Shown here: positions 1 through 64,000 of the stretch, in pieces | Numbering within the stretch: the first letter of the stretch is position 1 | Layout of the letters: every line of letters starts with the position of its first letter | Virus record (IMG/VR): IMGVR_UViG_3300006802_000076 | Location: 30,498 to 94,497 of that record | Source: a virus | Direction: 5' to 3' (one strand) | Length of the DNA: 64,000 nucleotides | The notes under the pieces: generated by a model | The model's database searches: none | Told to the model about the DNA's origin: nothing | What the model saw: only the letters and a program-made list of their open reading frames with translations | Position numbers and translations under genes: made by a program

Positions 1-2
1 CA

Positions 3-185
3 GAATTAATAATTGCTGACTTGATGAATGGTGACTCAGAGTATAGAAGACACGGGATATACGAGGTCGATATGGATATCGTAAAATTCAGGATGAATAA
101 TAGCTTTTATGAATCAACAGGCAACATTGAAGCAGATGTTCTCCTTATGGATTATACGATGTTCATTATGGATTATATAATATAA
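3..185 (+). CDS. Head-tail connector region protein, C-terminal fragment
   Basis: An open frame enters from the left edge (first full codon at 3) and runs 60 codons to a TAA at 183-185, which overlaps the ATG of the next gene (TAATG). The start lies outside the window. No family is recognised. Its place immediately before a head-closure-like gene suggests a connector/neck component, but that is inference from position only. Confidence 0.6.
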   Translation, partial: ELIIADLMNGDSEYRRHGIYEVDMDIVKFRMNNSFYESTGNIEADVLLMDYTMFIMDYII

Positions 186-574
186 TGGCATACAGTTCAT
201 ATTTAAGATTTGTTCAAACCTGTGATATATATCAAAAAAGTGTTGTGACTAATAATGCAGGTCAAAAAGTAGCCACTTTTACAAAAGTTGATACTGTGCC
301 GCTTCATTTTCAATCACCAAGCACACAAACGACTGGCGGAGACAGACGGCTTGCTCCATATGTCGAAAATATTGCTGTCTATGAGGCCATTGTTCCGGAA
401 TCTAATTCTCAATACATTACTTACGACAACCGTATTCAAAACATAAAAGATAGATACGGAAATGTTATAGAGGAAGGCCCATATGAGATAGTGGCTTTGC
501 AGCCGAAATTCGGATGGGGCGGGAAAAGGCATCATGTCTGTGCAATTCTTCGTCGTGTTGTGGAGAAGCTGTGA
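185..574 (+). CDS. Probable head closure (stopper) protein
   Basis: A 129-residue protein with a mixed beta pattern ending in a segment where EEGPYEIVALQPKFGWGGK precedes a basic tail. This layout, in which a predicted strand after an 'xGPYxI' turn is followed by a GGKRHH segment, resembles small SPP1 gp16-type head closure proteins. The start is coupled to the upstream stop (TAATG). The neighbours are further small neck genes and then the major tail protein, which is the usual order portal, capsid, connectors, tail. Assignment is from size, position and general resemblance, not from a diagnostic motif. Confidence 0.55.
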   Translation: MAYSSYLRFVQTCDIYQKSVVTNNAGQKVATFTKVDTVPLHFQSPSTQTTGGDRRLAPYVENIAVYEAIVPESNSQYITYDNRIQNIKDRYGNVIEEGPYEIVALQPKFGWGGKRHHVCAILRRVVEKL

Positions 575-930
575 TTGAGATAAAACATAGAATTCCAAAG
601 AAAATTGATCAAGTTAATGCTACTACAATCCAATTGATAAGCGCAATGCAGGATTCTATGAGAATAACTAAAAAAGATGTCGAAGAACTCCTTCAGAATA
701 TGTTTGGAGAAAAATCTTCATGGTTTGATGTGATTATTGATGAGTCGGTAATGAATATTAGAATCTCACCCACTTCTGAAACTCTTGGGAGCGAGGAGAA
801 GATGAGATTGTATCAATGGTTTATTGACCATCATGGCCATGAGATTGGTGAGTTTGCAAAGACAAGAATTCACTTGAATGCTAGAATAGCATTCAGAGCT
901 GAAGTTGGAGGTGTTGGTTTTGTCTATTGA
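571..930 (+). CDS. Neck / tail completion-like protein
   Basis: The start is taken as GTG at 571, which overlaps the preceding TGA (GTGA), giving 119 residues. An upstream in-frame ATG at 514 would overlap the previous gene by 60 bases and is unlikely. The N-terminal half is helical and the C-terminal half carries a HHGHEIGEFAK segment. It sits in the position usually held by HK97 gp10-type or minor neck proteins; no firm family match can be made by eye. Confidence 0.5.
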   Translation: MIEIKHRIPKKIDQVNATTIQLISAMQDSMRITKKDVEELLQNMFGEKSSWFDVIIDESVMNIRISPTSETLGSEEKMRLYQWFIDHHGHEIGEFAKTRIHLNARIAFRAEVGGVGFVY

Positions 931-1339
931 TTATATGCCTGTCTATGATGTCAATACATTCTTCAAGAATGATTCGACATTGCAGACAATTGCTGGCAAA
1001 ATTATGAACTTTTTCCCTGTGGTAGCAACTGATGATGAACCTGCCCCATTTGTCGTTTATTATTATAATCCATTCGTACAGTCCGCTGATATATGGTGGA
1101 AGCGGAATGATTATGTAAGATATTCAATATTTGATACTGATGTGGATAGGCTTTTTAAGATTTCCGAACGGATGATCGAAGTTTTAGGGCGGGCCGATAA
1201 TATAAGCGCCCCTGGCGGTATTGATGGTACTGATGTTAGATTACTGTATTCGTATATGATTTCATCTAACCTTGTTGCCCCACTAGAAAAAGTCGGCTGG
1301 TACAGGATGAATCTTGATTTCAGGATTTGTTCTGTGTAA
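920..1339 (+). CDS. Probable tail terminator protein
   Basis: A 139-residue protein. The TTG at 920 is chosen because a strong ribosome site GGAGGTG (907-913) lies 6 bases before it; TTG 905, GTG 911 and ATG 935 fit less well. An extended N-terminal helix followed by alternating strands and a closing WYRMNLDFRI strand is typical of tail terminators (DUF3168-like). Its position just before the major tail protein fits this role of capping the tail tube at the head end. Function is inferred. Confidence 0.5.
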   Translation: MSIDYMPVYDVNTFFKNDSTLQTIAGKIMNFFPVVATDDEPAPFVVYYYNPFVQSADIWWKRNDYVRYSIFDTDVDRLFKISERMIEVLGRADNISAPGGIDGTDVRLLYSYMISSNLVAPLEKVGWYRMNLDFRICSV

Positions 1340-1343
1340 CTTG

Positions 1344-1352
1344 TGGTATTAT
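1344..1352 (+). promoter_or_regulatory. Extended -10 promoter, probably leaderless start
   Basis: TGG followed by TATTAT (1347-1352) matches an extended -10 element (TGnTANNAT). The ATG at 1361 lies only 8 bases downstream and has no Shine-Dalgarno site, so the transcript would begin at or next to the start codon. Confidence 0.5.
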
Positions 1353-1360
1353 AAAGACAT

Positions 1361-1558
1361 ATGAAGTATACTACTATCACATACATAGCAAAGTCCGGTG
1401 GGGGTTTTCTGGCTCGCGTTGGAAGAAACACATACGAGTTCGAATGGCAAAAAGGCGTCGGGATCGGTAAAAGACAGGACGAAATACCACTAGATGTAGC
1501 TATGAGAATCGCTAGATGGCGTGATAAGAAGGGCAAAAAAATATTTGTCCTTGAATAG
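1361..1558 (+). CDS. Small basic protein of unknown function
   Basis: A 65-residue protein with beta-rich N-terminus (TTITYIAKSGGGFLARVG) and a basic end (ARWRDKKGKKIF). No ribosome site precedes the ATG; an extended -10 motif at 1344-1352 suggests leaderless expression. It lies between the tail terminator and the major tail protein. No family is recognised. Confidence 0.6.
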   Translation: MKYTTITYIAKSGGGFLARVGRNTYEFEWQKGVGIGKRQDEIPLDVAMRIARWRDKKGKKIFVLE

Positions 1559-1569
1559 GAGGATTTAAA

Positions 1570-2136
1570 ATGGCAGTTAATGTGTCAAACATCGTAGTCG
1601 GTGAGGCTACGATTCAAATCGATGATAGCGCTAACGCAACTGACATCGCAGCAATGGATGCTTTCGATGACATTGGCGCTACTCAGAATGGTGTTGAGAT
1701 TTCATGGGAGCCAGATATGGTTGACATTGAGATCGATCAATACGGCGATGCGGCTAAGATTATTCAGACCCGCGTCAAGGTTATGGTTAAGACCACTCTC
1801 GCAGAGGCTACTCTTACCAACCTTACTCATGCTTGGAACTATGGCTCAACTGATATCTCAGCAGCTCAAGACGGGGCTAACACCACAACTTTCAACTTTG
1901 CAAGCCAGGGTGTTACTCCTTACGAGAAGGCTTTGGTTATCACTGGTAAGGCCCCAGGTCATACCGCTTCTGTTACCAAGGAGCGCAAGTTCTACACCAA
2001 GCGCGCTATTTCGATGGCGTCAACCCAGCTAAATATGAAGCGCGATGAGGCTTCGACTTTTGCCGTGGAATTCCGTATTCTTCCAAAGACTGAAGATGTC
2101 GGCTACGAGTATGGCAAGATTATTGACGACGACTGA
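1570..2136 (+). CDS. Major tail (tube) protein
   Basis: A 188-residue protein, preceded by a strong AGGAGG site. The start region VNVSNIVVGEATIQID, the central beta segments and the ending 'FAVEFRILP' strand are typical of siphovirus tail tube subunits. Codons here use far more C-ending forms than the neighbours, consistent with very high expression. A strong terminator follows directly. Position before the chaperone pair and tape measure gene supports the assignment. Confidence 0.8.
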   Translation: MAVNVSNIVVGEATIQIDDSANATDIAAMDAFDDIGATQNGVEISWEPDMVDIEIDQYGDAAKIIQTRVKVMVKTTLAEATLTNLTHAWNYGSTDISAAQDGANTTTFNFASQGVTPYEKALVITGKAPGHTASVTKERKFYTKRAISMASTQLNMKRDEASTFAVEFRILPKTEDVGYEYGKIIDDD

Positions 2137-2159
2137 TCGTAATTAAAATAACTTAATCG

Positions 2160-2209
2160 GTACAATGGCTCCATGTGTGATATAATCATATGGAGCCATT
2201 GTGCTTTTT
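2160..2209 (+). terminator. Rho-independent terminator with -10 motif in its loop
   Basis: The arms ACAATGGCTCCAT (2162-2174) and its exact complement (2190-2202) form a 13-bp stem, extendable inward and outward, followed by CTTTTTC. The loop contains TGATATAAT (2178-2186), a perfect extended -10, so the element may both end the tail-tube transcript and start a new one. Confidence 0.75.
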
Positions 2210-2231
2210 CAATATAAAGGAGAAATTTTAA

Positions 2232-2534
2232 ATGTCTAAGAATAAGGATATCCTTGGTGGTCGCACCATTTTGTTTGCTGACGGTGTTGAGCGTACTATT
2301 CAGCCTCTAACCATTCGTCAACTAAGAGAATTTATGAAGGCTGTGCAGGATTTGAATACCGAGGGCGGGATGAGTGATGAGGATATTGACCTCATGGTCC
2401 GCGCCGCTGGTATTGCTCTTCGTCAGGTAGACCCAGATATCGCAAATGACCCAGAAGCTCTGGAAGATATTCTTGATCTTCGCAGCTTTGGTGAAGTCAT
2501 GTCTGCGGCTATGGGTTCAGACCCTTCTCTCTGA
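2232..2534 (+). CDS. Tail assembly chaperone, short (G-like) product
   Basis: A 100-residue acidic protein with AGGAG before the ATG. Its pattern (GRTILFADGVERTIQPLTI, then helices ending in SFGEVMSAAMG) is that of lambda gpG-type chaperones, which coat the tape measure during tail assembly. An overlapping open frame in the -1 register continues to 2860, so most ribosomes should stop at 2534 and a minority shift to make the long form. Position before the tape measure gene strongly supports the role. Confidence 0.75.
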   Translation: MSKNKDILGGRTILFADGVERTIQPLTIRQLREFMKAVQDLNTEGGMSDEDIDLMVRAAGIALRQVDPDIANDPEALEDILDLRSFGEVMSAAMGSDPSL

Positions 2535-2860
2535 CCGGAGAGGAAGAAGACTCTATAGAGGGTCTTGCTTGGGAAGATATTCCTCTCCTTAAATATGAAG
2601 CAGAATTGCTCGTCAGGTGTGGGGCCTGGAAATCAATTATTGAGATTGAAAGCATCCTCACACTTGAAGAGCTTTTTTTGCTGTACAGAGCGTCGGTTAA
2701 TGAAGTTGCAACAAACATGAAAATTGCTGCGGCTGCTCAAGGTGCTGATGTTGATATGAATGAAGATTGGTATGAGCCTGAACCTGAAGAGGCGGCGAGT
2801 GCTGGTGAGATTCGATCTTTGCCATTTGGTCTAGGTTATAGCGTTGCTGAAAGTAAATAG
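2525..2860 (+). CDS. Tail assembly chaperone, frameshift (T-like) extension
   Basis: This frame is open upstream through the end of the previous gene and has no ribosome site of its own. It is -1 relative to the G-like gene, and a shift near CCCTTCT (2522-2528) would read on as FSLTGEEED and give a fused product of about 209 residues. Such G/GT frameshift pairs before the tape measure gene are conserved in siphoviruses. The heptamer is not a perfect XXXYYYZ site, so the exact slip point is uncertain. Confidence 0.65.
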   Translation, partial: FSLTGEEEDSIEGLAWEDIPLLKYEAELLVRCGAWKSIIEIESILTLEELFLLYRASVNEVATNMKIAAAAQGADVDMNEDWYEPEPEEAASAGEIRSLPFGLGYSVAESK

Positions 2861-2890
2861 TTATGACATAATTGATGAGGTAGGTGGTGC

Positions 2891-5800
2891 ATGGCTGATT
2901 ATGACATTCTTGTAAATGCCCATATGCAAGGCTTCTTGAATAAGGAGCTTGATAGCCTTTCTGGTAATTTACGAAATCTTTTAACCACAATTGATCGTGT
3001 TAATGACGTAACAAGAAACTATGAGAAGTCTCAGCGTGCTCTCAACTCAGCTCTTGGTATAGGCTCTGATGGACAAAAAGTCTATGCAAAGAATCTGTTA
3101 GATGCATCTAAAAACGCTGCCGTTCTTTCAAGCAATCTTCGTCTTGCTAAGAAGCAGGCGCAGGAATTTAATTCTGTTTACTCTAAAGAATTGAATGCTG
3201 CTAGATTTAATAAGTTGACATTTGGACTGAAAACTTTTAATGGTCAGTCTAAAGAGGTTAATGCCTCACTTCTTGCCACTGCAAGGAATCTTAAGAATAT
3301 TCAGAGTTCAGCGCGAGCTATACGCTTTACTGCTGCGCTGCGGGATTCCCAATCTCTTGCTAAGAACGTTCTAAATATCGGTAAGAACCTTCAATATGTA
3401 GGTAGAAACCTTACTATTGGGTTGACTTTGCCTTTAGTTCAGTTCTTTAGGATTGGTCTTGATAGCTTTAAGAAGCTTGAAACTGAAATTGTTAGATTTG
3501 AGAAAATTGTTGGCAGAGATGCTGTCCAAGCTTTGAAAGCACAGAGTGCTGAGATTGTAGAGATTAAAAAGACATCCGAAGGATGGACTGAGGTAATCAT
3601 AGGTACAGGGAATGCTTACGATGCGTTTAGTAAAAAGCTTGATAATGTAAGTTATAAATATGGTGTAGCAAGAGAGCTTGTGCAAGCTGTGGCTGCAGAC
3701 TTTGCCACTGTTGGTATTTCTGGTACTGATGTCATTGGTGATCTTGTCGAATTGGCAGCTATTGTTGAAAAAGTTGGCGATGTCGATATGACTCAGTCTC
3801 GTGAGTTTGTCCAATCTCTTGTTCAAAACACCATTACTGCTCAGAATCAAAATAAGGCTTTTAAAGAGCAAATTAGCCTACTCAGCGCTGCTGAACAAAG
3901 CTCATACCAGTATCGACTTGCAGTAGATCAGGTAACTGGCGCTCTTGCATTGTTTAACGTCATTGAGAATAATACAGTTGTAACCCTTGAGAAGCTAGCA
4001 AAAGGCATCCCTGAAATGCAAGCTGTTACAACTCAATTTGGTCTTACTTTGGGTGAAGCAGCGGCTCTTTTTGCACCAATGTTGGCGTCAGGGTTTGAGA
4101 CTGGAGCTTCAGCGAACTCCCTCAAAGTCTCTTTGCAAAGACTTGTAGCTCCAACTATCAAAAACCAGAACACATTAGCTTATTTGAATAGAACTATTGG
4201 TGAATTCAATTATACAACCGGTGTTGGTATTGAGAATATATCTGAGTTTGCTAAAGCTTTTGTTAAGTTAAAAGAGCAAAAAGGTGAGCTTGGTGCGTTA
4301 GAGCTGTTTGCTGAGCTTTTCGGCGTCCGTCAGGGTTCTCGTATGCTCGCCGCAATGAATGATTTTGGTATCTTCCAGGAAGAGCTTTTAAAGCGCACTT
4401 CTACCGCCAACAAGATAGCGACTGTAATAGTTGATTCAATTAATAAAACCGTTGCTGATGCGGGGCAGCAGAGTCGGCTTGCAGAAATCGTTGAGGGAGG
4501 AAAGTTTAGTGCATCAGATATTGCAGGACTTGGTAAAATTGGAAGAGTTGTTGCCGATGAATATGCAGCAGGTTTTGAAAAGGGCGGAACCGCACTATAT
4601 AGAGCTATAATTGAAGGTCAGGGTGTAGCTCTTGACAAACTTAAAAAAGAATTCGGTGAAGACTCAGATATCCTTGACTTGATAACATCGCAGTCTGGTA
4701 AGGTCATCCTTGCTCAGGCTTTGGGTACTGAGGAGGCTATCAGAGCATTTAATGAAGAGGTTGATAGAGCGCTTGAAACCCCCGCTGTGAAGTTGTCTAG
4801 AGCTAAAGAGACATTTAAAGCTATCAGCAGAACTCTTATTCCTGATCTTGTCTCTGCTCTTGAAGCTTTGATGCCTACGATTAGATCTATTGCTAACTTC
4901 TTCACAAATATGAATGAGGGGTCAAGAAGGTTTTTGTCTGGTATCGTACTTTTGGCTGCTGCTCTTGGTCCTATTATCTCTGTTTTCTCAAACCTTACTC
5001 AAATCTTAGGTCTTGCTGGTGGTGCTGCGTTTAGATTTGTTGGCATGATAAGTAAGCTCAGAATATTTGGTTTAGGTGGTATTTCTATTGCGTCGGATAC
5101 TTTAGCTGGTTTGAATAATCTTGATAAGTTTGGCAAGAAGCTTTCTCGTATAAGTGACCAAACATTTTTCTTTAAAGGAACAAATAAAGAGTTTCAGAAA
5201 CTTCTTAAAAAATCGCAAAGACTGCAAGATAGAGGTAGCGAATCTTATGGTATTAGAAGGCTTGCTAATTTATTTAAATGGCAAAACAAATTAACAACCT
5301 CAACGGAAACTTTATCTGGTCAAACAAATCTTTTCACCGCCGCGCAGCAAAAAAAGCTTACCGCTATGAGAATTCTTTCTTCAGCTTATCGGCAAATGGC
5401 TTCAGAGTTAAACGCTGTGCAATTAACTTTTACTGCTCAAAAACAGGCTTTAGATGATTTAGGTAATTATATTATTACTTTAAAACATCGTATGGATGAA
5501 GCAAAAAAAATGGCTGGTAAGTTTGTCTCTGCTCTTATCCATATAAAAGATAGTGCAGATAGTGCAGCAAGAGCGATTGGTCTTGTTGGTGATGCTAATT
5601 CGGTAAATGGAAGGCTTGACAAATTAGCTAAGAATATGGCTAAAGCCGCTGGTGCTAGTGATAATCTTGTTCTTAATTTGCAGTATTTTGTGCAAGAGTC
5701 AGCAAAGATTGCTGGGTCAACTGATGCTGCAGCCAATTCTGTTAAGAATATGGCTACTGCTATTGCAGATTTAAATACTTCGTTTGGCAATGTCAATGGT

Positions 5801-8800
5801 AAGCTTGGGACATTTGTAAAGCATGAAGAAAAGCTTAGTGGACAAGCAGCAGGTATTCAGAATGCTGCGGACGCAATTTATGAACAAGCTAGAGCTACGA
5901 AGAAGCTGGCGAATCATACTGAGAGACTTATTAATTTGTCTAAGAGCGCTGGTGAGGCAATCAGATCTCAATCATCTGCTGTTATAGATAAAAAGAAAGC
6001 TATCTCTGACATAAATAAAGTTATTACAACATTCTTGACGCAAGAGGGTGAGATTGTAGTGGCGACTGAGGCTGCTGAGACTGGTTTATACAATCAAAGA
6101 ATGGAGATTATTTATAAGATACAGGCGATGGAGTTGTTCTCTGAGGCAGCAGATCTTTTTGTGCTTGATGAGGGCAAGATTGTTGGCGCTGCTGAAGCCG
6201 CTGCGGCTGCGATTGATGCGCAGGTTGCAGCCATTGGTAGGCTTGTTGCCGCCCTGGAGGCTTTGGACGCTTCTAAGCTTTCCATGCTTAATACCGCAGG
6301 AGTGCAGGGTGCTGCCGGTACTACTGTCGCTGAAACAAAACCAAAGAGAACCAAGAGGCCTGCTCGCGGCCCTCCTGCAGATGATGCTGAGCAATTAAGT
6401 CTTCTTGCAAAAGAAGAAAAGGCAGCAAATATTGATCTTGCAACAGCTGCTAAAGGAGCTGAAATTGTTGAGGTAGAAGGCACCGCTGCTGAGGTTAATT
6501 TAGATACCGCGGTTAAAAGCAAGAGCGTTGTTGAAAAAGCTAAAGAAGCGGCTAACATCCAACTGTTAGCTGCTAGAAAACAACTTGAAGCTGCTATAGA
6601 TCAAAGCAAGCTCGCTAAGTCTAACTTAGCCGATCGCCCTCGCCGCAATGCTGCTGGGATAGCTAAAGCTATAGAGTATCGTGAAAAAGAGGCGGAGAAA
6701 GAGCGTAAGCGTTTAGAAAAGAATGCTAGAGCTAGGGAGCTTAGAGCTGAGAAGAAGGCGGCTGCTGAAGCGGCTAAGGCAGGCACTGCTGCCGATCTTG
6801 ATGTGGCATCTGCTGAAAAAAGCGCCGAGGCTGTCGCTGAAGAAAAAATCGGGGCTGATCTTGATGTCAAGGCTGGTAAAGAGAGCCTTGTTGCTGCCGA
6901 AAAGGCTAAAGAAGCCGCCAATATTCAACTACTTGCTGCTAGAAAGCAACTTGAAGTCGCTATAGAGCAAGGCACACTTGCTAAGTCTAACTTAGCCGAT
7001 CGCCCTCGTCGTAATGCTGCTGGGATCGCTAAAGCTATTGAATATAGGAATTCAGCCGAGTATGGCAAAGTTGCTAGTCAAGAAAAACTTGGTGCTGCTC
7101 TTGATGTTGAAGCCGGTAAAGAAAGTCTTGAGGCTGCTCAGATTGAAAAGAAGGCAGCAAAAACTAAACTTGCTAGGGCTTCAAAGCCTCAATGGTCAGA
7201 GAGGCCTCCTGGATCAAAACCGTGGCCTACGATGGAGAAATCTCTAGCAAAAATTCCTGGCTTCGGAGTGTTGTCGGCATCTCAGTTTGGGCAAACATCT
7301 AGGTTCCCAGCGGTCCTTGGTCCAGGGCCTGGTGGGGCTATGGCTGGTCAGATCGGGGCCAGGATTATTGACATGTTTAGGTCCGCAGGTGTTATTCCTC
7401 CACCAGAAGTTTTGTATGCCCTGTCACAGATGAGTGATGATTTTCTAAAAAGCCGTGGCGTTTCTAGTTTCAAGCAGGCTGGCGCAGTTAAAACATTTAA
7501 AAAAGATGTTATTTTCAATAAAGCATTCTCTCCATTGGAAAGCGGTGTTGGTTTTTATGGAACACCATCGGGTAAAAACACCAGTTCTACCGGTAAGCTT
7601 TTTAATGCAATAAGAGACTTTTTAATAATGGAGGATGCGCTTGCGAAACAAGTCGCTTTACCGATACCAAACCAACCAGCAAGTTTCAGGCAGGGGTCTA
7701 CGAAAAAAGGAAGATTGTCTTCTGTAAGTGTGCAAAGTATTTATAGAGATAGTGTTGAAAGAGCTATGGCTCCGCCTAGATCTGATTTTGGTCGGCTCTA
7801 TTCGACTTTGCCGAAGACAACAAGAGCTGATAAGACATTTAAAGAAGGCACGCTTTACATTAAAAAGCTCAGGACTGCTCTTGAAGATCGTATATATAAA
7901 TTAAGTGAAGCTATGGAAAGCGCTAGCGCTTCTGATAAAAAAGTTCTTGGGAAGCGATTGGCAAGATTAAAGAGGGCCAGGGCGCGCTTTGAAGATTTGC
8001 AGGCTGGTCTTGCAAATAATTTTGGTAAATATTCAGCAATGAGTAGATACAACCTTCCGTCTCCGTCTGTTAGAGATGAGAAAGGTAGAGTTAGTTTAAG
8101 AAGGATTAAGACTTTAGCCAGTTCTCGCAATAGTGTTGAGATGCTTGCCGCTAGATCGCTTTCTACAATGTCTGGCACTGGGATGCTTGATCCCCATATC
8201 AAATCTTTTGGAGATTATGTATCAACATCTTTAAGAAAACAGTTCCCGAAGATGACCGATGCACGTATCGCAGAGCTTACGAAAGCTGAAGTTGGAGTAT
8301 TCAAAAGAAGGTTATTTGATAATTTATTCAATGCATTAACTCGTAATATTTCAAATATTGAACCCGGTGGCACACCTTTAGCTAGAGCGGGGCGTTTGAA
8401 GAAGGCAATGGATCAGTCTCTGTATGAAGCTCTAGCACCTTCTCGTAAAGGCATAAATGTTTCCCAAGCAACAGCCGCCGCTTCAGCCGCTGCCCCAGTA
8501 ACTGCTCCAGTAGCCGCCCCAGCAGCCGCTCCAGCAGCTGCCCCATCCGCTGCAGTTAGTAAGGCTGCAGCTAAGCCCGCTTTACCACCACCACCTCCAC
8601 CAACGTCAAAACCTGGACGTAAAACATTGCTTTCTGCAGCTTTGACAGCTATGGGTATGGGTGGGAATGAGGAAGTTGAAAAGAGACTGATGCAGCAGGC
8701 AGAGGCGGCTGTCAAATCAGGCAATAAGAAAGCTGATCTTTTGCATTTGCTAAACAGACAAGCCACTGATGCGCAGAATGAAGTTTCTAAGGCTCTGCAA

Positions 8801-11800
8801 GCACAGTCTGCTAAGAAGGGAATAATTGGCAGGGCGCTTGCAACTAGGGCCGGGGCTATGCGTTCGATGGCTGAGTCTGCTTCAGCTAAAGATCAAAGCA
8901 AAGAAGCAGGAAAGCTCCGTGGCATAGTAAGAAATGCTTTAAGCAAAGCGCGACGAGATTATGTGGATGGTATTGGTGCAACTGTTCGGGCTAGCAATGA
9001 AAATCTTCTAAAATCTCTTGGTACAGGCTCAAAACTTGGTAAATCAGCTGAAGGTGTTGTACTCAGAGCTGTTAGTTCTGTTAATGAACTTATAGGTGAA
9101 ATTACTGACGAGCTTCAGGCTCTTGGTGTGCAGGCTGATCTGTTAAAGGAACCTATTAAGGCTCATGAGATAGAGGCCCAGAAGTCGCTGGAGCACTTCT
9201 TATTTACCCTGAAAGGCACCTTTGAAGAGGTACAAGATTCTGTTGATTGTGTTGCTGATGCCGCAAGGGTGGTTGGAAATATTGTTTCTGTGGAGGGCGA
9301 GCAGGGAGAAGGGACTGTATTGTATTCTGGAATACCTATCACTGAGGCAATCAAGTTTATTGCTAACACTATCAGAAGTATCGCAAGCAAAGCTAAGGGT
9401 GTTGGTGAAAGTGTTGAGGCTGCTGGTGCTCAAGCAGTCGCAGAAGTTGATCAGGCGGGTGCGAGTGTTGTAAGCGATGTTGAAGATCTTGGTGATCCTT
9501 TCAGGTATATAGCTGCTGCCATGAATACTGCTCAAGATGCAGCTAACGCTGCTACTGTTGAAGCTGTTGCTGAAGTTGAGGCTGCTGGTGCTTCTGCGGT
9601 TGATAGCGTGAGGGATCTTGGTGATCCGTTTAGATATATTACTGGCGCAATGGGTGGTGCTGTAAATCTTGCGAACACAGCGACAGCTGAATCCCAGGCA
9701 GAGATTGCTGCTTCGTCAAACTCTATTCGAAAGTCTATCAATGCTATTGGTGCCACTTTTGTGAGGATGGCTGCAGCTGCTAAAGCTGGTGCTGTCAGGA
9801 TTGTTGCTTCTGGTAATGCAACAAGCGCTGCCACTGCCGCTGCTGCCGCAAACTGGGCAGCACCAAATGGCGCGGCTGCTGCGACCGGTGCTGTGAGTAA
9901 TGCGTGGGCTGCACCAACTGGGCCAAAGGCCGGTAGCCCTGCTAAGACTCCAATGACTGGCAAATTTGCCTCTATGATTGCCGGATTTAAAGACAGCATG
10001 TCTGGTATAGGTGGGGTCTTTACTAAGGGGTGGGGTGAGGTTCTAACTGCCAATAAGGGTGTTCTAAACAGCTTGAGAACACTGGTTGGCACTCTTGGTA
10101 AAACACTTCTAAATTCAGCAAAACTTCTTGGAAGTCTTGTTATGGGTCCAATCCGTGTTGCTTCAGGAGTATTTAAGCTAGCTAAGAAAAACGTTGCAGG
10201 AGCTGCCGATATAGGAAAGGCCTTTGGAAGCATTCTAAAGAATCTAGCTAAGACTGCAGTTGATCTTGTTAAAGGTGTTTTAAGTGCAGTCGTTTCTGTA
10301 GGTAAAACGGTTGTTTCAGTAATTGGCACTGTTGCTAAGAGTATGATGTCTGCTTTCCAGTCTGTGACTAAGCTTGCTATTAAAGGTATTATTTTTGCAC
10401 CAATTGTAGCTGCAATTATTGTTATCGCTGTGGCGGCGAAGCGGCTTTCGACTGCGTTTAAAGCTGTTGATGAGAACGGCAAGAGACTTGAATCTATGCA
10501 GAAGATTGTGGATAGATTGAAGCAAGCATGGACTGCTTTCAAAAGCGTTCTTGTCGCGTTATTTAAACCATTTGCTGATGTTTTAAACAATATATTCGGG
10601 GTTTCGAACGGTACTGAAGCTGCAACTCAGAATGTTTCTGCTACTACTAGAGCATTCTCTAAACTTGGTGCGGTTTTAATTGTTGCTCTTGAGCAAATAA
10701 CAAATGGTCTTAATAAACTGCGTGAAAGTGAAGGATTTAAGAAGTTTATAAAAAGCATGACTTCTTTCATGTACCAATTCTTCAATATTGCAAAGGCTGT
10801 TTTTGGCGGTATTAAAGCTGTGATTAGTGGCGATAGCGAAGAGGCTGCTTCTAAGTTTGGTGAGGCGGCTGATCGCATCAAGCTTTATATGATGTCAATT
10901 GTAATATTCCTTGCTCCTATGTGGAGAAAGATGCTTTTGAAGATGATTTCAAGCTTGGTTGCTTTTGCTAAGACTGTTTTAAATATCGGAGAAAAGGTAC
11001 TTGAAGGCTTAGCTCATGCATTTGGGCCTCCACTTGTTAAAGCTGTTGTGTGGACGATTAAGAAAGTTCTTACACTTTTCTTCTCACTACCTCGCTATAT
11101 TCCAAAAATTCTACTTAAGATAATTGAAATGGCGATTGAGTTTAAGTTGAAATATGAATTGGCTATGCGACAGCTTGTTATCAACATTGTTTTGATACTG
11201 GCTGGGATGCTTCCTGGGCTTGCTCAGATTTTAATTAAAGCATTCAATATGATTATTGAATTTGCCTTGAAGGCTCAAGGTGCTCTTGAGAGCGCTCTTA
11301 AGTCACTTAGCCCATTTGGATTCCTTGATGATGCTATCGGTCTTGTTGGCAGTGTCTTTTCTTCGCCTCTTGAGTTTGCTAGCGCAACTCTTGAAGGATG
11401 GGTTGAAGATATTGCTAGTACTGAGGGCACGTTTAAAGGTGTTATTAATGATATAGCTGGTGCTATTAATAAAGCCTTTGATTCTGTTTATAATCTTCTT
11501 GATCAAGGTATAAATGCGATCTTTGATTCGGATGTTGTGAACGATTTTGTACAAGATATATCTGATTCTATTGATGGATGGTCGCAAGGCCAATTGCAGG
11601 ATATTTTTGGCTGGATCGATGATCTTGCTTTCGGTGAGGATGGCGATGGTGGAGTGGCTGCATGGTTTGCAAATCTGGATATTCCTGATTTTAAGGGAAG
11701 CGAGTTTGAGAGGGCTATTGATGATTTCGCTGTCGGAGCGGAGGAGTGGGTCGGTACTAAGTTTGATGAAATAATTAATAAGGTTGCCGATAAGCAGCAA

Positions 11801-13825
11801 GAGTTGAAGGATCAGTTCAAAGAGAAGTATGGTGTTGAGTTTGATGCTGTTCCTGGTTTATTCACTCCTGAAATTGTTGCTGATGTTGAAGCTATGGCTA
11901 AAGATATTGCAAATGCATATACTCAAGCAATTAATGCTGGTGGTGAGTCTTTGGAGGATGCTGCGGCGAACGCCGGTAATTCAATCAAAGATGCTCTTCT
12001 TGATGCAATGCAAAAGTTTGTTGATCTTGTTGTAGATTATTTAGCTTCTGCTATTGATAAGTTGAAAGCTGATATAACAGATAAATTAACTGAGCAAAAA
12101 GATGCTTATTTGCAGGTTTTTGATGATCAGATTGCTGCGATAGATGCTTTAGAGAAAGCGGAAGAGGAGCTGTTTAGGAAGCAAGAGCGGATTGAAGAGG
12201 ATCGCAAACGTATGCGTGACCGCGCTCTGCAGGAGGAGAATTATCGTAGGAATCGTACTCTTGCTATTTATGAAGGTCGTATTGATGATGCTCGTATGCT
12301 TGATCTTGAGCAGAGAAAGATTGAGTCTGACAATGCTTATGATGACGCTAAGACTGCGAGAGAGCGGGCTAGGGAGGAACAGAAGAATCAGAGAGATATT
12401 GTACGCGAGATTCTTGAAAATCAGAAGCGTGATGCAGAAGAGGCTTTTGATCTTATTCTTGAGAACTTCCAAAAGTTTATTGAAGAGATTGGCAAATATG
12501 GCACTTACAACCAGGAAGAGCTGGAAGAGCAGTTCAAGGAAATTATTGAAAGCGCCGAGGGTGCATCTGAAGAAATGCTTAGCGCATTTGAAGATTACTA
12601 CAAGGCTATCCCTGATCTTATTGATCAATATACAGATTCCACGGTCGGGTTTTTCGAGAACCCACTTGATCAGCTTGTTGAGCTAGCTAGGGATCGTTTT
12701 GGATTAACTTCTAACTCAGAGTCGCCGGATACGATACTGGGTGCTACTGCGATGATGCTTAGCGGTATGGGGAACCAGTTCACTGATCCAGGTGGGCACT
12801 TGCAAATGATTCCTGGTCATTTCGAAACAGTATTTACTCAGGTTATAGAGAACGTTATTCAGCCTTCGATTGATTCAATGCATAATGTCATTGAAAACTT
12901 TAGACCTGAAGAGATCTTCCAGAAAGCTTTAGATCATGCAAATCTAACTATCCAAAGGGAATATGCAAAGATTGTAGGATCAACTAATAGCGTTGTTGAC
13001 GATATTGCTAGTGCTATGAGTGAATTGACTAGAAATATTGTTACATCTATGGCTCAGATAACCAACGCTGTTGGGGCTGCTCAGGATGCTCTAAATGGAT
13101 TTAATCCTGGAGCATCTCCCATTCCAATCATTGATCAAACTGCTGCTAAGAATAGTCTTACTTCATACTTTAGAAGTATAGGAATGCAAGAGTATATGTA
13201 TAGCTCTACTGTTGCATCGCTTGCGCCTTATGCTTCTGAATTGATGGAGCGCTTTAAGGTGATAACAGATAACAATGTTAGAAACATTGTATATAAGCAA
13301 ATTGCTGCAAAGATAAGCGGTTCGGGGAATCAGTCTTCATTTGCAAATTGGGTTAAGGCTACATACGGCGCTGCAGTTCTGAACCCGCCTGTTTCTTTTG
13401 CTAATGGTGGTCTTGTGAAGAAATATGGTTATGGCGGTATGGCTGTGCCTGGGTTTGGCAGCACTGCTGTTCCAGCGATATTGCATGGCGGTGAGTTTGT
13501 TTTAAACAAGAAGGCAGTGGAAAGAAGTGGCATTGGTATAAAGATGCTTGAGCAATTAAATAAAGCTAGATTTGATCAGGGTGGCTTCAGTATCCCTGAT
13601 GTAAACAGTGTAAGATTTAATAATCCATCTAGGAATATGAATAGTGGTGTTGTGAATCATTACAACAGCACAAATACAACAAATATTTATGTTGAGAATT
13701 TCATTGGTGAGGATCAGTGGTTCCAGTCAATGTTGAAAGAGTACAATATGAAACATAAGCCATTGGCTGATAAGCGTGTCGGCAATGAGAATAGATTCTA
13801 TACAAGCTATAAAGGTGGCAACTGA
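2891..13825 (+). CDS. Giant tape measure protein
   Basis: A 3644-residue protein that sets tail length and is ejected with the DNA. Residues about 190-480 match the phage minor tail/TP901-type tape measure core (QAVAADFATVGISG, then LGEAAALFAPMLASGFETG). Hydrophobic stretches occur near 680-720 and 2497-2520. A Lys/Ala/Glu-rich region near 1080-1450 carries two copies of a 49-residue unit, an Ala/Pro linker lies near 1857-1910, and a coiled-coil Glu/Arg-rich region near 3090-3200. The C-terminus has the glycine-rich GGEFVLNKKAVERSGIG segment usual for these proteins. At about 1.5 angstrom per residue the tail would be near 0.5 micrometre. SD-like GAGGTAGG precedes the ATG. Confidence 0.95.
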   Translation: MADYDILVNAHMQGFLNKELDSLSGNLRNLLTTIDRVNDVTRNYEKSQRALNSALGIGSDGQKVYAKNLLDASKNAAVLSSNLRLAKKQAQEFNSVYSKELNAARFNKLTFGLKTFNGQSKEVNASLLATARNLKNIQSSARAIRFTAALRDSQSLAKNVLNIGKNLQYVGRNLTIGLTLPLVQFFRIGLDSFKKLETEIVRFEKIVGRDAVQALKAQSAEIVEIKKTSEGWTEVIIGTGNAYDAFSKKLDNVSYKYGVARELVQAVAADFATVGISGTDVIGDLVELAAIVEKVGDVDMTQSREFVQSLVQNTITAQNQNKAFKEQISLLSAAEQSSYQYRLAVDQVTGALALFNVIENNTVVTLEKLAKGIPEMQAVTTQFGLTLGEAAALFAPMLASGFETGASANSLKVSLQRLVAPTIKNQNTLAYLNRTIGEFNYTTGVGIENISEFAKAFVKLKEQKGELGALELFAELFGVRQGSRMLAAMNDFGIFQEELLKRTSTANKIATVIVDSINKTVADAGQQSRLAEIVEGGKFSASDIAGLGKIGRVVADEYAAGFEKGGTALYRAIIEGQGVALDKLKKEFGEDSDILDLITSQSGKVILAQALGTEEAIRAFNEEVDRALETPAVKLSRAKETFKAISRTLIPDLVSALEALMPTIRSIANFFTNMNEGSRRFLSGIVLLAAALGPIISVFSNLTQILGLAGGAAFRFVGMISKLRIFGLGGISIASDTLAGLNNLDKFGKKLSRISDQTFFFKGTNKEFQKLLKKSQRLQDRGSESYGIRRLANLFKWQNKLTTSTETLSGQTNLFTAAQQKKLTAMRILSSAYRQMASELNAVQLTFTAQKQALDDLGNYIITLKHRMDEAKKMAGKFVSALIHIKDSADSAARAIGLVGDANSVNGRLDKLAKNMAKAAGASDNLVLNLQYFVQESAKIAGSTDAAANSVKNMATAIADLNTSFGNVNGKLGTFVKHEEKLSGQAAGIQNAADAIYEQARATKKLANHTERLINLSKSAGEAIRSQSSAVIDKKKAISDINKVITTFLTQEGEIVVATEAAETGLYNQRMEIIYKIQAMELFSEAADLFVLDEGKIVGAAEAAAAAIDAQVAAIGRLVAALEALDASKLSMLNTAGVQGAAGTTVAETKPKRTKRPARGPPADDAEQLSLLAKEEKAANIDLATAAKGAEIVEVEGTAAEVNLDTAVKSKSVVEKAKEAANIQLLAARKQLEAAIDQSKLAKSNLADRPRRNAAGIAKAIEYREKEAEKERKRLEKNARARELRAEKKAAAEAAKAGTAADLDVASAEKSAEAVAEEKIGADLDVKAGKESLVAAEKAKEAANIQLLAARKQLEVAIEQGTLAKSNLADRPRRNAAGIAKAIEYRNSAEYGKVASQEKLGAALDVEAGKESLEAAQIEKKAAKTKLARASKPQWSERPPGSKPWPTMEKSLAKIPGFGVLSASQFGQTSRFPAVLGPGPGGAMAGQIGARIIDMFRSAGVIPPPEVLYALSQMSDDFLKSRGVSSFKQAGAVKTFKKDVIFNKAFSPLESGVGFYGTPSGKNTSSTGKLFNAIRDFLIMEDALAKQVALPIPNQPASFRQGSTKKGRLSSVSVQSIYRDSVERAMAPPRSDFGRLYSTLPKTTRADKTFKEGTLYIKKLRTALEDRIYKLSEAMESASASDKKVLGKRLARLKRARARFEDLQAGLANNFGKYSAMSRYNLPSPSVRDEKGRVSLRRIKTLASSRNSVEMLAARSLSTMSGTGMLDPHIKSFGDYVSTSLRKQFPKMTDARIAELTKAEVGVFKRRLFDNLFNALTRNISNIEPGGTPLARAGRLKKAMDQSLYEALAPSRKGINVSQATAAASAAAPVTAPVAAPAAAPAAAPSAAVSKAAAKPALPPPPPPTSKPGRKTLLSAALTAMGMGGNEEVEKRLMQQAEAAVKSGNKKADLLHLLNRQATDAQNEVSKALQAQSAKKGIIGRALATRAGAMRSMAESASAKDQSKEAGKLRGIVRNALSKARRDYVDGIGATVRASNENLLKSLGTGSKLGKSAEGVVLRAVSSVNELIGEITDELQALGVQADLLKEPIKAHEIEAQKSLEHFLFTLKGTFEEVQDSVDCVADAARVVGNIVSVEGEQGEGTVLYSGIPITEAIKFIANTIRSIASKAKGVGESVEAAGAQAVAEVDQAGASVVSDVEDLGDPFRYIAAAMNTAQDAANAATVEAVAEVEAAGASAVDSVRDLGDPFRYITGAMGGAVNLANTATAESQAEIAASSNSIRKSINAIGATFVRMAAAAKAGAVRIVASGNATSAATAAAAANWAAPNGAAAATGAVSNAWAAPTGPKAGSPAKTPMTGKFASMIAGFKDSMSGIGGVFTKGWGEVLTANKGVLNSLRTLVGTLGKTLLNSAKLLGSLVMGPIRVASGVFKLAKKNVAGAADIGKAFGSILKNLAKTAVDLVKGVLSAVVSVGKTVVSVIGTVAKSMMSAFQSVTKLAIKGIIFAPIVAAIIVIAVAAKRLSTAFKAVDENGKRLESMQKIVDRLKQAWTAFKSVLVALFKPFADVLNNIFGVSNGTEAATQNVSATTRAFSKLGAVLIVALEQITNGLNKLRESEGFKKFIKSMTSFMYQFFNIAKAVFGGIKAVISGDSEEAASKFGEAADRIKLYMMSIVIFLAPMWRKMLLKMISSLVAFAKTVLNIGEKVLEGLAHAFGPPLVKAVVWTIKKVLTLFFSLPRYIPKILLKIIEMAIEFKLKYELAMRQLVINIVLILAGMLPGLAQILIKAFNMIIEFALKAQGALESALKSLSPFGFLDDAIGLVGSVFSSPLEFASATLEGWVEDIASTEGTFKGVINDIAGAINKAFDSVYNLLDQGINAIFDSDVVNDFVQDISDSIDGWSQGQLQDIFGWIDDLAFGEDGDGGVAAWFANLDIPDFKGSEFERAIDDFAVGAEEWVGTKFDEIINKVADKQQELKDQFKEKYGVEFDAVPGLFTPEIVADVEAMAKDIANAYTQAINAGGESLEDAAANAGNSIKDALLDAMQKFVDLVVDYLASAIDKLKADITDKLTEQKDAYLQVFDDQIAAIDALEKAEEELFRKQERIEEDRKRMRDRALQEENYRRNRTLAIYEGRIDDARMLDLEQRKIESDNAYDDAKTARERAREEQKNQRDIVREILENQKRDAEEAFDLILENFQKFIEEIGKYGTYNQEELEEQFKEIIESAEGASEEMLSAFEDYYKAIPDLIDQYTDSTVGFFENPLDQLVELARDRFGLTSNSESPDTILGATAMMLSGMGNQFTDPGGHLQMIPGHFETVFTQVIENVIQPSIDSMHNVIENFRPEEIFQKALDHANLTIQREYAKIVGSTNSVVDDIASAMSELTRNIVTSMAQITNAVGAAQDALNGFNPGASPIPIIDQTAAKNSLTSYFRSIGMQEYMYSSTVASLAPYASELMERFKVITDNNVRNIVYKQIAAKISGSGNQSSFANWVKATYGAAVLNPPVSFANGGLVKKYGYGGMAVPGFGSTAVPAILHGGEFVLNKKAVERSGIGIKMLEQLNKARFDQGGFSIPDVNSVRFNNPSRNMNSGVVNHYNSTNTTNIYVENFIGEDQWFQSMLKEYNMKHKPLADKRVGNENRFYTSYKGGN
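6531..7048 (+). repeat. Internal duplication in tape measure gene
   Basis: Two near-identical segments (about 6531-6683 and 6898-7048) encode the same 49-residue unit that contains NLADRPRRNAAGIAKAIEYR. They are separated by about 366 bases, a multiple of three, and differ mostly at silent positions. A second pair of repeats (AGAS...DLGDPFRYI) lies near 9439-9540 and 9562-9660, spaced 41 codons. Confidence 0.8.
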
Positions 13826-13830
13826 TAGTT

Positions 13831-14250
13831 ATGCCAGCTCAAGTGTATCAACAGACAGGTCTTGTAAAATACCTATCAATAAACAACACTGAGATAACTG
13901 TTGGTGGGTCTAATATTTCTCTTGATTCCAATTTCAATGTAAGTGATATTGAGACTGCTGCTGGGCGAATCAAAAGGTTTTACAAGAAGAATAAAAAGAC
14001 ATTAAAAGTTTCTTATGAATATCTTGCTTCTTCTAGTTCTTTTACAGTTGATGGTCGTGAGGGGCGGGATTTTATATATGGTCTGGCGGCTTCTTCGCCG
14101 TATGTTTTAGTATCTTACAAGGATATACCAAATGGTGTATCTGAAGAATTTTATGGATTCATAGATTCTTATAGTGATTCAATTATAAGAAGAGATATGA
14201 GCACGCAGTGCATTTATTATAATCTAAGCTTTGATATAATGGAGGCTTAA
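13831..14250 (+). CDS. Distal/minor tail protein, short paralog
   Basis: A 139-residue beta-rich protein right after the tape measure gene, where distal tail components are encoded. Its body (TLKVSYEYL...SFTVDGREGRDF...IIRRD) resembles the C-terminal third of the next gene product, so the two are paralogs. The stop overlaps the next ATG (TAATG at 14248). Role in the tail tip is inferred from position. Confidence 0.65.
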   Translation: MPAQVYQQTGLVKYLSINNTEITVGGSNISLDSNFNVSDIETAAGRIKRFYKKNKKTLKVSYEYLASSSSFTVDGREGRDFIYGLAASSPYVLVSYKDIPNGVSEEFYGFIDSYSDSIIRRDMSTQCIYYNLSFDIMEA

Positions 14251-15125
14251 TGGCTGGGAAATTTTCTTTTACGCAGAGCCTTCGTGGTATAGATTTTTAT
14301 GGCCCAGATCAAACTGGCAATCCTGTTCTTATATCTATTTCTACAAACCTTGTAGCGACTCCTGATATATACTATCCACCCGCTAACCCGGCTTCAATTT
14401 CTATAACTTCTGATCTTCAATCGGATGGGACAAAGGTAGCTATCGGAAGTTCTAGTCCATCTGCGTCAGCTACTTTAGTTGCTGTTGCGACTGAGATTGT
14501 TTTAGGCGCTTCAAGTATAGACTCTCAGTCTTCTATTTCTGCTATCGGAACTCGCATACACAATGGTGAGTCAATAATAGACGGCATCGCGTTTGTTTTA
14601 TCATCTGGTATTGCTGTTACTCCAATGGGAGAAGTGTTAATCTCATCATCAGCTACTGTTGATAATTTAGGTTTTATAAGATTTAGCCCGTCTATAGTTG
14701 AAGATACTCAATCTATACGTCCATTCCTTGTAATAGACAATATACCACTGTCTGAACATGGGCGCACTATTGATGAATCTCTTATCCATTCATTCATAGA
14801 AGTGAAAAACTGGGACGCATTAAAAAGTCGTTTCTATAAAAGAACCAATGCAAGAAGATCGTTTAAGATATCATGGACTTATCTCCCTGGTGAAAGAGAA
14901 TTCACCGCTGATAGAAGATTTGGAAGAAATAAAGTTAAAGAAATAGCTGAAGACCCAGATTTGCATATTTTGAAAATTAGAAATATAGACACTAATGGTG
15001 TTACTCCATACACTGAAGATGAGTATAGTGTTTTAATAAAGTCATATAATGAAGAACTTCTAAGACGGGATGAAATAAATGGTGTGTATTACTGGGATTG
15101 CAGTATGGAACTGGAGGAGGTCTGA
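14250..15125 (+). CDS. Distal/minor tail protein, long paralog
   Basis: A 291-residue protein. Residues about 1-170 are a Ser/Ile/Ala-rich repetitive beta region; the last about 100 residues (FKISWTYLPGEREFTADRRF...ELLRRD) match the fold of the preceding 139-residue protein. It therefore looks like that protein with an added N-terminal beta-repeat domain. The gene is translationally coupled on both sides. Likely a tail-tip component. Confidence 0.65.
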   Translation: MAGKFSFTQSLRGIDFYGPDQTGNPVLISISTNLVATPDIYYPPANPASISITSDLQSDGTKVAIGSSSPSASATLVAVATEIVLGASSIDSQSSISAIGTRIHNGESIIDGIAFVLSSGIAVTPMGEVLISSSATVDNLGFIRFSPSIVEDTQSIRPFLVIDNIPLSEHGRTIDESLIHSFIEVKNWDALKSRFYKRTNARRSFKISWTYLPGEREFTADRRFGRNKVKEIAEDPDLHILKIRNIDTNGVTPYTEDEYSVLIKSYNEELLRRDEINGVYYWDCSMELEEV

Positions 15126-18100
15126 TGATAGATATTGATATTTATGGCAATCAATTAACTAATACTTTTATTTCAAAAACGTCTTCGACAGCTCAAAAGC
15201 TGAAGCCTAAAGTTTATGCTTATTGGCTAGAGAGTCGAAATGTTGTTTTTGATATGGACTCCAATCCTCCCAGTGTTGATATCAATAATCAACACTCTTC
15301 CTCTCAGCAAGGCGATCTTGGATATTACTTCAAGATGGAAGAAGCGATGAATGGCTTGGAAAGGCAGTCATTCACATGGGGTGTCTGTGACGCCAAAGAC
15401 GTTGACGGCAATGTAATTCGTGCTGACGGTAATTGGTATGCGATGCCTGGCGATCTTTCTGAGAATTACGAGTATGGGTGGTGGTCTGGTTCAATATCTG
15501 AAGCAACTGTTGAGCCAACATATGGCGGTTATGGGTTTGCTAATAACCCTACTGCTACATATCCTTTTACCGCAATGCCATGCAACCTCATAAAGGTTTT
15601 TACTTCTGAATATTATGGTCAAGTTCATACTTATAGATTGACAGTCCGTAGTGATGAAGTTGGTGTTGCTAATCCCCTGTATTCAGAGGTTATTACATTC
15701 AAAGATAATCAGTATGTTTACGAGCATTTTTTGCCTGAATCTCTTGGTCATTCTACTATAAGCGAAATTGAAATTGAAATTATTTCAACAAAAAATCCAG
15801 AGGATAATGCAAGAATTCAAGAGATAAATACTATTTTTGAAGTTGACATCTCTGATGATGTTATTTCAATGAATACTGAAAAGTCTAGGGATCTTCATAT
15901 AACTGAGCTACCGATAGCTGGTGAAGGATCTACTTCAATTGATTTTGTTTTAGACAACACGAATAAAGATTACAATATTTTTAATACTTCTTCACTGTAT
16001 GGGAAATACATGAAAAAAAATGTTCGATTTAAATCAACAATTGGGTGGCAAGTCAAAAAGAGTTCAGATTTATATATTGATAAGATTCTATCTAGTGGTA
16101 TATCAGATACGGATACAACTTTTTCTTTGAATGATGTTTCAGACCTGCCTGACGGTGGTGTTGGTGATTATTATGTAATGGTTATTGATCCAGATAATTA
16201 CACTAGGGAATATGTATTGGTTTCGTCAAAAGCGCCTAATGCTAATGATGTCTATATTGTTGAAAGGGGCTTTAATGGCTCTAAAGCTAGATCGCATAAT
16301 TCAGGTGTGACAGTAAGATTTGAAACTTTTGAATATCCTGCCTATGTTGAGAGCTGGATTGATGAGTGGCAGGGTGGATCTGATAATATGACAATTTCGG
16401 CTAACTCTACTGATTGGACAAAGTTTGCCTCAGAGAGAATTATTAATAATGGATTTTTCATTGATAAAGCAACCACTACAGATGCTGTTGAAGGTTTGCT
16501 TTTAACTACCAATTTTCCTAAAAAGAATTTTAGGGGTTTGAATCGTTATAAAAAAACTGCATCAAAAAATGGTGCCGTGTTGCATCTTAATTTTTCTGAG
16601 CAGGCTTTATCTGGTTCTGGGGTCGATGTTGTTGATTATGGTCTTAGAGCTAGATTCTTCTCTATGCCGTCCGGTCAAGAGCGTTTAGTTAAGGATATTC
16701 GTGCTGATGCCCTTGATAGGGAGCTTTCTCCTCTTGAGAAGGCATTGGGCGAGTTGCCAAGTGTTACTCCTGACTACACAGTTAATACTCAAGATATAAA
16801 CACCAATGCACTGTATGCTCTTGATCTTGTTGATTTTTCTTATACCAGAACGGATAGCTCTGTTGTAAACACTTATTACAATATGGTTTTTGATGGTATT
16901 TATGTGGCTCCAGACACAGGAGATCAGGTTTTAGGCGTGAGCATAGCTCATGGTGGTGTTAGATTGTATCTTGAAGAAATACTTATACTTGATGAATACT
17001 TCTCTCACCCCGTATCTCCCGGTGCAGACACTGAAGTGGAATCAGATGTTGTTAACCTTGTAGCTGGTAAGCCTTATAAGATAAGAGTGGAGGCCTATCA
17101 CACAGTAGACACGAACACTTCTGATACTTTTGGTATAAAGCTTCTTTATGCTACAGGTGTTGATCCCCTGTCGCCTGTCCCTCTTGAGTATACCTATAGA
17201 ACTTCTGCTTTCGATATAGCTGGTGCGTCTGATGCCCCGTTCACTGATTTATCAACTGACCGCGGAAAGGTTACAAATAATGCAGTTTATTCTAATGGTG
17301 TCGAAATCGGATTAGAAGGCGGTCTGGTTTCTGATCCTGAGAACTATGCCGCCAGGATCAATAATACTAATTATGCTCGTCTTCCTTACGATCAGTCTTG
17401 GGATATGACTGATACTGGTAGCGAGAATTACACCGGCAAGTTTTCTATTGAGTTGAATGTGAAATCTAATGAGGCGGCTGGTTTTGGTTCTGATGGTGAG
17501 TATATTAGTACGTTTGGTAATTTTTCTCCTTTAGATTTGTCCCCTGCTCTTTGGCTTGATGCTTCTGATACTTCTACGATTACGGCTGCGGATGGTGCCT
17601 GGTTGGACGGAACTGGTTTGGTGTTGCCTGGCACGACGGGGAACTATGCTTCGACGCCGGATTCAGCGGCTCTGGACATCACCGGCGACATGGAGATCGT
17701 GGTGCGAGCCTCAATGGCCGACTGGACTCCTTCTTCTCCTTTACCAATGCAAGGATTGGTGGCAAAGTTTGATGGGCCGTCAGGTTCGGGCCGCTCATAC
17801 TTCTTTCGTATTAGATTTGATAGCAACAAGCTAGAGTTTGGTTGGCAGGACAGCGGCACCGCATCAGTCCGAACTCTTGTTGCTGACGCTAATATTTCAT
17901 TTAGCGACAATCAAATCGGCTGGGTGAAAGTCGAGTTTGATGTAGACAACGGATCGTCGCAAGCGGAAGCGAAGTTTTACACGGCAGCGGATCAGGCGAC
18001 CGAACCGTCTGTGTGGACGCAGCTTGGTTCTACGAAGACATCGGCTGGTGTTGCTGCGATCGCTACGGGTACTGTTCCGGTTGTTATCGGTTCAGATCAG

Positions 18101-20359
18101 ACGGCAACTCGCGCTGCGACTGGCACGTTCTACCGCGCCATCATTCGTGATGGCATCGGTGGCACCGTCGTATTTGACGCAGATTTCTCCGCTGAAGCCG
18201 AAGGCACTCTTTCATTTACCGAAGATTCTGTGAATGCTGCAACGGTTACACTTACGACAACGTATGGTCAGGTGTCGCAATGGGATGATAAGTCCGGTTC
18301 GGGTAACGATGTGGTGCAGGCGACATCGGCAGCGCAGCCGAAGTCGGGTAGGCGTGCGCTCAATGGCTTGAACGTCATTGACGCTGACGGCACCGACTAC
18401 ATGACGAACTCAACGCTGGCGTTGACTGCTCAACCAAACACGGTGTTTATCGTTGCGAAACAGGACACCGACACCGATGGCGCACTATTCGACGGCATCA
18501 CGTCAACAACCCGGCACATGCTGTACGAGGGGAGCTCAATCTGGCGTTTCTTTGCAGGTACAGCCACCGGGATCGTCGGTGCTTGGGACACCAATGAGCA
18601 TGTGTTCACTTGCGCTTTCAACGGTGCTAGTTCCTACCTTCGCATTGACGGAACCCAATCGGCCAACGTCGATGCGGGAGCGCAAAACCTGCAAGGTTTT
18701 ACTCTTTTCGGCTCATATGGCGGTGCTGGTCGTTTGTCTGACGGCGCGATCGCCGAGGTCATCGTCATCGACGGCACCCTGACCGCCGATCAGATCGCCG
18801 CCACCGAAGCATATTTGGCAAGTAAGTGGGGTATTGATTTATCTCCTTCATCATCAAATGGTTTTGAATTCTTTAATGATAGTTCATCTAATGGTTTTAG
18901 AATTAAAACATCTGCCGGTGTAGAAGAGGTGTCTGCTTCTGGTGTTTTAAGTGCGTCAGATTGGACTCATATAAATGTTACTTTTGATGGTTCTGACCTA
19001 AAATACTATGTAAATGGTGATCTTGAAGATACGTTAACATTGTCCGGCTCAATTCTGTCTTGGGCGGATTTGGATGTAACTTTTGGGGGTAGGGGTTCTA
19101 TTTACACGATAGGGACCGGTCAAACAGGACCGTATTCTGGTGATTGTGATTTTTATTGTGATCAATTCATTATTTACAATAAGTCCTTGACTGATGATCA
19201 GGTTGCCGATCGTTACACAGAGGCTGTCATGCAGCCGATTACGACATATCCATTCTTGTATGGTAATGAGGCATCTGTTAGGGATATTATCTCTGAGATA
19301 ACTCTTGCCGATTTGGGCCGGTTCTATATTGATGAACTTGGATATGGTAAGTATGAACATTTCTACAGGTATTTTGAACCTTCGATTGATCAGCATACTA
19401 TTGTTCAAGATACTATCAGTGATGATACTCATATCATTTCTGCTGATTACAATGTTCAACTTCAAACTAATAAAGTTGTTGTAAAGATTGCCGGTCTATC
19501 AAGTAACCTTAGCGGAACGCAATCTTTGTGGCGCGCAGATAATCCGACCATTTTAGCAGTTGTTAATCTTGAATTGCCTACAACTGCTGACGCTAATAGC
19601 ATTACTGTTTCAAGCACAGTTGACCCCCCATTTTATAATGCTGGTTATCTTGTCATTGACGATGAGATTATTAAATATTCTTCAAAAACTCCAACGACTT
19701 TCAATAATCTAGAGAGGGGTATGTTTGGAACTACAGCGGCATCTCATGATGCTGATACTCCGATCAGGGAGGCTAGATATTGGGACTTGAAATACAACAA
19801 GGCTCCGGCTTATAATGTGAAGAATCCTTTGATTTCAGGCATTGAATTTGAAGACCCTGATCAGATAGACATTCTGATGTGGAAGCCTGGCTTCTATGGT
19901 GCTGAGCTTGTTTTATGCGCTGATGAGAATATAGGTGTTGGTGAAGTTGTTCTTGTTGAAGGAACTGATCCCATTTCTGGGAAGGTTTCTTTTGCGGCGA
20001 TTGCCGGTATTCCGGTTCTGCTTACTGAGCAGGGAAGCCAGATCGAAGAACAGGTTGCTGACTTGTCAGAGAGTATTAGATTGTACGGTTTGAAAGAGGT
20101 TGTTATTGAAAACAAATTTATTACAGACTTTAATCACGGTCAAAAGATTGCTGATTTCATTATTAGCAAGATGAGTACTCCTGTGCCACTTATAAATCTT
20201 AATACTATTTTGATGCCTCAAGCGGCTATTGGTGATCGAATTAAGATTTCTTCTCTTGATGCGTTTGATATAATAAATGGGGAGTACTGGTTAATTTCCA
20301 AGTCTGTTTCTTATGGTGATTCTCCATCCCAATCTATAATTCTAAGGAAGGTTGTATAA
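15125..20359 (+). CDS. Large tail-tip / host recognition protein with PA14 and LamG domains
   Basis: The start is ATG 15125 (TGATG overlap, GGAGGAGG before it), giving 1744 residues; a TTG nine codons upstream is in frame but unnecessary. Residues about 568-692 resemble a PA14 carbohydrate-binding domain (GGVRLYLEEILILDEYF, later LVAGKPYKIRVEAY). A LamG-like domain begins near 742 and resumes near 1242, with a 440-residue insertion between. Two copies of a module with the pattern 'G-Y-x-x-I/V-D...ERG' occur near 320-400 and 1490-1560. The C-terminal 370 residues resemble a tail hub/Tal-like adsorption module. The insertion has a clearly higher GC content than its flanks. Confidence 0.75.
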   Translation: MIDIDIYGNQLTNTFISKTSSTAQKLKPKVYAYWLESRNVVFDMDSNPPSVDINNQHSSSQQGDLGYYFKMEEAMNGLERQSFTWGVCDAKDVDGNVIRADGNWYAMPGDLSENYEYGWWSGSISEATVEPTYGGYGFANNPTATYPFTAMPCNLIKVFTSEYYGQVHTYRLTVRSDEVGVANPLYSEVITFKDNQYVYEHFLPESLGHSTISEIEIEIISTKNPEDNARIQEINTIFEVDISDDVISMNTEKSRDLHITELPIAGEGSTSIDFVLDNTNKDYNIFNTSSLYGKYMKKNVRFKSTIGWQVKKSSDLYIDKILSSGISDTDTTFSLNDVSDLPDGGVGDYYVMVIDPDNYTREYVLVSSKAPNANDVYIVERGFNGSKARSHNSGVTVRFETFEYPAYVESWIDEWQGGSDNMTISANSTDWTKFASERIINNGFFIDKATTTDAVEGLLLTTNFPKKNFRGLNRYKKTASKNGAVLHLNFSEQALSGSGVDVVDYGLRARFFSMPSGQERLVKDIRADALDRELSPLEKALGELPSVTPDYTVNTQDINTNALYALDLVDFSYTRTDSSVVNTYYNMVFDGIYVAPDTGDQVLGVSIAHGGVRLYLEEILILDEYFSHPVSPGADTEVESDVVNLVAGKPYKIRVEAYHTVDTNTSDTFGIKLLYATGVDPLSPVPLEYTYRTSAFDIAGASDAPFTDLSTDRGKVTNNAVYSNGVEIGLEGGLVSDPENYAARINNTNYARLPYDQSWDMTDTGSENYTGKFSIELNVKSNEAAGFGSDGEYISTFGNFSPLDLSPALWLDASDTSTITAADGAWLDGTGLVLPGTTGNYASTPDSAALDITGDMEIVVRASMADWTPSSPLPMQGLVAKFDGPSGSGRSYFFRIRFDSNKLEFGWQDSGTASVRTLVADANISFSDNQIGWVKVEFDVDNGSSQAEAKFYTAADQATEPSVWTQLGSTKTSAGVAAIATGTVPVVIGSDQTATRAATGTFYRAIIRDGIGGTVVFDADFSAEAEGTLSFTEDSVNAATVTLTTTYGQVSQWDDKSGSGNDVVQATSAAQPKSGRRALNGLNVIDADGTDYMTNSTLALTAQPNTVFIVAKQDTDTDGALFDGITSTTRHMLYEGSSIWRFFAGTATGIVGAWDTNEHVFTCAFNGASSYLRIDGTQSANVDAGAQNLQGFTLFGSYGGAGRLSDGAIAEVIVIDGTLTADQIAATEAYLASKWGIDLSPSSSNGFEFFNDSSSNGFRIKTSAGVEEVSASGVLSASDWTHINVTFDGSDLKYYVNGDLEDTLTLSGSILSWADLDVTFGGRGSIYTIGTGQTGPYSGDCDFYCDQFIIYNKSLTDDQVADRYTEAVMQPITTYPFLYGNEASVRDIISEITLADLGRFYIDELGYGKYEHFYRYFEPSIDQHTIVQDTISDDTHIISADYNVQLQTNKVVVKIAGLSSNLSGTQSLWRADNPTILAVVNLELPTTADANSITVSSTVDPPFYNAGYLVIDDEIIKYSSKTPTTFNNLERGMFGTTAASHDADTPIREARYWDLKYNKAPAYNVKNPLISGIEFEDPDQIDILMWKPGFYGAELVLCADENIGVGEVVLVEGTDPISGKVSFAAIAGIPVLLTEQGSQIEEQVADLSESIRLYGLKEVVIENKFITDFNHGQKIADFIISKMSTPVPLINLNTILMPQAAIGDRIKISSLDAFDIINGEYWLISKSVSYGDSPSQSIILRKVV
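17529..18848 (+). other. Foreign-looking nested LamG insertion inside tail gene
   Basis: This in-frame segment is visibly GC-richer than the rest of the gene and splits one LamG-like domain in two. It is bounded by the related codons for LDLSP (near 17535) and IDLSP (near 18837). It encodes an ALWLDASD...VSQWDDKSGSGND type concanavalin-like domain that is itself interrupted, between TITAADG and YGQVSQWDD, by another LamG-like domain. Confidence 0.7.
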
Positions 20360-22008
20360 TGGCTCAAAGAAGATCACTTAACACTGGTATGTCTGAGACT
20401 GCTGTGTTCTTTTATGACTCCGGAGGCCATAGTCATGATGGTCAAGATTCAAGTTTAATAGATGTCAATAAGTATTCTATTTTTGACTTTGGTGTTAACA
20501 CTATTTATACTACTAATGATAGAGCGATTAATCAAGATAAAAATATTCGCGCCTTAAAGAATTTTATTGTGAACACTGTTAATAATAATGTTTTAGCTCC
20601 TGCGGGTATAACTTTAGGAGAGAATGTTATTAATGGATACAATATTATTGCTAGATCTATTAGATCTGAAAATATTGGTGCTAACCAAATTACATCTAAT
20701 GAAATATTGGCAGGCACTATTACAACTTTAGAGCTTGCAACAGATTCAATTAAAAGCCTTAATTACTCTAATCCTTTATCTAATATTTATTCGGATTCTG
20801 GAACTTTTTTTGATCTTGCTAACGGTGATATTTTTTCTGAAAACTTCTCCTTGGTTTCTGGATCATTGAGGCTTAGAGGAAATCTGTACGGGAATAAAAC
20901 TGGCTACTCCGATACCACAAATGGTTATTTTCTTGGTGAAGATGGTGGAAATTACAAACTAAATATTGGTAATAGTAGTACTAATATTAAATGGGATGGA
21001 TCTAGCTTAACCACCCAAGGGGCTACTATAACTGGCGGTGTGATCCAAACATCAACAAGCGGCGAAAGAGTTGTTATATCAAATAATAGAATTAGTTTAT
21101 ATGCTCCATCTAGTGCAGGTAATACTGCTGCAATTTATTTTGATCCTCCTACAAATTTATACAATGGGGTCATTCAGAGCACCGGGTCTATACTTATTTC
21201 TACAGCGGCTGGTAATTTTCAGATTGGATACCATAGTGGTGTTTATAGTGGTGTTTACTCAAATATGGGATATGAATCAGATAATATTTTTGAAGGAACT
21301 CTTAATGCTACTCTTGATTCAACTCATTTTAGTGACAACTGGAATCAGGTTCAATTTATTGCTCAAAATATAAGTTCCGATGGTGCTGCTATAGCATTAA
21401 GGGGTGGAAATGATACTGGGACGGTGCAGTTGAGAGTCAATTATAACTCTCAACTTCTTCGTGTAAGAAATTACAACAATACAGCATGGGTTAATGTTCA
21501 AGCTTACGATGGTATATTTAATGAAGTGTTTTTATCTGGGCAAGGGATTAAATATAATGGCTTACTTAACAAGCCAGCAGGAGCAACAGCAAACTATACT
21601 GGTTTCACATGGGACTCTCCTAATATGTATGGTCTTATTGATAACGGAGCCGCCACTTTTGTTGTTGGAACTAGTTCAGATAGGCGAGTGAAAACAAATA
21701 TTTTACCATTTGAAAATGGTTTAGATGTTATAAATAGTTTTAATACAGTTTCTTTTAACCCAATTCAAAACATTTCTTTTGAAGGCGGCATTGTTTCTGT
21801 TCCGGATGACGAATACCAGATCTTAGGAGAGAGTAGAGTTGGTCTTATTGCTGATGAGGTGAAATCTATAACACCTTGGCTTGTAATTGGCGATGCTAAT
21901 GAATCTCAGATTCAATCTGTAGACTATTCTGGTATAACTCCATTATTAATAAGGGCAGTTCAGGAGTTGAGTGAAAGAATAGAAGCATTAGAGGCTCAGT
22001 TGCCGTAG
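20359..22008 (+). CDS. Tail fibre with C-terminal S74 autoprocessing chaperone
   Basis: A 549-residue protein. The N-terminal half is beta-rich with Asn/Ser/Thr-rich segments typical of trimeric fibres. Residues about 437-545 match the Peptidase_S74 intramolecular chaperone: SSDRRVKTNI carries the Ser and Lys of the self-cleavage dyad, followed by VGLIADEV and a closing heptad helix (LSERIEALEAQL). The chaperone folds the trimer and then cuts itself off. TAATG overlap with the preceding tail gene. A terminator overlaps its stop codon. Confidence 0.9.
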   Translation: MAQRRSLNTGMSETAVFFYDSGGHSHDGQDSSLIDVNKYSIFDFGVNTIYTTNDRAINQDKNIRALKNFIVNTVNNNVLAPAGITLGENVINGYNIIARSIRSENIGANQITSNEILAGTITTLELATDSIKSLNYSNPLSNIYSDSGTFFDLANGDIFSENFSLVSGSLRLRGNLYGNKTGYSDTTNGYFLGEDGGNYKLNIGNSSTNIKWDGSSLTTQGATITGGVIQTSTSGERVVISNNRISLYAPSSAGNTAAIYFDPPTNLYNGVIQSTGSILISTAAGNFQIGYHSGVYSGVYSNMGYESDNIFEGTLNATLDSTHFSDNWNQVQFIAQNISSDGAAIALRGGNDTGTVQLRVNYNSQLLRVRNYNNTAWVNVQAYDGIFNEVFLSGQGIKYNGLLNKPAGATANYTGFTWDSPNMYGLIDNGAATFVVGTSSDRRVKTNILPFENGLDVINSFNTVSFNPIQNISFEGGIVSVPDDEYQILGESRVGLIADEVKSITPWLVIGDANESQIQSVDYSGITPLLIRAVQELSERIEALEAQLP

Positions 22009-22025
22009 GCTTCTAACTGTTTTTG
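21988..22025 (+). terminator. Terminator overlapping fibre stop codon
   Basis: TTAGAGGC (21988-21995) pairs with GCTTCTAA (22009-22016) with one G-T pair, followed by CTGTTTTTG. The loop contains the fibre gene's TAG. A -10 element follows at 22029. Confidence 0.6.
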
Positions 22026-22026
22026 A

Positions 22027-22034
22027 TGTATAAT
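22027..22034 (+). promoter_or_regulatory. -10 promoter element
   Basis: TGTATAAT with TATAAT at 22029-22034, 10 bases before the ATG at 22045 and directly after a terminator. AGAGG (22035-22039) could still serve as a weak ribosome site. Confidence 0.55.
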
Positions 22035-22044
22035 AGAGGTTACT

Positions 22045-22689
22045 ATGGCTTATGAAAATTATCGTTTTGTTAGCTGGGCTGCTAAAACACCTTTGACTGG
22101 TGATCGCCTAGCCCAAATGTCAACGAATATAGAGCAGGTCAAACTTGCTACGGATGATAGACCACAAGGTGTTATTAAATATATATCTAATACTGATATA
22201 GGCAGTTCGTTTAGCGATTTTACAGAGCATCAGCTTGCAGTTCTTGATTATTCAGGTCTTACTGATTACAGAATCAGCGCAGATGGTAATCGTTTTGTTA
22301 GGCTTACTGTTTCTTTTCCTGGTGTAAAAGTGGCAGCAAGAGGTGCTGAAGATTGTAGATACGAGTTAAAGATTAAGCAAGGAGATGTGTCACCTTCCAT
22401 ACTTGGTACGTTTTATCTTAACTCGCATCTTTTTTCTTTTTACGATGTTTCAGCTAACGCATCTACAACTACTATAGACGTTAGAAGTATTGCGTATCCG
22501 GTGTACTTCGGTGCTGGAGTGTACTCCATCATAGCGACGACATCGGGTGGCGGGTGGTCAAACGAGACTTTTTCTGTGTCGATCGAAAGAAAGCAAAACG
22601 CGAATACAAACAACGCTCCAAGTTATACTATTATGAGTTCGACAACCGCACCTGTTGAGCTGTACGCAGAGGATGTTGGCGGTTTCTGA
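22045..22689 (+). CDS. Probable virion/minor tail protein
   Basis: A 214-residue protein starting with FVSWAAKTPLTGDRLAQMS, followed by a long beta-sandwich-like region. An N-terminal 'W...TPLT..RLNQM' segment of this kind is common in actinophage virion proteins encoded after the fibres. It has its own promoter, and its stop overlaps the next ATG. Exact role unknown. Confidence 0.6.
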   Translation: MAYENYRFVSWAAKTPLTGDRLAQMSTNIEQVKLATDDRPQGVIKYISNTDIGSSFSDFTEHQLAVLDYSGLTDYRISADGNRFVRLTVSFPGVKVAARGAEDCRYELKIKQGDVSPSILGTFYLNSHLFSFYDVSANASTTTIDVRSIAYPVYFGAGVYSIIATTSGGGWSNETFSVSIERKQNANTNNAPSYTIMSSTTAPVELYAEDVGGF

Positions 22690-23132
22690 TGGCCTCTAGA
22701 GGCCTAGCTTCTCAACGGAAAGATGTTGATTGGAAAGAGATTGCTGTTGTAGGGGAACTTAATCCAAATTATAGCGGTGGTAAGTATATTGATGATAAAG
22801 GGTATGTGCGTATACTTATGCCTAATCATCCTAAAAATATTAAAGGATATGTTTATGAGCATCGTCTTGTGATTGAAGCATATCTAGATAGATTTTTAAA
22901 CCCTTGGGAGTCTGTTCATCATATAAACGAAGTAAAATCCGATAATCGTGTTGAGAACTTATATCTTTGTACATCTAAAGAGCATAGCGCAATACACAGA
23001 GAAGGTAGTCGCCCTACTGAAGCGCACCGTAAAATTTTGCGAGACAATATGACGGAGAGAAACCGGGCGATCAAAAAAAATCCGAAAAAGAAGCCCCTTT
23101 TGCCTCCGAAATACCCTAGACTGGCCCCCTGA
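22689..23132 (+). CDS. HNH endonuclease
   Basis: A 147-residue protein with an HNH_3-type core: EHRLVIEAYLDRFL, then VHHINEVKSDNRVENLYLC and HSAIHR. The HH-N-N-H residues that bind metal are all present. Such proteins are free-standing homing-type nucleases scattered between phage genes. It is coupled to the virion gene by a TGATG overlap, and a basic tail (KKNPKKKP) probably contacts DNA. Likely an inserted selfish gene, though a packaging role cannot be excluded. Confidence 0.8.
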   Translation: MASRGLASQRKDVDWKEIAVVGELNPNYSGGKYIDDKGYVRILMPNHPKNIKGYVYEHRLVIEAYLDRFLNPWESVHHINEVKSDNRVENLYLCTSKEHSAIHREGSRPTEAHRKILRDNMTERNRAIKKNPKKKPLLPPKYPRLAP

Positions 23133-23144
23133 CCGGATAGAAAG

Positions 23145-23153
23145 TGCTAAAAT
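23145..23153 (+). promoter_or_regulatory. Extended -10, probably leaderless start
   Basis: TGCTAAAAT is an extended -10; the ATG at 23160 follows after 6 bases and has no Shine-Dalgarno site. Confidence 0.5.
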
Positions 23154-23159
23154 TTCCCT

Positions 23160-24329
23160 ATGAAGATTTGCCAAGGGCAAGGTTGCTCTTTAGAATTTGA
23201 GCCGAATAGCCCCAATCAAAAGTACGCTTTCCCTACTTGTAGAAAGTCAATCGACTCGTTGGGGGTGTGTAAATACAGAAAAGAAAATGGACTAGTTGAG
23301 ATGCCTGAAGATGTTTTGTCGGGGGATATCCCAGAGTCCGACTCGGAGCTGCGTATCGCATACTCTAAGCTTTTACAAGAGTACGACAAGGTAAAGTCTA
23401 AGAAGGATGATCTTGTGGATGCAGTTTACAGGGCTGTTCTTGATTCAACAGCCACCTCGCAACTTGACAAGGTAAAAGCTCCACCTTACGTGTCTAGCAA
23501 GACCTCTAGTGATGAGGTTGCTGTTGCTGTTATTGCTGACTGGCAGTTAGCTAAAGTCACACCAGATTATAATTCACAAGTTTGTGAAGATCGTATTGAG
23601 CAGTATGCTCAGAAGATTGTGGATCTCACTAACATTCAGAGAGCAGACCATCCTGTTAATACTATTCATGTATGGGCGCTGGGTGATATTGTTGAGGGAG
23701 AGTTAATTTTTCCAGGTCAATCGTTTTTGATTGATGGTGGCCTTTATCGACAAGTCACTGTTGATGGTCCTCGCATTTTGAAGAACTTCCTAACTAAGTT
23801 GCTTGAAAACTTTGACAAAGTTCATTTTACCGGTGTGATTGGTAATCATGGTGCCCTTGGTGGGCGTAGCCGTAGGGACCATGATCCTGAGACTAACGCG
23901 GATAGAATGTTGTATCGTATTGTACAATGGATGTTTGAGAATGAAAAAAGGATCACTTTCGATATCCCAGATGGTCGTGGCGAAAAGCATTGGTTTGCTG
24001 TTCCAAAGATTGGAAACTATAAGAGCCTTCTTTGTCACGGCGACCAGTTTGGGGGTCTTTCCTCCTTCTTTTCTTTCCAGAAGAAAGTTTATGGATGGAA
24101 GATTGGAGCTTTAGGTGAGGATTTTGATGATGTTTATATTGGGCACTGGCATACTCCAACTAAAATGACTTTCAATACGATTCAAGTTAGAGTGTCGGGT
24201 AGTCCTGAGTCTACAAACACATATGCTATGGAGAGTTTGGCGGCTGTTGGTCGCCCTTCGCAGCCTTTGATGTTTGTTCACCCCGAAAAGGGGATAGTCA
24301 CAGCTGAATACAACTGTTGGCTTGATTAA
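23160..24329 (+). CDS. Metallophosphoesterase with N-terminal Cys motif
   Basis: A 389-residue calcineurin-like phosphoesterase. The core motifs appear in order: IADWQ (in place of the usual DxH), GDIVEGE, GNHG, LLCHGD and GHWHTP. The first 45 residues hold a Cys-rich segment (CQGQGC, C, C) that may bind zinc. The family cleaves phosphodiesters or phosphomonoesters in a di-metal site; the substrate is unknown. The gene lies between the tail genes and the holin. In other phages related enzymes are found near DNA metabolism or end-processing genes. Probably read from a leaderless transcript. Confidence 0.8.
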   Translation: MKICQGQGCSLEFEPNSPNQKYAFPTCRKSIDSLGVCKYRKENGLVEMPEDVLSGDIPESDSELRIAYSKLLQEYDKVKSKKDDLVDAVYRAVLDSTATSQLDKVKAPPYVSSKTSSDEVAVAVIADWQLAKVTPDYNSQVCEDRIEQYAQKIVDLTNIQRADHPVNTIHVWALGDIVEGELIFPGQSFLIDGGLYRQVTVDGPRILKNFLTKLLENFDKVHFTGVIGNHGALGGRSRRDHDPETNADRMLYRIVQWMFENEKRITFDIPDGRGEKHWFAVPKIGNYKSLLCHGDQFGGLSSFFSFQKKVYGWKIGALGEDFDDVYIGHWHTPTKMTFNTIQVRVSGSPESTNTYAMESLAAVGRPSQPLMFVHPEKGIVTAEYNCWLD

Positions 24330-24339
24330 GGAGGATATA

Positions 24340-24537
24340 ATGAAAACTATTTATAAAGATCTGATTGAGAGAGTTGCTTGGACAGCCGTTCAGGCGTTTC
24401 TAGCGGCTTTCACTATTGGTGGAGTTGATAATACAAAGGCCGCAGCAATTGCGGCCGTTGCTGCGGCGTTAAGTGTTATTAAAGGGTTTGCAGCTACTAG
24501 GATTGGTAATCCGAACTCAGCAGCCACTATTCGGTGA
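24340..24537 (+). CDS. Holin
   Basis: The ATG at 24340 is chosen because AAGGAGG precedes it; the TTG at 24322 lies before that site. The 65-residue product has two hydrophobic helices (AWTAVQAFLAAFTIGGV and AAAIAAVAAALSVIKG) joined by a short turn, with a polar tail, as in r1t-type holins. Holins open the inner membrane for the lysozyme. The lysozyme candidate is 35 kb away at 59821, an unusual separation. Confidence 0.75.
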   Translation: MKTIYKDLIERVAWTAVQAFLAAFTIGGVDNTKAAAIAAVAAALSVIKGFAATRIGNPNSAATIR

Positions 24538-24570
24538 TTTATAATTGCTTAACATCCTCACATTTTGTTG

Positions 24571-24579
24571 TGATATTAT
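24571..24579 (+). promoter_or_regulatory. Extended -10, probably leaderless start
   Basis: TGATATTAT is an extended -10; ATG 24586 follows after 6 bases with no ribosome site. A second TATAAT at 24579-24584 overlaps. This separates the late structural block from the regulator/replication block. Confidence 0.55.
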
Positions 24580-24585
24580 ATAATT

Positions 24586-24786
24586 ATGAAAATTAAATCA
24601 AAGATTAATTTAAAGTGCTCAAGATGTGGGGGTGTTAAGTATATCGATGACCCATATAATTTGTCTTCAACATGGTTTGCTGATATCTCATGCCTTACTT
24701 GCGGGGATATTAGAAGTATCGAAGTGGATAAGTTGAAGATATTACTTAGTAAGCTTGAAGGAGCCAAGCCTATTGCTGACAGATAA
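24586..24786 (+). CDS. Small zinc-ribbon protein
   Basis: A 66-residue protein with two Cys pairs, CSRCGG near residue 13 and CLTCGD near residue 38, that should form one zinc ribbon. It heads the regulator/replication block behind a leaderless-type promoter, so it may be an early regulator. Function otherwise unknown. Confidence 0.65.
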   Translation: MKIKSKINLKCSRCGGVKYIDDPYNLSSTWFADISCLTCGDIRSIEVDKLKILLSKLEGAKPIADR

Positions 24787-25231
24787 GGTCATTGTTAAAA
24801 AAATATATTTGTATTCTGGTGTTTTGCATAAAGTTAAAAGAGTTAATAAAACAAGAAAGCTTGTTACTCTTCAAGATTTGCAAACAAATGATTTGATCGG
24901 AATTCCGCTTGGCGGCGCAGAAATTCTGCTTTCAAGGGTGTATTCGATCGGTGAAGTCGCTAGAATAGTTGAGCGCAAGACTGATACAATCAGGAAGTAC
25001 GAAAGGGGTGGTCTAATACCAAAGCCTTTTTGTGTTGGGGATGACTATCCAGCATTCAAAGGGTGGAGGTTTTATACAACAGATGATGTTTATGAGATGG
25101 TCGAATTCTTTGCAAATAGAACACCTGGAAGACCAACTAAGCCAATCCCAATTGTTGATGTAAAGATAAACAATTTAAACGAAAAAATTAAATTTATTAA
25201 TAGGAGTTTTAATGTCGATGCAAGAACATGA
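24773..25231 (+). CDS. MerR-like DNA-binding regulator
   Basis: A start at TTG 24773 is preferred because AAGGAG (24758-24763) lies 9 bases upstream; TTG 24755 is the alternative. The 152-residue product has a central winged-helix pattern: YSIGEVARIVERKTDTIRKY, then ERGGLIPKP and WRFYTTDDV, which is the MerR HTH-plus-wing signature. The N-terminal 60 residues are a beta-rich domain of unknown role. It probably binds DNA as an early regulator, next to a WhiB gene. Confidence 0.65.
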   Translation: MLTDKVIVKKIYLYSGVLHKVKRVNKTRKLVTLQDLQTNDLIGIPLGGAEILLSRVYSIGEVARIVERKTDTIRKYERGGLIPKPFCVGDDYPAFKGWRFYTTDDVYEMVEFFANRTPGRPTKPIPIVDVKINNLNEKIKFINRSFNVDART

Positions 25232-25418
25232 TGTTGAAATATGGGCATCTATTGGTGTTACTAAGAATCTTGGTAATTATGAATCTTTGCGGCTGGATGC
25301 TGGTGCTAGAGTGAAGGCGTCGTCTGCGGATGACGATAGCGCTTGGCAAGCTTTGTGGAATGCTGTTGATGAACAGATTGAAGCAAAGCTTCAGGAGCTA
25401 GATGGTGACAAGTCCTGA
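25212..25418 (+). CDS. Small acidic protein of unknown function
   Basis: A 68-residue protein with ATAGGAG before the ATG. The segment SIGVTKNLGNYESLRLDAG followed by an acidic helix is seen in small actinophage proteins near replication genes, but no function is known. It overlaps the genes on both sides by a few codons. Confidence 0.65.
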   Translation: MSMQEHDVEIWASIGVTKNLGNYESLRLDAGARVKASSADDDSAWQALWNAVDEQIEAKLQELDGDKS

Positions 25419-25707
25419 AGATTGGCATAGAAGTGCTCTATGTAAAAAAGACGATTTTCCGTCCTTCTGGCTTTCTAGTGAAATCGATAAGGTAAGGTAT
25501 GCACAGGCTGTTTGCCAAAAATGTACTGTTAGAGTTGAATGCTTTTTATCTGCCATACATGAGCGATATGAGTTTATTGGTGTCAATGGTGGAGTGAGTG
25601 AAATTGAATTTCTTATTCGTACATGGGAGGAGGTAGAGGATGCAGAACAATCTAACTGGAGAGGGTCTGATTTCCTTATTCAAGAATTGCTCAGAGAAAT
25701 CGCATAA
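25402..25707 (+). CDS. whiB: WhiB-family iron-sulfur regulator
   Basis: A 101-residue protein with AGGAG before the ATG. It has the WhiB arrangement: ALC, then AVCQKCTVRVEC (CxxCxxxxxC) and the G-rich turn GVNGGVS in place of the common GVWGG. The four cysteines bind a [4Fe-4S] cluster that contacts the sigma factor. WhiB proteins are actinobacterial, which marks the host. Located among early regulators, it may redirect host transcription. Confidence 0.8.
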   Translation: MVTSPEDWHRSALCKKDDFPSFWLSSEIDKVRYAQAVCQKCTVRVECFLSAIHERYEFIGVNGGVSEIEFLIRTWEEVEDAEQSNWRGSDFLIQELLREIA

Positions 25708-25951
25708 GCTTTTTGTGCCGGATTCGCCACGTCAGGATGATATTGCTGAAAGTTTAGCAAAGCATTATGATTCTGATTTACTTGTTAAGGCTGTAGAGTG
25801 GTACGTTGAAAACCGCCCAGGCCCTTTTCTGATTTTTGATTTTGCAATTGAGTCAAGGGAGATGGTTGAAAGAGTCAAGCACGAAAGCGAAGCTAAGGCT
25901 AAGTTTAAAGATATTGTAGAACAAACACGTCAGAGAATGGAAAATTCTTGA
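25640..25951 (+). CDS. Replication-associated protein, possibly helicase loader
   Basis: A 103-residue mostly helical protein, with GAGGAGG upstream of the ATG. Helices around LAKHYDSDLLVKAVEWYVEN and a charged C-terminal helix are visible. It directly precedes the DnaB-like helicase (TTGA overlap), a position often used by helicase loaders or initiator helpers. No motif proves the role. Confidence 0.5.
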   Translation: MQNNLTGEGLISLFKNCSEKSHKLFVPDSPRQDDIAESLAKHYDSDLLVKAVEWYVENRPGPFLIFDFAIESREMVERVKHESEAKAKFKDIVEQTRQRMENS

Positions 25952-27168
25952 ACTACGAAATTAAACTTCTTAATTCCATTATTGACACGGGTGACTATGT
26001 GGAAGCCGTCAATGGAGGGGTAGAGAATGTATTCATCGAATACAGGGATATCTGGAACTTCATTGTTAACCACTACGATCAACACTCTAAAGTTCCCTCA
26101 AAGGAGACTGTTAAGGGGCATTTTACTGATTTTGATTTTTTTAATACGCCAGAGCCTCTTAATTACTACGTTGATCAGGCTCGTAAGGAGTCTCTAGCCT
26201 TTCAGACTAGACAGATTGTAGCTAAGGCGCATTCTATTATTTCTGATTCCGGTCCAAAGGATGCGTTAGCGTATCTGATGGAGAATACTAGTAAGCTTTA
26301 TAAGTATTCTTCATCTCTTAAAGATACAGATCTAGTTAGTGAATGGCGTGATCGCTTCTTGGATTTGAAAGAGCGGTCTGAGAATCCTAATAAGCATTAT
26401 ATTGGTATCCCTAGCGGTATTGATGTTATTGATAAGACGTTTGGTGGCTGGCAAGCTGGCGACTTTATTGTTCTTCTTGGGTGGACTGGTGTTGGTAAGT
26501 CATTTATTGCAAGACTGTTTGCAGTTAATGCATGGCGTGCTGGCTACCGTCCTATGATTATCTCTCTTGAGATGAATAAGAAGCAGGAAGGTCAGCGACT
26601 TGATACCTTACTTAACAATGGTGAAGGGTATTTTACAAATACGGATTTAATTAAAGCTAATCCAAACATTGTTGATACTTATGAAAAGTGGGGCGAGAAC
26701 ATGTTTAAGGACAAGCCGCCCATTTATCTGATCACATCAGAGGGGCTTGAAACTGCCGATCAAAATATGGTGCAGGCTAAGATTGACCAGTATCAACCTG
26801 ATATGGTTATCTTGGACTATCATGGACTCTTTGACGATTCATCAGGCGCAAAGAATGAGACAGAGAAGGCTAAGAATCTGTCTAAGGCGTTTAAGAGGAT
26901 CGCTGTGAAGAACAATGTTCCTATTATTGATGTCGCAGCGGTTACCATGTCTGATGGGCATGGTGATAGACCACCTGAGCTTGAAGAGGTTGCTTGGTCG
27001 AAGCAGTTGGCTTATGATGCTGATCTTGTTTTAGCTATTCATCGTGAGTTTAACTCCGATCAATTTCAGGTAGTGTCTAGAAAAGTTAGACGGGCAACAC
27101 ACTTTGGGTTCTATCTACGATGGAATCTTGAAACTGGAGAATGGAGAGAAGAATGGGACGTGGGGTGA
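25948..27168 (+). CDS. dnaB: DnaB-like replicative helicase
   Basis: A 406-residue RecA-fold helicase starting at TTG 25948 (TTGA overlap). Residues about 177-184 form Walker A (GWTGVGKS), preceded by GIPSGIDVIDKTFGGWQAGDF, the standard entry of the DnaB C-terminal domain. Walker B is MVILDYHG near residue 290, followed by the sensor segment IIDVAAVTMSDG. The N-terminal domain is short compared with bacterial DnaB (about 460). It would unwind DNA at the fork with the primase and DnaE encoded downstream. Confidence 0.9.
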   Translation: MNYEIKLLNSIIDTGDYVEAVNGGVENVFIEYRDIWNFIVNHYDQHSKVPSKETVKGHFTDFDFFNTPEPLNYYVDQARKESLAFQTRQIVAKAHSIISDSGPKDALAYLMENTSKLYKYSSSLKDTDLVSEWRDRFLDLKERSENPNKHYIGIPSGIDVIDKTFGGWQAGDFIVLLGWTGVGKSFIARLFAVNAWRAGYRPMIISLEMNKKQEGQRLDTLLNNGEGYFTNTDLIKANPNIVDTYEKWGENMFKDKPPIYLITSEGLETADQNMVQAKIDQYQPDMVILDYHGLFDDSSGAKNETEKAKNLSKAFKRIAVKNNVPIIDVAAVTMSDGHGDRPPELEEVAWSKQLAYDADLVLAIHREFNSDQFQVVSRKVRRATHFGFYLRWNLETGEWREEWDVG

Positions 27169-27347
27169 CTGAGCCTTTCTATGTTTTGGACGGGCAGGCT
27201 AAAGATATTGAAACCATCATCAGACTTAGACCTTGGATGGAAGACGAGGTTCGTATGGAGCATGGTTTTTTCAATAAAACTGGTTTAATCACAGACTACG
27301 ACAAGGCTAAAGAGACTTTTGACTTTAAAATTGAGTTCTTTCGCTAA
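27153..27347 (+). CDS. Small protein between helicase and primase
   Basis: A 64-residue protein; ATG 27153 is chosen with GGAG 6 bases upstream (ATG 27141 and GTG 27165 are alternatives). It overlaps the helicase end and primase start. No family is recognised; the placement suggests a replisome accessory. Confidence 0.5.
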   Translation: MGRGVTEPFYVLDGQAKDIETIIRLRPWMEDEVRMEHGFFNKTGLITDYDKAKETFDFKIEFFR

Positions 27348-28251
27348 TATAGAGAAATCAATACTTGACTTACTCAATGATAAGGGTATTGAGATTCATG
27401 CCCAGTCAAGTAACGAGGTGGCAATCTATTGCCCTTTCCACAGGAATGAAAACAGCCCTGCTCTGTATATAAACACTAAAACTGGACTGTGGCAGTGTTT
27501 CAATCCTTCTTGTGGTAAAAAGGGCAACTTTCGACAACTTTATTATCACATTGCTGGTAAAGAGTTCGGTCGTGAGTGGATTCTTGATCCTGTTAATCTT
27601 CAACGAGAGCTTGATAATGCTCTTAAGATTGATGATTACGACGATGAGTTGTCTTTGGATTCCGTGGAGATAGATTACGAGTCTGACGAGGATCGTCTGT
27701 TGCTACAGCCCTTTATTGACAGGGGTTATAGTTATGAGACTCTAATGGCATTTGAAATCGGTTATTCAAAGATTAAAGATAGGATTGTAATCCCTGTTCG
27801 TGATCAGTCTTTTAAACTTGTTGGTTTAATCGGTCGTGCTGTTCATGATTGGCAAGATCCACGCTATCTTTACAATAAAGGGTTTAAGAGAGCCGATGTA
27901 TTATTCAATATACAGAACGCAAAATCTTATGACTCAGTTATAATATGTGAAGGTAGTCTTGACGCTATCAAGATAGCGCAATCCGGTTATAAAAACGTTG
28001 TTGCTACTCTTGGTGCAAAAGTGTCGCCAAATCAGGTAAAGATGATTAAGAAGTTTTTTGATAAAATTATTGTCTTTTCTGATGCGGATGAGGCCGGTGA
28101 CGCGATGAAGCGTGCTATACTGGCGGAGTGTTGTGGCAAAGAGATCTATACGGCTTCCATCCCTGATGGGCTTAAAGATCCCGGCGACATGACTGACAAG
28201 CAAATACAACAAGCTATTGAGCAAAGTACAATTTACATAGGAGATTTTTAA
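27319..28251 (+). CDS. dnaG: DnaG-like DNA primase
   Basis: A 310-residue primase starting at TTG 27319. Residues near 38-60 form the zinc-binding CPFH...CFNPSCG motif. The TOPRIM core follows, with CEGSLDAI near 210 and FSDADEAGD near 252, which carry the catalytic Glu and Asp residues. It is shorter than bacterial DnaG and lacks the helicase-binding domain. It makes RNA primers for the phage DnaE. Confidence 0.9.
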   Translation: MTLKLSSFANIEKSILDLLNDKGIEIHAQSSNEVAIYCPFHRNENSPALYINTKTGLWQCFNPSCGKKGNFRQLYYHIAGKEFGREWILDPVNLQRELDNALKIDDYDDELSLDSVEIDYESDEDRLLLQPFIDRGYSYETLMAFEIGYSKIKDRIVIPVRDQSFKLVGLIGRAVHDWQDPRYLYNKGFKRADVLFNIQNAKSYDSVIICEGSLDAIKIAQSGYKNVVATLGAKVSPNQVKMIKKFFDKIIVFSDADEAGDAMKRAILAECCGKEIYTASIPDGLKDPGDMTDKQIQQAIEQSTIYIGDF

Positions 28252-28253
28252 TA

Positions 28254-28892
28254 ATGTTTCAAACACTTAAGACACTGCAAGATATTGAAAAGAGCATCCC
28301 AAAGGTTGGCGGAGAGGGCGGAGGTAAGAAGTTCTTCAACCTCAAGTCAGGTGAAACTTACAAGATTCGCTTCCGTCAGGAATTGACTGAGGATTCAAAG
28401 AACTTTAATGAAGAAGATGGCACCGGTATTATTGTCCCGGTTGTGACTTCCCCTATTAACTGGAAGTGGCGTTGCGCATCGACAGCGCAGATGCCTGAGC
28501 ATTCATATCGTTGCTGGGCGTCAGAGCAGATTGTTCAGGACGGTCGTTGGCGACCAAAGCCACACCTTCTGATTAACATCGCTGTGGAAATGGACGGTGT
28601 CTGGGAGGCGCGAGTCCTTGATACAACTTTCAATCAACGCCATATTGGGATTATGCTTACTGAGTATGCTAAGGAGTTTGGTACGATTACCAATCAGGTA
28701 TTTAAGTACAGCAGAACTGGATCTGGCGCTCAGGATACGAATTACAGTTTGATCCCTCTTGGGCCATCTGATCCTGACCCTGCCATTGCATCGCTGCCTA
28801 TGCACGATTTGGGTAATGTGTATATGGTCCTTGGTTACGATAAGCAGAAGTCATTCCTCACCACTGGTGAGCTTAATAACGATAGCTGGTAA
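28254..28892 (+). CDS. Probable single-stranded DNA-binding protein
   Basis: A 212-residue protein. It has the start pattern of phage ssDNA-binding proteins (GGKKFFNLKSGETYKIRFRQEL) followed by a central aromatic/basic region (INWKWRCAS, YRCWASEQ, WRPKPHLLINI) consistent with an OB-like fold. Codon use is C-richer than the neighbours, suggesting high expression. Directly downstream of the primase. The assignment is by pattern and context. Confidence 0.65.
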   Translation: MFQTLKTLQDIEKSIPKVGGEGGGKKFFNLKSGETYKIRFRQELTEDSKNFNEEDGTGIIVPVVTSPINWKWRCASTAQMPEHSYRCWASEQIVQDGRWRPKPHLLINIAVEMDGVWEARVLDTTFNQRHIGIMLTEYAKEFGTITNQVFKYSRTGSGAQDTNYSLIPLGPSDPDPAIASLPMHDLGNVYMVLGYDKQKSFLTTGELNNDSW

Positions 28893-28908
28893 TATCACTA
28901 TGTAGTGT

Positions 28909-28960
28909 TGTGGGCGGTGTGTTTTGCATTATTCACTTTGCCGCACTGCGGACGCCCACA
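28909..28960 (+). ncRNA. Stem-loop leader before the MazG-like gene
   Basis: TGTGGGCG (28909-28916) pairs exactly with CGCCCACA (28953-28960), with a smaller CCGC/GCGG hairpin inside. No T run follows, so it is not a terminator. It may be a translational or stability element of the following gene. Confidence 0.4.
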
Positions 28961-28979
28961 GCATTCGTTAGGAGTTCGT

Positions 28980-29534
28980 GTGATTGAAAACATTGAAGAA
29001 CTAATTTCTGATCTTAGAGCTATGGCCGACATAATAAATGAATCAGAGGGTAGGGCTTCTGTTGTGATGTTGAGTGGCGACCTTTTTGAAGAGGCTGCTG
29101 ATGTCATTGAAACCACACATGAACGTCTTCATAATGCTCTTAGTTATTTGAATGATTTGGTGTATGAGTATTACAGAAACACGTCGGTGGATGACGGATA
29201 TAAGCGTCCACCATCTATTGACTCTTCACTTATTCAAAAACAAAAAGACTGGTCTTCTTCGACTTTTGGGCCGGGCCGCAGAACTGAGGGTATCCTAGAT
29301 CACATCAGGAAAGAGCTTGATGAGATTCAGGCTAAACCTGATGATATTGTTGAATGGGTTGATGTAATTCTTCTTGCAATTGATGGGGCTTGGCGACATG
29401 GTGGTCAGCCGCAAGAAATTATCAATCTGGTTCGTGAAAAGCAGTTTTTAAACAGAACAAGAGCATGGCCTGACTGGAAATATTTTGGTGAAAATGAAGC
29501 CATTACTCACATTGAGATCAAAAATGAACAATGA
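28980..29534 (+). CDS. MazG-like dATP/dGTP diphosphohydrolase (DUF550)
   Basis: GTG 28980 is chosen because TAGGAG precedes it, giving 184 residues. The C-terminal half matches the DUF550/MazG-like pattern: FGPGRRTEGILDHIRKELDE, then DIVEWVDVILLAIDGAWRHG and NRTRAWPDW. The Glu/Asp residues of the EExxD-like pair bind magnesium. Such enzymes hydrolyse dNTPs and adjust nucleotide pools in phage infection. It lies beside the SSB and a deoxyribonucleotidase gene. Confidence 0.75.
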   Translation: MIENIEELISDLRAMADIINESEGRASVVMLSGDLFEEAADVIETTHERLHNALSYLNDLVYEYYRNTSVDDGYKRPPSIDSSLIQKQKDWSSSTFGPGRRTEGILDHIRKELDEIQAKPDDIVEWVDVILLAIDGAWRHGGQPQEIINLVREKQFLNRTRAWPDWKYFGENEAITHIEIKNEQ

Positions 29535-29635
29535 AACTAGAGTACGGTATTGTTTTTGTTTTGATTTTAATTTTACGATCTCTACTTCGTAGGTTATTTA
29601 TCCGCAGTCGCAATACAAAAAAGTATTTTTTTTAA
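29531..29635 (+). CDS. Tiny membrane protein
   Basis: A 34-residue frame coupled by ATGA to the preceding stop. It has one hydrophobic helix (YGIVFVLILILRSLL) and a basic end. Coding status rests on the overlap and the membrane-like sequence. Confidence 0.4.
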   Translation: MKLEYGIVFVLILILRSLLRRLFIRSRNTKKYFF

Positions 29636-29644
29636 GTGAGTGCA

Positions 29645-29746
29645 ATGCTTATTCTAAAAATCATAGCAATTTGGACTATCATTTCTATTCCTGTTAGTCT
29701 TTTTCTTGGCAAATTCCTGTCTAACATTGGTGACGGGGAGTCCTGA
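29645..29746 (+). CDS. Tiny membrane protein
   Basis: A 33-residue frame (ATG 29645, or GTG 29636 in frame) with a hydrophobic helix (ILKIIAIWTIISIPVSLFLG). It ends nine bases before a tRNA gene. No recognisable family. Confidence 0.4.
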   Translation: MLILKIIAIWTIISIPVSLFLGKFLSNIGDGES

Positions 29747-29755
29747 TTTTGCTCT

Positions 29756-29827
29756 ACCTCTCTAGCTCAATGGTAGAGCAGCGGGCTTTTAACCCGTTGG
29801 TTGTGGGTTCGAATCCCACGGGGGGTA
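29756..29827 (+). tRNA. tRNA-Lys (anticodon TTT)
   Basis: A 72-base cloverleaf: acceptor ACCTCTC with GGGGGGT (two G-T pairs), GCTC D-stem, anticodon stem GCGGG/CCCGT with loop CTTTTAA, T-arm GTGGG-TTCGAAT-CCCAC. The CCA end is not encoded. It reads AAA, frequent in this AT-rich genome. Confidence 0.9.
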
Positions 29828-29830
29828 CTT

Positions 29831-30127
29831 ATGGATATTGTAGAACAACTTAGAAAATACGAGTGCATGTGTACGAATGAACAGTGTTGTTCCTGTGCGG
29901 CTGCCGACGAGATCGAACGTCTGCGTAAGCTAGTTGAAGAATTCCTTCCTTATGCGCTTAGAGAAGCGGAGCAGGGTGTTCTTATTGGTCCTCCACCTGA
30001 AGGTGATGAGTTCTGCCAGCAGTGTGATCATGTTTGCTCCGATTGTGAACGGTATAATAGTAGTCTTGATTTCCTTGAAAAGTTTCGTTCAGGACAGTTT
30101 AACTTGGATAATAAGGAGAATTCATGA
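29831..30127 (+). CDS. Cys-rich small protein
   Basis: The ATG at 29831, right after the tRNA, gives 98 residues; the frame upstream lies inside the tRNA and is not used. It has Cys clusters CMC/CCSC near residues 12-20 and CQQCDHVCSDC near 67-77, consistent with metal binding. No function is recognised. Confidence 0.6.
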   Translation: MDIVEQLRKYECMCTNEQCCSCAAADEIERLRKLVEEFLPYALREAEQGVLIGPPPEGDEFCQQCDHVCSDCERYNSSLDFLEKFRSGQFNLDNKENS

Positions 30128-30645
30128 ACATATGTCTTGATATTGATGGTGTAATCGCTGATATTGCTGGTGGTATCAACAGGAAATTAGATAAGCTAGG
30201 TGTTGAAAATTATGACTATGCACATTGGCTTATTGGATTGTCGGATGACAACCTTTATCCAACTGTATTCAGTGATTACAATTTCTGGAGAAATCTAAAA
30301 CCTTTTACTGATGCATGGTATGCTGTCAATGGATGGTGGGAGAGGGGTTACGATGTTCATCTGATTACCGCTAGATCTTCTCCTGAGTCTATGAATACAG
30401 CATTCTCTTGGCTGGAGGATTGGAGGTTTCAATATTCATCTCTTCATTTTGTTGAGATGGGCAAAAAGATTGAAACTGTTAAAGATCTGAATGGGGATAT
30501 TTTTGTTGAAGATAATCCATATGAGTTGAAAATTGTACAAGATGCCGGTGTGAGGTGTTTTCTTCGTCGGGCTTGGTATAATAGTCCTCATTGGGAATCT
30601 TTTGATTCGATTTCTAGCTTGTTGGAGGTTGATTTAGGTGAGTGA
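30124..30645 (+). CDS. HAD-type 5'(3')-deoxyribonucleotidase-like phosphatase
   Basis: A 173-residue protein with AAGGAG before the ATG. HAD motif I is LDIDGVIAD (D6, D8), motif II is LITARSS, then a Lys (KKIETVK) and motif IV VEDNPYEL. This small-domain layout matches NT5C-like nucleotidases, which remove the phosphate from dNMPs. It would act with the MazG-like enzyme in nucleotide turnover. Confidence 0.8.
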   Translation: MNICLDIDGVIADIAGGINRKLDKLGVENYDYAHWLIGLSDDNLYPTVFSDYNFWRNLKPFTDAWYAVNGWWERGYDVHLITARSSPESMNTAFSWLEDWRFQYSSLHFVEMGKKIETVKDLNGDIFVEDNPYELKIVQDAGVRCFLRRAWYNSPHWESFDSISSLLEVDLGE

Positions 30646-30775
30646 TCGTAGGAAGTATTCTGGTCTTGAGTCTTTAGTTGTTGGTGGTGTGCCTGCTGTT
30701 TGCACTTTTCTTTATGATTGGCGGCTTGGTGTGGCTTGGTTGTGTTTTGCCTTGATTGCCGGTTCCAGCCGTTGA
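30638..30775 (+). CDS. Small membrane protein
   Basis: A 45-residue frame starting at GTG 30638, with GGAGG nine bases upstream. It has a hydrophobic stretch (LESLVVGGVPAVCTFL, then VAWLCFALIAG) that probably spans the membrane. No homolog is recognised. Confidence 0.55.
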   Translation: MSDRRKYSGLESLVVGGVPAVCTFLYDWRLGVAWLCFALIAGSSR

Positions 30776-30852
30776 TGGCCGCGCGCCCTTTGATTGGGTT
30801 TTAAAATTTTTTACTATCCGTTTGTTGTGTTTGTTGTGTTTGGGGTGTTTTT

Positions 30853-33800
30853 GTGACTGATTTTGTGCATTTGCATTGTCATAGTGAGTATTCGTTGTTG
30901 GATGGGATGTCTACTCCTTTGGATATTGCTTCTAGGGCTTCTTCGAATGGTCAGTTTGCTGCTGCGATTACTGATCATGGGACGATGGGTGGTGTGTTGA
31001 AGTTTCAGGCGGCGTGTGATCGTTTTGGTGTGCGTCCGTTGTTTGGTGTTGAGGCGTATTTTGTTCCGTCTGTTGGGGCTGATGGTGATTCTAAGGGTGA
31101 GCGTTCTCATTTGATTTTGTTGGCGAAGAGTGATGAGGGTTTGCGGAAGTTGTTTCGTATTAATGAGGTTGGGTGGAGGGATAATTTTTATTATAAGCCT
31201 CGTATTGATTTTGATTTGCTTGAGGATTTGGTTGATGGGGATGTTGTGGCTTTGTCTAGTTGTATGGGTGGGGCTATTTCTAAGGCTTTGGAGCGTGGGG
31301 AGTTTTCTGAGGCTGAGAGGTTGTCGTCTAGGTTTGTCGATATTTTTGGGGATGATTTTTATTTTGAGGTTCAGGCGTGGAATCCTCGTTCGTTGAATGA
31401 TGGTTTGATTGATTTGGCGGGGTCGTTTGGTAAGAGGGTTGTTGCTACTGCTGATTGCCATTTTCCTTCTGAGCATGATGCTCATGATGAGGAGGTTTTG
31501 TTGATGGTGTCGCAGTATCCGTCTTTGAATACTGCTCAGATTCGTCATGCTAAGGAGAATATGTTGTGTTCTGGTTCTGTTACTGAGCGTATGAATGTGA
31601 TGTATCCTGATCGTTTTTTGCGGTTTGATGAGATTAATCCGTATGTTGCTTCTGTGGGGGATGTTGCTTCTTGGTTTGAGGCTGTTGGGTTTTCTGATTC
31701 TTCGTTTTTTGAGAATACTGTTGAGGTTGCTGAGAAGTGTTCTGCTCGTTTGGGGCGGCGTGCTGGTTTGTTGCCGAAGTATTTGAAGTCTTTGGATTCT
31801 GATGATTATTTGCGTGAGTTGTGTGTGACTGCTCTTGCTGATAAGGGTCTTGTTGGTGGGGTGTATTCTGATCGGTTGGTTGAGGAGCTTGATGTTATTT
31901 GTTCGTTGGGTTTTGCTGACTATTTTTTGATGGTTTGGGATTTGGTGAAGTGGTGTGATCGTAATGGGGTTGGTCGTGGTCCCGGTCGTGGGTCTGTTGG
32001 TGGGTCTTTGATTGCGTTTTTGTTGGATATTTCTTTGGTTGATCCTATTAAGTATGGTTTGTTGTTTTCTCGTTTTTTGAATCCTGATCGTAATGATTAT
32101 CCTGATATTGATTTGGATTTTGAGGATAAGCAGCGTGAGCGTGTGAAGTCGTATTTGTCTGAGCGGTGGGGTGCTGATAATGTTGCGGCTATTGCTACTT
32201 ATGGTGTTTTTAAGCCAAAGTCTGTGGTTAAGGATGTTGCGCGTGTTTTTCAGGTTCCGTTTGATGAGACGAATAGTGTGACGCCGTTTTTTGAGACGTT
32301 GGATGAGTTGATGGCTACTGATAAGGGTAAGACGTTTGTTCGTAAGTATCCTGATGTTTTGAAGGTGGCTAGGAAGTTGGAGGGGCGTATTCGTAATACT
32401 GGTATTCATGCTGCTGGTGTTGTTGTTTCTGCTGTTCCTTTGACTGATGTGTGTCCTGTTGAGACTAGGAAGAATAGTGGTGGGGATGGTCGTGTTCCTG
32501 TTACGTCTTTTGATATGGAGGATGCTGAGGGTGTTGGTCTTATTAAGGTCGATATTCTTGGGTTGAAGACTGTTTCTGTTATCAAGGATTGTTTGGAGAA
32601 GGTTTGTGAGGTGCATGGTGTTGATGTGCGTGATGAGTCTTTGGGTTTGGATGATCCCGATGTGTTTAAGAATTTTAATGAGGGGAATACTGTTGGTGTT
32701 TTCCAGGCTGATGCTGCTGCGTATCGTAATTTGATTGATCGTATGGGTATTGACGATTTTAATGATTTGGTGGTGTCTAATGCTTTGGTGAGGCCTGGTG
32801 CGTTGTTGTCGCAGGGTCAGGCTTATATTGATTGTAAGAAGGGTGATGCTTCTCCTAAGTATCCTCATGAGGTTGTTCGGCCTATTTTGGAGGAAACGTA
32901 TGGGACGGTTATTTTCCAGGAGCAGTTGATGCAGATGGCTGTGTTGCTTGCTGGGTTTTCTTGGTCTGAGGCGGATAAGCTTCGTAAGATTATTGGTAAG
33001 AAGCGTGATGCTGCTGAGTTTGAGCAGTATAAGGAGAAGTTTGTTTCGAATGATTTTTTGACTCGTCGTCAGTCTGAGAAGATTTGGGCGGATTTTGAGC
33101 TTGCGGCTTTGTATATGTTTAATAAGTCTCATGCTGTTGCTTATTCGATGTTGTCGTATCAGACGATGTGGTTGAAGATTCATTATCCTCGCGAGTTTGT
33201 GTGGTCGTTGTTGTTCAATGAGTCTGAGAAGGGTAAGATTACGGCTTATTTGATGGAGGCTGCTCGTTTGGGTGTGAATATTTTGCCTCCTGATGTTAAT
33301 CATTCTGGTGAGTTTTTTTCTATTGATAGTAATGGTATTCGTTTTGGTTTGAGTAATGTGGCTGGTTGTGGTCGGACGGCTATTGATGAGATTTTGAAGC
33401 ATCAGCCTTTTTCGACTTATGATGAGTTTTTGAATAAGTGTTCGAAGCGTTGTGTTCGTGCGCCTTTGCGTGAGAATTTAACTAAGGTTGGTGCTTTTGG
33501 TAGTGTCGGGTTTTCGGGTGGTTTTGATCATGAGCGTTATTATCTTCCTATTCTTGGGTTTGCTGCCGGGTTAGCTGATGGTGATAATGAGATGGATGAT
33601 TTTGTGGAGCCTATTGAGGGGTTTCATGAGATTTATTCTCCGCTCAGGTTGATTAAGGGTGTGGTGCGGTCTACGAAGAAGACTCCGAAGTATTTGCGTG
33701 TTGAGATTGAGGATCAGACTTCTTCTGTTAGTGTGTTTTGTGATCGTAATTCTGAGATTGCTAATCGTGATTTCATGTATTTTTTGATTGGTGATCGGAC

Positions 33801-34233
33801 TTTGCATTTGTATTGTGATGCTTATGATTATGTTGGGTCTGAGTTGTATGATCTTGTTTCTGTGATGAGTAGGGGTATGAATCATGAGTATTCTTGGTTG
33901 TATGATACTGGTCTTGGTGATGCTTCTGCTGAGCGTAGTTTGTTGTATGTTTTTTCTACTCGCACGTTTACTACTGCCAAGGGTAAGGATATGGCGAATA
34001 TTTATGCTTGGGATGGTGAGAAGACTTTGAAGATTGTTGTGTTCCCGTTTCTTTATGCCAAGATTCGTGGTTTGATTGGTTCGACTGGTTGGTTTGCTGC
34101 GAAGTTGAAGGCGGTTAAGGATATGGATGTTTCTGCTCGTCTGGATTCTTTCACTTTGGATAATGAGAATTCTTTGATTACTGTTGATAATTATATTTCT
34201 AGGAAGGGGTTGGTGAAGCCTGATGCTGGCTGA
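30853..34233 (+). CDS. dnaE: DNA polymerase III alpha subunit (DnaE-type)
   Basis: A 1126-residue replicative polymerase starting at GTG 30853 with GGGGTG upstream. The PHP domain opens with HLHCHSEYSLLDG. The palm motifs are GPGRGSVGGSLIAF near 377 and DYPDIDLDFED near 414-424, with the catalytic aspartates. A C-terminal OB-fold segment (TPKYLRVEIEDQTSSVSVF) is present. Length is near that of bacterial DnaE (about 1160). Codon use is extreme, nearly all third positions being T or G, unlike most neighbours. Confidence 0.95.
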   Translation: MTDFVHLHCHSEYSLLDGMSTPLDIASRASSNGQFAAAITDHGTMGGVLKFQAACDRFGVRPLFGVEAYFVPSVGADGDSKGERSHLILLAKSDEGLRKLFRINEVGWRDNFYYKPRIDFDLLEDLVDGDVVALSSCMGGAISKALERGEFSEAERLSSRFVDIFGDDFYFEVQAWNPRSLNDGLIDLAGSFGKRVVATADCHFPSEHDAHDEEVLLMVSQYPSLNTAQIRHAKENMLCSGSVTERMNVMYPDRFLRFDEINPYVASVGDVASWFEAVGFSDSSFFENTVEVAEKCSARLGRRAGLLPKYLKSLDSDDYLRELCVTALADKGLVGGVYSDRLVEELDVICSLGFADYFLMVWDLVKWCDRNGVGRGPGRGSVGGSLIAFLLDISLVDPIKYGLLFSRFLNPDRNDYPDIDLDFEDKQRERVKSYLSERWGADNVAAIATYGVFKPKSVVKDVARVFQVPFDETNSVTPFFETLDELMATDKGKTFVRKYPDVLKVARKLEGRIRNTGIHAAGVVVSAVPLTDVCPVETRKNSGGDGRVPVTSFDMEDAEGVGLIKVDILGLKTVSVIKDCLEKVCEVHGVDVRDESLGLDDPDVFKNFNEGNTVGVFQADAAAYRNLIDRMGIDDFNDLVVSNALVRPGALLSQGQAYIDCKKGDASPKYPHEVVRPILEETYGTVIFQEQLMQMAVLLAGFSWSEADKLRKIIGKKRDAAEFEQYKEKFVSNDFLTRRQSEKIWADFELAALYMFNKSHAVAYSMLSYQTMWLKIHYPREFVWSLLFNESEKGKITAYLMEAARLGVNILPPDVNHSGEFFSIDSNGIRFGLSNVAGCGRTAIDEILKHQPFSTYDEFLNKCSKRCVRAPLRENLTKVGAFGSVGFSGGFDHERYYLPILGFAAGLADGDNEMDDFVEPIEGFHEIYSPLRLIKGVVRSTKKTPKYLRVEIEDQTSSVSVFCDRNSEIANRDFMYFLIGDRTLHLYCDAYDYVGSELYDLVSVMSRGMNHEYSWLYDTGLGDASAERSLLYVFSTRTFTTAKGKDMANIYAWDGEKTLKIVVFPFLYAKIRGLIGSTGWFAAKLKAVKDMDVSARLDSFTLDNENSLITVDNYISRKGLVKPDAG

Positions 34234-34951
34234 TGATGAGTTGTTTTTGATTGAGAATGAGTATGGTAAGGTCCGATATTTTAAGAATGATTTCGAGATG
34301 CTTAAGCAGGTTGGTGCTAATCTTATTTTTGATCAGTATTATGTTGTTAATTATTTGATGGCTAATATTGTTTCTTCTAATGTTGTTCTTGATATTGGTG
34401 CTCATTGTGGTTCTCATACTGTTTTGTATAAGGCTATGAATCCTGATCTTGAGGTGTATGCTTTTGAGCCGCAGTCTAGGTTGTTTGAGCTTCTTGAGAG
34501 CAATGTTGAGTTGAATGGTTTAACTGATGTTCATTGTTTGAATACTGCTGTTGGTAATCGTATTGGTGGTGCGGTTATGAATAACTTTTCTACAGATGGT
34601 GAGAATGCTTATTCTTCTCTTGAGTACGGTACTGATAAGGTTATGAATCTTGCTGGGGTGCAGGTTTGTGAGGATTCTTTGTCTGAGTCTTCTGGTGAGT
34701 CTGTTCGTATGATCACTATTGATAGCTTGAATCTTTCTGATTGTGATTTTATGAAGATTGATGTTGAGGGGTTTGAGCCTTACGTTTTGTTGGGTGCTAT
34801 GGAGACGATTGATAAATTTTCTCCGAATATCAGCTTTGAGTCGAATCAAAAAACTTGTAATGCTGGTGTAACTTCTTTCGAAGTTCTGCATGAGCTTGGG
34901 TATTTGTGTGTTAATCTGTCTGGCGACGACTGGGTCGCTTTTAGAAAATAA
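34223..34951 (+). CDS. FkbM-family methyltransferase
   Basis: A 242-residue SAM-dependent methyltransferase. It has VLDIGAHCGSHT (SAM-binding loop), YAFEPQSRLF, TIDSLNLSDCDFMKIDVEGFE and VLLGA, the ordered signature of FkbM enzymes. These O-methylate sugars or related groups. With the two glycosyltransferases at 39587 and 43935 it may decorate virion or host glycans. The first part shares the T/G-rich codon use of the dnaE gene it overlaps. Confidence 0.85.
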   Translation: MLADDELFLIENEYGKVRYFKNDFEMLKQVGANLIFDQYYVVNYLMANIVSSNVVLDIGAHCGSHTVLYKAMNPDLEVYAFEPQSRLFELLESNVELNGLTDVHCLNTAVGNRIGGAVMNNFSTDGENAYSSLEYGTDKVMNLAGVQVCEDSLSESSGESVRMITIDSLNLSDCDFMKIDVEGFEPYVLLGAMETIDKFSPNISFESNQKTCNAGVTSFEVLHELGYLCVNLSGDDWVAFRK

Positions 34952-34968
34952 AAACATTTAGGAGATGT

Positions 34969-35910
34969 ATGTTATTCATTGATAAGCGGAAGGGCGATAT
35001 TGTCCCTAAGCATGAGGTTATTCCAACGCCTAGTATCGGTTTGAACCGGGCTTTAGGTGGCGGTTTGTATACGGGTGCTACGCATCTTTTTTGGGGTACG
35101 CCGTCTGTTGGTAAGACTACGATGTGTTTCAGGATTCTTTCTGAGGCCCAAAAGATGGGGTATCGTCCAATAATTATTGATTCGGAGTATTCGTATTCTG
35201 AAGAGTATGCTGCTAAATGTGGAATTGATGTTTCTGATGTTGTCCTTGTCCAGTCAACGGTTGTTGAAGATATTCTGCGGCATCTGATCGGGTATTTAAA
35301 TCATCCTGATGAGAAGCATATTTTCCTGTTCGATAGTCTTTCTAATATCATCAAGGAAGAGTTTTATGACAAGCCTGATGGTGGTAAGGCGATGGGTTTG
35401 CAAGCACGTTCGCAGGGGTACTTCTTGCAGAAGCTGGTAAATCATCTACATAAGGAGCGGAATATCATGCTTTTTGTTGCCCATCAGACTGTTGACTTGA
35501 GTGGTATGTATGCTGTGATGAAGGCAAAGATGGGGAATACGGTTCATCATAATATGCATAATATTGTTAAGCTGTTTCTGTCAATGTCGCAGAAGGAAAT
35601 GGAGCGTGAAGATCGCACTAATAAGATTACGAGTCAGCGTGCCACTTGGACCATTGAGAAGACTAAGCAGTTACCCACTATTGGTACGCAGGGGTATTAC
35701 TATGTGCTGCCGCAGCAGGGGCGTATCGATCAGCGTCGTGAGTTGATTGAGATGGCTGTTGAGGCTGATATTATTCAGCGTCGTGGTGCTTGGTATTCTT
35801 ACGGTGAAGAAAAATGGAATGGTATGGGAGCTATTGATCTCTCTGACGAACAGGCGTCTGGTATTTATGATATCCTAGTTAATGGAAAGGTTGTTGATGA
35901 AGAGGGATGA
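34969..35910 (+). CDS. RecA-like recombinase
   Basis: A 313-residue RecA/UvsX-type ATPase with TAGGAG before the ATG. Walker A is GTPSVGKTT near residues 42-50, Walker B is HIFLFDSLSN, and the segment MLFVAHQTVDLSGMY resembles the L2/sensor region. It is shorter than bacterial RecA at its C-terminus. It would catalyse strand exchange with the nearby Cas4-like nuclease and RuvC. Confidence 0.85.
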   Translation: MLFIDKRKGDIVPKHEVIPTPSIGLNRALGGGLYTGATHLFWGTPSVGKTTMCFRILSEAQKMGYRPIIIDSEYSYSEEYAAKCGIDVSDVVLVQSTVVEDILRHLIGYLNHPDEKHIFLFDSLSNIIKEEFYDKPDGGKAMGLQARSQGYFLQKLVNHLHKERNIMLFVAHQTVDLSGMYAVMKAKMGNTVHHNMHNIVKLFLSMSQKEMEREDRTNKITSQRATWTIEKTKQLPTIGTQGYYYVLPQQGRIDQRRELIEMAVEADIIQRRGAWYSYGEEKWNGMGAIDLSDEQASGIYDILVNGKVVDEEG

Positions 35911-36196
35911 GAATCAAGAAGCTAAGAGAGATAAGGCTAAGCCTGTCAAGAATTCGGGGAGGGGATTCCATAAAGGAGATGCAACCTTTCATCGTTTCTT
36001 ACTTGATTATAAGCATAATGGCAGTTCTTTTACTCTTTCAAGAACTGCTTGGATAAAGCATCGTAAGGATGCTTGGAGAAGTCAGTACCGTTATCCATGT
36101 ATTTCTGTTGTGCTTGGTGAGGATTCTGATACTAAGGTTGCCATTATTGATTGGGAAGTTTTTAAGGAGCTGATTCGTGACTCAGATTACGAATGA
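35897..36196 (+). CDS. Possible PD-(D/E)XK nuclease / resolvase
   Basis: ATG 35897 is chosen (GGAAAGG 6 bases upstream), giving 99 residues and a short overlap with the recombinase. The pattern GRGFHKGDATFHRFLLDYKH, then SFTLSRTAWIKHRKDAW and CISVVLGE, resembles small restriction-endonuclease-fold Holliday junction resolvases of phages. The DYK could be the catalytic DxK, but the upstream acidic residue is not certain. Assigned cautiously. Confidence 0.45.
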   Translation: MKRDENQEAKRDKAKPVKNSGRGFHKGDATFHRFLLDYKHNGSSFTLSRTAWIKHRKDAWRSQYRYPCISVVLGEDSDTKVAIIDWEVFKELIRDSDYE

Positions 36197-36350
36197 AGAA
36201 TTATATACCACGGCTTTTTATTATGTTGTTGGTGTATTGAGCACAATGCCATACTATGAAGATATTAATCCAGATCAGCTTGTTATTGATATTCTCAAGA
36301 GGGCTGGAGATATTTTAATTGAACAGAAGAATCTTTACGAAGAGGATTGA
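36177..36350 (+). CDS. Small hypothetical protein
   Basis: A 57-residue acidic helical protein from GTG 36177, with AAGGAG eight bases upstream. It overlaps the genes on both sides. No family is recognised. Confidence 0.6.
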   Translation: MTQITNEELYTTAFYYVVGVLSTMPYYEDINPDQLVIDILKRAGDILIEQKNLYEED

Positions 36351-36603
36351 GAAGCATGGAGTCCTTGGCTGGATTCTGACTGCGCTAGTTGTTTCTTTGT
36401 ATGATTATTGGGCTTTGCGTTATCGTAAGCAAACAATGTCAACTGCCTTCAAGAATGGCCTGTCTAGGAGGTCAACTGTTTTACCAACTTTTTTGGCATG
36501 GGTTGTGTTGACGTGGCATTTGTTTCATCCGCCCTCGTTAAGGCATACTGATTTATTTTCTATAATTATGGACAGGAAGATTAATGGCAGATTTTTTTAT
36601 TAA
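36319..36603 (+). CDS. Membrane protein of unknown function
   Basis: A 94-residue protein starting at TTG 36319 (GGAG nine bases upstream). Two hydrophobic segments are seen, GVLGWILTALVVSLYDYWAL and VLPTFLAWVVLTWHLF, with a basic segment between. Actinophage genomes often carry a related two-span protein in the recombination block. Function unknown. Confidence 0.6.
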   Translation: MNRRIFTKRIEKHGVLGWILTALVVSLYDYWALRYRKQTMSTAFKNGLSRRSTVLPTFLAWVVLTWHLFHPPSLRHTDLFSIIMDRKINGRFFY

Positions 36604-36904
36604 TATCGATACCATTTCTAAAATGATGGGCGATAAGTCTGACGAGTTTATTGAGTGTATGAGGATTGTTCAAGATATTGCTGAGCGCCCAGAGTATTAT
36701 GTTGGTGGTCAAGCCATCAAATATGCTAATCAGCTTGCTAGTTTTAGGACAATTATGATTGTTAAATCTCAAATGTATAAGAGAAAATCCTCCATTATGG
36801 GGGAGGAAGATAAGTTTACCAATGATATTTGGAAAACTATGTATGAAGCGCTAGCTGAAAATATCAATGTTCTTAAGCTGTCTGCAAAGAGTGGTAATCA
36901 ATGA
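36584..36904 (+). CDS. Conserved phage protein next to exonuclease
   Basis: A 106-residue helical protein (MMGDKSDEFIECMRIVQDIA, then QAIKYANQLASFRTIMIVK). It overlaps the Cas4-like gene by a few bases, so the two are probably co-translated partners. Function unknown. Confidence 0.6.
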   Translation: MADFFINIDTISKMMGDKSDEFIECMRIVQDIAERPEYYVGGQAIKYANQLASFRTIMIVKSQMYKRKSSIMGEEDKFTNDIWKTMYEALAENINVLKLSAKSGNQ

Positions 36905-37662
36905 AATCAATTAAGATGTTGAAGAGTGATTCTTCTGAAAAGAAAGCCGTTGTTGAAAGTGAGCCTCTTTCAGGAAGGCAGCTTGAAGATATGCTTTGTG
37001 AAAGCATTGATATTAAGATCGCTGAACGTAACGAAGCCGTTTATAAGAAGATGGATTACTTCAGGCCTAGCGCCACCAATCAGTGCTCTAGGTTCTGGTA
37101 TTATATGTTTGATGGTGTGACGTACACTCCATCTTTTTCTTCTCAGACGTATCGTATTTTTGATAACGGCCACGCTGTTCATGAACGCCTTTATTCTTAT
37201 TTCCGGGATATGGGGATTCTTGTTGCGGAGGAGGTGCCTATCTCTAATGACGATCCTCCGATTCAGGGCACTGCTGACGGGATTATTGATCTTGATGGAC
37301 ATAAACTTATTGAGCTTAAGTCTATTTCCACTGAGGGGTTCCAGTATCGTCAATTAGCCCATAAGCCTTCAGATGATCATGTTAGACAGGCTAATTTGTA
37401 TATGCATTGTCTTGGTTTGGATAGCGGTTTTGTTATCTACGAAAATAAGAACAATCAGCAAATTTTACCTATTTACATTGAAAGAGATGATGTTTTTCTT
37501 GATAAACTGTTTAAGAAGTATCGTAAGATACACAAGGCTTTCTTAGACGGTCAGAAACCTGATCGCCCGTACAAGAGAACGTCTAAGCATTGCGCCAGGT
37601 GTGATCTGGCTGATCAGTGCTGGTCGGAGAACGTTGTTGAAAAGGAATACGAATCATTCTGA
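36901..37662 (+). CDS. Cas4/RecB-like PD-(D/E)XK exonuclease with Fe-S Cys motif
   Basis: A 253-residue nuclease. GTADGIIDLDGHKLIELKSIS carries the catalytic D-(E)-x-K residues. One Cys (CSRFWYYMF) and a distal group (CARCDLADQC) match the four-cysteine iron-sulfur site of Cas4/AddB-type nucleases. It probably resects DNA ends for the RecA-like recombinase. No Cas proteins or arrays are nearby, so a CRISPR role is not suggested. Confidence 0.8.
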   Translation: MKSIKMLKSDSSEKKAVVESEPLSGRQLEDMLCESIDIKIAERNEAVYKKMDYFRPSATNQCSRFWYYMFDGVTYTPSFSSQTYRIFDNGHAVHERLYSYFRDMGILVAEEVPISNDDPPIQGTADGIIDLDGHKLIELKSISTEGFQYRQLAHKPSDDHVRQANLYMHCLGLDSGFVIYENKNNQQILPIYIERDDVFLDKLFKKYRKIHKAFLDGQKPDRPYKRTSKHCARCDLADQCWSENVVEKEYESF

Positions 37663-37960
37663 TGAATTAGAATGTAAAAATGTTGAATGCTCTAACACTT
37701 TTATACCTAAAACTTACAACGCAATATTTTGCTCATCCGAGTGTAGACGATTAGTTACTAATAAAAGACTTCTACAAAAATATTACGACGATAAAGAAAA
37801 AAAAACATCTGTTCGTATATGTAAAACTAATAATTGTGCAACTATTCTTTCACGATATAATCGTGAGGATATTTGTGAGAGATGTAAGCGGGAGAGATAT
37901 ATAGAGAGGCTTGTTTCTTGGGGGTGGGATGAAAAGTCCCTGAGAGATGAGTATAAATAA
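37637..37960 (+). CDS. Double zinc-finger protein
   Basis: TTG 37637 is preferred (107 residues); GTG 37601 would overlap the nuclease more. Two zinc sites are visible: CKNVEC with CSSEC, and CKTNNC with CERC. The second half is basic and may bind nucleic acid. It lies between the nuclease and RuvC. Confidence 0.6.
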   Translation: MKRNTNHSDELECKNVECSNTFIPKTYNAIFCSSECRRLVTNKRLLQKYYDDKEKKTSVRICKTNNCATILSRYNREDICERCKRERYIERLVSWGWDEKSLRDEYK

Positions 37961-38531
37961 GCTAGTTAAACAGATGAAAGCGAAAAGAGTTCTTGCTATC
38001 GATCCAGCCTCTCACTCTTTAGCTTGGACTATTGCCGATATGTCTATCGGTAGTTATGAAATTGTAGAAGTCGGTAAGATAGATTTTTCTTCTCAGAAAG
38101 ACATGGGATTTAGGCTTGCAGCAGTTGTTGATGGTTTGAAAGATTTGTGCGTTGTTTATAATCCAGATCATGCTGTGATAGAGCAGTCTGTCTATATTCA
38201 AAACTTTCAATCTAGTAGAATAATCTCTTACATTATCGGATGTGCTTGGGGCGTTTTGTTATCTGAATGCTCCTCTGTTGAGGATGTTAATCCTCTTGTT
38301 TGGAAACCTGCTATCGGTTACAAGAATATAAGCAAAGCTGACAAAGAGTCTCTTTTGGTCAAGCATGGTAAGAAGGGGCTACAGACTCGTCTTGCTAACG
38401 AAAGAAAAGATCGTGTTCGTGATATTGTTATTAAGAATGTTGGTAAAGCGTCTGATGACTCAGACATCAACGATTCAACCGGCATATCTTTATGGTATTA
38501 TGTGAATTACGGTTTTGGAAATATTTTATGA
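37947..38531 (+). CDS. ruvC: RuvC-like Holliday junction resolvase
   Basis: A 194-residue protein with the RuvC/RNase H fold: VLAIDPASHSLAW (first catalytic Asp), AVIEQSVYIQN (Glu) and DDSDINDSTGIS near the end with the last acidic residues. It would resolve junctions formed by the RecA-like protein and prepare concatemers for packaging. It overlaps the preceding gene. Confidence 0.8.
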   Translation: MSINKLVKQMKAKRVLAIDPASHSLAWTIADMSIGSYEIVEVGKIDFSSQKDMGFRLAAVVDGLKDLCVVYNPDHAVIEQSVYIQNFQSSRIISYIIGCAWGVLLSECSSVEDVNPLVWKPAIGYKNISKADKESLLVKHGKKGLQTRLANERKDRVRDIVIKNVGKASDDSDINDSTGISLWYYVNYGFGNIL

Positions 38532-38544
38532 TAGGGGTGGTATT

Positions 38545-38841
38545 ATGGCGATGGAGCCTTACAAAGACAAAGCTTGGTTGTATGAGCACTATGTCAAAAA
38601 ACGCCTCAATCTGACTAAGATCTGCGAGATACTTTTGAAATCATACAATATTCAGATGACACCGCAGGGTTTGTATAACTGGGTTAAGAAATATGATCTT
38701 CTTAAGTATCGCGGCAAAGGGCGTAATTTAGCTTCGACTTCTGCGAGGAGGCCAAAGTCTCCGATGCAGCAAGAAGTTGAAAGACGTAGACGTGAGCAAA
38801 GAAAAATGCTTCAAAAGAGAAAGAAAGGTTTTGGTAAATGA
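38545..38841 (+). CDS. HTH DNA-binding protein
   Basis: ATG 38545 is chosen with AGGGGTGG upstream, giving 98 residues. The N-terminal half has a helix-turn-helix pattern (NLTKICEILLKSYNIQMTPQGLYNWVKKYDLL split over two helices), and the tail is strongly basic (RRRREQRKMLQKRKK). It probably binds DNA; target unknown. Confidence 0.6.
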   Translation: MAMEPYKDKAWLYEHYVKKRLNLTKICEILLKSYNIQMTPQGLYNWVKKYDLLKYRGKGRNLASTSARRPKSPMQQEVERRRREQRKMLQKRKKGFGK

Positions 38842-39587
38842 ATCGCACAGTTAGCGGAAAAGATATTTATACTTTCGCAAAGTTTGATATGGTGTATAAC
38901 CAGCTAAGAATGCTGGAGTCTCAACAAAATGAGACTAAGTATAAGTGTCATGGTTCTGGTAACTGTTGCACTATTGGTTTGACTTTGCATATGTCTGAGT
39001 GTGCGAATATTGCTTTCAAGCTTAGACAGCAGTACTATCTATATCTTGAAGATAAGGGTAATGACTATGCTAGTTCGTGGATGGATGAGATAGTTGATTC
39101 ACTTATTGACGCCATGTATGATGAGACTTGGGAGCCTGGCGGCGCGACTGAACGAAAGTGCGTTTTTTTTAAGGGTGGGTGTACCATCTATGGTTTTAGG
39201 CCTATGATTTGTCGTACTGTCGGCACAATTTCTACTATTGATGACTTCTGCCCCCGTCAGAGAAACGAGCATGGAGGTATTGACTACTTCACTGGCCCCG
39301 CTGTTGAAAGAATTGTTAAGGGGTTCCAGGATTTGATGAAGGAATACGCCGAAGGCAAAGATGCCGGTTATGATGTTGTTGTGTACATGCCATTGGGGAT
39401 TTTGTCTTTCCTGCTTCCTCCAGAGAAGATGGTGGAATTGTCTGAAACGACAGATTCGAAATTTTGGAGGGCTGCCGAGGGGTGGCAAAATTACAAGATG
39501 CATTTTACTCAAGAGCATGGATATTTCCGTGGAAATTCTACGCCTGTAACTATTGGTGAACGCAAAAATTCTGAAAAGGATTTCTGA
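38838..39587 (+). CDS. YkgJ-family Cys-cluster protein
   Basis: A 249-residue protein. The Cys motif CHGSGNCC near residue 37 and C...GCTIYGFRPMICRT are the signature of the YkgJ/Fe-S zinc cluster family. Members bind a metal cluster, but their reaction is not settled. It lies next to a glycosyltransferase gene. Confidence 0.8.
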   Translation: MNRTVSGKDIYTFAKFDMVYNQLRMLESQQNETKYKCHGSGNCCTIGLTLHMSECANIAFKLRQQYYLYLEDKGNDYASSWMDEIVDSLIDAMYDETWEPGGATERKCVFFKGGCTIYGFRPMICRTVGTISTIDDFCPRQRNEHGGIDYFTGPAVERIVKGFQDLMKEYAEGKDAGYDVVVYMPLGILSFLLPPEKMVELSETTDSKFWRAAEGWQNYKMHFTQEHGYFRGNSTPVTIGERKNSEKDF

Positions 39588-40654
39588 TGTTTGAAGTTGC
39601 ATGGATTGATGATTATGATGAAAGCAGAAATACTTCTGGATATTCTTATGCATCTCGAAAAATTATAGCTGAGCTTAAAAAGACCAATTTGCATATTCAC
39701 ACTCATGAAGATTATTTTCAGCAAGTCAGCACTTTGAATTTACCTCCAGGTATTGGTCATTTTAAGAGTTTTGATATTGATCATGCCGATCTTGTTGTGA
39801 ACAACAAGCTCCCTGGTCATGGTCGTGTTACGACTAATTCCGAGATTCCGATGGTTTCTTTTTGTTACTGGGAGACTACAATGTTGCCCAGGGATTTTGT
39901 TAGGAATTTGAATCATTCTGATGAGGTTTGGACGACATCGAAATGGGCCAGGGATGTTTTTATTGATTCTGGTGTCGATGTTCCTGTTGTCGATTTTAAT
40001 TTGGGGGTCGATACAGAGGTTTACAATATTCAACAGGATGCTCCTAATACTGATTTTGTGTTCTTGTCTATTGGTGCTCCTTCGACTCGTAAGAACAGTC
40101 AAATGGTTGTTGATGCGTTTCTGAAAATTTTTGGAGGTAAGAGTGGGTATAAGTTGGTTGTTAAAAGTTCTGGATCGCCGGATTGTAGACTTATTTATGA
40201 TGGGCATAATCATGGTTTTGTCGGCAATCATCCTCAAATTGATGTTGTGGATTACCAGCTAAGTGAAGAAGATCTTTCTGCTTTATACGATAGCGCTCAT
40301 TGCGTTGTGTATCCGACTAGTGGTGAGGGATGGGGAATGATGCCTTTTCAATCTATTGCTAAAGGTGTGCCCACAATTTGTACAAATGCGACTGCTTGTA
40401 CAGAGTTTGCATCTCTGTCTGTTCCTCTTGATTTCACTTGGGGTACTGATAATATGAGTGGTATATACAATGGTGCTGGGGAGTGGGCTGTACCAGATTT
40501 CGATGATTTATGTGATAAAATGTTATATGTTGCTAACAATCATCAAGAAGTAAAGGATTTTACTATGCTTGGAGCTTGGTTGATTAGAAACAATTATAAA
40601 TGGTCTGACGTTTCTATTGACTATTATAATGCAATTATTGATTTGGTGGTCTAA
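39587..40654 (+). CDS. Glycosyltransferase, GT4-type
   Basis: A 355-residue GT-B glycosyltransferase. FLSIGAPSTRKNSQMVVDAF is the start of the C-terminal Rossmann domain, and PTSGEGWGMMPFQSIAKGVP carries the E-x7-E nucleotide-sugar site. The protein should transfer a sugar from a nucleotide donor; the acceptor is unknown. Coupled by TGATG to the gene before and TAATG to the terminase small subunit after. Confidence 0.85.
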   Translation: MFEVAWIDDYDESRNTSGYSYASRKIIAELKKTNLHIHTHEDYFQQVSTLNLPPGIGHFKSFDIDHADLVVNNKLPGHGRVTTNSEIPMVSFCYWETTMLPRDFVRNLNHSDEVWTTSKWARDVFIDSGVDVPVVDFNLGVDTEVYNIQQDAPNTDFVFLSIGAPSTRKNSQMVVDAFLKIFGGKSGYKLVVKSSGSPDCRLIYDGHNHGFVGNHPQIDVVDYQLSEEDLSALYDSAHCVVYPTSGEGWGMMPFQSIAKGVPTICTNATACTEFASLSVPLDFTWGTDNMSGIYNGAGEWAVPDFDDLCDKMLYVANNHQEVKDFTMLGAWLIRNNYKWSDVSIDYYNAIIDLVV

Positions 40655-41259
40655 TGAGTGAACTTGAGAAAGCTCAGCAAAAAACTATTGTTGACAAGAT
40701 TCGTGACATTGAAGAGGCTGGTCTACTTCATGTTAAGGGTTATAAGAATTCAGAAATAGCTGGTTTGCTTGGTATTAGTGTTGCTGATGTTAAGAAGAAC
40801 ATTGAAGAGTACAAGAATGTCATTCGGCAGCAGGCTGAAGACGATCCTTATTTTCTTGAACGTGTCCAGTACAATACTATTAAGGCATTAACTGAGTTTG
40901 ATGAGCTTTCTAAGGAGGCTTGGGAGACTATTTCAATCGCTACCGATCATGGCATGGTTTCTGCCCGCATCCAGGCGATTAAGCTTGCTGGTGAGTTGGC
41001 TAAAGGCAAAGCTCAGCTTCATAAGTTGATGGGTAATCAAACTTCTGATAGCGACTACATCGCGCGAATGCAGAAGGCTGAGTCTGTTAATAATATTCTT
41101 TCAAGGGTGTTGAGGGATGTTATTGCTAAGTATCCTGAGATTGCTGATGCTGTTCGTAAAGAGTTGGCAATTGCTTTTGAAATTGATGAAGAAGAAGCGC
41201 CGATTGATGTCGATATTGTTGATTTTTCATCAGAAGAGAATGAAGATTTTCCCAAGTAA
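40654..41259 (+). CDS. terS: Probable terminase small subunit
   Basis: A 201-residue helical protein with an N-terminal HTH (GYKNSEIAGLLGISVADVKKNIEEY), a central helical region and a very acidic tail. Its size, HTH and placement just before the large subunit fit the DNA-recognition subunit of the packaging motor. Confidence 0.65.
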   Translation: MSELEKAQQKTIVDKIRDIEEAGLLHVKGYKNSEIAGLLGISVADVKKNIEEYKNVIRQQAEDDPYFLERVQYNTIKALTEFDELSKEAWETISIATDHGMVSARIQAIKLAGELAKGKAQLHKLMGNQTSDSDYIARMQKAESVNNILSRVLRDVIAKYPEIADAVRKELAIAFEIDEEEAPIDVDIVDFSSEENEDFPK

Positions 41260-41387
41260 TGTTTGGGAGAAGAGAATGCACTTTTCGCGGTTAATGTTTC
41301 TATAGCGAGTGAGGTTGACGAGTTGTTACGCTGTTTATTCTATGAGAAGAGAATGGGTTTGGGCCTGTTATATGTCGGGGGTGGCGC

Positions 41388-43121
41388 ATGAGTGATTTCA
41401 TGGGAATGAATCTTGAATTCAATGACTTTGATAGGCTTTTGAGACAAGATGAGTTATCTGAAGAGGTAGTGCCTATTCAAACCTTTGTCCAAGATCGAAA
41501 ATTTTTAGGACTACCCCCCTTATCTGAAATTCAATTAGAAGTGGTACGTCATAGTACACAGATTCTTAAGAAGCCGACTTTGCAAAAGTTTATGGGCGAA
41601 CAGGAGGGGTCTGACTGGTATGACAAGTATACTGACAATGAGGTAATTTGTATGCTTGGGAAGGGCAGTGGCAAAGATCACTGCTCAAGAATCTCTATTG
41701 CTTATAATGCTTATCAGTTGCATTGTTTGCGTGATCCGTTGGGTTACTACGGCAAAGCTAACGGTGTGTATATTGACCTTCTTAATCTTGCTGTGAATGC
41801 CCAGCAGGCTCAAAGAGTTTTCTTTGAGCCTCTTAAGAACTTGCTGCTGTCTTCTCCTTGGTTCAACGAGGTTGGGTTTGAGCCTAGGGTTTCTGAGATA
41901 TTCTTTTTCTCAAGACCTGTTAGATGTTTCTCTGGCCACTCTGAAAGTGAAGGTTGGGAGGGTTATGAAGTTCTAACAATCGTTCTAGACGAGATTGCAG
42001 CTTTTAAGACTGATGCTGAACTGAAAGGCGAAGTTCGCTCAAAGGGTTCTGCTTCTGCCATTTATAACATGAGTAAGCTATCTGTCATGTCTCGCTTCCC
42101 TGAAGTGGGCAAAGTTATTCTTCTGTCTTTTCCTCGTTACAAGGGTGACTTCATTCAGCAAAGATATATGTCTTCCAGGGAAAAGAATGAGCCTAAGACT
42201 TGGTCAATCAAAGCTGCTACTTGGGAAGTTAATCCGACTATTAATCGCGAGGATCTAGAGTCGGAATATATCAGAAACCCTATTGAGGCGCGTGCTAGGT
42301 TTGAGTGTGAACCACCAAATATGGAAGACGCATATTTTAGAAACCCTGATCTTGTTAGAGAGGCCTTTCATTATCATGAAGATCCTCTTGATCCTGAAGG
42401 TCGGTTTAAGCCTTGGTTTAATAGCACAGATGGTCATTCTAGGTATATCCATGTTGACCTTGGATTGAAGCGTGACCGTGCTGCTTTGGCTATGAGTCAC
42501 TGTTCTGGATTCACGGAAATCAAAACTTCTATGGGCGTGGAGAAGTTGCCCGTTTTAAATGTTGACTTTGTTCATTCATGGGAAGCAGGACCTGGAGAAG
42601 AAATTAATTTCTCCTCCGTCAGAATGATGATTGTTGATTTGTGCAGAAAGTTTGATGTTCGCAAAGTTACTTTTGACCGCTGGCAATCTGTAGAGATGGT
42701 TCAATCTTTAAGGTCGCAAGGTGTATACGCTGACTTTCATAGTGTCAAGAAGTCTGATTATGATACCTTGATGACTTCTATTTATGATAGAAGGTTGCGC
42801 GGTTATTGGAATGAGCTTCTTGTTGAGGAAGAACTTCTTAAGTTAAGGCTGTTTAGCAATAATAAGATTGATCACCCAAGTACCGGTACAAAAGACCTTG
42901 CTGACGCTGTTGCCGGGTCGGTTTTCAATACTGCACAAAATATGGTGTCAGAAGAAGAAATCGATATTGAGGTGTGGTATCCTGATGAAGTTGATGATGA
43001 CGACATGCCGAATTTTGGTAGTGTCGAAATTTTCAATTCGAATACTGGAGAATTTTCTCCAGGGTTTTCGAAAAAAACTTATAATGCAGAAGAATTTTCA
43101 AATTTTATTGAGGAGTTGTAA
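41388..43121 (+). CDS. terL: Terminase large subunit
   Basis: A 577-residue packaging ATPase-nuclease. The Walker A-like loop is CMLGKGSGKDHCSR near 91-97 and Walker B is TIVLDEIAAF near 195-204. The RNase H-like nuclease half has HVDLGLKRDRAA near 354, FDRWQS near 427 and KDLADAVAG near 501. Unusually it is not next to portal and capsid genes. No SD is obvious beyond GGGGGTGG before the ATG, which may serve. Confidence 0.9.
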   Translation: MSDFMGMNLEFNDFDRLLRQDELSEEVVPIQTFVQDRKFLGLPPLSEIQLEVVRHSTQILKKPTLQKFMGEQEGSDWYDKYTDNEVICMLGKGSGKDHCSRISIAYNAYQLHCLRDPLGYYGKANGVYIDLLNLAVNAQQAQRVFFEPLKNLLLSSPWFNEVGFEPRVSEIFFFSRPVRCFSGHSESEGWEGYEVLTIVLDEIAAFKTDAELKGEVRSKGSASAIYNMSKLSVMSRFPEVGKVILLSFPRYKGDFIQQRYMSSREKNEPKTWSIKAATWEVNPTINREDLESEYIRNPIEARARFECEPPNMEDAYFRNPDLVREAFHYHEDPLDPEGRFKPWFNSTDGHSRYIHVDLGLKRDRAALAMSHCSGFTEIKTSMGVEKLPVLNVDFVHSWEAGPGEEINFSSVRMMIVDLCRKFDVRKVTFDRWQSVEMVQSLRSQGVYADFHSVKKSDYDTLMTSIYDRRLRGYWNELLVEEELLKLRLFSNNKIDHPSTGTKDLADAVAGSVFNTAQNMVSEEEIDIEVWYPDEVDDDDMPNFGSVEIFNSNTGEFSPGFSKKTYNAEEFSNFIEEL

Positions 43122-43294
43122 TGAATGAACAAGTAGATATCCAATTGGTTATTAGGAATCTGTCGTCTAAGATCGCTGACATCTCTGCTGAGAATGCTAT
43201 CCTATTGGCGAGGATTGAGACGCTGCAAGCGGCCTTGTCTGGGGCGGCTGAAAGCGGCAAGGCGTTTTCGCCTGAGCCTGAAGCTGATTTCTGA
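43121..43294 (+). CDS. Small coiled-coil protein
   Basis: A 57-residue frame overlapping the terminase stop (TAATG), with GAGGAG upstream. The middle (IRNLSSKIADISAENAILLA) has heptad spacing and may be a coiled coil. Possibly a terminase accessory; no family recognised. Confidence 0.65.
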   Translation: MNEQVDIQLVIRNLSSKIADISAENAILLARIETLQAALSGAAESGKAFSPEPEADF

Positions 43295-43470
43295 TACAGA
43301 ATAGGCCTCTCTAGCGCGCATTAAAATTCGGAGGGTATTCAAAGCGTCCCGGGTGGTGTAAATACAAATCTTGTACAAAGTTAGGACATGCGCATTCGTG
43401 GTGAGGCTGGCCTGCTAGGGTTGTCTTTGCCGGTGGGGAGCGGTTCCCCAACCATAAAAAAAGAAAGAAA
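43295..43470 (+). other. Gene-free leader region
   Basis: No credible reading frame is present. Base composition is GC-richer than the flanks. A hairpin (43432-43453, GGTGGGGA with TCCCC-ACC, one bulged A) ends about 17 bases before the next ATG. It is likely the promoter/leader of the following gene, but no clear -10 was identified. Confidence 0.4.
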
Positions 43471-43863
43471 ATGCAAATGTCAAACATCAATATCAAGCCA
43501 GTTGACTCTTTTCCTACCATTACTCGTAGCCGTGCATCTGCTGAGTTGCAGCAAATCATTGACAGTCTGGTTATGTCTGCGAATACTGGTCAGATTTTCT
43601 CAATTGAGAATATTGAGGCTGGCAACGCTTACAACTCAATGCAGCAGCGTATTCGTACTCAGGCTAAGAAGCATAACCTGAAGGTTATGATTTCGTTTGA
43701 CAAGTCAAACAACACGCTTTACTACAAGGCTTCTTCTGCTTTCAAGGAAAAGGTTCCTGTTCAAGCTGTTGAGTTTGATGATGTTGAGCTTGATGATGTC
43801 GAAATCTCGCCTGCTGATGACATGGTAGAGAAGAAGACAACTCGCTCTCGCTCTTCGAAGTGA
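43471..43863 (+). CDS. Abundant protein of unknown function, possibly DNA-binding
   Basis: A 130-residue protein. The globular part (ELQQIIDSLVMSANTGQIF, then MQQRIRTQAKKHNLKVMISF) could hold a helix-turn-helix and wing. The C-terminus is acidic (FDDVELDDVEISPADD), ending in a short basic tail. C-rich codons, a dedicated leader and its own strong terminator point to high, separate expression. Function is inferred only. Confidence 0.6.
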   Translation: MQMSNINIKPVDSFPTITRSRASAELQQIIDSLVMSANTGQIFSIENIEAGNAYNSMQQRIRTQAKKHNLKVMISFDKSNNTLYYKASSAFKEKVPVQAVEFDDVELDDVEISPADDMVEKKTTRSRSSK

Positions 43864-43882
43864 AATAATAAAAACACAAAAG

Positions 43883-43917
43883 AAAAAGGGGGTGTGATCT
43901 AATCACACCCCCTTTTT
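43883..43917. terminator. Strong bidirectional terminator
   Basis: A perfect 16-bp stem: AAAAAGGGGGTGTGAT (43883-43898), loop CTA, then its complement ending in TTTTT (43902-43917). A -10 motif follows at once. Confidence 0.9.
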
Positions 43918-43919
43918 CG

Positions 43920-43927
43920 TGTATAAT
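43920..43927 (+). promoter_or_regulatory. -10 promoter, probably leaderless start
   Basis: TGTATAAT with TATAAT at 43922-43927; ATG 43935 follows after 7 bases and has no ribosome site. Confidence 0.55.
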
Positions 43928-43934
43928 AACCCCT

Positions 43935-44753
43935 ATGCTAGAAAAGTCTGAACAAGAAATTGAAATCACATCCGATATGATCAATTCATGGCGTCCAATG
44001 TTTTGTGTGCCTTGTTACGATCAACAAGTTACTGAGCCTTTTATGATGTCAATGCTTCAAACAGCTTTGGCTTTCAAGGACATCGGTATAGATTTTTCAA
44101 TCTCGTCTTCTAGCGATTCCCTTATCACAAGGGGTCGCAATACTCTTGTTGCTAAGTTTCTTGCTAATCCCCAGTTTACGCATATGATGTTTATTGATGC
44201 CGACATTCGATGGGATTACAATGACATCTTGAAGATGTTATGGCATGATAAAGATATCATTACAGGTTCGTATCCTATCAAGAATATCAACTGGGAGATG
44301 GTGCAGCATCTTGTAAAGAATGGTACTCATGTTAATGAGTTACTGCCTAAGTCTCTTCGACATGTTGTGAATCCTGTTGATGGTAAGTCTGGGAATATCA
44401 CGATTGAAAATGGTATCTTTAGAGTCCGTGATGCTGGAACTGGTTTTATGCTTATTAAGCGTGAAGCTTTATTAAAGCTTATTGAGGCTATGCCTGAGTT
44501 GAAGTACAATGATGATACTGGCGCTCTTACTGAAGAGGAGCGCAAGTGGACTTATCATTTCTTTTCTGACTATGTTTACAATGAAAGGTTGCTGTCTGAA
44601 GACTATGGTTTCTGCCGTTACTGGCAGGAAATCGGTGGGGATATTTGGGTTGATCCTGCCATTGAGCTTATGCATATCGGTCGAATGCGATTCACTGGGT
44701 CTTTGATTGATTATATTGGAAACTTTGCTAAAAACCCAATTGAATCAGAATAA
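43935..44753 (+). CDS. Glycosyltransferase, GT2-like
   Basis: A 272-residue GT-A-type protein. SRSR-like SLITRGRNTLVAKFL is followed by MMFIDADIRW, whose DAD is the metal/nucleotide-sugar DxD motif. GTGFMLIKREAL and a downstream SEDYGFCRYW segment fit the family. Read from a leaderless-type promoter, isolated from the other glycosyltransferase by the terminase genes. The acceptor may be DNA, a virion protein or host glycan; none is shown. Confidence 0.8.
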   Translation: MLEKSEQEIEITSDMINSWRPMFCVPCYDQQVTEPFMMSMLQTALAFKDIGIDFSISSSSDSLITRGRNTLVAKFLANPQFTHMMFIDADIRWDYNDILKMLWHDKDIITGSYPIKNINWEMVQHLVKNGTHVNELLPKSLRHVVNPVDGKSGNITIENGIFRVRDAGTGFMLIKREALLKLIEAMPELKYNDDTGALTEEERKWTYHFFSDYVYNERLLSEDYGFCRYWQEIGGDIWVDPAIELMHIGRMRFTGSLIDYIGNFAKNPIESE

Positions 44754-44989
44754 TCTATCAGAAGAGAATCACGCACTAAACTGTGTGATTATACGGGCCG
44801 TAATGTGGCTGTAGTTCAATATAAAAGTTCAGGATGTTTTCCGAGAAAACTTTGTCGGGTTTTGCTTTGCTGTTTGGGGATAAGTTTGCGATTAGGCATA
44901 TACTAAATTTTCTGCAATGTTTATCCAAACCGAGTCCCGCAAAAAGTTTATTCAAAGTCTTTGATGCTGATTGATTGATTGATCTGGCT

Positions 44990-45040
44990 GGCATTCGAAC
45001 ATGACAATGGCGCTGTTTGCGGTTGTCATGTTCGAATGCC
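44990..45040. repeat. Perfect 18-bp inverted repeat
   Basis: GGCATTCGAACATGACAA (44990-45007) and its exact complement (45023-45040) flank a 15-base loop. Each arm contains TTCGAA. Confidence 0.9.
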
Positions 45041-45075
45041 TTTGCCGTTCTCAGGCCGGGTTTCCAGGCGCAAGC

Positions 45076-45123
45076 GCAGCGGGTTAGGCAGCGGGTTAGG
45101 CAGCGGGTTAGGCAGCGGGTTAG
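45076..45123 (+). repeat. Four tandem 12-bp iterons
   Basis: GCAGCGGGTTAG is repeated four times without variation (45076, 45088, 45100, 45112). Confidence 0.95.
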
Positions 45124-45181
45124 GCAAGAATATAGAAAAGTTTGTTGTCTTCCTTGCTTTGTCCAGTCAGCGGATATTAGG

Positions 45182-45209
45182 ATGGGAGGCGAAGCCTCCC
45201 ATTTTCTTT
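45182..45209 (+). terminator. Terminator closing the non-coding block
   Basis: ATGGGAGGC (45182-45190) pairs with GCCTCCCAT (45194-45202) over a GAA loop, followed by TTTCTTT. Confidence 0.8.
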
Positions 45210-45259
45210 GATTTCGCAGCGCAAATACCAAATCACTTCCCAACCGAAAGGCAACGGCA

Positions 45260-45631
45260 ATGTATTTCGTTTCCGACAAGCAAATCCAAAAGATCAAAGA
45301 TACGATTATTGGTGTCAATATCGTTCTTGGTGACATGGATTTTGGCAATGTTGTTGACATCGAGTCTGAGATTGTAGATAGCAATACTTCGCTATTTGCT
45401 ATTACTGATACTGGTCATTGTTTCAATGCTTTCGAGGTTTACCAACTTTATCGTAGCGTTTATGACAAAGTCGCTGACAAAGTGTATCCCGAAGGCTCTG
45501 CCTATTCGCATTGGAATGTCGGTCCAAAGTCTGGTGGCTGGAATGGTGGTGGTGCTATCAATGCTGCTAACATTCCTACTAATGCTCGTATCGGTAATGA
45601 GACTGTCAACATTTCTCGTAAGCCTGGATGA
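45260..45631 (+). CDS. Hypothetical protein, first of small-gene region
   Basis: A 123-residue protein with a helical N-terminus, a beta-rich middle (SLFAITDTGHCFNAFEVYQLY) and a Gly/Asn-rich end. Codon use is C-rich as in the abundant proteins. No family recognised. Confidence 0.7.
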   Translation: MYFVSDKQIQKIKDTIIGVNIVLGDMDFGNVVDIESEIVDSNTSLFAITDTGHCFNAFEVYQLYRSVYDKVADKVYPEGSAYSHWNVGPKSGGWNGGGAINAANIPTNARIGNETVNISRKPG

Positions 45632-45643
45632 AAGGAAATACCA

Positions 45644-45955
45644 ATGAGTGACGCAAACCGCAAAGTTGTTCGTCTTGACTCTCTGAATGTCAAGTCACGT
45701 GGGCGTGGCAAAGGAACTAAGAAACTTCCTGAGTGGGTTCCGTTTCTGAGTTGGCATCGCCCATTCCCTACTGAAGCAATGGAGCATCGTGATTATACTT
45801 GGAAAGAGGAAGATCTTGATGCTGTGATTGCTAGTCGTCAGGCTGCTTTGGCAAAGCAACACGAAAAGGCTGACAAAATCGTCAAGATTCTGAATGACCG
45901 CAAGGTCTTTGTTCAGACAGTAAAGGAAACTAAGGAAGTGAGGATCAAGCTGTGA
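45644..45955 (+). CDS. Hypothetical basic protein
   Basis: A 103-residue protein with GAAAGGAAA upstream. The N-terminal part is basic (KSRGRGKGTKKL); the rest is a long charged helix. Function unknown. Confidence 0.65.
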   Translation: MSDANRKVVRLDSLNVKSRGRGKGTKKLPEWVPFLSWHRPFPTEAMEHRDYTWKEEDLDAVIASRQAALAKQHEKADKIVKILNDRKVFVQTVKETKEVRIKL

Positions 45956-46191
45956 GTGATAAAGTGTTTGCAACTGACAAAGAGGAAGAGTTCTTTTTGA
46001 ACTATGTTGATACTCTGGCTGTTGTTCATCGTTTGCGTCGTGGTTTGTCTGAAGATTTGAATCTGCTGAAAGATGCGCTTCACGCTATCCGTCATGATCG
46101 GCTTGAGGTCGCTGATGAGTTTGTTGATCGGGTTATTGCTTCGATCAGGTATTCGTTGAATGATACTGCTTACGATCCGAAAGGTAAATAA
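45952..46191 (+). CDS. Hypothetical protein
   Basis: A 79-residue helical protein from GTG 45952 (GTGA overlap). No motif is recognised. Confidence 0.65.
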   Translation: MSDKVFATDKEEEFFLNYVDTLAVVHRLRRGLSEDLNLLKDALHAIRHDRLEVADEFVDRVIASIRYSLNDTAYDPKGK

Positions 46192-46192
46192 T

Positions 46193-46477
46193 ATGTACGT
46201 TGTTGACAATCTTCGTGAAAGCAATCCTCTGTTTGAGGAATATCAGATGCTTTTGGAAAAGCATGATGGTATGGATGTGACTATCCTGATGACTAAGCCT
46301 TGCTTTCATTGTGGTGATAGTGCATTGATTGCTGTTTCTGACAGTGATCTTGAAAGGTATAAGAATGGTGCTCTGATTCAGGAAGCGTTTCCTGAGATGA
46401 GTATTGTTGATCGTGAGATGCTAATTTCTGGTACTCATGAAGCATGTTGGAATAAAATTTATGGAGGTGATGAGTGA
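46193..46477 (+). CDS. Hypothetical protein with CFHCG motif
   Basis: ATG 46193 is chosen with AAAGG upstream, giving 94 residues. One Cys pair (PCFHCGDSA) and a late Cys may bind metal. Function unknown. Confidence 0.65.
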   Translation: MYVVDNLRESNPLFEEYQMLLEKHDGMDVTILMTKPCFHCGDSALIAVSDSDLERYKNGALIQEAFPEMSIVDREMLISGTHEACWNKIYGGDE

Positions 46478-46782
46478 TGCTTCAATTCAGAGAATTGAAT
46501 GAGAAGTTCCAGGATCGGGTGAAAAATGATTACCTGATTCATGGTGTGAAGCTGACTGAGTTCTACAAGTTCATTGAAAATGTCAGTTTCTTTGAGTATC
46601 CGCGGCTTGTGAAGTTCTTTGATTATCCGCGCCCTTTGGGAAATGATGATGGTATGGCTACTGTTGCTGTTCATGGCTTGTACAACGATGGTGAGAATGA
46701 GTATTGGTTCTTCGAAGGTGTGAAGGATCGTGTCAATGGTAAGTTCGGTTTGATGAATAAGGTGGATTTCTGTGATGAATGA
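46477..46782 (+). CDS. Hypothetical protein
   Basis: ATG 46477 overlaps the preceding stop (TGATG), with GGAGGTG upstream. The 101 residues are aromatic-rich and end in a beta pattern (GENEYWFFEGVKD). No family recognised. Confidence 0.65.
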   Translation: MLQFRELNEKFQDRVKNDYLIHGVKLTEFYKFIENVSFFEYPRLVKFFDYPRPLGNDDGMATVAVHGLYNDGENEYWFFEGVKDRVNGKFGLMNKVDFCDE

Positions 46783-47095
46783 TTACTTGTATCTTGGCCC
46801 TGTGCCTTGTGATGAAGATTGCGCTCAGGTTGGTGATCCTGATTTCCGTAAGAATGCAATTCGTGAAGTGAATGCCTACATTGCTCAGTTGAAGCGTGAG
46901 TTCCCTGATTGGGAGCGTGATGGTGTTGATTTTCGTGTGAAGTGGGAAAATCATGATTTCGGTTCGTATTGCGAGGTGATTGTTTCGTTTGATGATTCTG
47001 ACGAAGCATCTACTGCTTACGCTTTTGAGATCGAAAACAATCTTCCTTACAATTGGGATGAGGAAGCGAGAAAGGAATTGAATCATGTCGGATGA
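46775..47095 (+). CDS. Hypothetical protein
   Basis: A 106-residue acidic protein with a helix-strand pattern (AIREVNAYIAQLKREFPDW, then YCEVIVSFDDSDE). Eight-base overlap with the preceding gene. Function unknown. Confidence 0.65.
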   Translation: MNDYLYLGPVPCDEDCAQVGDPDFRKNAIREVNAYIAQLKREFPDWERDGVDFRVKWENHDFGSYCEVIVSFDDSDEASTAYAFEIENNLPYNWDEEARKELNHVG

Positions 47096-47282
47096 TGTGT
47101 ATTGGTACTTGTTGCGTGCTGATGTCAATGAGTGGGCCAAGGAAAATCGTCAAGATGATTTCTACTACGGTTCTCCGTATTCGTATTGGTCTGCAGCAAT
47201 GTATGCCGGTGTGATTACCCAAAGTGATTTGGATTTGGCTGAGAAGAGGCATGGTCGTTCTTGGCATTATCGGGGTGACTGA
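47085..47282 (+). CDS. Hypothetical protein
   Basis: A 65-residue Tyr/Trp-rich protein; AAAGGA precedes the ATG. Its stop is followed by a structured intergenic stretch and tRNA-Arg. Confidence 0.65.
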   Translation: MSDDVYWYLLRADVNEWAKENRQDDFYYGSPYSYWSAAMYAGVITQSDLDLAEKRHGRSWHYRGD

Positions 47283-47295
47283 ATAACAAAACTCC

Positions 47296-47400
47296 TGAGT
47301 ATGAGTATAAACTGCTCATCCTATATCTAATAGCATGGTGATTAGGGAGATCCTAATACCGGGCTAATATGCGACCTGCGTGAAACACTATTAGATATCG
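47296..47400 (+). ncRNA. Structured RNA candidate upstream of tRNA-Arg
   Basis: An 11-bp stem ATATCTAATAG (47323-47333) with CTATTAGATAT (47388-47398) encloses a hairpin GGTGATTAGG/CCTAATACC (47338-47360, one bulged G) and a GC-rich segment. A smaller ATGAG/CTCAT hairpin (47301-47319) precedes it. It ends 7 bases before the tRNA. No reading frame covers it and no T run follows. Confidence 0.5.
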
Positions 47401-47405
47401 GTTAT

Positions 47406-47478
47406 GCCCTTATAGCTCAATGGATAGAGCAAATGACTTCTAATCATAAGGTTGCAGGTTCGAATCCTGCTAAGGGCG
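47406..47478 (+). tRNA. tRNA-Arg (anticodon TCT)
   Basis: A 73-base cloverleaf: acceptor GCCCTTA/TAAGGGC, anticodon loop CTTCTAA on the ATGA/TCAT stem, T-arm GCAGG-TTCGAAT-CCTGC. No CCA is encoded. It reads AGA, rare in high-GC hosts. Confidence 0.92.
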
Positions 47479-47524
47479 CTAAGATAGGCTAGCGATATTA
47501 TCCTTTCATCGTGAAGGAAAACCT

Positions 47525-47644
47525 GTGCTGATAGAATTTATGGTTGGGTTCTTGATGCATCAAAAGCATAATCATGATCACGTCATATGCAAAGGTTTTC
47601 TGCCTATCTTTTTCTTTTTGATACCAAGCATAGATTGGAGTTGA
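47525..47644 (+). CDS. Small His-rich/hydrophobic protein
   Basis: A 39-residue frame from GTG 47525, with AAGGAAA upstream. It has a HQKHNHDHV cluster and a hydrophobic end (FLPIFFFLIPS). The ribosome site can pair with an upstream CCTTTCA. Coding status is moderate. Confidence 0.4.
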   Translation: MLIEFMVGFLMHQKHNHDHVICKGFLPIFFFLIPSIDWS

Positions 47645-47646
47645 CA

Positions 47647-47883
47647 ATGAGTGATGGTTTGAGCGCATATGATTTTTTGTCGTATGTGTCCAGTAGTTAT
47701 GATGGGGAAAGAAATCCTGAAGCATTCGGTAAGTATTTCTTTGAGTGTTTGGAGAAATGGAAGCCTCAGATTGCCAATGCGATTGCTGGCACTATTCTTG
47801 ATACTCGTCATAACTACAATGCTGACGTTATGATTGCTTTTCTTTACAAGGTTTGGGATCACGATTTCAATGGGGGTGAATGA
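47647..47883 (+). CDS. Hypothetical protein
   Basis: ATG 47647 is chosen with TTGGAG upstream, giving 78 residues; the frame upstream has no ribosome site. Helical, no recognised family. Confidence 0.65.
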   Translation: MSDGLSAYDFLSYVSSSYDGERNPEAFGKYFFECLEKWKPQIANAIAGTILDTRHNYNADVMIAFLYKVWDHDFNGGE

Positions 47884-48104
47884 TGGCTGTTTGTGTTTAT
47901 TGTCAGGAAGATTATTCTGACGAGCGAGCAGAGTTGGGTTACGATTACTGTTTGTCAGAACCTTGCCAAAAGATTGGTTTGGATAAGTGGGAGCGGGAGT
48001 TCAGGAAAGTTTGGACTCCTGCTTTGTTGCATAAGTGCAACTATTTCTGGATTAAAAAGTCGGAATTGAAAAGCGTGAACGTTCGCGCAGATTTGGAGAG
48101 TTGA
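47883..48104 (+). CDS. Zinc-binding small protein
   Basis: ATG 47883 (TGATG overlap, GGGGGTG upstream), 73 residues. CVYCQ near residue 4 and YCLSEPCQ form two Cys pairs typical of a zinc ribbon. Function unknown. Confidence 0.65.
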   Translation: MAVCVYCQEDYSDERAELGYDYCLSEPCQKIGLDKWEREFRKVWTPALLHKCNYFWIKKSELKSVNVRADLES

Positions 48105-48105
48105 T

Positions 48106-48333
48106 ATGACTGGTAACTGTTTCATTTGCAACTGTGACATTGTTCTTGATTGGGAAGGGCTTCGCTCACCTTTTGAAAAGATTGAAGATCCGGTGAAAGG
48201 TATCGCTTTCACTTTTGCGGTTGGGTATGGTTCTCGTCATGATGGCAAGTATGGTCAGATTGTCATTTGTGATGATTGCTTTGCTGATCGTACTGATCGT
48301 GTTCACAATCTCCGTGATTACTTGGAATACTGA
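48106..48333 (+). CDS. Zinc-binding small protein
   Basis: A 75-residue protein with CFICNC near the start and CDDCF near residue 57; the pairs probably bind zinc. GAGAGTTG precedes the ATG. Function unknown. Confidence 0.65.
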   Translation: MTGNCFICNCDIVLDWEGLRSPFEKIEDPVKGIAFTFAVGYGSRHDGKYGQIVICDDCFADRTDRVHNLRDYLEY

Positions 48334-48345
48334 AAGGGAAATGAA

Positions 48346-48588
48346 ATGAATCAGAAGAAGTTCTGTGGCGAAATCGTGTATGACAAGACTGGTAATCAGT
48401 ATTGGGTACACTCAGACATCTGCCATTGCTGCGGTTGTGGTGATGGTGAAACGGTTCCGGAATTGACTGAAGAAGAGATCCAGTTTTTCTTGGCAAATTG
48501 CGAAGAGTGGTTGCGTAAGGGAAAAGGTTCCGGTTATTTCTGGCTGGGCGATGTGGAAGCTTTGAAGGAGGCTTTTGGAGATGAGTGA
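48346..48588 (+). CDS. Cys-rich small protein
   Basis: An 80-residue protein with CHCCGCG near residue 26, a dense metal-binding cluster, then a charged helical end. AAGGGAAA precedes the ATG. Confidence 0.65.
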   Translation: MNQKKFCGEIVYDKTGNQYWVHSDICHCCGCGDGETVPELTEEEIQFFLANCEEWLRKGKGSGYFWLGDVEALKEAFGDE

Positions 48589-48769
48589 GAGTTTGGCTAC
48601 TGTTTATGGTGTTGAGTTGAGAACTCGTATCCATATCGGTGTTGGTCACGATGTTGTTTCGGATGACGATTTCGCTGACTTGTTGGAAAAGATTCAGATG
48701 GTTATTGATGACGATCCTAACTTTGAGGTTCTGTATATCAACCATGATTTTCGTCAGATTGGAGAGTGA
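48581..48769 (+). CDS. Hypothetical protein
   Basis: ATG 48581 (TTTGGAG upstream), 62 residues. A beta-alpha-beta pattern with an acidic helix. No family recognised. Confidence 0.6.
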   Translation: MSESLATVYGVELRTRIHIGVGHDVVSDDDFADLLEKIQMVIDDDPNFEVLYINHDFRQIGE

Positions 48770-48771
48770 AA

Positions 48772-49179
48772 ATGATTGATTACGATGCTGTTGAAGATGA
48801 TTTTCAGAATCAAGTGAATAGGTATGAGGATGAGATGATCAATCATCTGATGCAAGCAATGAGTGACGGTGATGTTGCAAATTGCAAGCTGGTTTACGAT
48901 TGGCAAATTTGCAATGTTTGTCGTGGCAATGGTGGTCATTCTCGTCGTCTTGGTGTTATTTCTCAAGAAATCATTGATGATTGGGATGATGACGATTTGG
49001 ACTATTACATGTCTGGTGGGTATGATCAGATTTGTGAGCGTTGTGATGGTTCAGGCAAAGTAAAAGAATTGAATCTTAAAGCCCTTCCTGAAGATGTTTT
49101 GTTGTGGATTATCAAATATCGGGATGATTCATATAACTCTGCTTACATGACTCGTAGTGAAAGGATGATGGGAGCGTGA
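48772..49179 (+). CDS. DnaJ-type zinc-finger protein
   Basis: ATG 48772 is chosen, giving 135 residues; GTG 48766 is the alternative. CNVCRGNGG and CERCDGSGK match the CxxCxGxG repeats of the DnaJ central zinc finger, without a J-domain. Such stand-alone fingers bind proteins or nucleic acid. Role unknown. Confidence 0.7.
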   Translation: MIDYDAVEDDFQNQVNRYEDEMINHLMQAMSDGDVANCKLVYDWQICNVCRGNGGHSRRLGVISQEIIDDWDDDDLDYYMSGGYDQICERCDGSGKVKELNLKALPEDVLLWIIKYRDDSYNSAYMTRSERMMGA

Positions 49180-49364
49180 AGCGTCTGGTTTTTTATGTCG
49201 ATATCTGTAGCGGTACTTTTGGTTTAGCTGATGATATTGTTCTTGTTGATGCTACTGAATGGAGTGAAAACGAAGTAGAAAATTTTACTATTATGACGGA
49301 TGAAGATCGTTCTGCTTTTGCAAATGATTTTGCTTTGGCTCAATTTGATAAGTTTGGAGAATGA
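49176..49364 (+). CDS. Hypothetical protein
   Basis: A 62-residue acidic protein from GTG 49176 (GTGA overlap with GGGAG upstream). No family recognised. Confidence 0.6.
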   Translation: MKRLVFYVDICSGTFGLADDIVLVDATEWSENEVENFTIMTDEDRSAFANDFALAQFDKFGE

Positions 49365-49366
49365 CA

Positions 49367-49627
49367 ATGGGTGTTGATAACGGTTTCGAGAAGGTTAGTG
49401 GTGGCATCATGATTACTGGTGACGGTATTGATGCTTATCGTTTGATGGCTTTGATCAAAGCTTTGGAGATTGAGATTCGTACTGGTATGAAGATGAATCG
49501 TGGTATGTCCTGTCTGAAGATTGCTCAGATCCAATATGGTGTCAAAGCTAAGCGAAAGAAGGATGCTGTTATTGAGTTGAAGAAGATTTTCAATCAGTTC
49601 TGTGAGCAGGAGTTTTATAAGGTATGA
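49367..49627 (+). CDS. Conserved small phage protein
   Basis: ATG 49367 is preferred because GGAG (49356-49359) is 7 bases upstream; ATG 49361 is too close. The 86-residue pattern IMITGDGIDAYRLMALIKALEIEI followed by a basic region is found in many actinophage proteins of unknown function. Confidence 0.65.
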   Translation: MGVDNGFEKVSGGIMITGDGIDAYRLMALIKALEIEIRTGMKMNRGMSCLKIAQIQYGVKAKRKKDAVIELKKIFNQFCEQEFYKV

Positions 49628-49983
49628 AGCGTGTGAAATGCATTGGTTGTGACAACAATGTGAATCCACCTTTTACTGTTTGTAAGTCTTGTGCTTATAA
49701 GGATGAGACTCGTCGTAGTCTTGGTATCGGTATTGCTGCTGATTACCAGTTGGGTGATGATCCTATTTTGAACGGCCTTTGTTTTCTTCATGCTTGTGGC
49801 GTTTTGGATGCTTTTCTTGAAAATGCCTACTCTGGTGTTTCTGCTTTCATTGATTCAGCAAAGCCTCTGAATTTGGTTGGTGAGGATTCTATTGATGACT
49901 CTGTTTTGTCAACATATGATGAATTGCCTTATGACAGGGTTGATCTGAAGCTTTTCACACGTTTTGGATGGAAGGACAGGTGA
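49624..49983 (+). CDS. Zinc-ribbon protein
   Basis: A 119-residue protein opening with CIGCDNN and CKSCA, a zinc ribbon, then a helical acidic domain. ATGA overlap with the preceding gene. Function unknown. Confidence 0.65.
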   Translation: MKRVKCIGCDNNVNPPFTVCKSCAYKDETRRSLGIGIAADYQLGDDPILNGLCFLHACGVLDAFLENAYSGVSAFIDSAKPLNLVGEDSIDDSVLSTYDELPYDRVDLKLFTRFGWKDR

Positions 49984-49989
49984 TTTTTT

Positions 49990-50130
49990 ATGAATGATAC
50001 TTTTGTGTGTCTTAATTGTGGTGAGTTTTTTGATGAGCGACCTTTTGAAAACGAATGCCCTGTTTGTTTTGAATCGGTAATTGTGAGTGAGTATTACTAC
50101 GAAACTTCGATTGGAGAAGATGATGATTGA
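49990..50130 (+). CDS. Tiny zinc-ribbon protein
   Basis: A 46-residue frame with CLNCGEFF and CPVCFES, a complete zinc ribbon, and an acidic end. AGGTGA lies upstream. Function unknown. Confidence 0.65.
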   Translation: MNDTFVCLNCGEFFDERPFENECPVCFESVIVSEYYYETSIGEDDD

Positions 50131-50398
50131 GATTCCTTTTACTGATGAAGAGTTGTCCACTATCTATCAGTCTTTGCTTTTGCATGATGAGAAGAAGAGG
50201 CTTGATGTGATTGAATTACAGAATATTGTAGATATGTTGAGGGATGGCAAAGAGGTTCCTCTTTTTGCTGAAGGTGAAAGTGGTGCTCTTGCTGCCGAAG
50301 GTCTTATTGATTGGCATCGTTCTGACCGTGTTCGTATCAATAAGATTCTTGATACGATTGAATCGTATCGTTTTGGAGACTATCAAAACAATGAGTGA
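50123..50398 (+). CDS. Hypothetical helical protein
   Basis: ATG 50123 is chosen (GGAG 6 bases upstream; ATG 50120 adjacent), giving 91 residues. Helical, no family recognised. Confidence 0.6.
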   Translation: MIEIPFTDEELSTIYQSLLLHDEKKRLDVIELQNIVDMLRDGKEVPLFAEGESGALAAEGLIDWHRSDRVRINKILDTIESYRFGDYQNNE

Positions 50399-50630
50399 GA
50401 TTGAGTTTCGTGATCGAACTGTGTATATTGATATCGATGATTTGAATGATCGTTTCAATTTTGATAACTATGATTGCGATGATTTGTTCATTATTGTGAA
50501 TAATGTATGTCGTTTCTCTATCCATAAAGAGAATGGCTACACTATGCCTGTCAATAAGTATAAGATTTACAATTCTAATGGGTTTGTGAAAAGCGAGATT
50601 GTGGAGATTTGCGATGACTGTGATTCCTGA
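50391..50630 (+). CDS. Hypothetical acidic protein
   Basis: ATG 50391 follows TTTGGAG closely; the frame upstream is a shadow. The 79 residues include an Asp-rich strand region (VYIDIDDLNDRFNF) and CDDCD at the end. No family recognised. Confidence 0.6.
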   Translation: MSEIEFRDRTVYIDIDDLNDRFNFDNYDCDDLFIIVNNVCRFSIHKENGYTMPVNKYKIYNSNGFVKSEIVEICDDCDS

Positions 50631-51339
50631 TGATGTGATTATCGAAAAGGCTAAGCAAAGCCTTACTCGCCCTGATGATTTCGGTTGGTGGGGTCGTGAT
50701 GAAATGTTTGTTACTTGGGGTTTTGCTGGTATCAATCTTCGTTTGAATGCTGGTGATATTCTTGAAGAGTCCAACTTTCATGTGATCACTAATGATCTGA
50801 TGAACAAGTATCCTGATGATTTTCAGATTGTTGGTTGTAATCATTGGGCTTGGGGTTCGATGGATCAATTGACTGTTCGTGTCTTGAATGGTGAAGTCAA
50901 TCATGATGATATCCATATTGAAGATGTGACTGCTGCTTTTGCTGCTTTGCTTGAATGGCATGATGCTTTGGCTGATTATCCTGTTGCTGATGAAATGGAT
51001 TTCTCTGAGAGAGAGTATGAATCTATTCATAAGTGGACGATGGATGAGTTGAATCGTCTTGATGATTGCGTTCATATTGACACTTCACTTGAGGAAATGG
51101 CTTCTGATATCATCACGTTTGTTCATGATTCGCGTGGTTGGTGTGCTGATGAAGAGCCTCCTACTGAAGATGAAATTTATGAGTTTGCTTTTGAGCATGG
51201 TCTTTGCAAGTTTGATGAGGTTGACTTTTGGGTTGACTGGTGTGAGTCGAAACGCAAAACGATTGTTTGGAATCATTACACAAATCTTGGTGGTAAGAAG
51301 CAGGAAATTCCTGGTCAGTTGCAGATGGAGTTCAAGTGA
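50614..51339 (+). CDS. Hypothetical acidic protein
   Basis: ATG 50614 is chosen with GTGGAG upstream, giving 241 residues. It is Asp/Glu- and Trp-rich, with a segment NHWAWGSMDQLTVRVL seen in phage proteins of unknown role and a Cys/His pair. No function is assigned. Confidence 0.65.
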   Translation: MTVIPDDVIIEKAKQSLTRPDDFGWWGRDEMFVTWGFAGINLRLNAGDILEESNFHVITNDLMNKYPDDFQIVGCNHWAWGSMDQLTVRVLNGEVNHDDIHIEDVTAAFAALLEWHDALADYPVADEMDFSEREYESIHKWTMDELNRLDDCVHIDTSLEEMASDIITFVHDSRGWCADEEPPTEDEIYEFAFEHGLCKFDEVDFWVDWCESKRKTIVWNHYTNLGGKKQEIPGQLQMEFK

Positions 51340-51623
51340 TGATTGAGTTCCCTGTTCTTATTGGTCCTGAGTATTATGATAACTATACTGGTGATCTTCC
51401 TTGGGCTGGTTTGATTATTGAGTTTGATGCTCCTATTGAATGCCCTGGTTGTGGTGAGAATATTGGTGCTTATCTGAAGACTTTTGACAATGAGTGGGGT
51501 GGCGGAGTTGAGCGTCCCGTTCTTGATTACTATTACATTATTGATGATAAGCCTTCTTACCTTTGTGAGCATTGTTTTAGTGCTGAGACATTTTATCAGG
51601 GTATGAATGAAGTACCGTTTTAA
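51339..51623 (+). CDS. Zinc-binding protein
   Basis: ATG 51339 (TGATG overlap), 94 residues. CPGCGEN near residue 33 and CEHCF near 80 form a split zinc ribbon. Function unknown. Confidence 0.65.
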   Translation: MIEFPVLIGPEYYDNYTGDLPWAGLIIEFDAPIECPGCGENIGAYLKTFDNEWGGGVERPVLDYYYIIDDKPSYLCEHCFSAETFYQGMNEVPF

Positions 51624-52047
51624 ATCATATAGTTACGATAGTGAGTATGTGTCTTGTAAGGATTTTTCTTTCTTGACGCTTGCTGGGAAAGTTGCTTCTT
51701 TGTCTGAACATCATCGTTTCCGTTTGGGTGCTGTTGTTGTGAAGAGTGGTCGTGTTCTTTCTCAGGGCGTGAATGTTGCGAAAAAGGGTCCGGATACACC
51801 TCCTTTTCGTGAAAGTGTTCATGCTGAAGTGAATGCTATGCGTGGTGTGAATGGTATTGAGGGTGCAACTGTTTATGTTGCTCGCCTGGATGCTTGTGAT
51901 GACTTGGTTATGGCAAAACCTTGCGAGTATTGCATTACGCATATGAAGAATAATTTTGTTAGAAGAGTTGTGTTCAGTACAAACAATAATGATGCTGAGT
52001 CTTTTTATTTAGATTCGGTTTCTTGGAATGGAGTAAAGTATGAGTAA
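51607..52047 (+). CDS. Cytidine/deoxycytidylate deaminase-like protein
   Basis: A 146-residue deaminase-fold protein. The zinc site is HAEVNA (His and catalytic Glu) and PCEYC (two Cys), after RLGAVVVKSGRVLSQGVN. Probably converts dCMP or another cytosine or related base for dNTP supply. The substrate is not certain; the length fits dCMP-type deaminases. Confidence 0.8.
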   Translation: MKYRFKSYSYDSEYVSCKDFSFLTLAGKVASLSEHHRFRLGAVVVKSGRVLSQGVNVAKKGPDTPPFRESVHAEVNAMRGVNGIEGATVYVARLDACDDLVMAKPCEYCITHMKNNFVRRVVFSTNNNDAESFYLDSVSWNGVKYE

Positions 52048-52345
52048 GCGTGAAGAAAAGCTTTATAAGCATTTTGTTTCTAAAGGGAGGGAGGATGCTA
52101 AGAATAAAGTTCAAGCTATCTTTGATGAGCTATGCAATGTCCTTGAAAGTATGGGTTTCACACAAGATTGTAGTGATCTGATTGCTGTCAAAACTTTTTT
52201 GCATCGCAATACTGAGCATGAGTCTTATAGTTCTGCTTTGAGTCTTTATAATGAAATGATAAAAGCCTCTATCTCGTTGAGGCCGATGGCAAGATATGTT
52301 GTTCGTGAATCTTCTAGTTTGATTAGTGGAAAGGCAGTGAAGTGA
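52040..52345 (+). CDS. Hypothetical helical protein
   Basis: A 101-residue basic helical protein coupled to the deaminase (ATG 52040). No family recognised. Confidence 0.65.
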   Translation: MSKREEKLYKHFVSKGREDAKNKVQAIFDELCNVLESMGFTQDCSDLIAVKTFLHRNTEHESYSSALSLYNEMIKASISLRPMARYVVRESSSLISGKAVK

Positions 52346-52815
52346 TGAGTGATTATGATCGTTATGATTGGGATACGAGTGATCCTAGACAGCATTGTCG
52401 TCATGGTAAATTTATTGGATCTTGGTGGGGTCCAGATATTCTTTGCGGGCAATGTGAATCTGGTGAAGAAGATCCAAGCATCAATGATATGATTCAGGTT
52501 TATTACGACATGATTGATCGTAAGCGAATTGAGAATCAGGCTATCGTTGATTTTGTTGGTGATCTTGGTAAGGTGATGCCTAAAGACTTGGATAAGTCTT
52601 TTCTTGGGCAGGCGTTTATTGATCATATGAATGGTAGCGATTCTGCTATCAAGGCTTATAAGGAAAAGATTCAGGAAACTATCGATTATTTCGGTCAGTT
52701 CACTGATGATTATGATGATCACAATGTGTTGTATCTGGCGCATCGTGCTCAGATTGAAGAATACGATCAGTTCGTCAATGATATGAAGGAGATGGAAAGT
52801 GTTCAATTTGACTGA
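52345..52815 (+). CDS. Hypothetical protein with Cys/His site
   Basis: ATG 52345 (TGATG), 156 residues. The first 40 residues have CRHG...CGQC, a likely zinc site; the rest is a charged helical region. Function unknown. Confidence 0.65.
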   Translation: MSDYDRYDWDTSDPRQHCRHGKFIGSWWGPDILCGQCESGEEDPSINDMIQVYYDMIDRKRIENQAIVDFVGDLGKVMPKDLDKSFLGQAFIDHMNGSDSAIKAYKEKIQETIDYFGQFTDDYDDHNVLYLAHRAQIEEYDQFVNDMKEMESVQFD

Positions 52816-52981
52816 CCGTGAAGTGTATATGGTGAAGCTTTTGATTAAGCATTGGAATGCTACACCTCATGATCAAAGTTTGTTTATGTCTGATGAGCGG
52901 ATTGATGCTTTGAATTGCAGTCTTGATGCTTATCTTGATAAGTTGATGTACCAGGCCGCTGAAAGAATGGGAGAAAGCTAA
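52799..52981 (+). CDS. Hypothetical protein
   Basis: A 60-residue helical protein from GTG 52799 that ends in a TAATG overlap with the next gene. No family recognised. Confidence 0.6.
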   Translation: MFNLTDREVYMVKLLIKHWNATPHDQSLFMSDERIDALNCSLDAYLDKLMYQAAERMGES

Positions 52982-53655
52982 TGCCAAATTGGTGTCAGAA
53001 TGAAACGTTTGTCTACGGCAAGACGGAAAATGTTGCCGATTTTATGTTGCCATTTTCTAATGGCAATGTTTTTGATACTATGTCCGACTTCTGCTTTTTG
53101 AAGCATTATGCTCCTTGTCCTGAAGCATTGCTTTCGTTTAGCGCTGTTGTTAACCCTGATGAAGTCATTCCTGAAGGTTGGAGTATCCTTGTTGAGGATG
53201 GCACTTGGACTCAGGATGAGTATGATGAGAGTGTTGCTAATTTCTTGAGTGATCGGGAAATCGCTAGAAAAAACAGAGAGCGGTATGGTTATACTGGATG
53301 GTATGACTGGTGCGTTGATAATTGGGGTTCAAAGTGGGGTATGTGCGATACCACTTGTGGTGGTTTGTATTACGAAAACTCCTCTAATCAAGTTTATGCT
53401 AATGTTTATATTTCTTACGATACTGCATGGAGTCCTATTACTGTAGGAATTGAGCGTGTTTCGCTTTTGTTTCCAAACCTTATCTTTACTACGTTTTATG
53501 AAGAGCATGGTATGGGGTTTGCCGGCGTTCATCAGGTTGCTGATGGTGAAGTGATTAGAGATGATTGTTCGGATTTGATTCCTGCTTCTGATGATTACAG
53601 TTTCATCATGGATGGCATGGATGAACAGTATGTTGATACTATTGTGAACAAGTGA
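52981..53655 (+). CDS. Api92/YubB-like (DUF1281) protein
   Basis: A 224-residue protein with the family start MPNWCQNETFVYG and the hallmark GYTGWYDWCVDNWGSKWG followed by YDTAWSPI. This ferredoxin-like domain is found on plasmids and phages; function is unsettled. Confidence 0.85.
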   Translation: MPNWCQNETFVYGKTENVADFMLPFSNGNVFDTMSDFCFLKHYAPCPEALLSFSAVVNPDEVIPEGWSILVEDGTWTQDEYDESVANFLSDREIARKNRERYGYTGWYDWCVDNWGSKWGMCDTTCGGLYYENSSNQVYANVYISYDTAWSPITVGIERVSLLFPNLIFTTFYEEHGMGFAGVHQVADGEVIRDDCSDLIPASDDYSFIMDGMDEQYVDTIVNK

Positions 53656-53662
53656 GGTTGAA

Positions 53663-54058
53663 ATGAACAATTTTGAAGAAGATATGATGAAGTCTTACAA
53701 TGAGTCTAGGACTAGGATTCCTGATGGGGTTCTTGATACAACTCCATTTGTTACTATTCTTAAAAGCCTATCAGAAGTGATTACATCAAGTGAGTATAAA
53801 GAAAACGAATCTCTGTTGCTTTTGAGAGCTATCTCATTGTGTGTTAAGAACTACTCTACAGATACTCCTGAATTTGATATTGATTCTGAAGAGGCGATGG
53901 GGGTTTTGACTGCTCTGTGCTTTATTGCCACTTCGATTCTAAAAGTTGGAGAGGCTGCTAATGATGATTTTGCAAACCTTTACAATCACTATCTAATCAA
54001 TAGTTTTCTTCCAGAAATCACAGCGAATAGCGCAGCGGTGCCATATTGGGATGAGTGA
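53663..54058 (+). CDS. Hypothetical protein
   Basis: A 131-residue helical protein with GAGGTTG upstream. It overlaps the second WhiB gene by 8 bases. No family recognised. Confidence 0.65.
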   Translation: MNNFEEDMMKSYNESRTRIPDGVLDTTPFVTILKSLSEVITSSEYKENESLLLLRAISLCVKNYSTDTPEFDIDSEEAMGVLTALCFIATSILKVGEAANDDFANLYNHYLINSFLPEITANSAAVPYWDE

Positions 54059-54344
54059 TAATAACGATTGGGCAGCGGAAGCATCATGCAAAGGTATGAT
54101 AGATTTGTTTTATCCCGATGAGGATGACGCTGAGTACCGAAAGAAAATTTTCAAAGCTAAATCGCTTTGTACTAATTGTCCAGTAAAAGTATCTTGTTTG
54201 ACTCACGCTGTTATCCGTGGTGAATCACATGGTGTATGGGGTGGTATGACTTTCAGACAGATTTCTAGGCTTAGGAATCAGATAGGGGTCAGAAATGAAG
54301 ATTATGTCAGTAAATACATTGAGCAGAAAGTTTTTAATGTTTGA
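54051..54344 (+). CDS. whiB: WhiB-family iron-sulfur regulator (second copy)
   Basis: A 97-residue WhiB protein: ASC near residue 12, CTNCPVKVSC (CxxCxxxxxC) and GVWGGMT, the classic WhiB turn. It is closer to the canonical motif than the copy at 25402. The two probably act at different promoters or times in infection. A regulator of host or phage sigma-dependent transcription is inferred. Confidence 0.9.
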   Translation: MSDNNDWAAEASCKGMIDLFYPDEDDAEYRKKIFKAKSLCTNCPVKVSCLTHAVIRGESHGVWGGMTFRQISRLRNQIGVRNEDYVSKYIEQKVFNV

Positions 54345-54669
54345 TCATAGCGATTTTGATGATATTGTTGGTAGCATTTCGAATGCTGAATCTGTTCCTG
54401 ATGGAGACTTTTCATCCTTCAAAGATATATTTGAGCAGTTCGCAAATAATCTAGTTATGTCTGATTTTGAATCAAATGAGGGGAGGGCTAGATTTATGAT
54501 GACAAGTTTGAATACTATGTTTGGCAATAACTATCAATTGGATGTAGATAGGGTTTCTGATGTCATCATGAGTATGGCAACTCATCTTAGTATTGCTGTT
54601 TCTTTTATCGGTGATAAAGAAAGCTATCGTTCTTATCTTATGGATAATCCGTTGGATGGTTTGAATTGA
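54337..54669 (+). CDS. Hypothetical protein
   Basis: ATG 54337 gives a short overlap with the WhiB gene as elsewhere here; ATG 54295 is an alternative and would add 14 residues. The 110-residue product is acidic and helical. No family recognised. Confidence 0.55.
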   Translation: MFDHSDFDDIVGSISNAESVPDGDFSSFKDIFEQFANNLVMSDFESNEGRARFMMTSLNTMFGNNYQLDVDRVSDVIMSMATHLSIAVSFIGDKESYRSYLMDNPLDGLN

Positions 54670-54797
54670 TGAGTGATGATAATGAATTAATGTTTGAATC
54701 GTTTATAACTCCTGCTGAAGTTCGTAAACGACTGAATATAACTGTCTCTACAGTCCCTGTTAGAGTAAAGGATGAAGATGTCGAAGAAGACACCTAG
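54669..54797 (+). CDS. Tiny protein, possible HTH
   Basis: A 42-residue frame (TGATG overlap). ITPAEVRKRLNITVSTVPVR resembles a helix-turn-helix. Coding status is supported by coupling on both sides. Confidence 0.5.
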   Translation: MSDDNELMFESFITPAEVRKRLNITVSTVPVRVKDEDVEEDT

Positions 54798-54978
54798 TTA
54801 TGTTATCAAGTATTTCTTCGCTAGAGGGTATGCTGATCGGGTTCAGAATATTGAATCAGAGGCACCTTGTAGTGAAGTGAATGATTATTATATCGAAATT
54901 ACCGGTGTAAATGTTGTTGATCAATACAATGAAGGCTATGCAGCCGCTGAGAAAGATAGGGTGAATGGAATTGTCTGA
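54778..54978 (+). CDS. Hypothetical protein
   Basis: ATG 54778 is chosen (AAAGG 7 bases upstream), giving 66 residues. No family recognised. Confidence 0.6.
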   Translation: MSKKTPSYVIKYFFARGYADRVQNIESEAPCSEVNDYYIEITGVNVVDQYNEGYAAAEKDRVNGIV

Positions 54979-55327
54979 GCAAACTTGTTCCCAAAGAATC
55001 AATGACCATCTTGCTGGTCGTGAAGAGTTTCTTGATTCTCTTTACGATGCTATTGATAACAATACAGAGCATGATGAGATTTCAGATCCGGCAGACTTCT
55101 TGAATTGCGAATTTGCTTTGGATCTTGAAAAGATGATGGTTGCGAAGATCCTTTTGTCAACTGGTGGTCCTGGTGATTGGATTGAAGCATTCTATGATGA
55201 AGAGTGTGTTTATCGTGTTGAGTACCATTTCAATGATTGGTTTGATCACGCTAAAGTCACTGTGTCAGAAGATAGTTCTCTTTGGCGTTATGCCGAAGAG
55301 ATGGTCGAAATTCTCCGTTATAGCTGA
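54965..55327 (+). CDS. Hypothetical acidic protein
   Basis: A 120-residue protein with pattern STGGPGDWIEAFYDEE and WFDHAKVTV near the C-terminus. No family assigned. Confidence 0.6.
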   Translation: MELSEQTCSQRINDHLAGREEFLDSLYDAIDNNTEHDEISDPADFLNCEFALDLEKMMVAKILLSTGGPGDWIEAFYDEECVYRVEYHFNDWFDHAKVTVSEDSSLWRYAEEMVEILRYS

Positions 55328-55341
55328 AAGAAAGCAGAACA

Positions 55342-56037
55342 ATGTCAGAATTTAATTTCAATGCAAGCTTTGATCTTACAGAGCTAATCAATGTTCTAAA
55401 TCAGGAATACGATTTCACTCGTATCACTGATGAAGTCCTTGATGAAATCGACTACGATCAGATCAAGAGTGATGTTCTTTCGGATATTGATTACGATCAA
55501 ATCAAGAATGATGTGATTGAAGATATCGATACCGATGAGATTGCTAACATTGTAAAGTCTGAGATCGATTATGATTCCATCATTGATGATGTGAAGTCGA
55601 ATCTTGATTACGGTGATATTTGGTATGAGATTGAGGGTTATGCTACAGGTGCCTTTTCTGATGCCACTATGACAGAAATTGAATCATTGCTGGATTCGTA
55701 TGTTCCTGGCAATGGATGTCGTACCGGCAATCTTTTCACTTCTGCTGTCAATGAGGCTATCAGGTTCCTTTTGAAGGATGATCTTGAACTGTTTAGTTTG
55801 ATTGGCAATGCTGAAGTTGAAGAAGATGAAACTGTTGAGGAATTTGCTCCTCCTGCGGTTCCTGAAATTCCTACTGAGTTGGTCAATCTTTACACTCGTC
55901 CTGATGTTCTAACAATTGTTGACGAGGTTGCTCGTAGAGTTAGTGATCGTACTGGTTCTGCAACTCAGTATGAGTTGCGTGTTATGATGCAAGATGCAGT
56001 TATTGCAATTCTCAATGAGAGGGGTAACAATGCCTAA
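55342..56037 (+). CDS. Acidic repeat protein next to GHKL-zincin gene
   Basis: A 231-residue protein. Residues about 27-95 hold five copies of an 11-13-residue repeat around EIDYDQIKSDVL (variants DIDYDQIK, DIDTDEIA, EIDYDSII, NLDYGDI). The second half is helical with a VVFD-like basic end region. It overlaps the next gene by 8 bases and may be its partner. Confidence 0.65.
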   Translation: MSEFNFNASFDLTELINVLNQEYDFTRITDEVLDEIDYDQIKSDVLSDIDYDQIKNDVIEDIDTDEIANIVKSEIDYDSIIDDVKSNLDYGDIWYEIEGYATGAFSDATMTEIESLLDSYVPGNGCRTGNLFTSAVNEAIRFLLKDDLELFSLIGNAEVEEDETVEEFAPPAVPEIPTELVNLYTRPDVLTIVDEVARRVSDRTGSATQYELRVMMQDAVIAILNERGNNA

Positions 56038-57682
56038 GTATATCCGTATCAGAAACGTCTTCAATGACGATCAGATTATCTCCAGAATTTCTCTGGAAAA
56101 GCTTGGCCTTTCAACTAAGCGTGACAATCCTGATACCATTGGCAAGTTTGGTAGCGGTATCAAGTTTGCTCCCATTGCTGCCTTGCGTAATGGATGGGAG
56201 TGGTGGTTCATGGGCAACGATAATCGTGGTCTTTACAATATGCAGTATGTCGTTCGTGATGAAGACGGCATTGATTGCATTTGGTATGACTATGGCGATG
56301 AGTTGAAGCCTTCGTCTTTTACTGTTGGTGCTGGTGAACTTTCTTGGACTGATCCTTTCCAGATTATTCGTGAGCCTATCGCTAATGCTATGGATGCGGC
56401 TAATGAGATCGGCGGCTTCTGGGATATTGAGGTTGTTGATTCGGTAGGTTGTGCTGTTGCGAATGAGTTCAATATCTATATTTCTGCCGCACCTCAATTG
56501 ATGGATATTGTCAATAACATCGGCAAGTATTTCTCAACAAATCGTGAGAGGCTTTACTCTAGCGCTTCTGGACGGAATGAAGTTCTTGCTAAGATTGATG
56601 ACAATCTTAGGATTTATTCTCATGATGTTCTTGTGTATGTAAGCGATGATAAGAAGTCTTTGTTCGACTACTCGTTGAACGCTATCGCATTGAATGAGGA
56701 AAGAACTATCAAGTCGGAGTGGGAGATGTGTATGCGTATCGCTAACTCTCTTGCTTCTCTTCCAGAGAATCTTGTCAAGAAGGTAATCAATGCCTTTACT
56801 AGCGCTAACGATTATTTTGAGTTCCATGAAAATATTTTGACTTATATCCCCGGTAATGAATCGGGTTGGTCATCGGATTGGAATTCAATTTTTAAGCAGA
56901 TTCATGGCAAGAATGCTATCATCGTTGACCCATCAACTGGAGATAATGTTTTCAATGCTCTGAAGATGAGAAGTCTCAAACCTGTTGTTGCGGCCTCAGA
57001 CAATATCTTCAAGTTTGCTTGCAAAGCTAATGTCGATAACTATCTCGCTGCTCTTGGTGAGGATCATCAGTATGATATCTCTAATGATCTAAGCCAGTAT
57101 CCTAATCTGACTGAGGCTTTGTCTATTGCTAGACTTGCTGAGCCGGACCTGAATCAATATGCCGACAATATTGGTGTCGTTTTTGGTGATGCCGCTGATT
57201 GCGTTAAAGGTATGGTTGTCGGTTTGAATACCGATAAAGCCAGGATTCTCATCTCAGATGAGCATTTGCAAAATGCTTCTGTGTCGGATCTTGTTGCTAC
57301 TCTCATTCATGAGTACGATCATATTTCGACAGGTATCGGTGACGGTTATGGCGATGGTCCTGCGTTCAGGGATCTTGCTGATTCTCGTATCGGTAGAATG
57401 ATTGTGAAAAATTACAAGTCTTCACCGTTCACAATCGTCAACGGTATGCTAGGCTTCATGATTGCTGATGCGAATCTGATCGGAAATGATATTGATGGTG
57501 AGGTTGAGTATTCGTCTGTCTTTGATAGTTTGATCGTGAAGATCGGTGATTACAAGATTCTTGTCCAGGCCGAAGATGCTAATGACTTTTCATCTAGTGA
57601 GAAGTTGGAAGCTGCCTTCCAGGGTGAAGGTTTTGTTGGCTATCATGGCCTCGGCTATGTCAAATCTTTTCAGATTGTTTGA
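56030..57682 (+). CDS. GHKL-like ATPase motif and zinc metalloprotease fusion
   Basis: ATG 56030 gives 550 residues. GKFGSGIKFAP near 38-48 resembles the glycine-rich lid of GHKL/Hsp90 ATPases, and EPIANAMDAANE near 115-126 resembles their N-box. The order (lid before N-box) is the reverse of the usual one. Residues 427-431 are HEYDH in IHEYDH, followed by GIGDGYGDGPAFRDLAD, a zincin-like HExxH site. It may be an ATP-controlled protease; function not known. Confidence 0.7.
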   Translation: MPKYIRIRNVFNDDQIISRISLEKLGLSTKRDNPDTIGKFGSGIKFAPIAALRNGWEWWFMGNDNRGLYNMQYVVRDEDGIDCIWYDYGDELKPSSFTVGAGELSWTDPFQIIREPIANAMDAANEIGGFWDIEVVDSVGCAVANEFNIYISAAPQLMDIVNNIGKYFSTNRERLYSSASGRNEVLAKIDDNLRIYSHDVLVYVSDDKKSLFDYSLNAIALNEERTIKSEWEMCMRIANSLASLPENLVKKVINAFTSANDYFEFHENILTYIPGNESGWSSDWNSIFKQIHGKNAIIVDPSTGDNVFNALKMRSLKPVVAASDNIFKFACKANVDNYLAALGEDHQYDISNDLSQYPNLTEALSIARLAEPDLNQYADNIGVVFGDAADCVKGMVVGLNTDKARILISDEHLQNASVSDLVATLIHEYDHISTGIGDGYGDGPAFRDLADSRIGRMIVKNYKSSPFTIVNGMLGFMIADANLIGNDIDGEVEYSSVFDSLIVKIGDYKILVQAEDANDFSSSEKLEAAFQGEGFVGYHGLGYVKSFQIV

Positions 57683-57693
57683 TTGGGGTTGGT

Positions 57694-57825
57694 ATGTATA
57701 TTTGGGAATTCAAACTCGTTAGATTTCTTGTCATCTTGTTTTGTATCATGTCTGCTCTAGCTGCCGCGCCTATTCTTATTCTTGGCGTTCTTGGTTTGCT
57801 AGGATTTATTTTCATTGGAGCGTAA
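57694..57825 (+). CDS. Small membrane protein
   Basis: A 43-residue frame with TGGGG upstream and two hydrophobic helices (FLVILFCIMSALAAAPILI, LGVLGLLGFIFIG). No family recognised. Confidence 0.55.
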   Translation: MYIWEFKLVRFLVILFCIMSALAAAPILILGVLGLLGFIFIGA

Positions 57826-58200
57826 ATGCCTAAATTTTCCAACTACTATGTCGTTGAATTCAGATATCCTGTTGAAGTCCATGATGCTGATGGTGTAGGC
57901 CAGGCTGTTTCAAAAGGTATTAGAATGTGTGAAAGGGTCTGGGGCTTTAGACCTGATAGCTGGCACGCTAGAATCTTTGAATATACGACTGGTGAAGCTA
58001 TTCCTGGGCTATCTCGGGAGTTTTTCTATAATCCAAACTCTCATTCGTATAGGGAGATTGTGAAAAATATTGGGTATCATCAAGATATGGTTAATAAAGG
58101 ACTAACTCCTGATGATGTCTATGACTATGACAAGATTATTTCTAAAGCTTCGCTTGATGAGGAGGATGTTCCAATTGAACTTGAGAATGAAAGTGACTGA
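57826..58200 (+). CDS. Hypothetical protein
   Basis: A 124-residue protein (TAAATG junction, GGAG upstream) with a beta-rich start (YYVVEFRYPVEVHDADG) and an acidic end. No family recognised. Confidence 0.65.
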   Translation: MPKFSNYYVVEFRYPVEVHDADGVGQAVSKGIRMCERVWGFRPDSWHARIFEYTTGEAIPGLSREFFYNPNSHSYREIVKNIGYHQDMVNKGLTPDDVYDYDKIISKASLDEEDVPIELENESD

Positions 58201-58444
58201 GATTGACTCTACATCCATTTCCGCCCTTGAATGGGTGAAGATGGGTGTCGATGTTATCGAAGATATCAATAAGGTAACTGGTTTTCTTCGTGCTACATTT
58301 ACCAATGGGACGCGTTATATTTATAAAGATGTCCCACTGGTAACTGCTCTGGCAGTTTTGAATCCTAGCGGATCTAGCTATTCCGTTGGGTCTAACTTCA
58401 ATGAGCATATTCGGTCAGCTAACTATGAATTCACTAAGGAATGA
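58187..58444 (+). CDS. KTSC-domain protein
   Basis: ATG 58187 is chosen (85 residues); upstream Met codons are shadows of the previous gene. The pattern IDSTSISALEWVK, then ATFTNGTRYIYKDVP and SNFNEHIRS matches the KTSC domain, a small fold common in phages and genomic islands; function not known. Confidence 0.7.
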   Translation: MKVTEIDSTSISALEWVKMGVDVIEDINKVTGFLRATFTNGTRYIYKDVPLVTALAVLNPSGSSYSVGSNFNEHIRSANYEFTKE

Positions 58445-58881
58445 GTGCAAAAAGAACTTGCGCTGGTTGTCAGAATAAATTCCCTCATCGCAACACTTCT
58501 AAATATAGAAATAAAAGCTGGTGCGGGTCATCTGTTTGTCGTGAAATTATTGATGACAAAGTAAAACATAACAATTATAAGCGCAAGGAGAAGAAGATAA
58601 ATAATGGCACATGGCGACTTGGTCTTGATAAAGACCATAGGATTTCGATCCTATCTCGCGATAATTACAAGTGTGCTAGATGTTATCGTGTTTCGGAAGA
58701 CTTTGGAGTGATGCAGGTACATCATATTGTCCCAGTTTCTGAAGGTGGGACTGATGAGAATAAAAATCTCATAACCTTGTGTAGTATGTGTCATACTAGA
58801 GTACATCAAATTGGATGGGAGGTTTATGTCACACCGTTTACAAAAAATGCTGAAAACGTGGAGAAAAACCACGAAGCCTAA
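58441..58881 (+). CDS. HNH endonuclease
   Basis: A 146-residue HNH nuclease. A start zinc site CAGCQNKF is followed by the HNH core: CARCYRVSE, VHHIVPVSEGGTDENKNLITLC and CHTRVH. Probably a free-standing homing-type nuclease. ATGA overlap with the KTSC gene. Confidence 0.85.
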   Translation: MSAKRTCAGCQNKFPHRNTSKYRNKSWCGSSVCREIIDDKVKHNNYKRKEKKINNGTWRLGLDKDHRISILSRDNYKCARCYRVSEDFGVMQVHHIVPVSEGGTDENKNLITLCSMCHTRVHQIGWEVYVTPFTKNAENVEKNHEA

Positions 58882-59077
58882 TGATGATAAGTCTTTAGCT
58901 TATGTTTCTAGCTGGGTTGAGCATCTGAGCCGCGAGTTGAAAAGACATCGCGGTGACGAAGAATTCGTTATGGATCTGCTTGACGCTGCTGCTATCTATT
59001 TTTCAGATAGCTTTTCTGACAAAGAAAAGACGGACGCATTTATTTATGCGCTAGGATTGCTGTCTAGAAAGAGATAG
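58826..59077 (+). CDS. Hypothetical helical protein
   Basis: ATG 58826 (GGGAGG upstream) gives 83 residues and overlaps the HNH gene by 56 bases. Helical, no family recognised. Confidence 0.6.
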   Translation: MSHRLQKMLKTWRKTTKPNDDKSLAYVSSWVEHLSRELKRHRGDEEFVMDLLDAAAIYFSDSFSDKEKTDAFIYALGLLSRKR

Positions 59078-59086
59078 CTGGTCCGC

Positions 59087-59160
59087 CCCAATATCCCAAT
59101 CGGCAGAGGAAGACGGCTTAAAACCGTTTAAGTGTGGGTTCGAATCCCACTTGGGGCACT
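59087..59160 (+). tRNA. tRNA-Leu (anticodon TAA), short variable arm
   Basis: A 74-base cloverleaf: acceptor GCCCCAA/TTGGGGC, three D-stem pairs, anticodon stem GACGG/CCGTT with loop CTTAAAA, T-arm GTGGG-TTCGAAT-CCCAC. The variable region is only TAAGT. Leucine tRNAs normally have a long variable arm, so its identity is unusual. Confidence 0.8.
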
Positions 59161-59385
59161 ATGAAGAAAAAAATTGCACCTAGATGGGTATTAATGGAAA
59201 TACTTGATCTTTTGAGCGATGGAGTAAATATCTATAGCTGGGAAGATACTTGTGATTATCTTCAGAGACAAAATCGATTTACTATGCTAGACTGGATAAG
59301 AGATTACAGGCAACTATACACTTATAGTGTTATGTCGAAACAGTTCGAAAAAGTAGATTTCTATTATGGACGAGAAGAGTGGTGA
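59161..59385 (+). CDS. Hypothetical protein
   Basis: ATG 59161 directly follows the tRNA, giving 74 residues. Basic start, helical body. No family recognised. Confidence 0.55.
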   Translation: MKKKIAPRWVLMEILDLLSDGVNIYSWEDTCDYLQRQNRFTMLDWIRDYRQLYTYSVMSKQFEKVDFYYGREEW

Positions 59386-59719
59386 TCTTTTTACAGATTT
59401 AGTCTTGGAGCTTTTGACTGCTTATCTGCTTTCTAATTCTAACGAAAGCAGAAATTTAACGATGAAAGTAATGGACTCTGTAAGGAGTGATGATAAGTTT
59501 CTCGAAAGTGGCTTTTTGGAAGGTATGGTTTTCTCTTCGATTTTACACCTGTCAATGATGATAAATTATATCTCGTTAGTGACAGGTAAGTCGAATGAGG
59601 AAGTACTGAAAAGATATGCTCTTGTCTACCAAATGACTAAAGAAACCATTGCTAAGATGCCGCAAGTGCATCCCGAATTCGTTGCTAAGATAGCTGAAGA
59701 ATTCGGTGGCTTATATTAA
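59366..59719 (+). CDS. Hypothetical helical protein
   Basis: A 117-residue helical protein, ATG 59366. It lies between two tRNAs. No family recognised. Confidence 0.6.
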   Translation: MDEKSGDLFTDLVLELLTAYLLSNSNESRNLTMKVMDSVRSDDKFLESGFLEGMVFSSILHLSMMINYISLVTGKSNEEVLKRYALVYQMTKETIAKMPQVHPEFVAKIAEEFGGLY

Positions 59720-59728
59720 TAAATATAT

Positions 59729-59802
59729 GCCGGGTGGTCCGAACGGTTTGACGGAAGTTGCCTTATAAGCAATTTGAACAGGTTCAATTCCTGTACCCGG
59801 TA
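59729..59802 (+). tRNA. tRNA-Ile (anticodon TAT)
   Basis: A 74-base cloverleaf: acceptor GCCGGGT/ACCCGGT, D-stem TCCG/CGGA, anticodon stem GTTGC/GCAAT with loop CTTATAA, T-arm ACAGG-TTCAATT-CCTGT. No CCA is encoded. It reads ATA codons. Confidence 0.9.
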
Positions 59803-59820
59803 CTTTCATAGGAGGTTTAC

Positions 59821-60372
59821 ATGAAAACACTAATTATTTGGGCTATACTTACTCTGACAACAGTTGGATTTGCTTTAACCAAGGAACAAGGTGAAAATAC
59901 AAGAAACACACAGGCAACAACAACTACAACTTCGCAAGTTGATATTTTTGTTGATAACACTATTCCTGATTACGTAGCTGTAATCGAAACTACAACTACC
60001 ACGACTACAACAACTACGACTACTACTACGACAACGACTACAACATTGCCTGAAGGTGAGTGTTCGGAATGGTATTCTGTCGCTGTTGAGGCTGGTTGGG
60101 AAATTGATCAACTGAATAAAGTTGGTCGTATTATGTGGCGTGAGTCTCGTTGTGCTGCTGATGCTGCTAATAAGCATTATTCCTTTGGTCTTATGCAGAT
60201 TGAATGGTCTGCTCACAAGTCCTGGTTGAAGTCGGAGTTTGGTATCACTCAGCAAAGTGAGTTATATGATCCTTACGTGAATCTTCTTGTTTCTAAGTGG
60301 TTGTTTGATTGGGCAGATAATGCTTATGGTTGCGGATGGCAACCGTGGTATATGAGTGGCGATTGGTGCTAA
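59821..60372 (+). CDS. Secreted lysozyme / lytic transglycosylase (SLT-type)
   Basis: A 183-residue protein with GGAGG before the ATG. Residues 1-19 are a signal-like hydrophobic helix, then a linker with 19 consecutive threonines, then an SLT/lysozyme domain: GRIMWRESRC (catalytic Glu in WRES, near residue 108), YSFGLMQIEWSAH and PYVNLLVSKWLFDWA. It would cut peptidoglycan. It may be the endolysin, exported by its signal segment. Confidence 0.8.
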   Translation: MKTLIIWAILTLTTVGFALTKEQGENTRNTQATTTTTSQVDIFVDNTIPDYVAVIETTTTTTTTTTTTTTTTTTTLPEGECSEWYSVAVEAGWEIDQLNKVGRIMWRESRCAADAANKHYSFGLMQIEWSAHKSWLKSEFGITQQSELYDPYVNLLVSKWLFDWADNAYGCGWQPWYMSGDWC

Positions 60373-60391
60373 CTAAACAGAAAGATATGAT

Positions 60392-60664
60392 ATGACCATT
60401 GAATTGGAAAACGACAATACTATTGATTATAGTCATAACAAATACACTTGGGATGTTTATCCCGGTGTGGTTTTTTCGTTTGTAGATCATCCTGAAGAAA
60501 CAGTTTATGGTCCGGATGGTGAATTCCGTAGGGCTGAGAAATGTACCGATATGGCTATTATTCGTATGATTGGGGATATCGAAGAATTCATTGTTTACCT
60601 TGATGAGCTTGAAATTTATGAAGGTAATGTTTGCACTTGCGGTCAGGTAGGTTGTCAATGGTAA
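60392..60664 (+). CDS. Hypothetical protein
   Basis: A 90-residue beta-rich acidic protein ending CTCGQVGC, a possible zinc site. AGAAAG precedes the ATG. No family recognised. Confidence 0.65.
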   Translation: MTIELENDNTIDYSHNKYTWDVYPGVVFSFVDHPEETVYGPDGEFRRAEKCTDMAIIRMIGDIEEFIVYLDELEIYEGNVCTCGQVGCQW

Positions 60665-61017
60665 ATTACAAATATCCAGTTTGGGCTATCAAGAGAGATG
60701 TTCGTGACGTTGAGATGCCTGTAAATGAAAGCGGTTACCCAGGTTATGATCATGCTATTTGGTATTGGTGGGATCTTAAAACTACCACTTTGAATACTTA
60801 TGATGGTGTGACTTGGGATGCCGCTGATTTCATTATTCGTTCCAAGAATAAGACTTTGATGGAGTCTCCTTATGTAAAAATTGAATGGGAGAGGCTTTCA
60901 GAAGACACTTGGAGAAAATATTGCATCACTGGTGGCTCTAAAACTGTTGTGGCTACTTTGACTAAGCGTGGTCGTATTGAGAATCCTGAGTCTACTTATA
61001 GATGGTATAAGGAGTAA
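60658..61017 (+). CDS. Hypothetical protein
   Basis: ATG 60658 (8-base overlap) gives 119 residues, Trp/Tyr-rich and beta-rich. No family recognised. Confidence 0.65.
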   Translation: MVNYKYPVWAIKRDVRDVEMPVNESGYPGYDHAIWYWWDLKTTTLNTYDGVTWDAADFIIRSKNKTLMESPYVKIEWERLSEDTWRKYCITGGSKTVVATLTKRGRIENPESTYRWYKE

Positions 61018-61019
61018 TT

Positions 61020-61181
61020 GTGTCTAAGAAGTTGTATCTTGATGGATCTCCTGACACTTTCACTATGCGTGAGTTTCTTGAAATGAGAGACGCTGATAGT
61101 GTTGAGTCTATGAGAGGTGATGATTATGATGTATGGAGTTTCTTGAAAAAGAAGGAGAAAGATAATGGGACCGAAGAATAG
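61020..61181 (+). CDS. Small hypothetical protein
   Basis: A 53-residue frame from GTG 61020, AAGGAG upstream. Charged; its stop overlaps the next gene. No family recognised. Confidence 0.65.
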   Translation: MSKKLYLDGSPDTFTMREFLEMRDADSVESMRGDDYDVWSFLKKKEKDNGTEE

Positions 61182-61368
61182 AAATGCTAAACTTGCTAGT
61201 GATGGCAAGCCACAGAAGCAAGTTATTGGAACCCACGTTAGATATATTGGTATGGGTGATAAGTGGTATACTTGTTCTGTTTGTGATCGCCGTTTCTTGC
61301 GTGGTTTCTTTTGGGAATCCGAAGGGAAGAGCGGCTGTACCCAAAGGTGTCTCAAGAAGCAACTCTAA
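61165..61368 (+). CDS. Zinc-finger protein
   Basis: A 67-residue basic protein with CSVCDRRF near residue 37 and a C-x-x-x-C (GCTQRC) later, which form a zinc site. AAGGAG lies upstream. Possibly nucleic-acid binding. Confidence 0.65.
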   Translation: MGPKNRNAKLASDGKPQKQVIGTHVRYIGMGDKWYTCSVCDRRFLRGFFWESEGKSGCTQRCLKKQL

Positions 61369-61386
61369 TTACATGTGGGAGTGATA

Positions 61387-61665
61387 ATGGAAGATATCAA
61401 ATTCTTTACATTGGCTGAAGATGAAAGCGGTTTCCCAACTCCAGAAGATCTGATTGATAAGTTTATCTCTCTCCATAATGAGATGGGGATTGATGATGCT
61501 GACATGCTTGATCAGTCAATAGATTCGCTTATGGTTAATACCGCTCTAGCATTTGATGCTCAGTATGTTAAGGTTGAAAATAAAACCTATGTGTTCTTCC
61601 CTCATGATATACCTATAGATGAAGCTGTTGTTGTCTATAAAAATCAAAACAGAATAGAGTTTTAG
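61387..61665 (+). CDS. Hypothetical acidic protein
   Basis: ATG 61387 gives 92 residues. Acidic, helical-beta, no family recognised. A strong terminator follows. Confidence 0.6.
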   Translation: MEDIKFFTLAEDESGFPTPEDLIDKFISLHNEMGIDDADMLDQSIDSLMVNTALAFDAQYVKVENKTYVFFPHDIPIDEAVVVYKNQNRIEF

Positions 61666-61671
61666 AAATAA

Positions 61672-61715
61672 ACGGGGGGTGCGAAATATTTCGCACCCCC
61701 CGTACCTTTTGTTTT
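61672..61715 (+). terminator. Strong hairpin terminator
   Basis: ACGGGGGGTGCGAAAT (61672-61687) and its exact complement (61688-61703) form a near-perfect palindrome, followed by ACCTTTTGTTTTT. Confidence 0.85.
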
Positions 61716-61748
61716 TATTCGTTAGTTTGTTTCTGTATGGAGCTTATT

Positions 61749-61847
61749 GTGGCTAAATTGAAGTGTGAAGAGTGCGGTCGTGTTTTTGACCTTTCTAATG
61801 AAGAAGAGGCAGAGGAGTGGTATTACGGTCATGATTGCGAAGGGTGA
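61749..61847 (+). CDS. Tiny zinc-finger-like protein
   Basis: A 32-residue frame from GTG 61749, with GGAG (61739-61742) upstream; in-frame ATG 61737 is an alternative. CEECGRVF and HDC fit a small zinc finger. Confidence 0.55.
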   Translation: MAKLKCEECGRVFDLSNEEEAEEWYYGHDCEG

Positions 61848-61917
61848 GATAATCGCTCTGGTTCTGGCGATTTCTGCTGTTGTGTATGGTTACATTGTTC
61901 TTTTTGATATTAAGTGA
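61831..61917 (+). CDS. Tiny membrane protein
   Basis: A 28-residue frame with one hydrophobic helix (IIALVLAISAVVYGYIVLF). It overlaps the previous gene by 17 bases; ribosome site AGGAG is far. Confidence 0.4.
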   Translation: MIAKGEIIALVLAISAVVYGYIVLFDIK

Positions 61918-61925
61918 GGTTTACT

Positions 61926-62096
61926 ATGGTTGATGAATGCCTTATCCATCGAACGAATCTTGAGTATCTACATATCTGTATTCAGGATCTAGAGCAGGCT
62001 GGTATCGAACTTCCTTTAGGGGAGTATGATGACCTGTATAACATTATTGAAGAGGTGCGTGAGTATTTCTTTGATGTTGCCGAAGGGAAGAAATGA
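61926..62096 (+). CDS. Small hypothetical protein
   Basis: ATG 61926 is chosen (GAGG upstream), 56 residues, acidic helix. No family recognised. Confidence 0.6.
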   Translation: MVDECLIHRTNLEYLHICIQDLEQAGIELPLGEYDDLYNIIEEVREYFFDVAEGKK

Positions 62097-62188
62097 CTGT
62101 TTATAAAAAAATAATTATTGGTATTTCTGTTTTGGCTGTCATTTCTTGTTATGTCGGTCTCTATTATATCGTCACCCTTAGTTATTAA
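62093..62188 (+). CDS. Tiny membrane protein
   Basis: A 31-residue frame (ATGA overlap, AAGGGAAG upstream) with a hydrophobic helix (IIIGISVLAVISCYVGLYYIV). No family recognised. Confidence 0.5.
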   Translation: MTVYKKIIIGISVLAVISCYVGLYYIVTLSY

Positions 62189-62197
62189 AAGGTTGTT

Positions 62198-62431
62198 ATG
62201 AATAACTATCCACCCGGTGTTTCTGGATTGGAACCAGAAATTGAAGGACCGCTTCGTGAAGAAGAAGTTGTTGTCGATTTCGTTTGTAAAAACTGTGTCG
62301 ATGATGGTAGAGAACGTTGGGGTTTTCTTCAGTTGTATCGTGACAAGTATTGGATTGTCTTTTGGGATTGTCCATCTTGTGGTACTGAGTATGTCAAAGA
62401 TGGTTATGATGAAAATGGATGGAGTAAGTGA
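62198..62431 (+). CDS. Zinc-ribbon protein
   Basis: A 77-residue protein with CKNC and CPSCG, a zinc ribbon. It is coupled to the next gene by TGATG. Function unknown. Confidence 0.65.
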   Translation: MNNYPPGVSGLEPEIEGPLREEEVVVDFVCKNCVDDGRERWGFLQLYRDKYWIVFWDCPSCGTEYVKDGYDENGWSK

Positions 62432-62592
62432 TGTACATTGTTATGACCGGTAATCCGTTTGATGGTTACGAATTTTTTGGTCCTTTCGATGATGTTGATG
62501 ATGCTTGTTTTTGGGCTGATCGGAATGCTTCATGGGAATGGTATTCGGTGAAGATTGCTCCTGTTAATGAAGTGAAGGATGGTGATGTCTGA
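62431..62592 (+). CDS. Small hypothetical protein
   Basis: A 53-residue frame (TGATG start, GGAG upstream): MYIVMTGNPFDGYEFFGPF, then an acidic helix. A 'VTGNP.DG....GPF' pattern occurs in phage small proteins of unknown function. Confidence 0.65.
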   Translation: MYIVMTGNPFDGYEFFGPFDDVDDACFWADRNASWEWYSVKIAPVNEVKDGDV

Positions 62593-62948
62593 TGGGTGCT
62601 GATTTTATTTGGGCTAGAGCTGATATAAGCGAAGGGTTGGATGTTTGGGTTGAAAGACTTGAGCATCTTCCTGATGCTGAAGTTTTTTCAGCACTACTTT
62701 ATCATCATGATTGGGATCATTATGATGGCAATATTTATGCTGCTCGGTCTGAGATTATGTCTGCTATTGATGTTTGCTTTGACAGAAGCAGGAGGGATGT
62801 TGGTAGGGCATGGTTTGGTGATAATTGTGAGTATCTTATTACTGGCGGTTTGAGTTGGGGAGATGATCCAACTGAAGCTTTTGCTTCTGTCACATTATTC
62901 AGCGACTTTCAGTATTGGTATCGTTTCAGTATTGGTATCGTGAAGTAA
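62592..62948 (+). CDS. Hypothetical protein with tandem duplication at 3' end
   Basis: A 118-residue protein ending LITGGLSWGDDPTEAFASV plus about 16 residues, a conserved phage/plasmid pattern. The last codons contain a perfect 17-bp tandem duplication (62907-62940), so the C-terminus is altered and the frame now ends at TAA 62948. Confidence 0.65.
   Translation: MGADFIWARADISEGLDVWVERLEHLPDAEVFSALLYHHDWDHYDGNIYAARSEIMSAIDVCFDRSRRDVGRAWFGDNCEYLITGGLSWGDDPTEAFASVTLFSDFQYWYRFSIGIVK
62907..62940 (+). repeat. Perfect 17-bp tandem duplication
   Basis: TTTCAGTATTGGTATCG occurs twice in a row (62907-62923 and 62924-62940). Since 17 is not a multiple of three, it shifts the frame. Confidence 0.95.
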
Positions 62949-62962
62949 GAGGGGCTTCTTTT

Positions 62963-63214
62963 ATGACTAATGAAGAAAGAGAAAGAATGGAGTATGGTCA
63001 AATGATGATTAGTTTGCATACTACCATTCCTGAGTGGATGCCTGAAAAGCTTGACGGTGATCGTGTTATTGGTTGGCGTTTGATGACTGAGGCGGTGAAT
63101 GGTGTAGCTAAGCCGGTTGGTTATCAGATCGTCTCAAATGGCGGGATCTATGAATCAAACATGGATGGCCTAATCTATAGAGCTACTAACTTGAATATGA
63201 TTGGAGAAAACTGA
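62963..63214 (+). CDS. Hypothetical protein
   Basis: ATG 62963 (AGAGGGG upstream) gives 83 residues. It carries a beta pattern around VIGWRLMTEAVNGVAKPVGYQ. Its frame is open upstream through the duplication. No family recognised. Confidence 0.6.
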   Translation: MTNEERERMEYGQMMISLHTTIPEWMPEKLDGDRVIGWRLMTEAVNGVAKPVGYQIVSNGGIYESNMDGLIYRATNLNMIGEN

Positions 63215-63429
63215 TGGAAAAGAAACTGCCGGAATTTATTTATGCTGTAAAGACTATCGCTTATGATGTGCAAGACATCGTAGACGATATTAGAAAGGCG
63301 GATCCTGATAAGGAAGAAATCGGGATCGAAGATGTCATTGATGTAATCGATATGCGTCTAGAAGATGACGATGACCACAAGGGCAATATGTTTACCTTGG
63401 TAGACGGAAATGGCTACGAATACGACTGA
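63214..63429 (+). CDS. Hypothetical acidic protein
   Basis: A 71-residue acidic protein (TGATG start). It ends the gene-dense region. No family recognised. Confidence 0.65.
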   Translation: MEKKLPEFIYAVKTIAYDVQDIVDDIRKADPDKEEIGIEDVIDVIDMRLEDDDDHKGNMFTLVDGNGYEYD

Positions 63430-63685
63430 CAAATTTGCCGGGGTGAGATAAATAACTATCATATATATATCTACCCAGAGAAAGAAACAACAAACAGCAA
63501 ACCAACACACCAGATAAACCAGAAACAACCCCCGAAAAAAGAAAAACCAGATAAACAATCCTAACAAAAAGAAAAAAAGATCCTAACAAAACCCCTAAAA
63601 GATGTTGCGATCATTCAATAAACATGCAAGTAATCGTATGTTTATGCACAATTACGTGGGTTTTTTCCTGGTTTTCGTGGATTTT

Positions 63686-63746
63686 ATGCATAATTACTGT
63701 ATATTTATGCATATTTATGCATTGCGATGCATAATTACTGTATAAT
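63686..63746 (+). promoter_or_regulatory. Duplicated promoter/operator motif
   Basis: ATGCATAATTACTGTATA occurs at 63686-63703 and 63727-63744, 41 bases apart. The second copy runs into TATAAT (63741-63746). TTTATGCA repeats lie between. Confidence 0.6.
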
Positions 63747-63813
63747 CCTATGAAAAGACTAGGAAATATTCCAAGGGTGGGGTGGGTGTCTACTACTATC
63801 TCCTATGTATCCC

Positions 63814-63921
63814 CTATATAGGAAATAAGACATCTCACCCCGCCTTTTGGATTATCTGGGTTCTTTCAGCTGGTTATGTGTGTCTCCTCTATATAGGAAA
63901 TACAACACCTTATCCCGCCTT
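63814..63921 (+). repeat. 33-base imperfect direct repeats, probable operators
   Basis: CTATATAGGAAATA at 63814-63827 and 63889-63902 is each followed by C-rich CCCGCCTT (63838-63846 and 63914-63921). The first copy has the palindrome CCTATATAGG. Spacing is 75 bases. Confidence 0.7.
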
Positions 63922-64000
63922 GTTTCTCCAGAATAAATGTTGACTACTTTGGTCGTCTTTTAGGCCCTGTAAATTCGGGGCCTAAAAAAATTTGTCTATA

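What the first reader, a model, noticed from the sequence alone, without database searches (positions are those of the whole stretch)
44754..45259. Stem-loop and iteron block, candidate novel ncRNA or origin
A 506-base gap holds several stems in order, two nested stems (44851-44943), a perfect 18-bp hairpin, four exact 12-bp iterons, a (TGAT)4 run and a terminator. Such ordered folding with a terminator suggests a transcribed structured RNA; the iterons also suit a replication origin. Large phage RNAs such as GOLLD and ROOL occur in similar accessory regions.
Basis: partly seen in the sequence, partly recalled or inferred. Interest (0 to 1): 0.8.

Follow-up and report, generated by a model that had tools for sequence, protein, structure and literature searches.

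The report
Conserved 12-bp-repeat control region in phages
The gap is a real, non-coding control stretch found at the same place in dozens of related uncultured phages; it keeps a 12-base repeat rhythm and one fixed 13-base signal while the rest of its sequence changes, so it looks like a DNA switch or replication start site rather than a new structured RNA.

Summary
A 506-b gap (44754-45259) holds the longest perfect hairpin in the window, four exact 12-bp repeats, (TGAT)4 and a terminator. The 'nested stems' fold no better than chance.

The gap is orthologous across a phage clade, distantly related to Stanwilliamsviridae, of which 31 distinct gaps were compared. Three linear features recur:
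(1) a 13-mer, ATATACT[AC]AA[AT]TT, in nearly every gap;
(2) decayed tandem repeats with a 12-bp period, with unit sequences that differ between clades. Excess identity at lag 12 is +0.074 in the gap against +0.008 in other intergenic DNA of the same loci, and +0.072 in held-out loci;
(3) a sigma70-like promoter before the next gene.

Hairpins recur at changing sequences and positions. The conserved left part shows no RNA covariation, Rfam finds nothing, and the terminator is not conserved. Best reading: a cis-acting DNA control region with an iteron array, next to a promoter for the downstream operon. A replication origin is the main rival and cannot be decided from sequence. A structured GOLLD/ROOL-like RNA is not supported, although the gap may well be transcribed.

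The parts
44754..45259 (.). Conserved non-coding intergenic control region (whole element)
   Evidence: Between the stop of 43935-44753 and the ATG of 45260-45631; orthologous gap of 353-529 nt in about 30 distinct related loci.
44767..44790 (+). 9-bp stem-loop overlapping a decayed first copy of the 13-mer (ACGCACTAAACTG, 44771-44783)
   Evidence: z -4.7; position equivalent to the first ATATACT box in L007 and other two-box relatives.
44898..44910 (+). ATATACTAAATTT: intact copy of the clade-wide conserved 13-mer with a -10-like TATACT
   Evidence: Only exact match in the window, 7 matches at <=2 mismatches vs 21 expected; found at this place in all distinct first-set loci, several columns invariant; held-out 8 of 9, the ninth a near match with one extra A.
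44968..44983 (+). (TGAT)4 run
   Evidence: Sequence; not conserved in relatives.
44990..45040 (.). Perfect 18-bp hairpin; L007/L008 carry an unrelated 16-bp hairpin at the equivalent place
45076..45126 (.). Iteron array, GCAGCGGGTTAG x4.25
   Evidence: TRF score 102; 12-bp period conserved across the clade with different unit sequences.
45154..45183 (+). Weak sigma70-like promoter TTGCTT-N18-TAGGAT; equivalent to TTGACA-N17-TAGGCT / TTGACA-N17-TAAACT in relatives
   Evidence: Alignment by position across 23 loci, best-scoring hexamer pair taken; in the window alone not above chance and not listed by the consensus scan.
45179..45205 (+). Intrinsic-terminator-like hairpin overlapping the -10
   Evidence: not conserved outside this small clade.
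45260..45631 (+). Downstream gene, 123 aa, conserved next to the gap; helix plus small beta-barrel predicted, function unknown
   Evidence: Homologues in nearly all distinct loci; no Pfam/PHROG family; AlphaFold2 pLDDT 68.8; no significant PDB fold match.

Best explanation
The gap is a cis-acting DNA control region at the start of the operon that begins with the 123-aa gene. Shown: single conserved location, 13-mer, 12-bp periodic repeats, recurring hairpins, promoter-like sites by position. Inferred: the 13-mer is a -10-type promoter at the left end, and a sigma70-like promoter fires near the right end. A phage DNA-binding protein assembles along the 12-bp repeats, which lie upstream of the right-hand promoter and in its leader, and so switches the downstream operon. 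Spacing is kept while unit sequence drifts, as expected if repeats and a multimeric binder co-evolve. In this phage the 18-bp hairpin and terminator probably insulate the region from read-through of the upstream operon.
For: Orthologous position, between the phrog_1574 gene and the 123-aa gene. Lag-12 excess identity +0.074, t about 12.6, top among lags 4-40, with 24 and 36 as harmonics and without the codon lags 6, 9, 15; +0.008 in 77 other intergenic pieces; held-out loci +0.072, prediction written down beforehand. Periodicity is strongest in the leader (+0.129) and present before the promoter (+0.059). All four bases and all 16 dinucleotides contribute, so this is true repeat ancestry, not a strand-specific RNA signal such as a rut site. 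The 13-mer has one exact site in the window and sits at this place in the relatives. 39 of 41 loci have a bare TATAAT/TATACT 6-7 nt before the start codon of the upstream gene, so -10-only promoters look normal in these phages. The left module has no conserved pairing.
Against: No binding protein is identified; the 123-aa protein has no recognisable DNA-binding fold. The right-hand promoter in the window is weak and sigma70-like matches nearby are at chance level. Unique boxes and iterons are equally typical of origins. No expression data exist. Loci are related, so t-values overstate independence.
Confidence: 0.5

Rival explanations
1. Replication origin: an initiator binds the 12-bp iterons, melts nearby AT-rich DNA around the 13-mer, and transcription from TATACT primes or activates replication.
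For: Conserved site, iterons with fixed spacing and drifting sequence, inverted repeats, AT-rich left half, no ORF. Known origins of extrachromosomal mycobacteriophage prophages are non-coding stretches of about 400-670 bp, some transcribed, with 41-71% identity between phages (PMC7157519); the PLE satellite origin lies in a repeat-bearing non-coding region (PMC7145576).
Against: No skew change at the gap (weak test). No initiator gene found next to it. The replication genes (DnaB, primase, Pol III alpha) lie 10-20 kb away. Another repeat-rich non-coding stretch at 63430-64000 is also a candidate.
Confidence: 0.28
2. Structured functional ncRNA transcribed from the TATACT box to the terminator at 45205.
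For: Promoter-like box, strong hairpins, terminator. Highly transcribed intergenic RNAs are known in actinobacteriophages (WC1, D29; PMC10986025).
Against: No Rfam match, no covariation in the conserved left module, terminator not conserved, hairpins change position and sequence freely.
Confidence: 0.09
3. Packaging (pac/cos) or partition (parC/tubC-like) site: a small adaptor protein wraps DNA on 12-bp repeats.
For: TerL ends 1.6 kb upstream and a weak TerS-like HTH protein precedes it. parC/tubC centromeres are direct-repeat arrays next to autoregulated promoters (PMC5016525).
Against: Contig ends in the gap are scattered, not at one base. No ParA or ParB in five large contigs; the ParM search was uninformative because its control failed. 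TubZ not searched.
Confidence: 0.08
4. Neutral relic: the 12-bp repeats are slippage products without function.
For: Unit sequences unrelated between clades; arrays vary in length and place.
Against: Other intergenic DNA of the same phages lacks the period, and 12 dominates in nearly every clade.
Confidence: 0.05

Closest known systems
Iteron-type replication origins (plasmid and phage, e.g. PLE RepA_N origin, P1 RepA)
   Same: Direct repeats with fixed period in an AT-rich non-coding region with inverted repeats
   Different: Initiator not found next to it; unit only 12 bp; no replication evidence
parC / tubC centromeres of type II and III partition systems
   Same: Short tandem direct repeats around or next to the promoter of a small-protein gene
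   Different: No partition NTPase found (ParA/ParB absent, ParM untested in effect, TubZ not searched); the downstream protein model does not look like ParR or TubR
Non-coding transcribed regions of actinobacteriophages (WC1 nc_1-3, D29, RedRock/Alma ori RNA)
   Same: A few hundred nt, intergenic, little sequence conservation, no ORF
   Different: Transcription unknown here; 12-bp periodicity was not encountered in the passages of those papers that I read
GOLLD / ROOL / HEARO large phage RNAs
   Same: Intergenic, in a tailed phage genome
   Different: No covariance-model match; no conserved secondary structure found in the part that aligns

Membership tests
GOLLD / ROOL / HEARO RNAs | Match to the Rfam covariance model | tested here: not met
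   No hit at gathering threshold over the whole window other than tRNAs; none of these at E<=10 in the gap.
Structured ncRNA in general | Compensatory base changes in relatives | tested here: not met
   RNAalifold on ten aligned relatives of the conserved left module: 0 pairs. The variable hairpin zone could not be aligned, so it was not tested as covariation.
Iteron-type replication origin | Direct repeats of constant period | tested here: met
Iteron-type replication origin | Cognate initiator gene | tested here: inconclusive
   Window proteins sampled against PHROGs show DnaB, primase, SSB, Pol III alpha but no RepA/DnaA-like gene; not every ORF was scanned.
Iteron-type replication origin | Replication starts at the site | not testable with these tools
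   Needs marker frequency; skew shows no switch but nearly all nearby genes are co-oriented.
Type II/III partition centromere (parC/tubC) | Tandem repeats upstream of a small DNA-binding protein gene | tested here: inconclusive
   Repeats and small gene present; DNA binding of the 123-aa protein unknown.
Type II/III partition centromere (parC/tubC) | Partner NTPase ParM or TubZ | tested here: inconclusive
   PF06406 found nothing, but nothing rang in the controls either; TubZ not searched. ParA and ParB absent.
Phage pac/cos site | Genome ends or cuts at a defined base | tested here: inconclusive
   Contig ends enriched in the gap but scattered over it, which looks like assembly breakage.

The most novel reading that the evidence does not exclude
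A previously undescribed clade-wide phage element, perhaps an origin or centromere-like site, in which only the 12-bp repeat spacing and one 13-bp box are under selection while the repeat sequence turns over completely between relatives.
Probability: 0.3. Interest if true: 0.65.

Novelty: new variant of a known kind. Interest (0 to 1): 0.45.

Why it matters
If the repeats are an iteron array, this clade offers about 30 natural variants in which spacing is constant and sequence is free, a direct way to study how repeat arrays and their binding proteins co-evolve. It would also give a first candidate control or origin site for a large group of uncultured, mainly aquatic phages. It warns that a visually striking fold in one genome can be a DNA control region instead of an RNA.

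Tried and rejected
Large ncRNA (Rfam, RNAalifold, terminator conservation): rejected. GCGGG/CCCGC long-range pairing in the left module: present in some clades, but reading A3/A4 shows it broken in L031 and L038. Rho utilisation sites (12-nt spaced YC): rejected because all bases and dinucleotides share the period and some arrays, the window's included, are G-rich on the sense strand. Hidden ORFs in the gap: rejected. The 13-mer as a general phage promoter: rejected, one exact site in the window; with one mismatch allowed, matches in the related contigs are no more frequent than the reversed control pattern. Ruegeria phage match: only the repeat unit, inside an annotated hypothetical gene; not pursued. 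Contig ends as physical genome ends: scattered. Two Streptomyces relatives: no 13-mer and no 12-bp period in the intergenic DNA downstream of terminase. DNA searches for the iteron pair and the hairpin arm in IMG/VR: no match. The host could not be identified; the only genome hit is a MAG contig labelled Flavobacteriales, probably stray phage DNA.

Full report
WHAT IS THERE. The window is bases 30498-94497 of a 94,497-b IMG/VR phage record. The gap 44754-45259 lies between an 819-b gene of PHROG 1574 (unknown function, weakly glycosyltransferase-like) and a 123-aa gene. It contains a 9-bp stem (44767-44790), the box ATATACTAAATTT (44898-44910), (TGAT)4, a perfect 18-bp hairpin (44990-45040), four 12-bp repeats (45076-45126), a weak promoter (45154-45183) and a terminator-like hairpin (45179-45205). 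The hairpin is the only perfect inverted repeat of at least 18 bp in the window. The claimed nested stems are not better than shuffles.

WHO ELSE HAS IT. Terminase relatives gave 80 IMG/VR loci and a second query from another clade gave further ones. The closest cultured relatives of terminase and Pol III alpha are Streptomyces phages of the Stanwilliamsviridae type at about 40% amino-acid identity. Downstream of the PHROG 1574 gene there is a non-coding gap of 353-529 nt in the loci that reach far enough, and the next gene is homologous to the window's 123-aa gene in nearly all distinct loci. The gap is therefore orthologous, although its sequence outside the left end hardly aligns beyond close relatives.

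CONSERVED FEATURE 1, THE 13-MER. The distinct first-set loci all carry a form of ATATACT[AC]AA[AT]TT shortly after the upstream stop; several columns are invariant in 27 sequences. Some clades have a second copy about 80-90 nt further on; in the window the first copy is decayed and the second intact. A looser GTTC-like box follows about 30 nt after the first. In the window no other exact match exists and near matches are fewer than chance, so it is a single-site signal and not a general promoter. It contains a -10-like TATACT. That -10-only promoters are used here is suggested by the upstream gene: in 39 of 41 loci an intrinsic terminator is followed at once by TATAAT or TATACT and 6-7 nt later by the start codon, which is a leaderless arrangement.

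CONSERVED FEATURE 2, THE 12-BP PERIOD. Comparing each gap with itself shifted, identity at lag 12 exceeds expectation by 0.074 on average over 23 loci (t about 12.6), with harmonics at 24 and 36 and no signal at the codon lags 6, 9 and 15. Seventy-seven other intergenic pieces from the same loci give 0.008, and intergenic DNA of two Streptomyces relatives gives none. Repeat units differ between clades: GCAGCGGGTTAG in the window, GCAGGCGATTAG/GCTTTGGGGTAG in L007, GCTATATTGCGC-like units in one phase over 315 nt in L031. Before fetching new loci I wrote down the prediction; nine non-redundant new gaps gave +0.072 with lag 12 again on top, and the 13-mer in eight, with a near match in the ninth. 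All bases and dinucleotides contribute, so the period reflects real tandem-repeat ancestry. It is strongest in the leader of the downstream gene and also present before the promoter. Related loci are not independent, so the t-values should be read as ranking, not as exact probabilities.

CONSERVED FEATURE 3, PROMOTER AND HAIRPINS. A sigma70-like promoter such as TTGACA-N17-TAGGCT lies 50-170 nt before the downstream ATG in the loci examined; these were picked as best-scoring pairs, and the window's own copy is weak. Perfect stems of at least 11 bp occur in 35% of gaps against 0.3% of shuffles, but at varying places; in several clades they come from repeated palindromes TCTAACGTTAGA. In the window's own small clade the hairpin sequence is completely different between relatives (window, 18 bp; L007, 16 bp), while hairpin and position are kept.

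WHAT IT IS NOT. There is no Rfam family, no conserved pairing in the alignable left module, no conserved terminator and no ORF. The 'large structured RNA' reading is therefore not supported, while transcription of the gap remains likely. Intergenic RNAs of unknown function are strongly expressed in other actinobacteriophages (PMC10986025).

MECHANISM. I commit to a cis-acting DNA control region: a phage protein assembling on the 12-bp repeats controls the promoter(s) of the downstream operon (0.5). The main rival is a replication origin (0.28), which shares most sequence hallmarks; known transcribed non-coding prophage origins in mycobacteriophages have similar size and similarly low conservation (PMC7157519). 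Partition or packaging is possible but lacks partners or defined ends. The 123-aa neighbour was modelled as a helix plus small beta-barrel of modest confidence with no significant structural match; CdnL/CarD N-terminal domains appear among the insignificant hits, a lead only.

LIMITS. Everything is from sequence. Not all ORFs of the phage were scanned, the host is unknown, and the variable hairpin zone could not be aligned for covariation.

Noticed in passing
window 43882-43935; same place upstream of the PHROG 1574 gene in 39 of 41 loci: Intrinsic terminator followed directly by TATAAT/TATACT and, 6-7 nt later, the start codon: a conserved terminator-abutting, -35-less leaderless promoter.
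   Followed up: partly
window 43317-43360: A look-alike of the conserved module (GCATTAAAATT ... GGGTGGTG) lies after the terminase gene; L007 has CATACTAAACTGG in the equivalent gap.
   Followed up: partly
window 63430-64000: 570-b non-coding AT-rich stretch with about three copies of TTTATGCATAATTACTGTATA and two CTATATAGGAAATA repeats near the contig end; an alternative origin candidate.
   Followed up: no
L041, L042, L044, L061 and relatives, middle of the gap: Two to four copies of the palindrome TCTAACGTTAGA or variants, possibly an operator for a dimeric regulator in these clades.
   Followed up: no
IMG/VR contigs L006, L010, L012, L017, L023, L048, L058, L067, L071 and others: Contig ends look several-fold enriched inside the gap but at different bases, suggesting assembly breakage at a hypervariable region.
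   Followed up: partly
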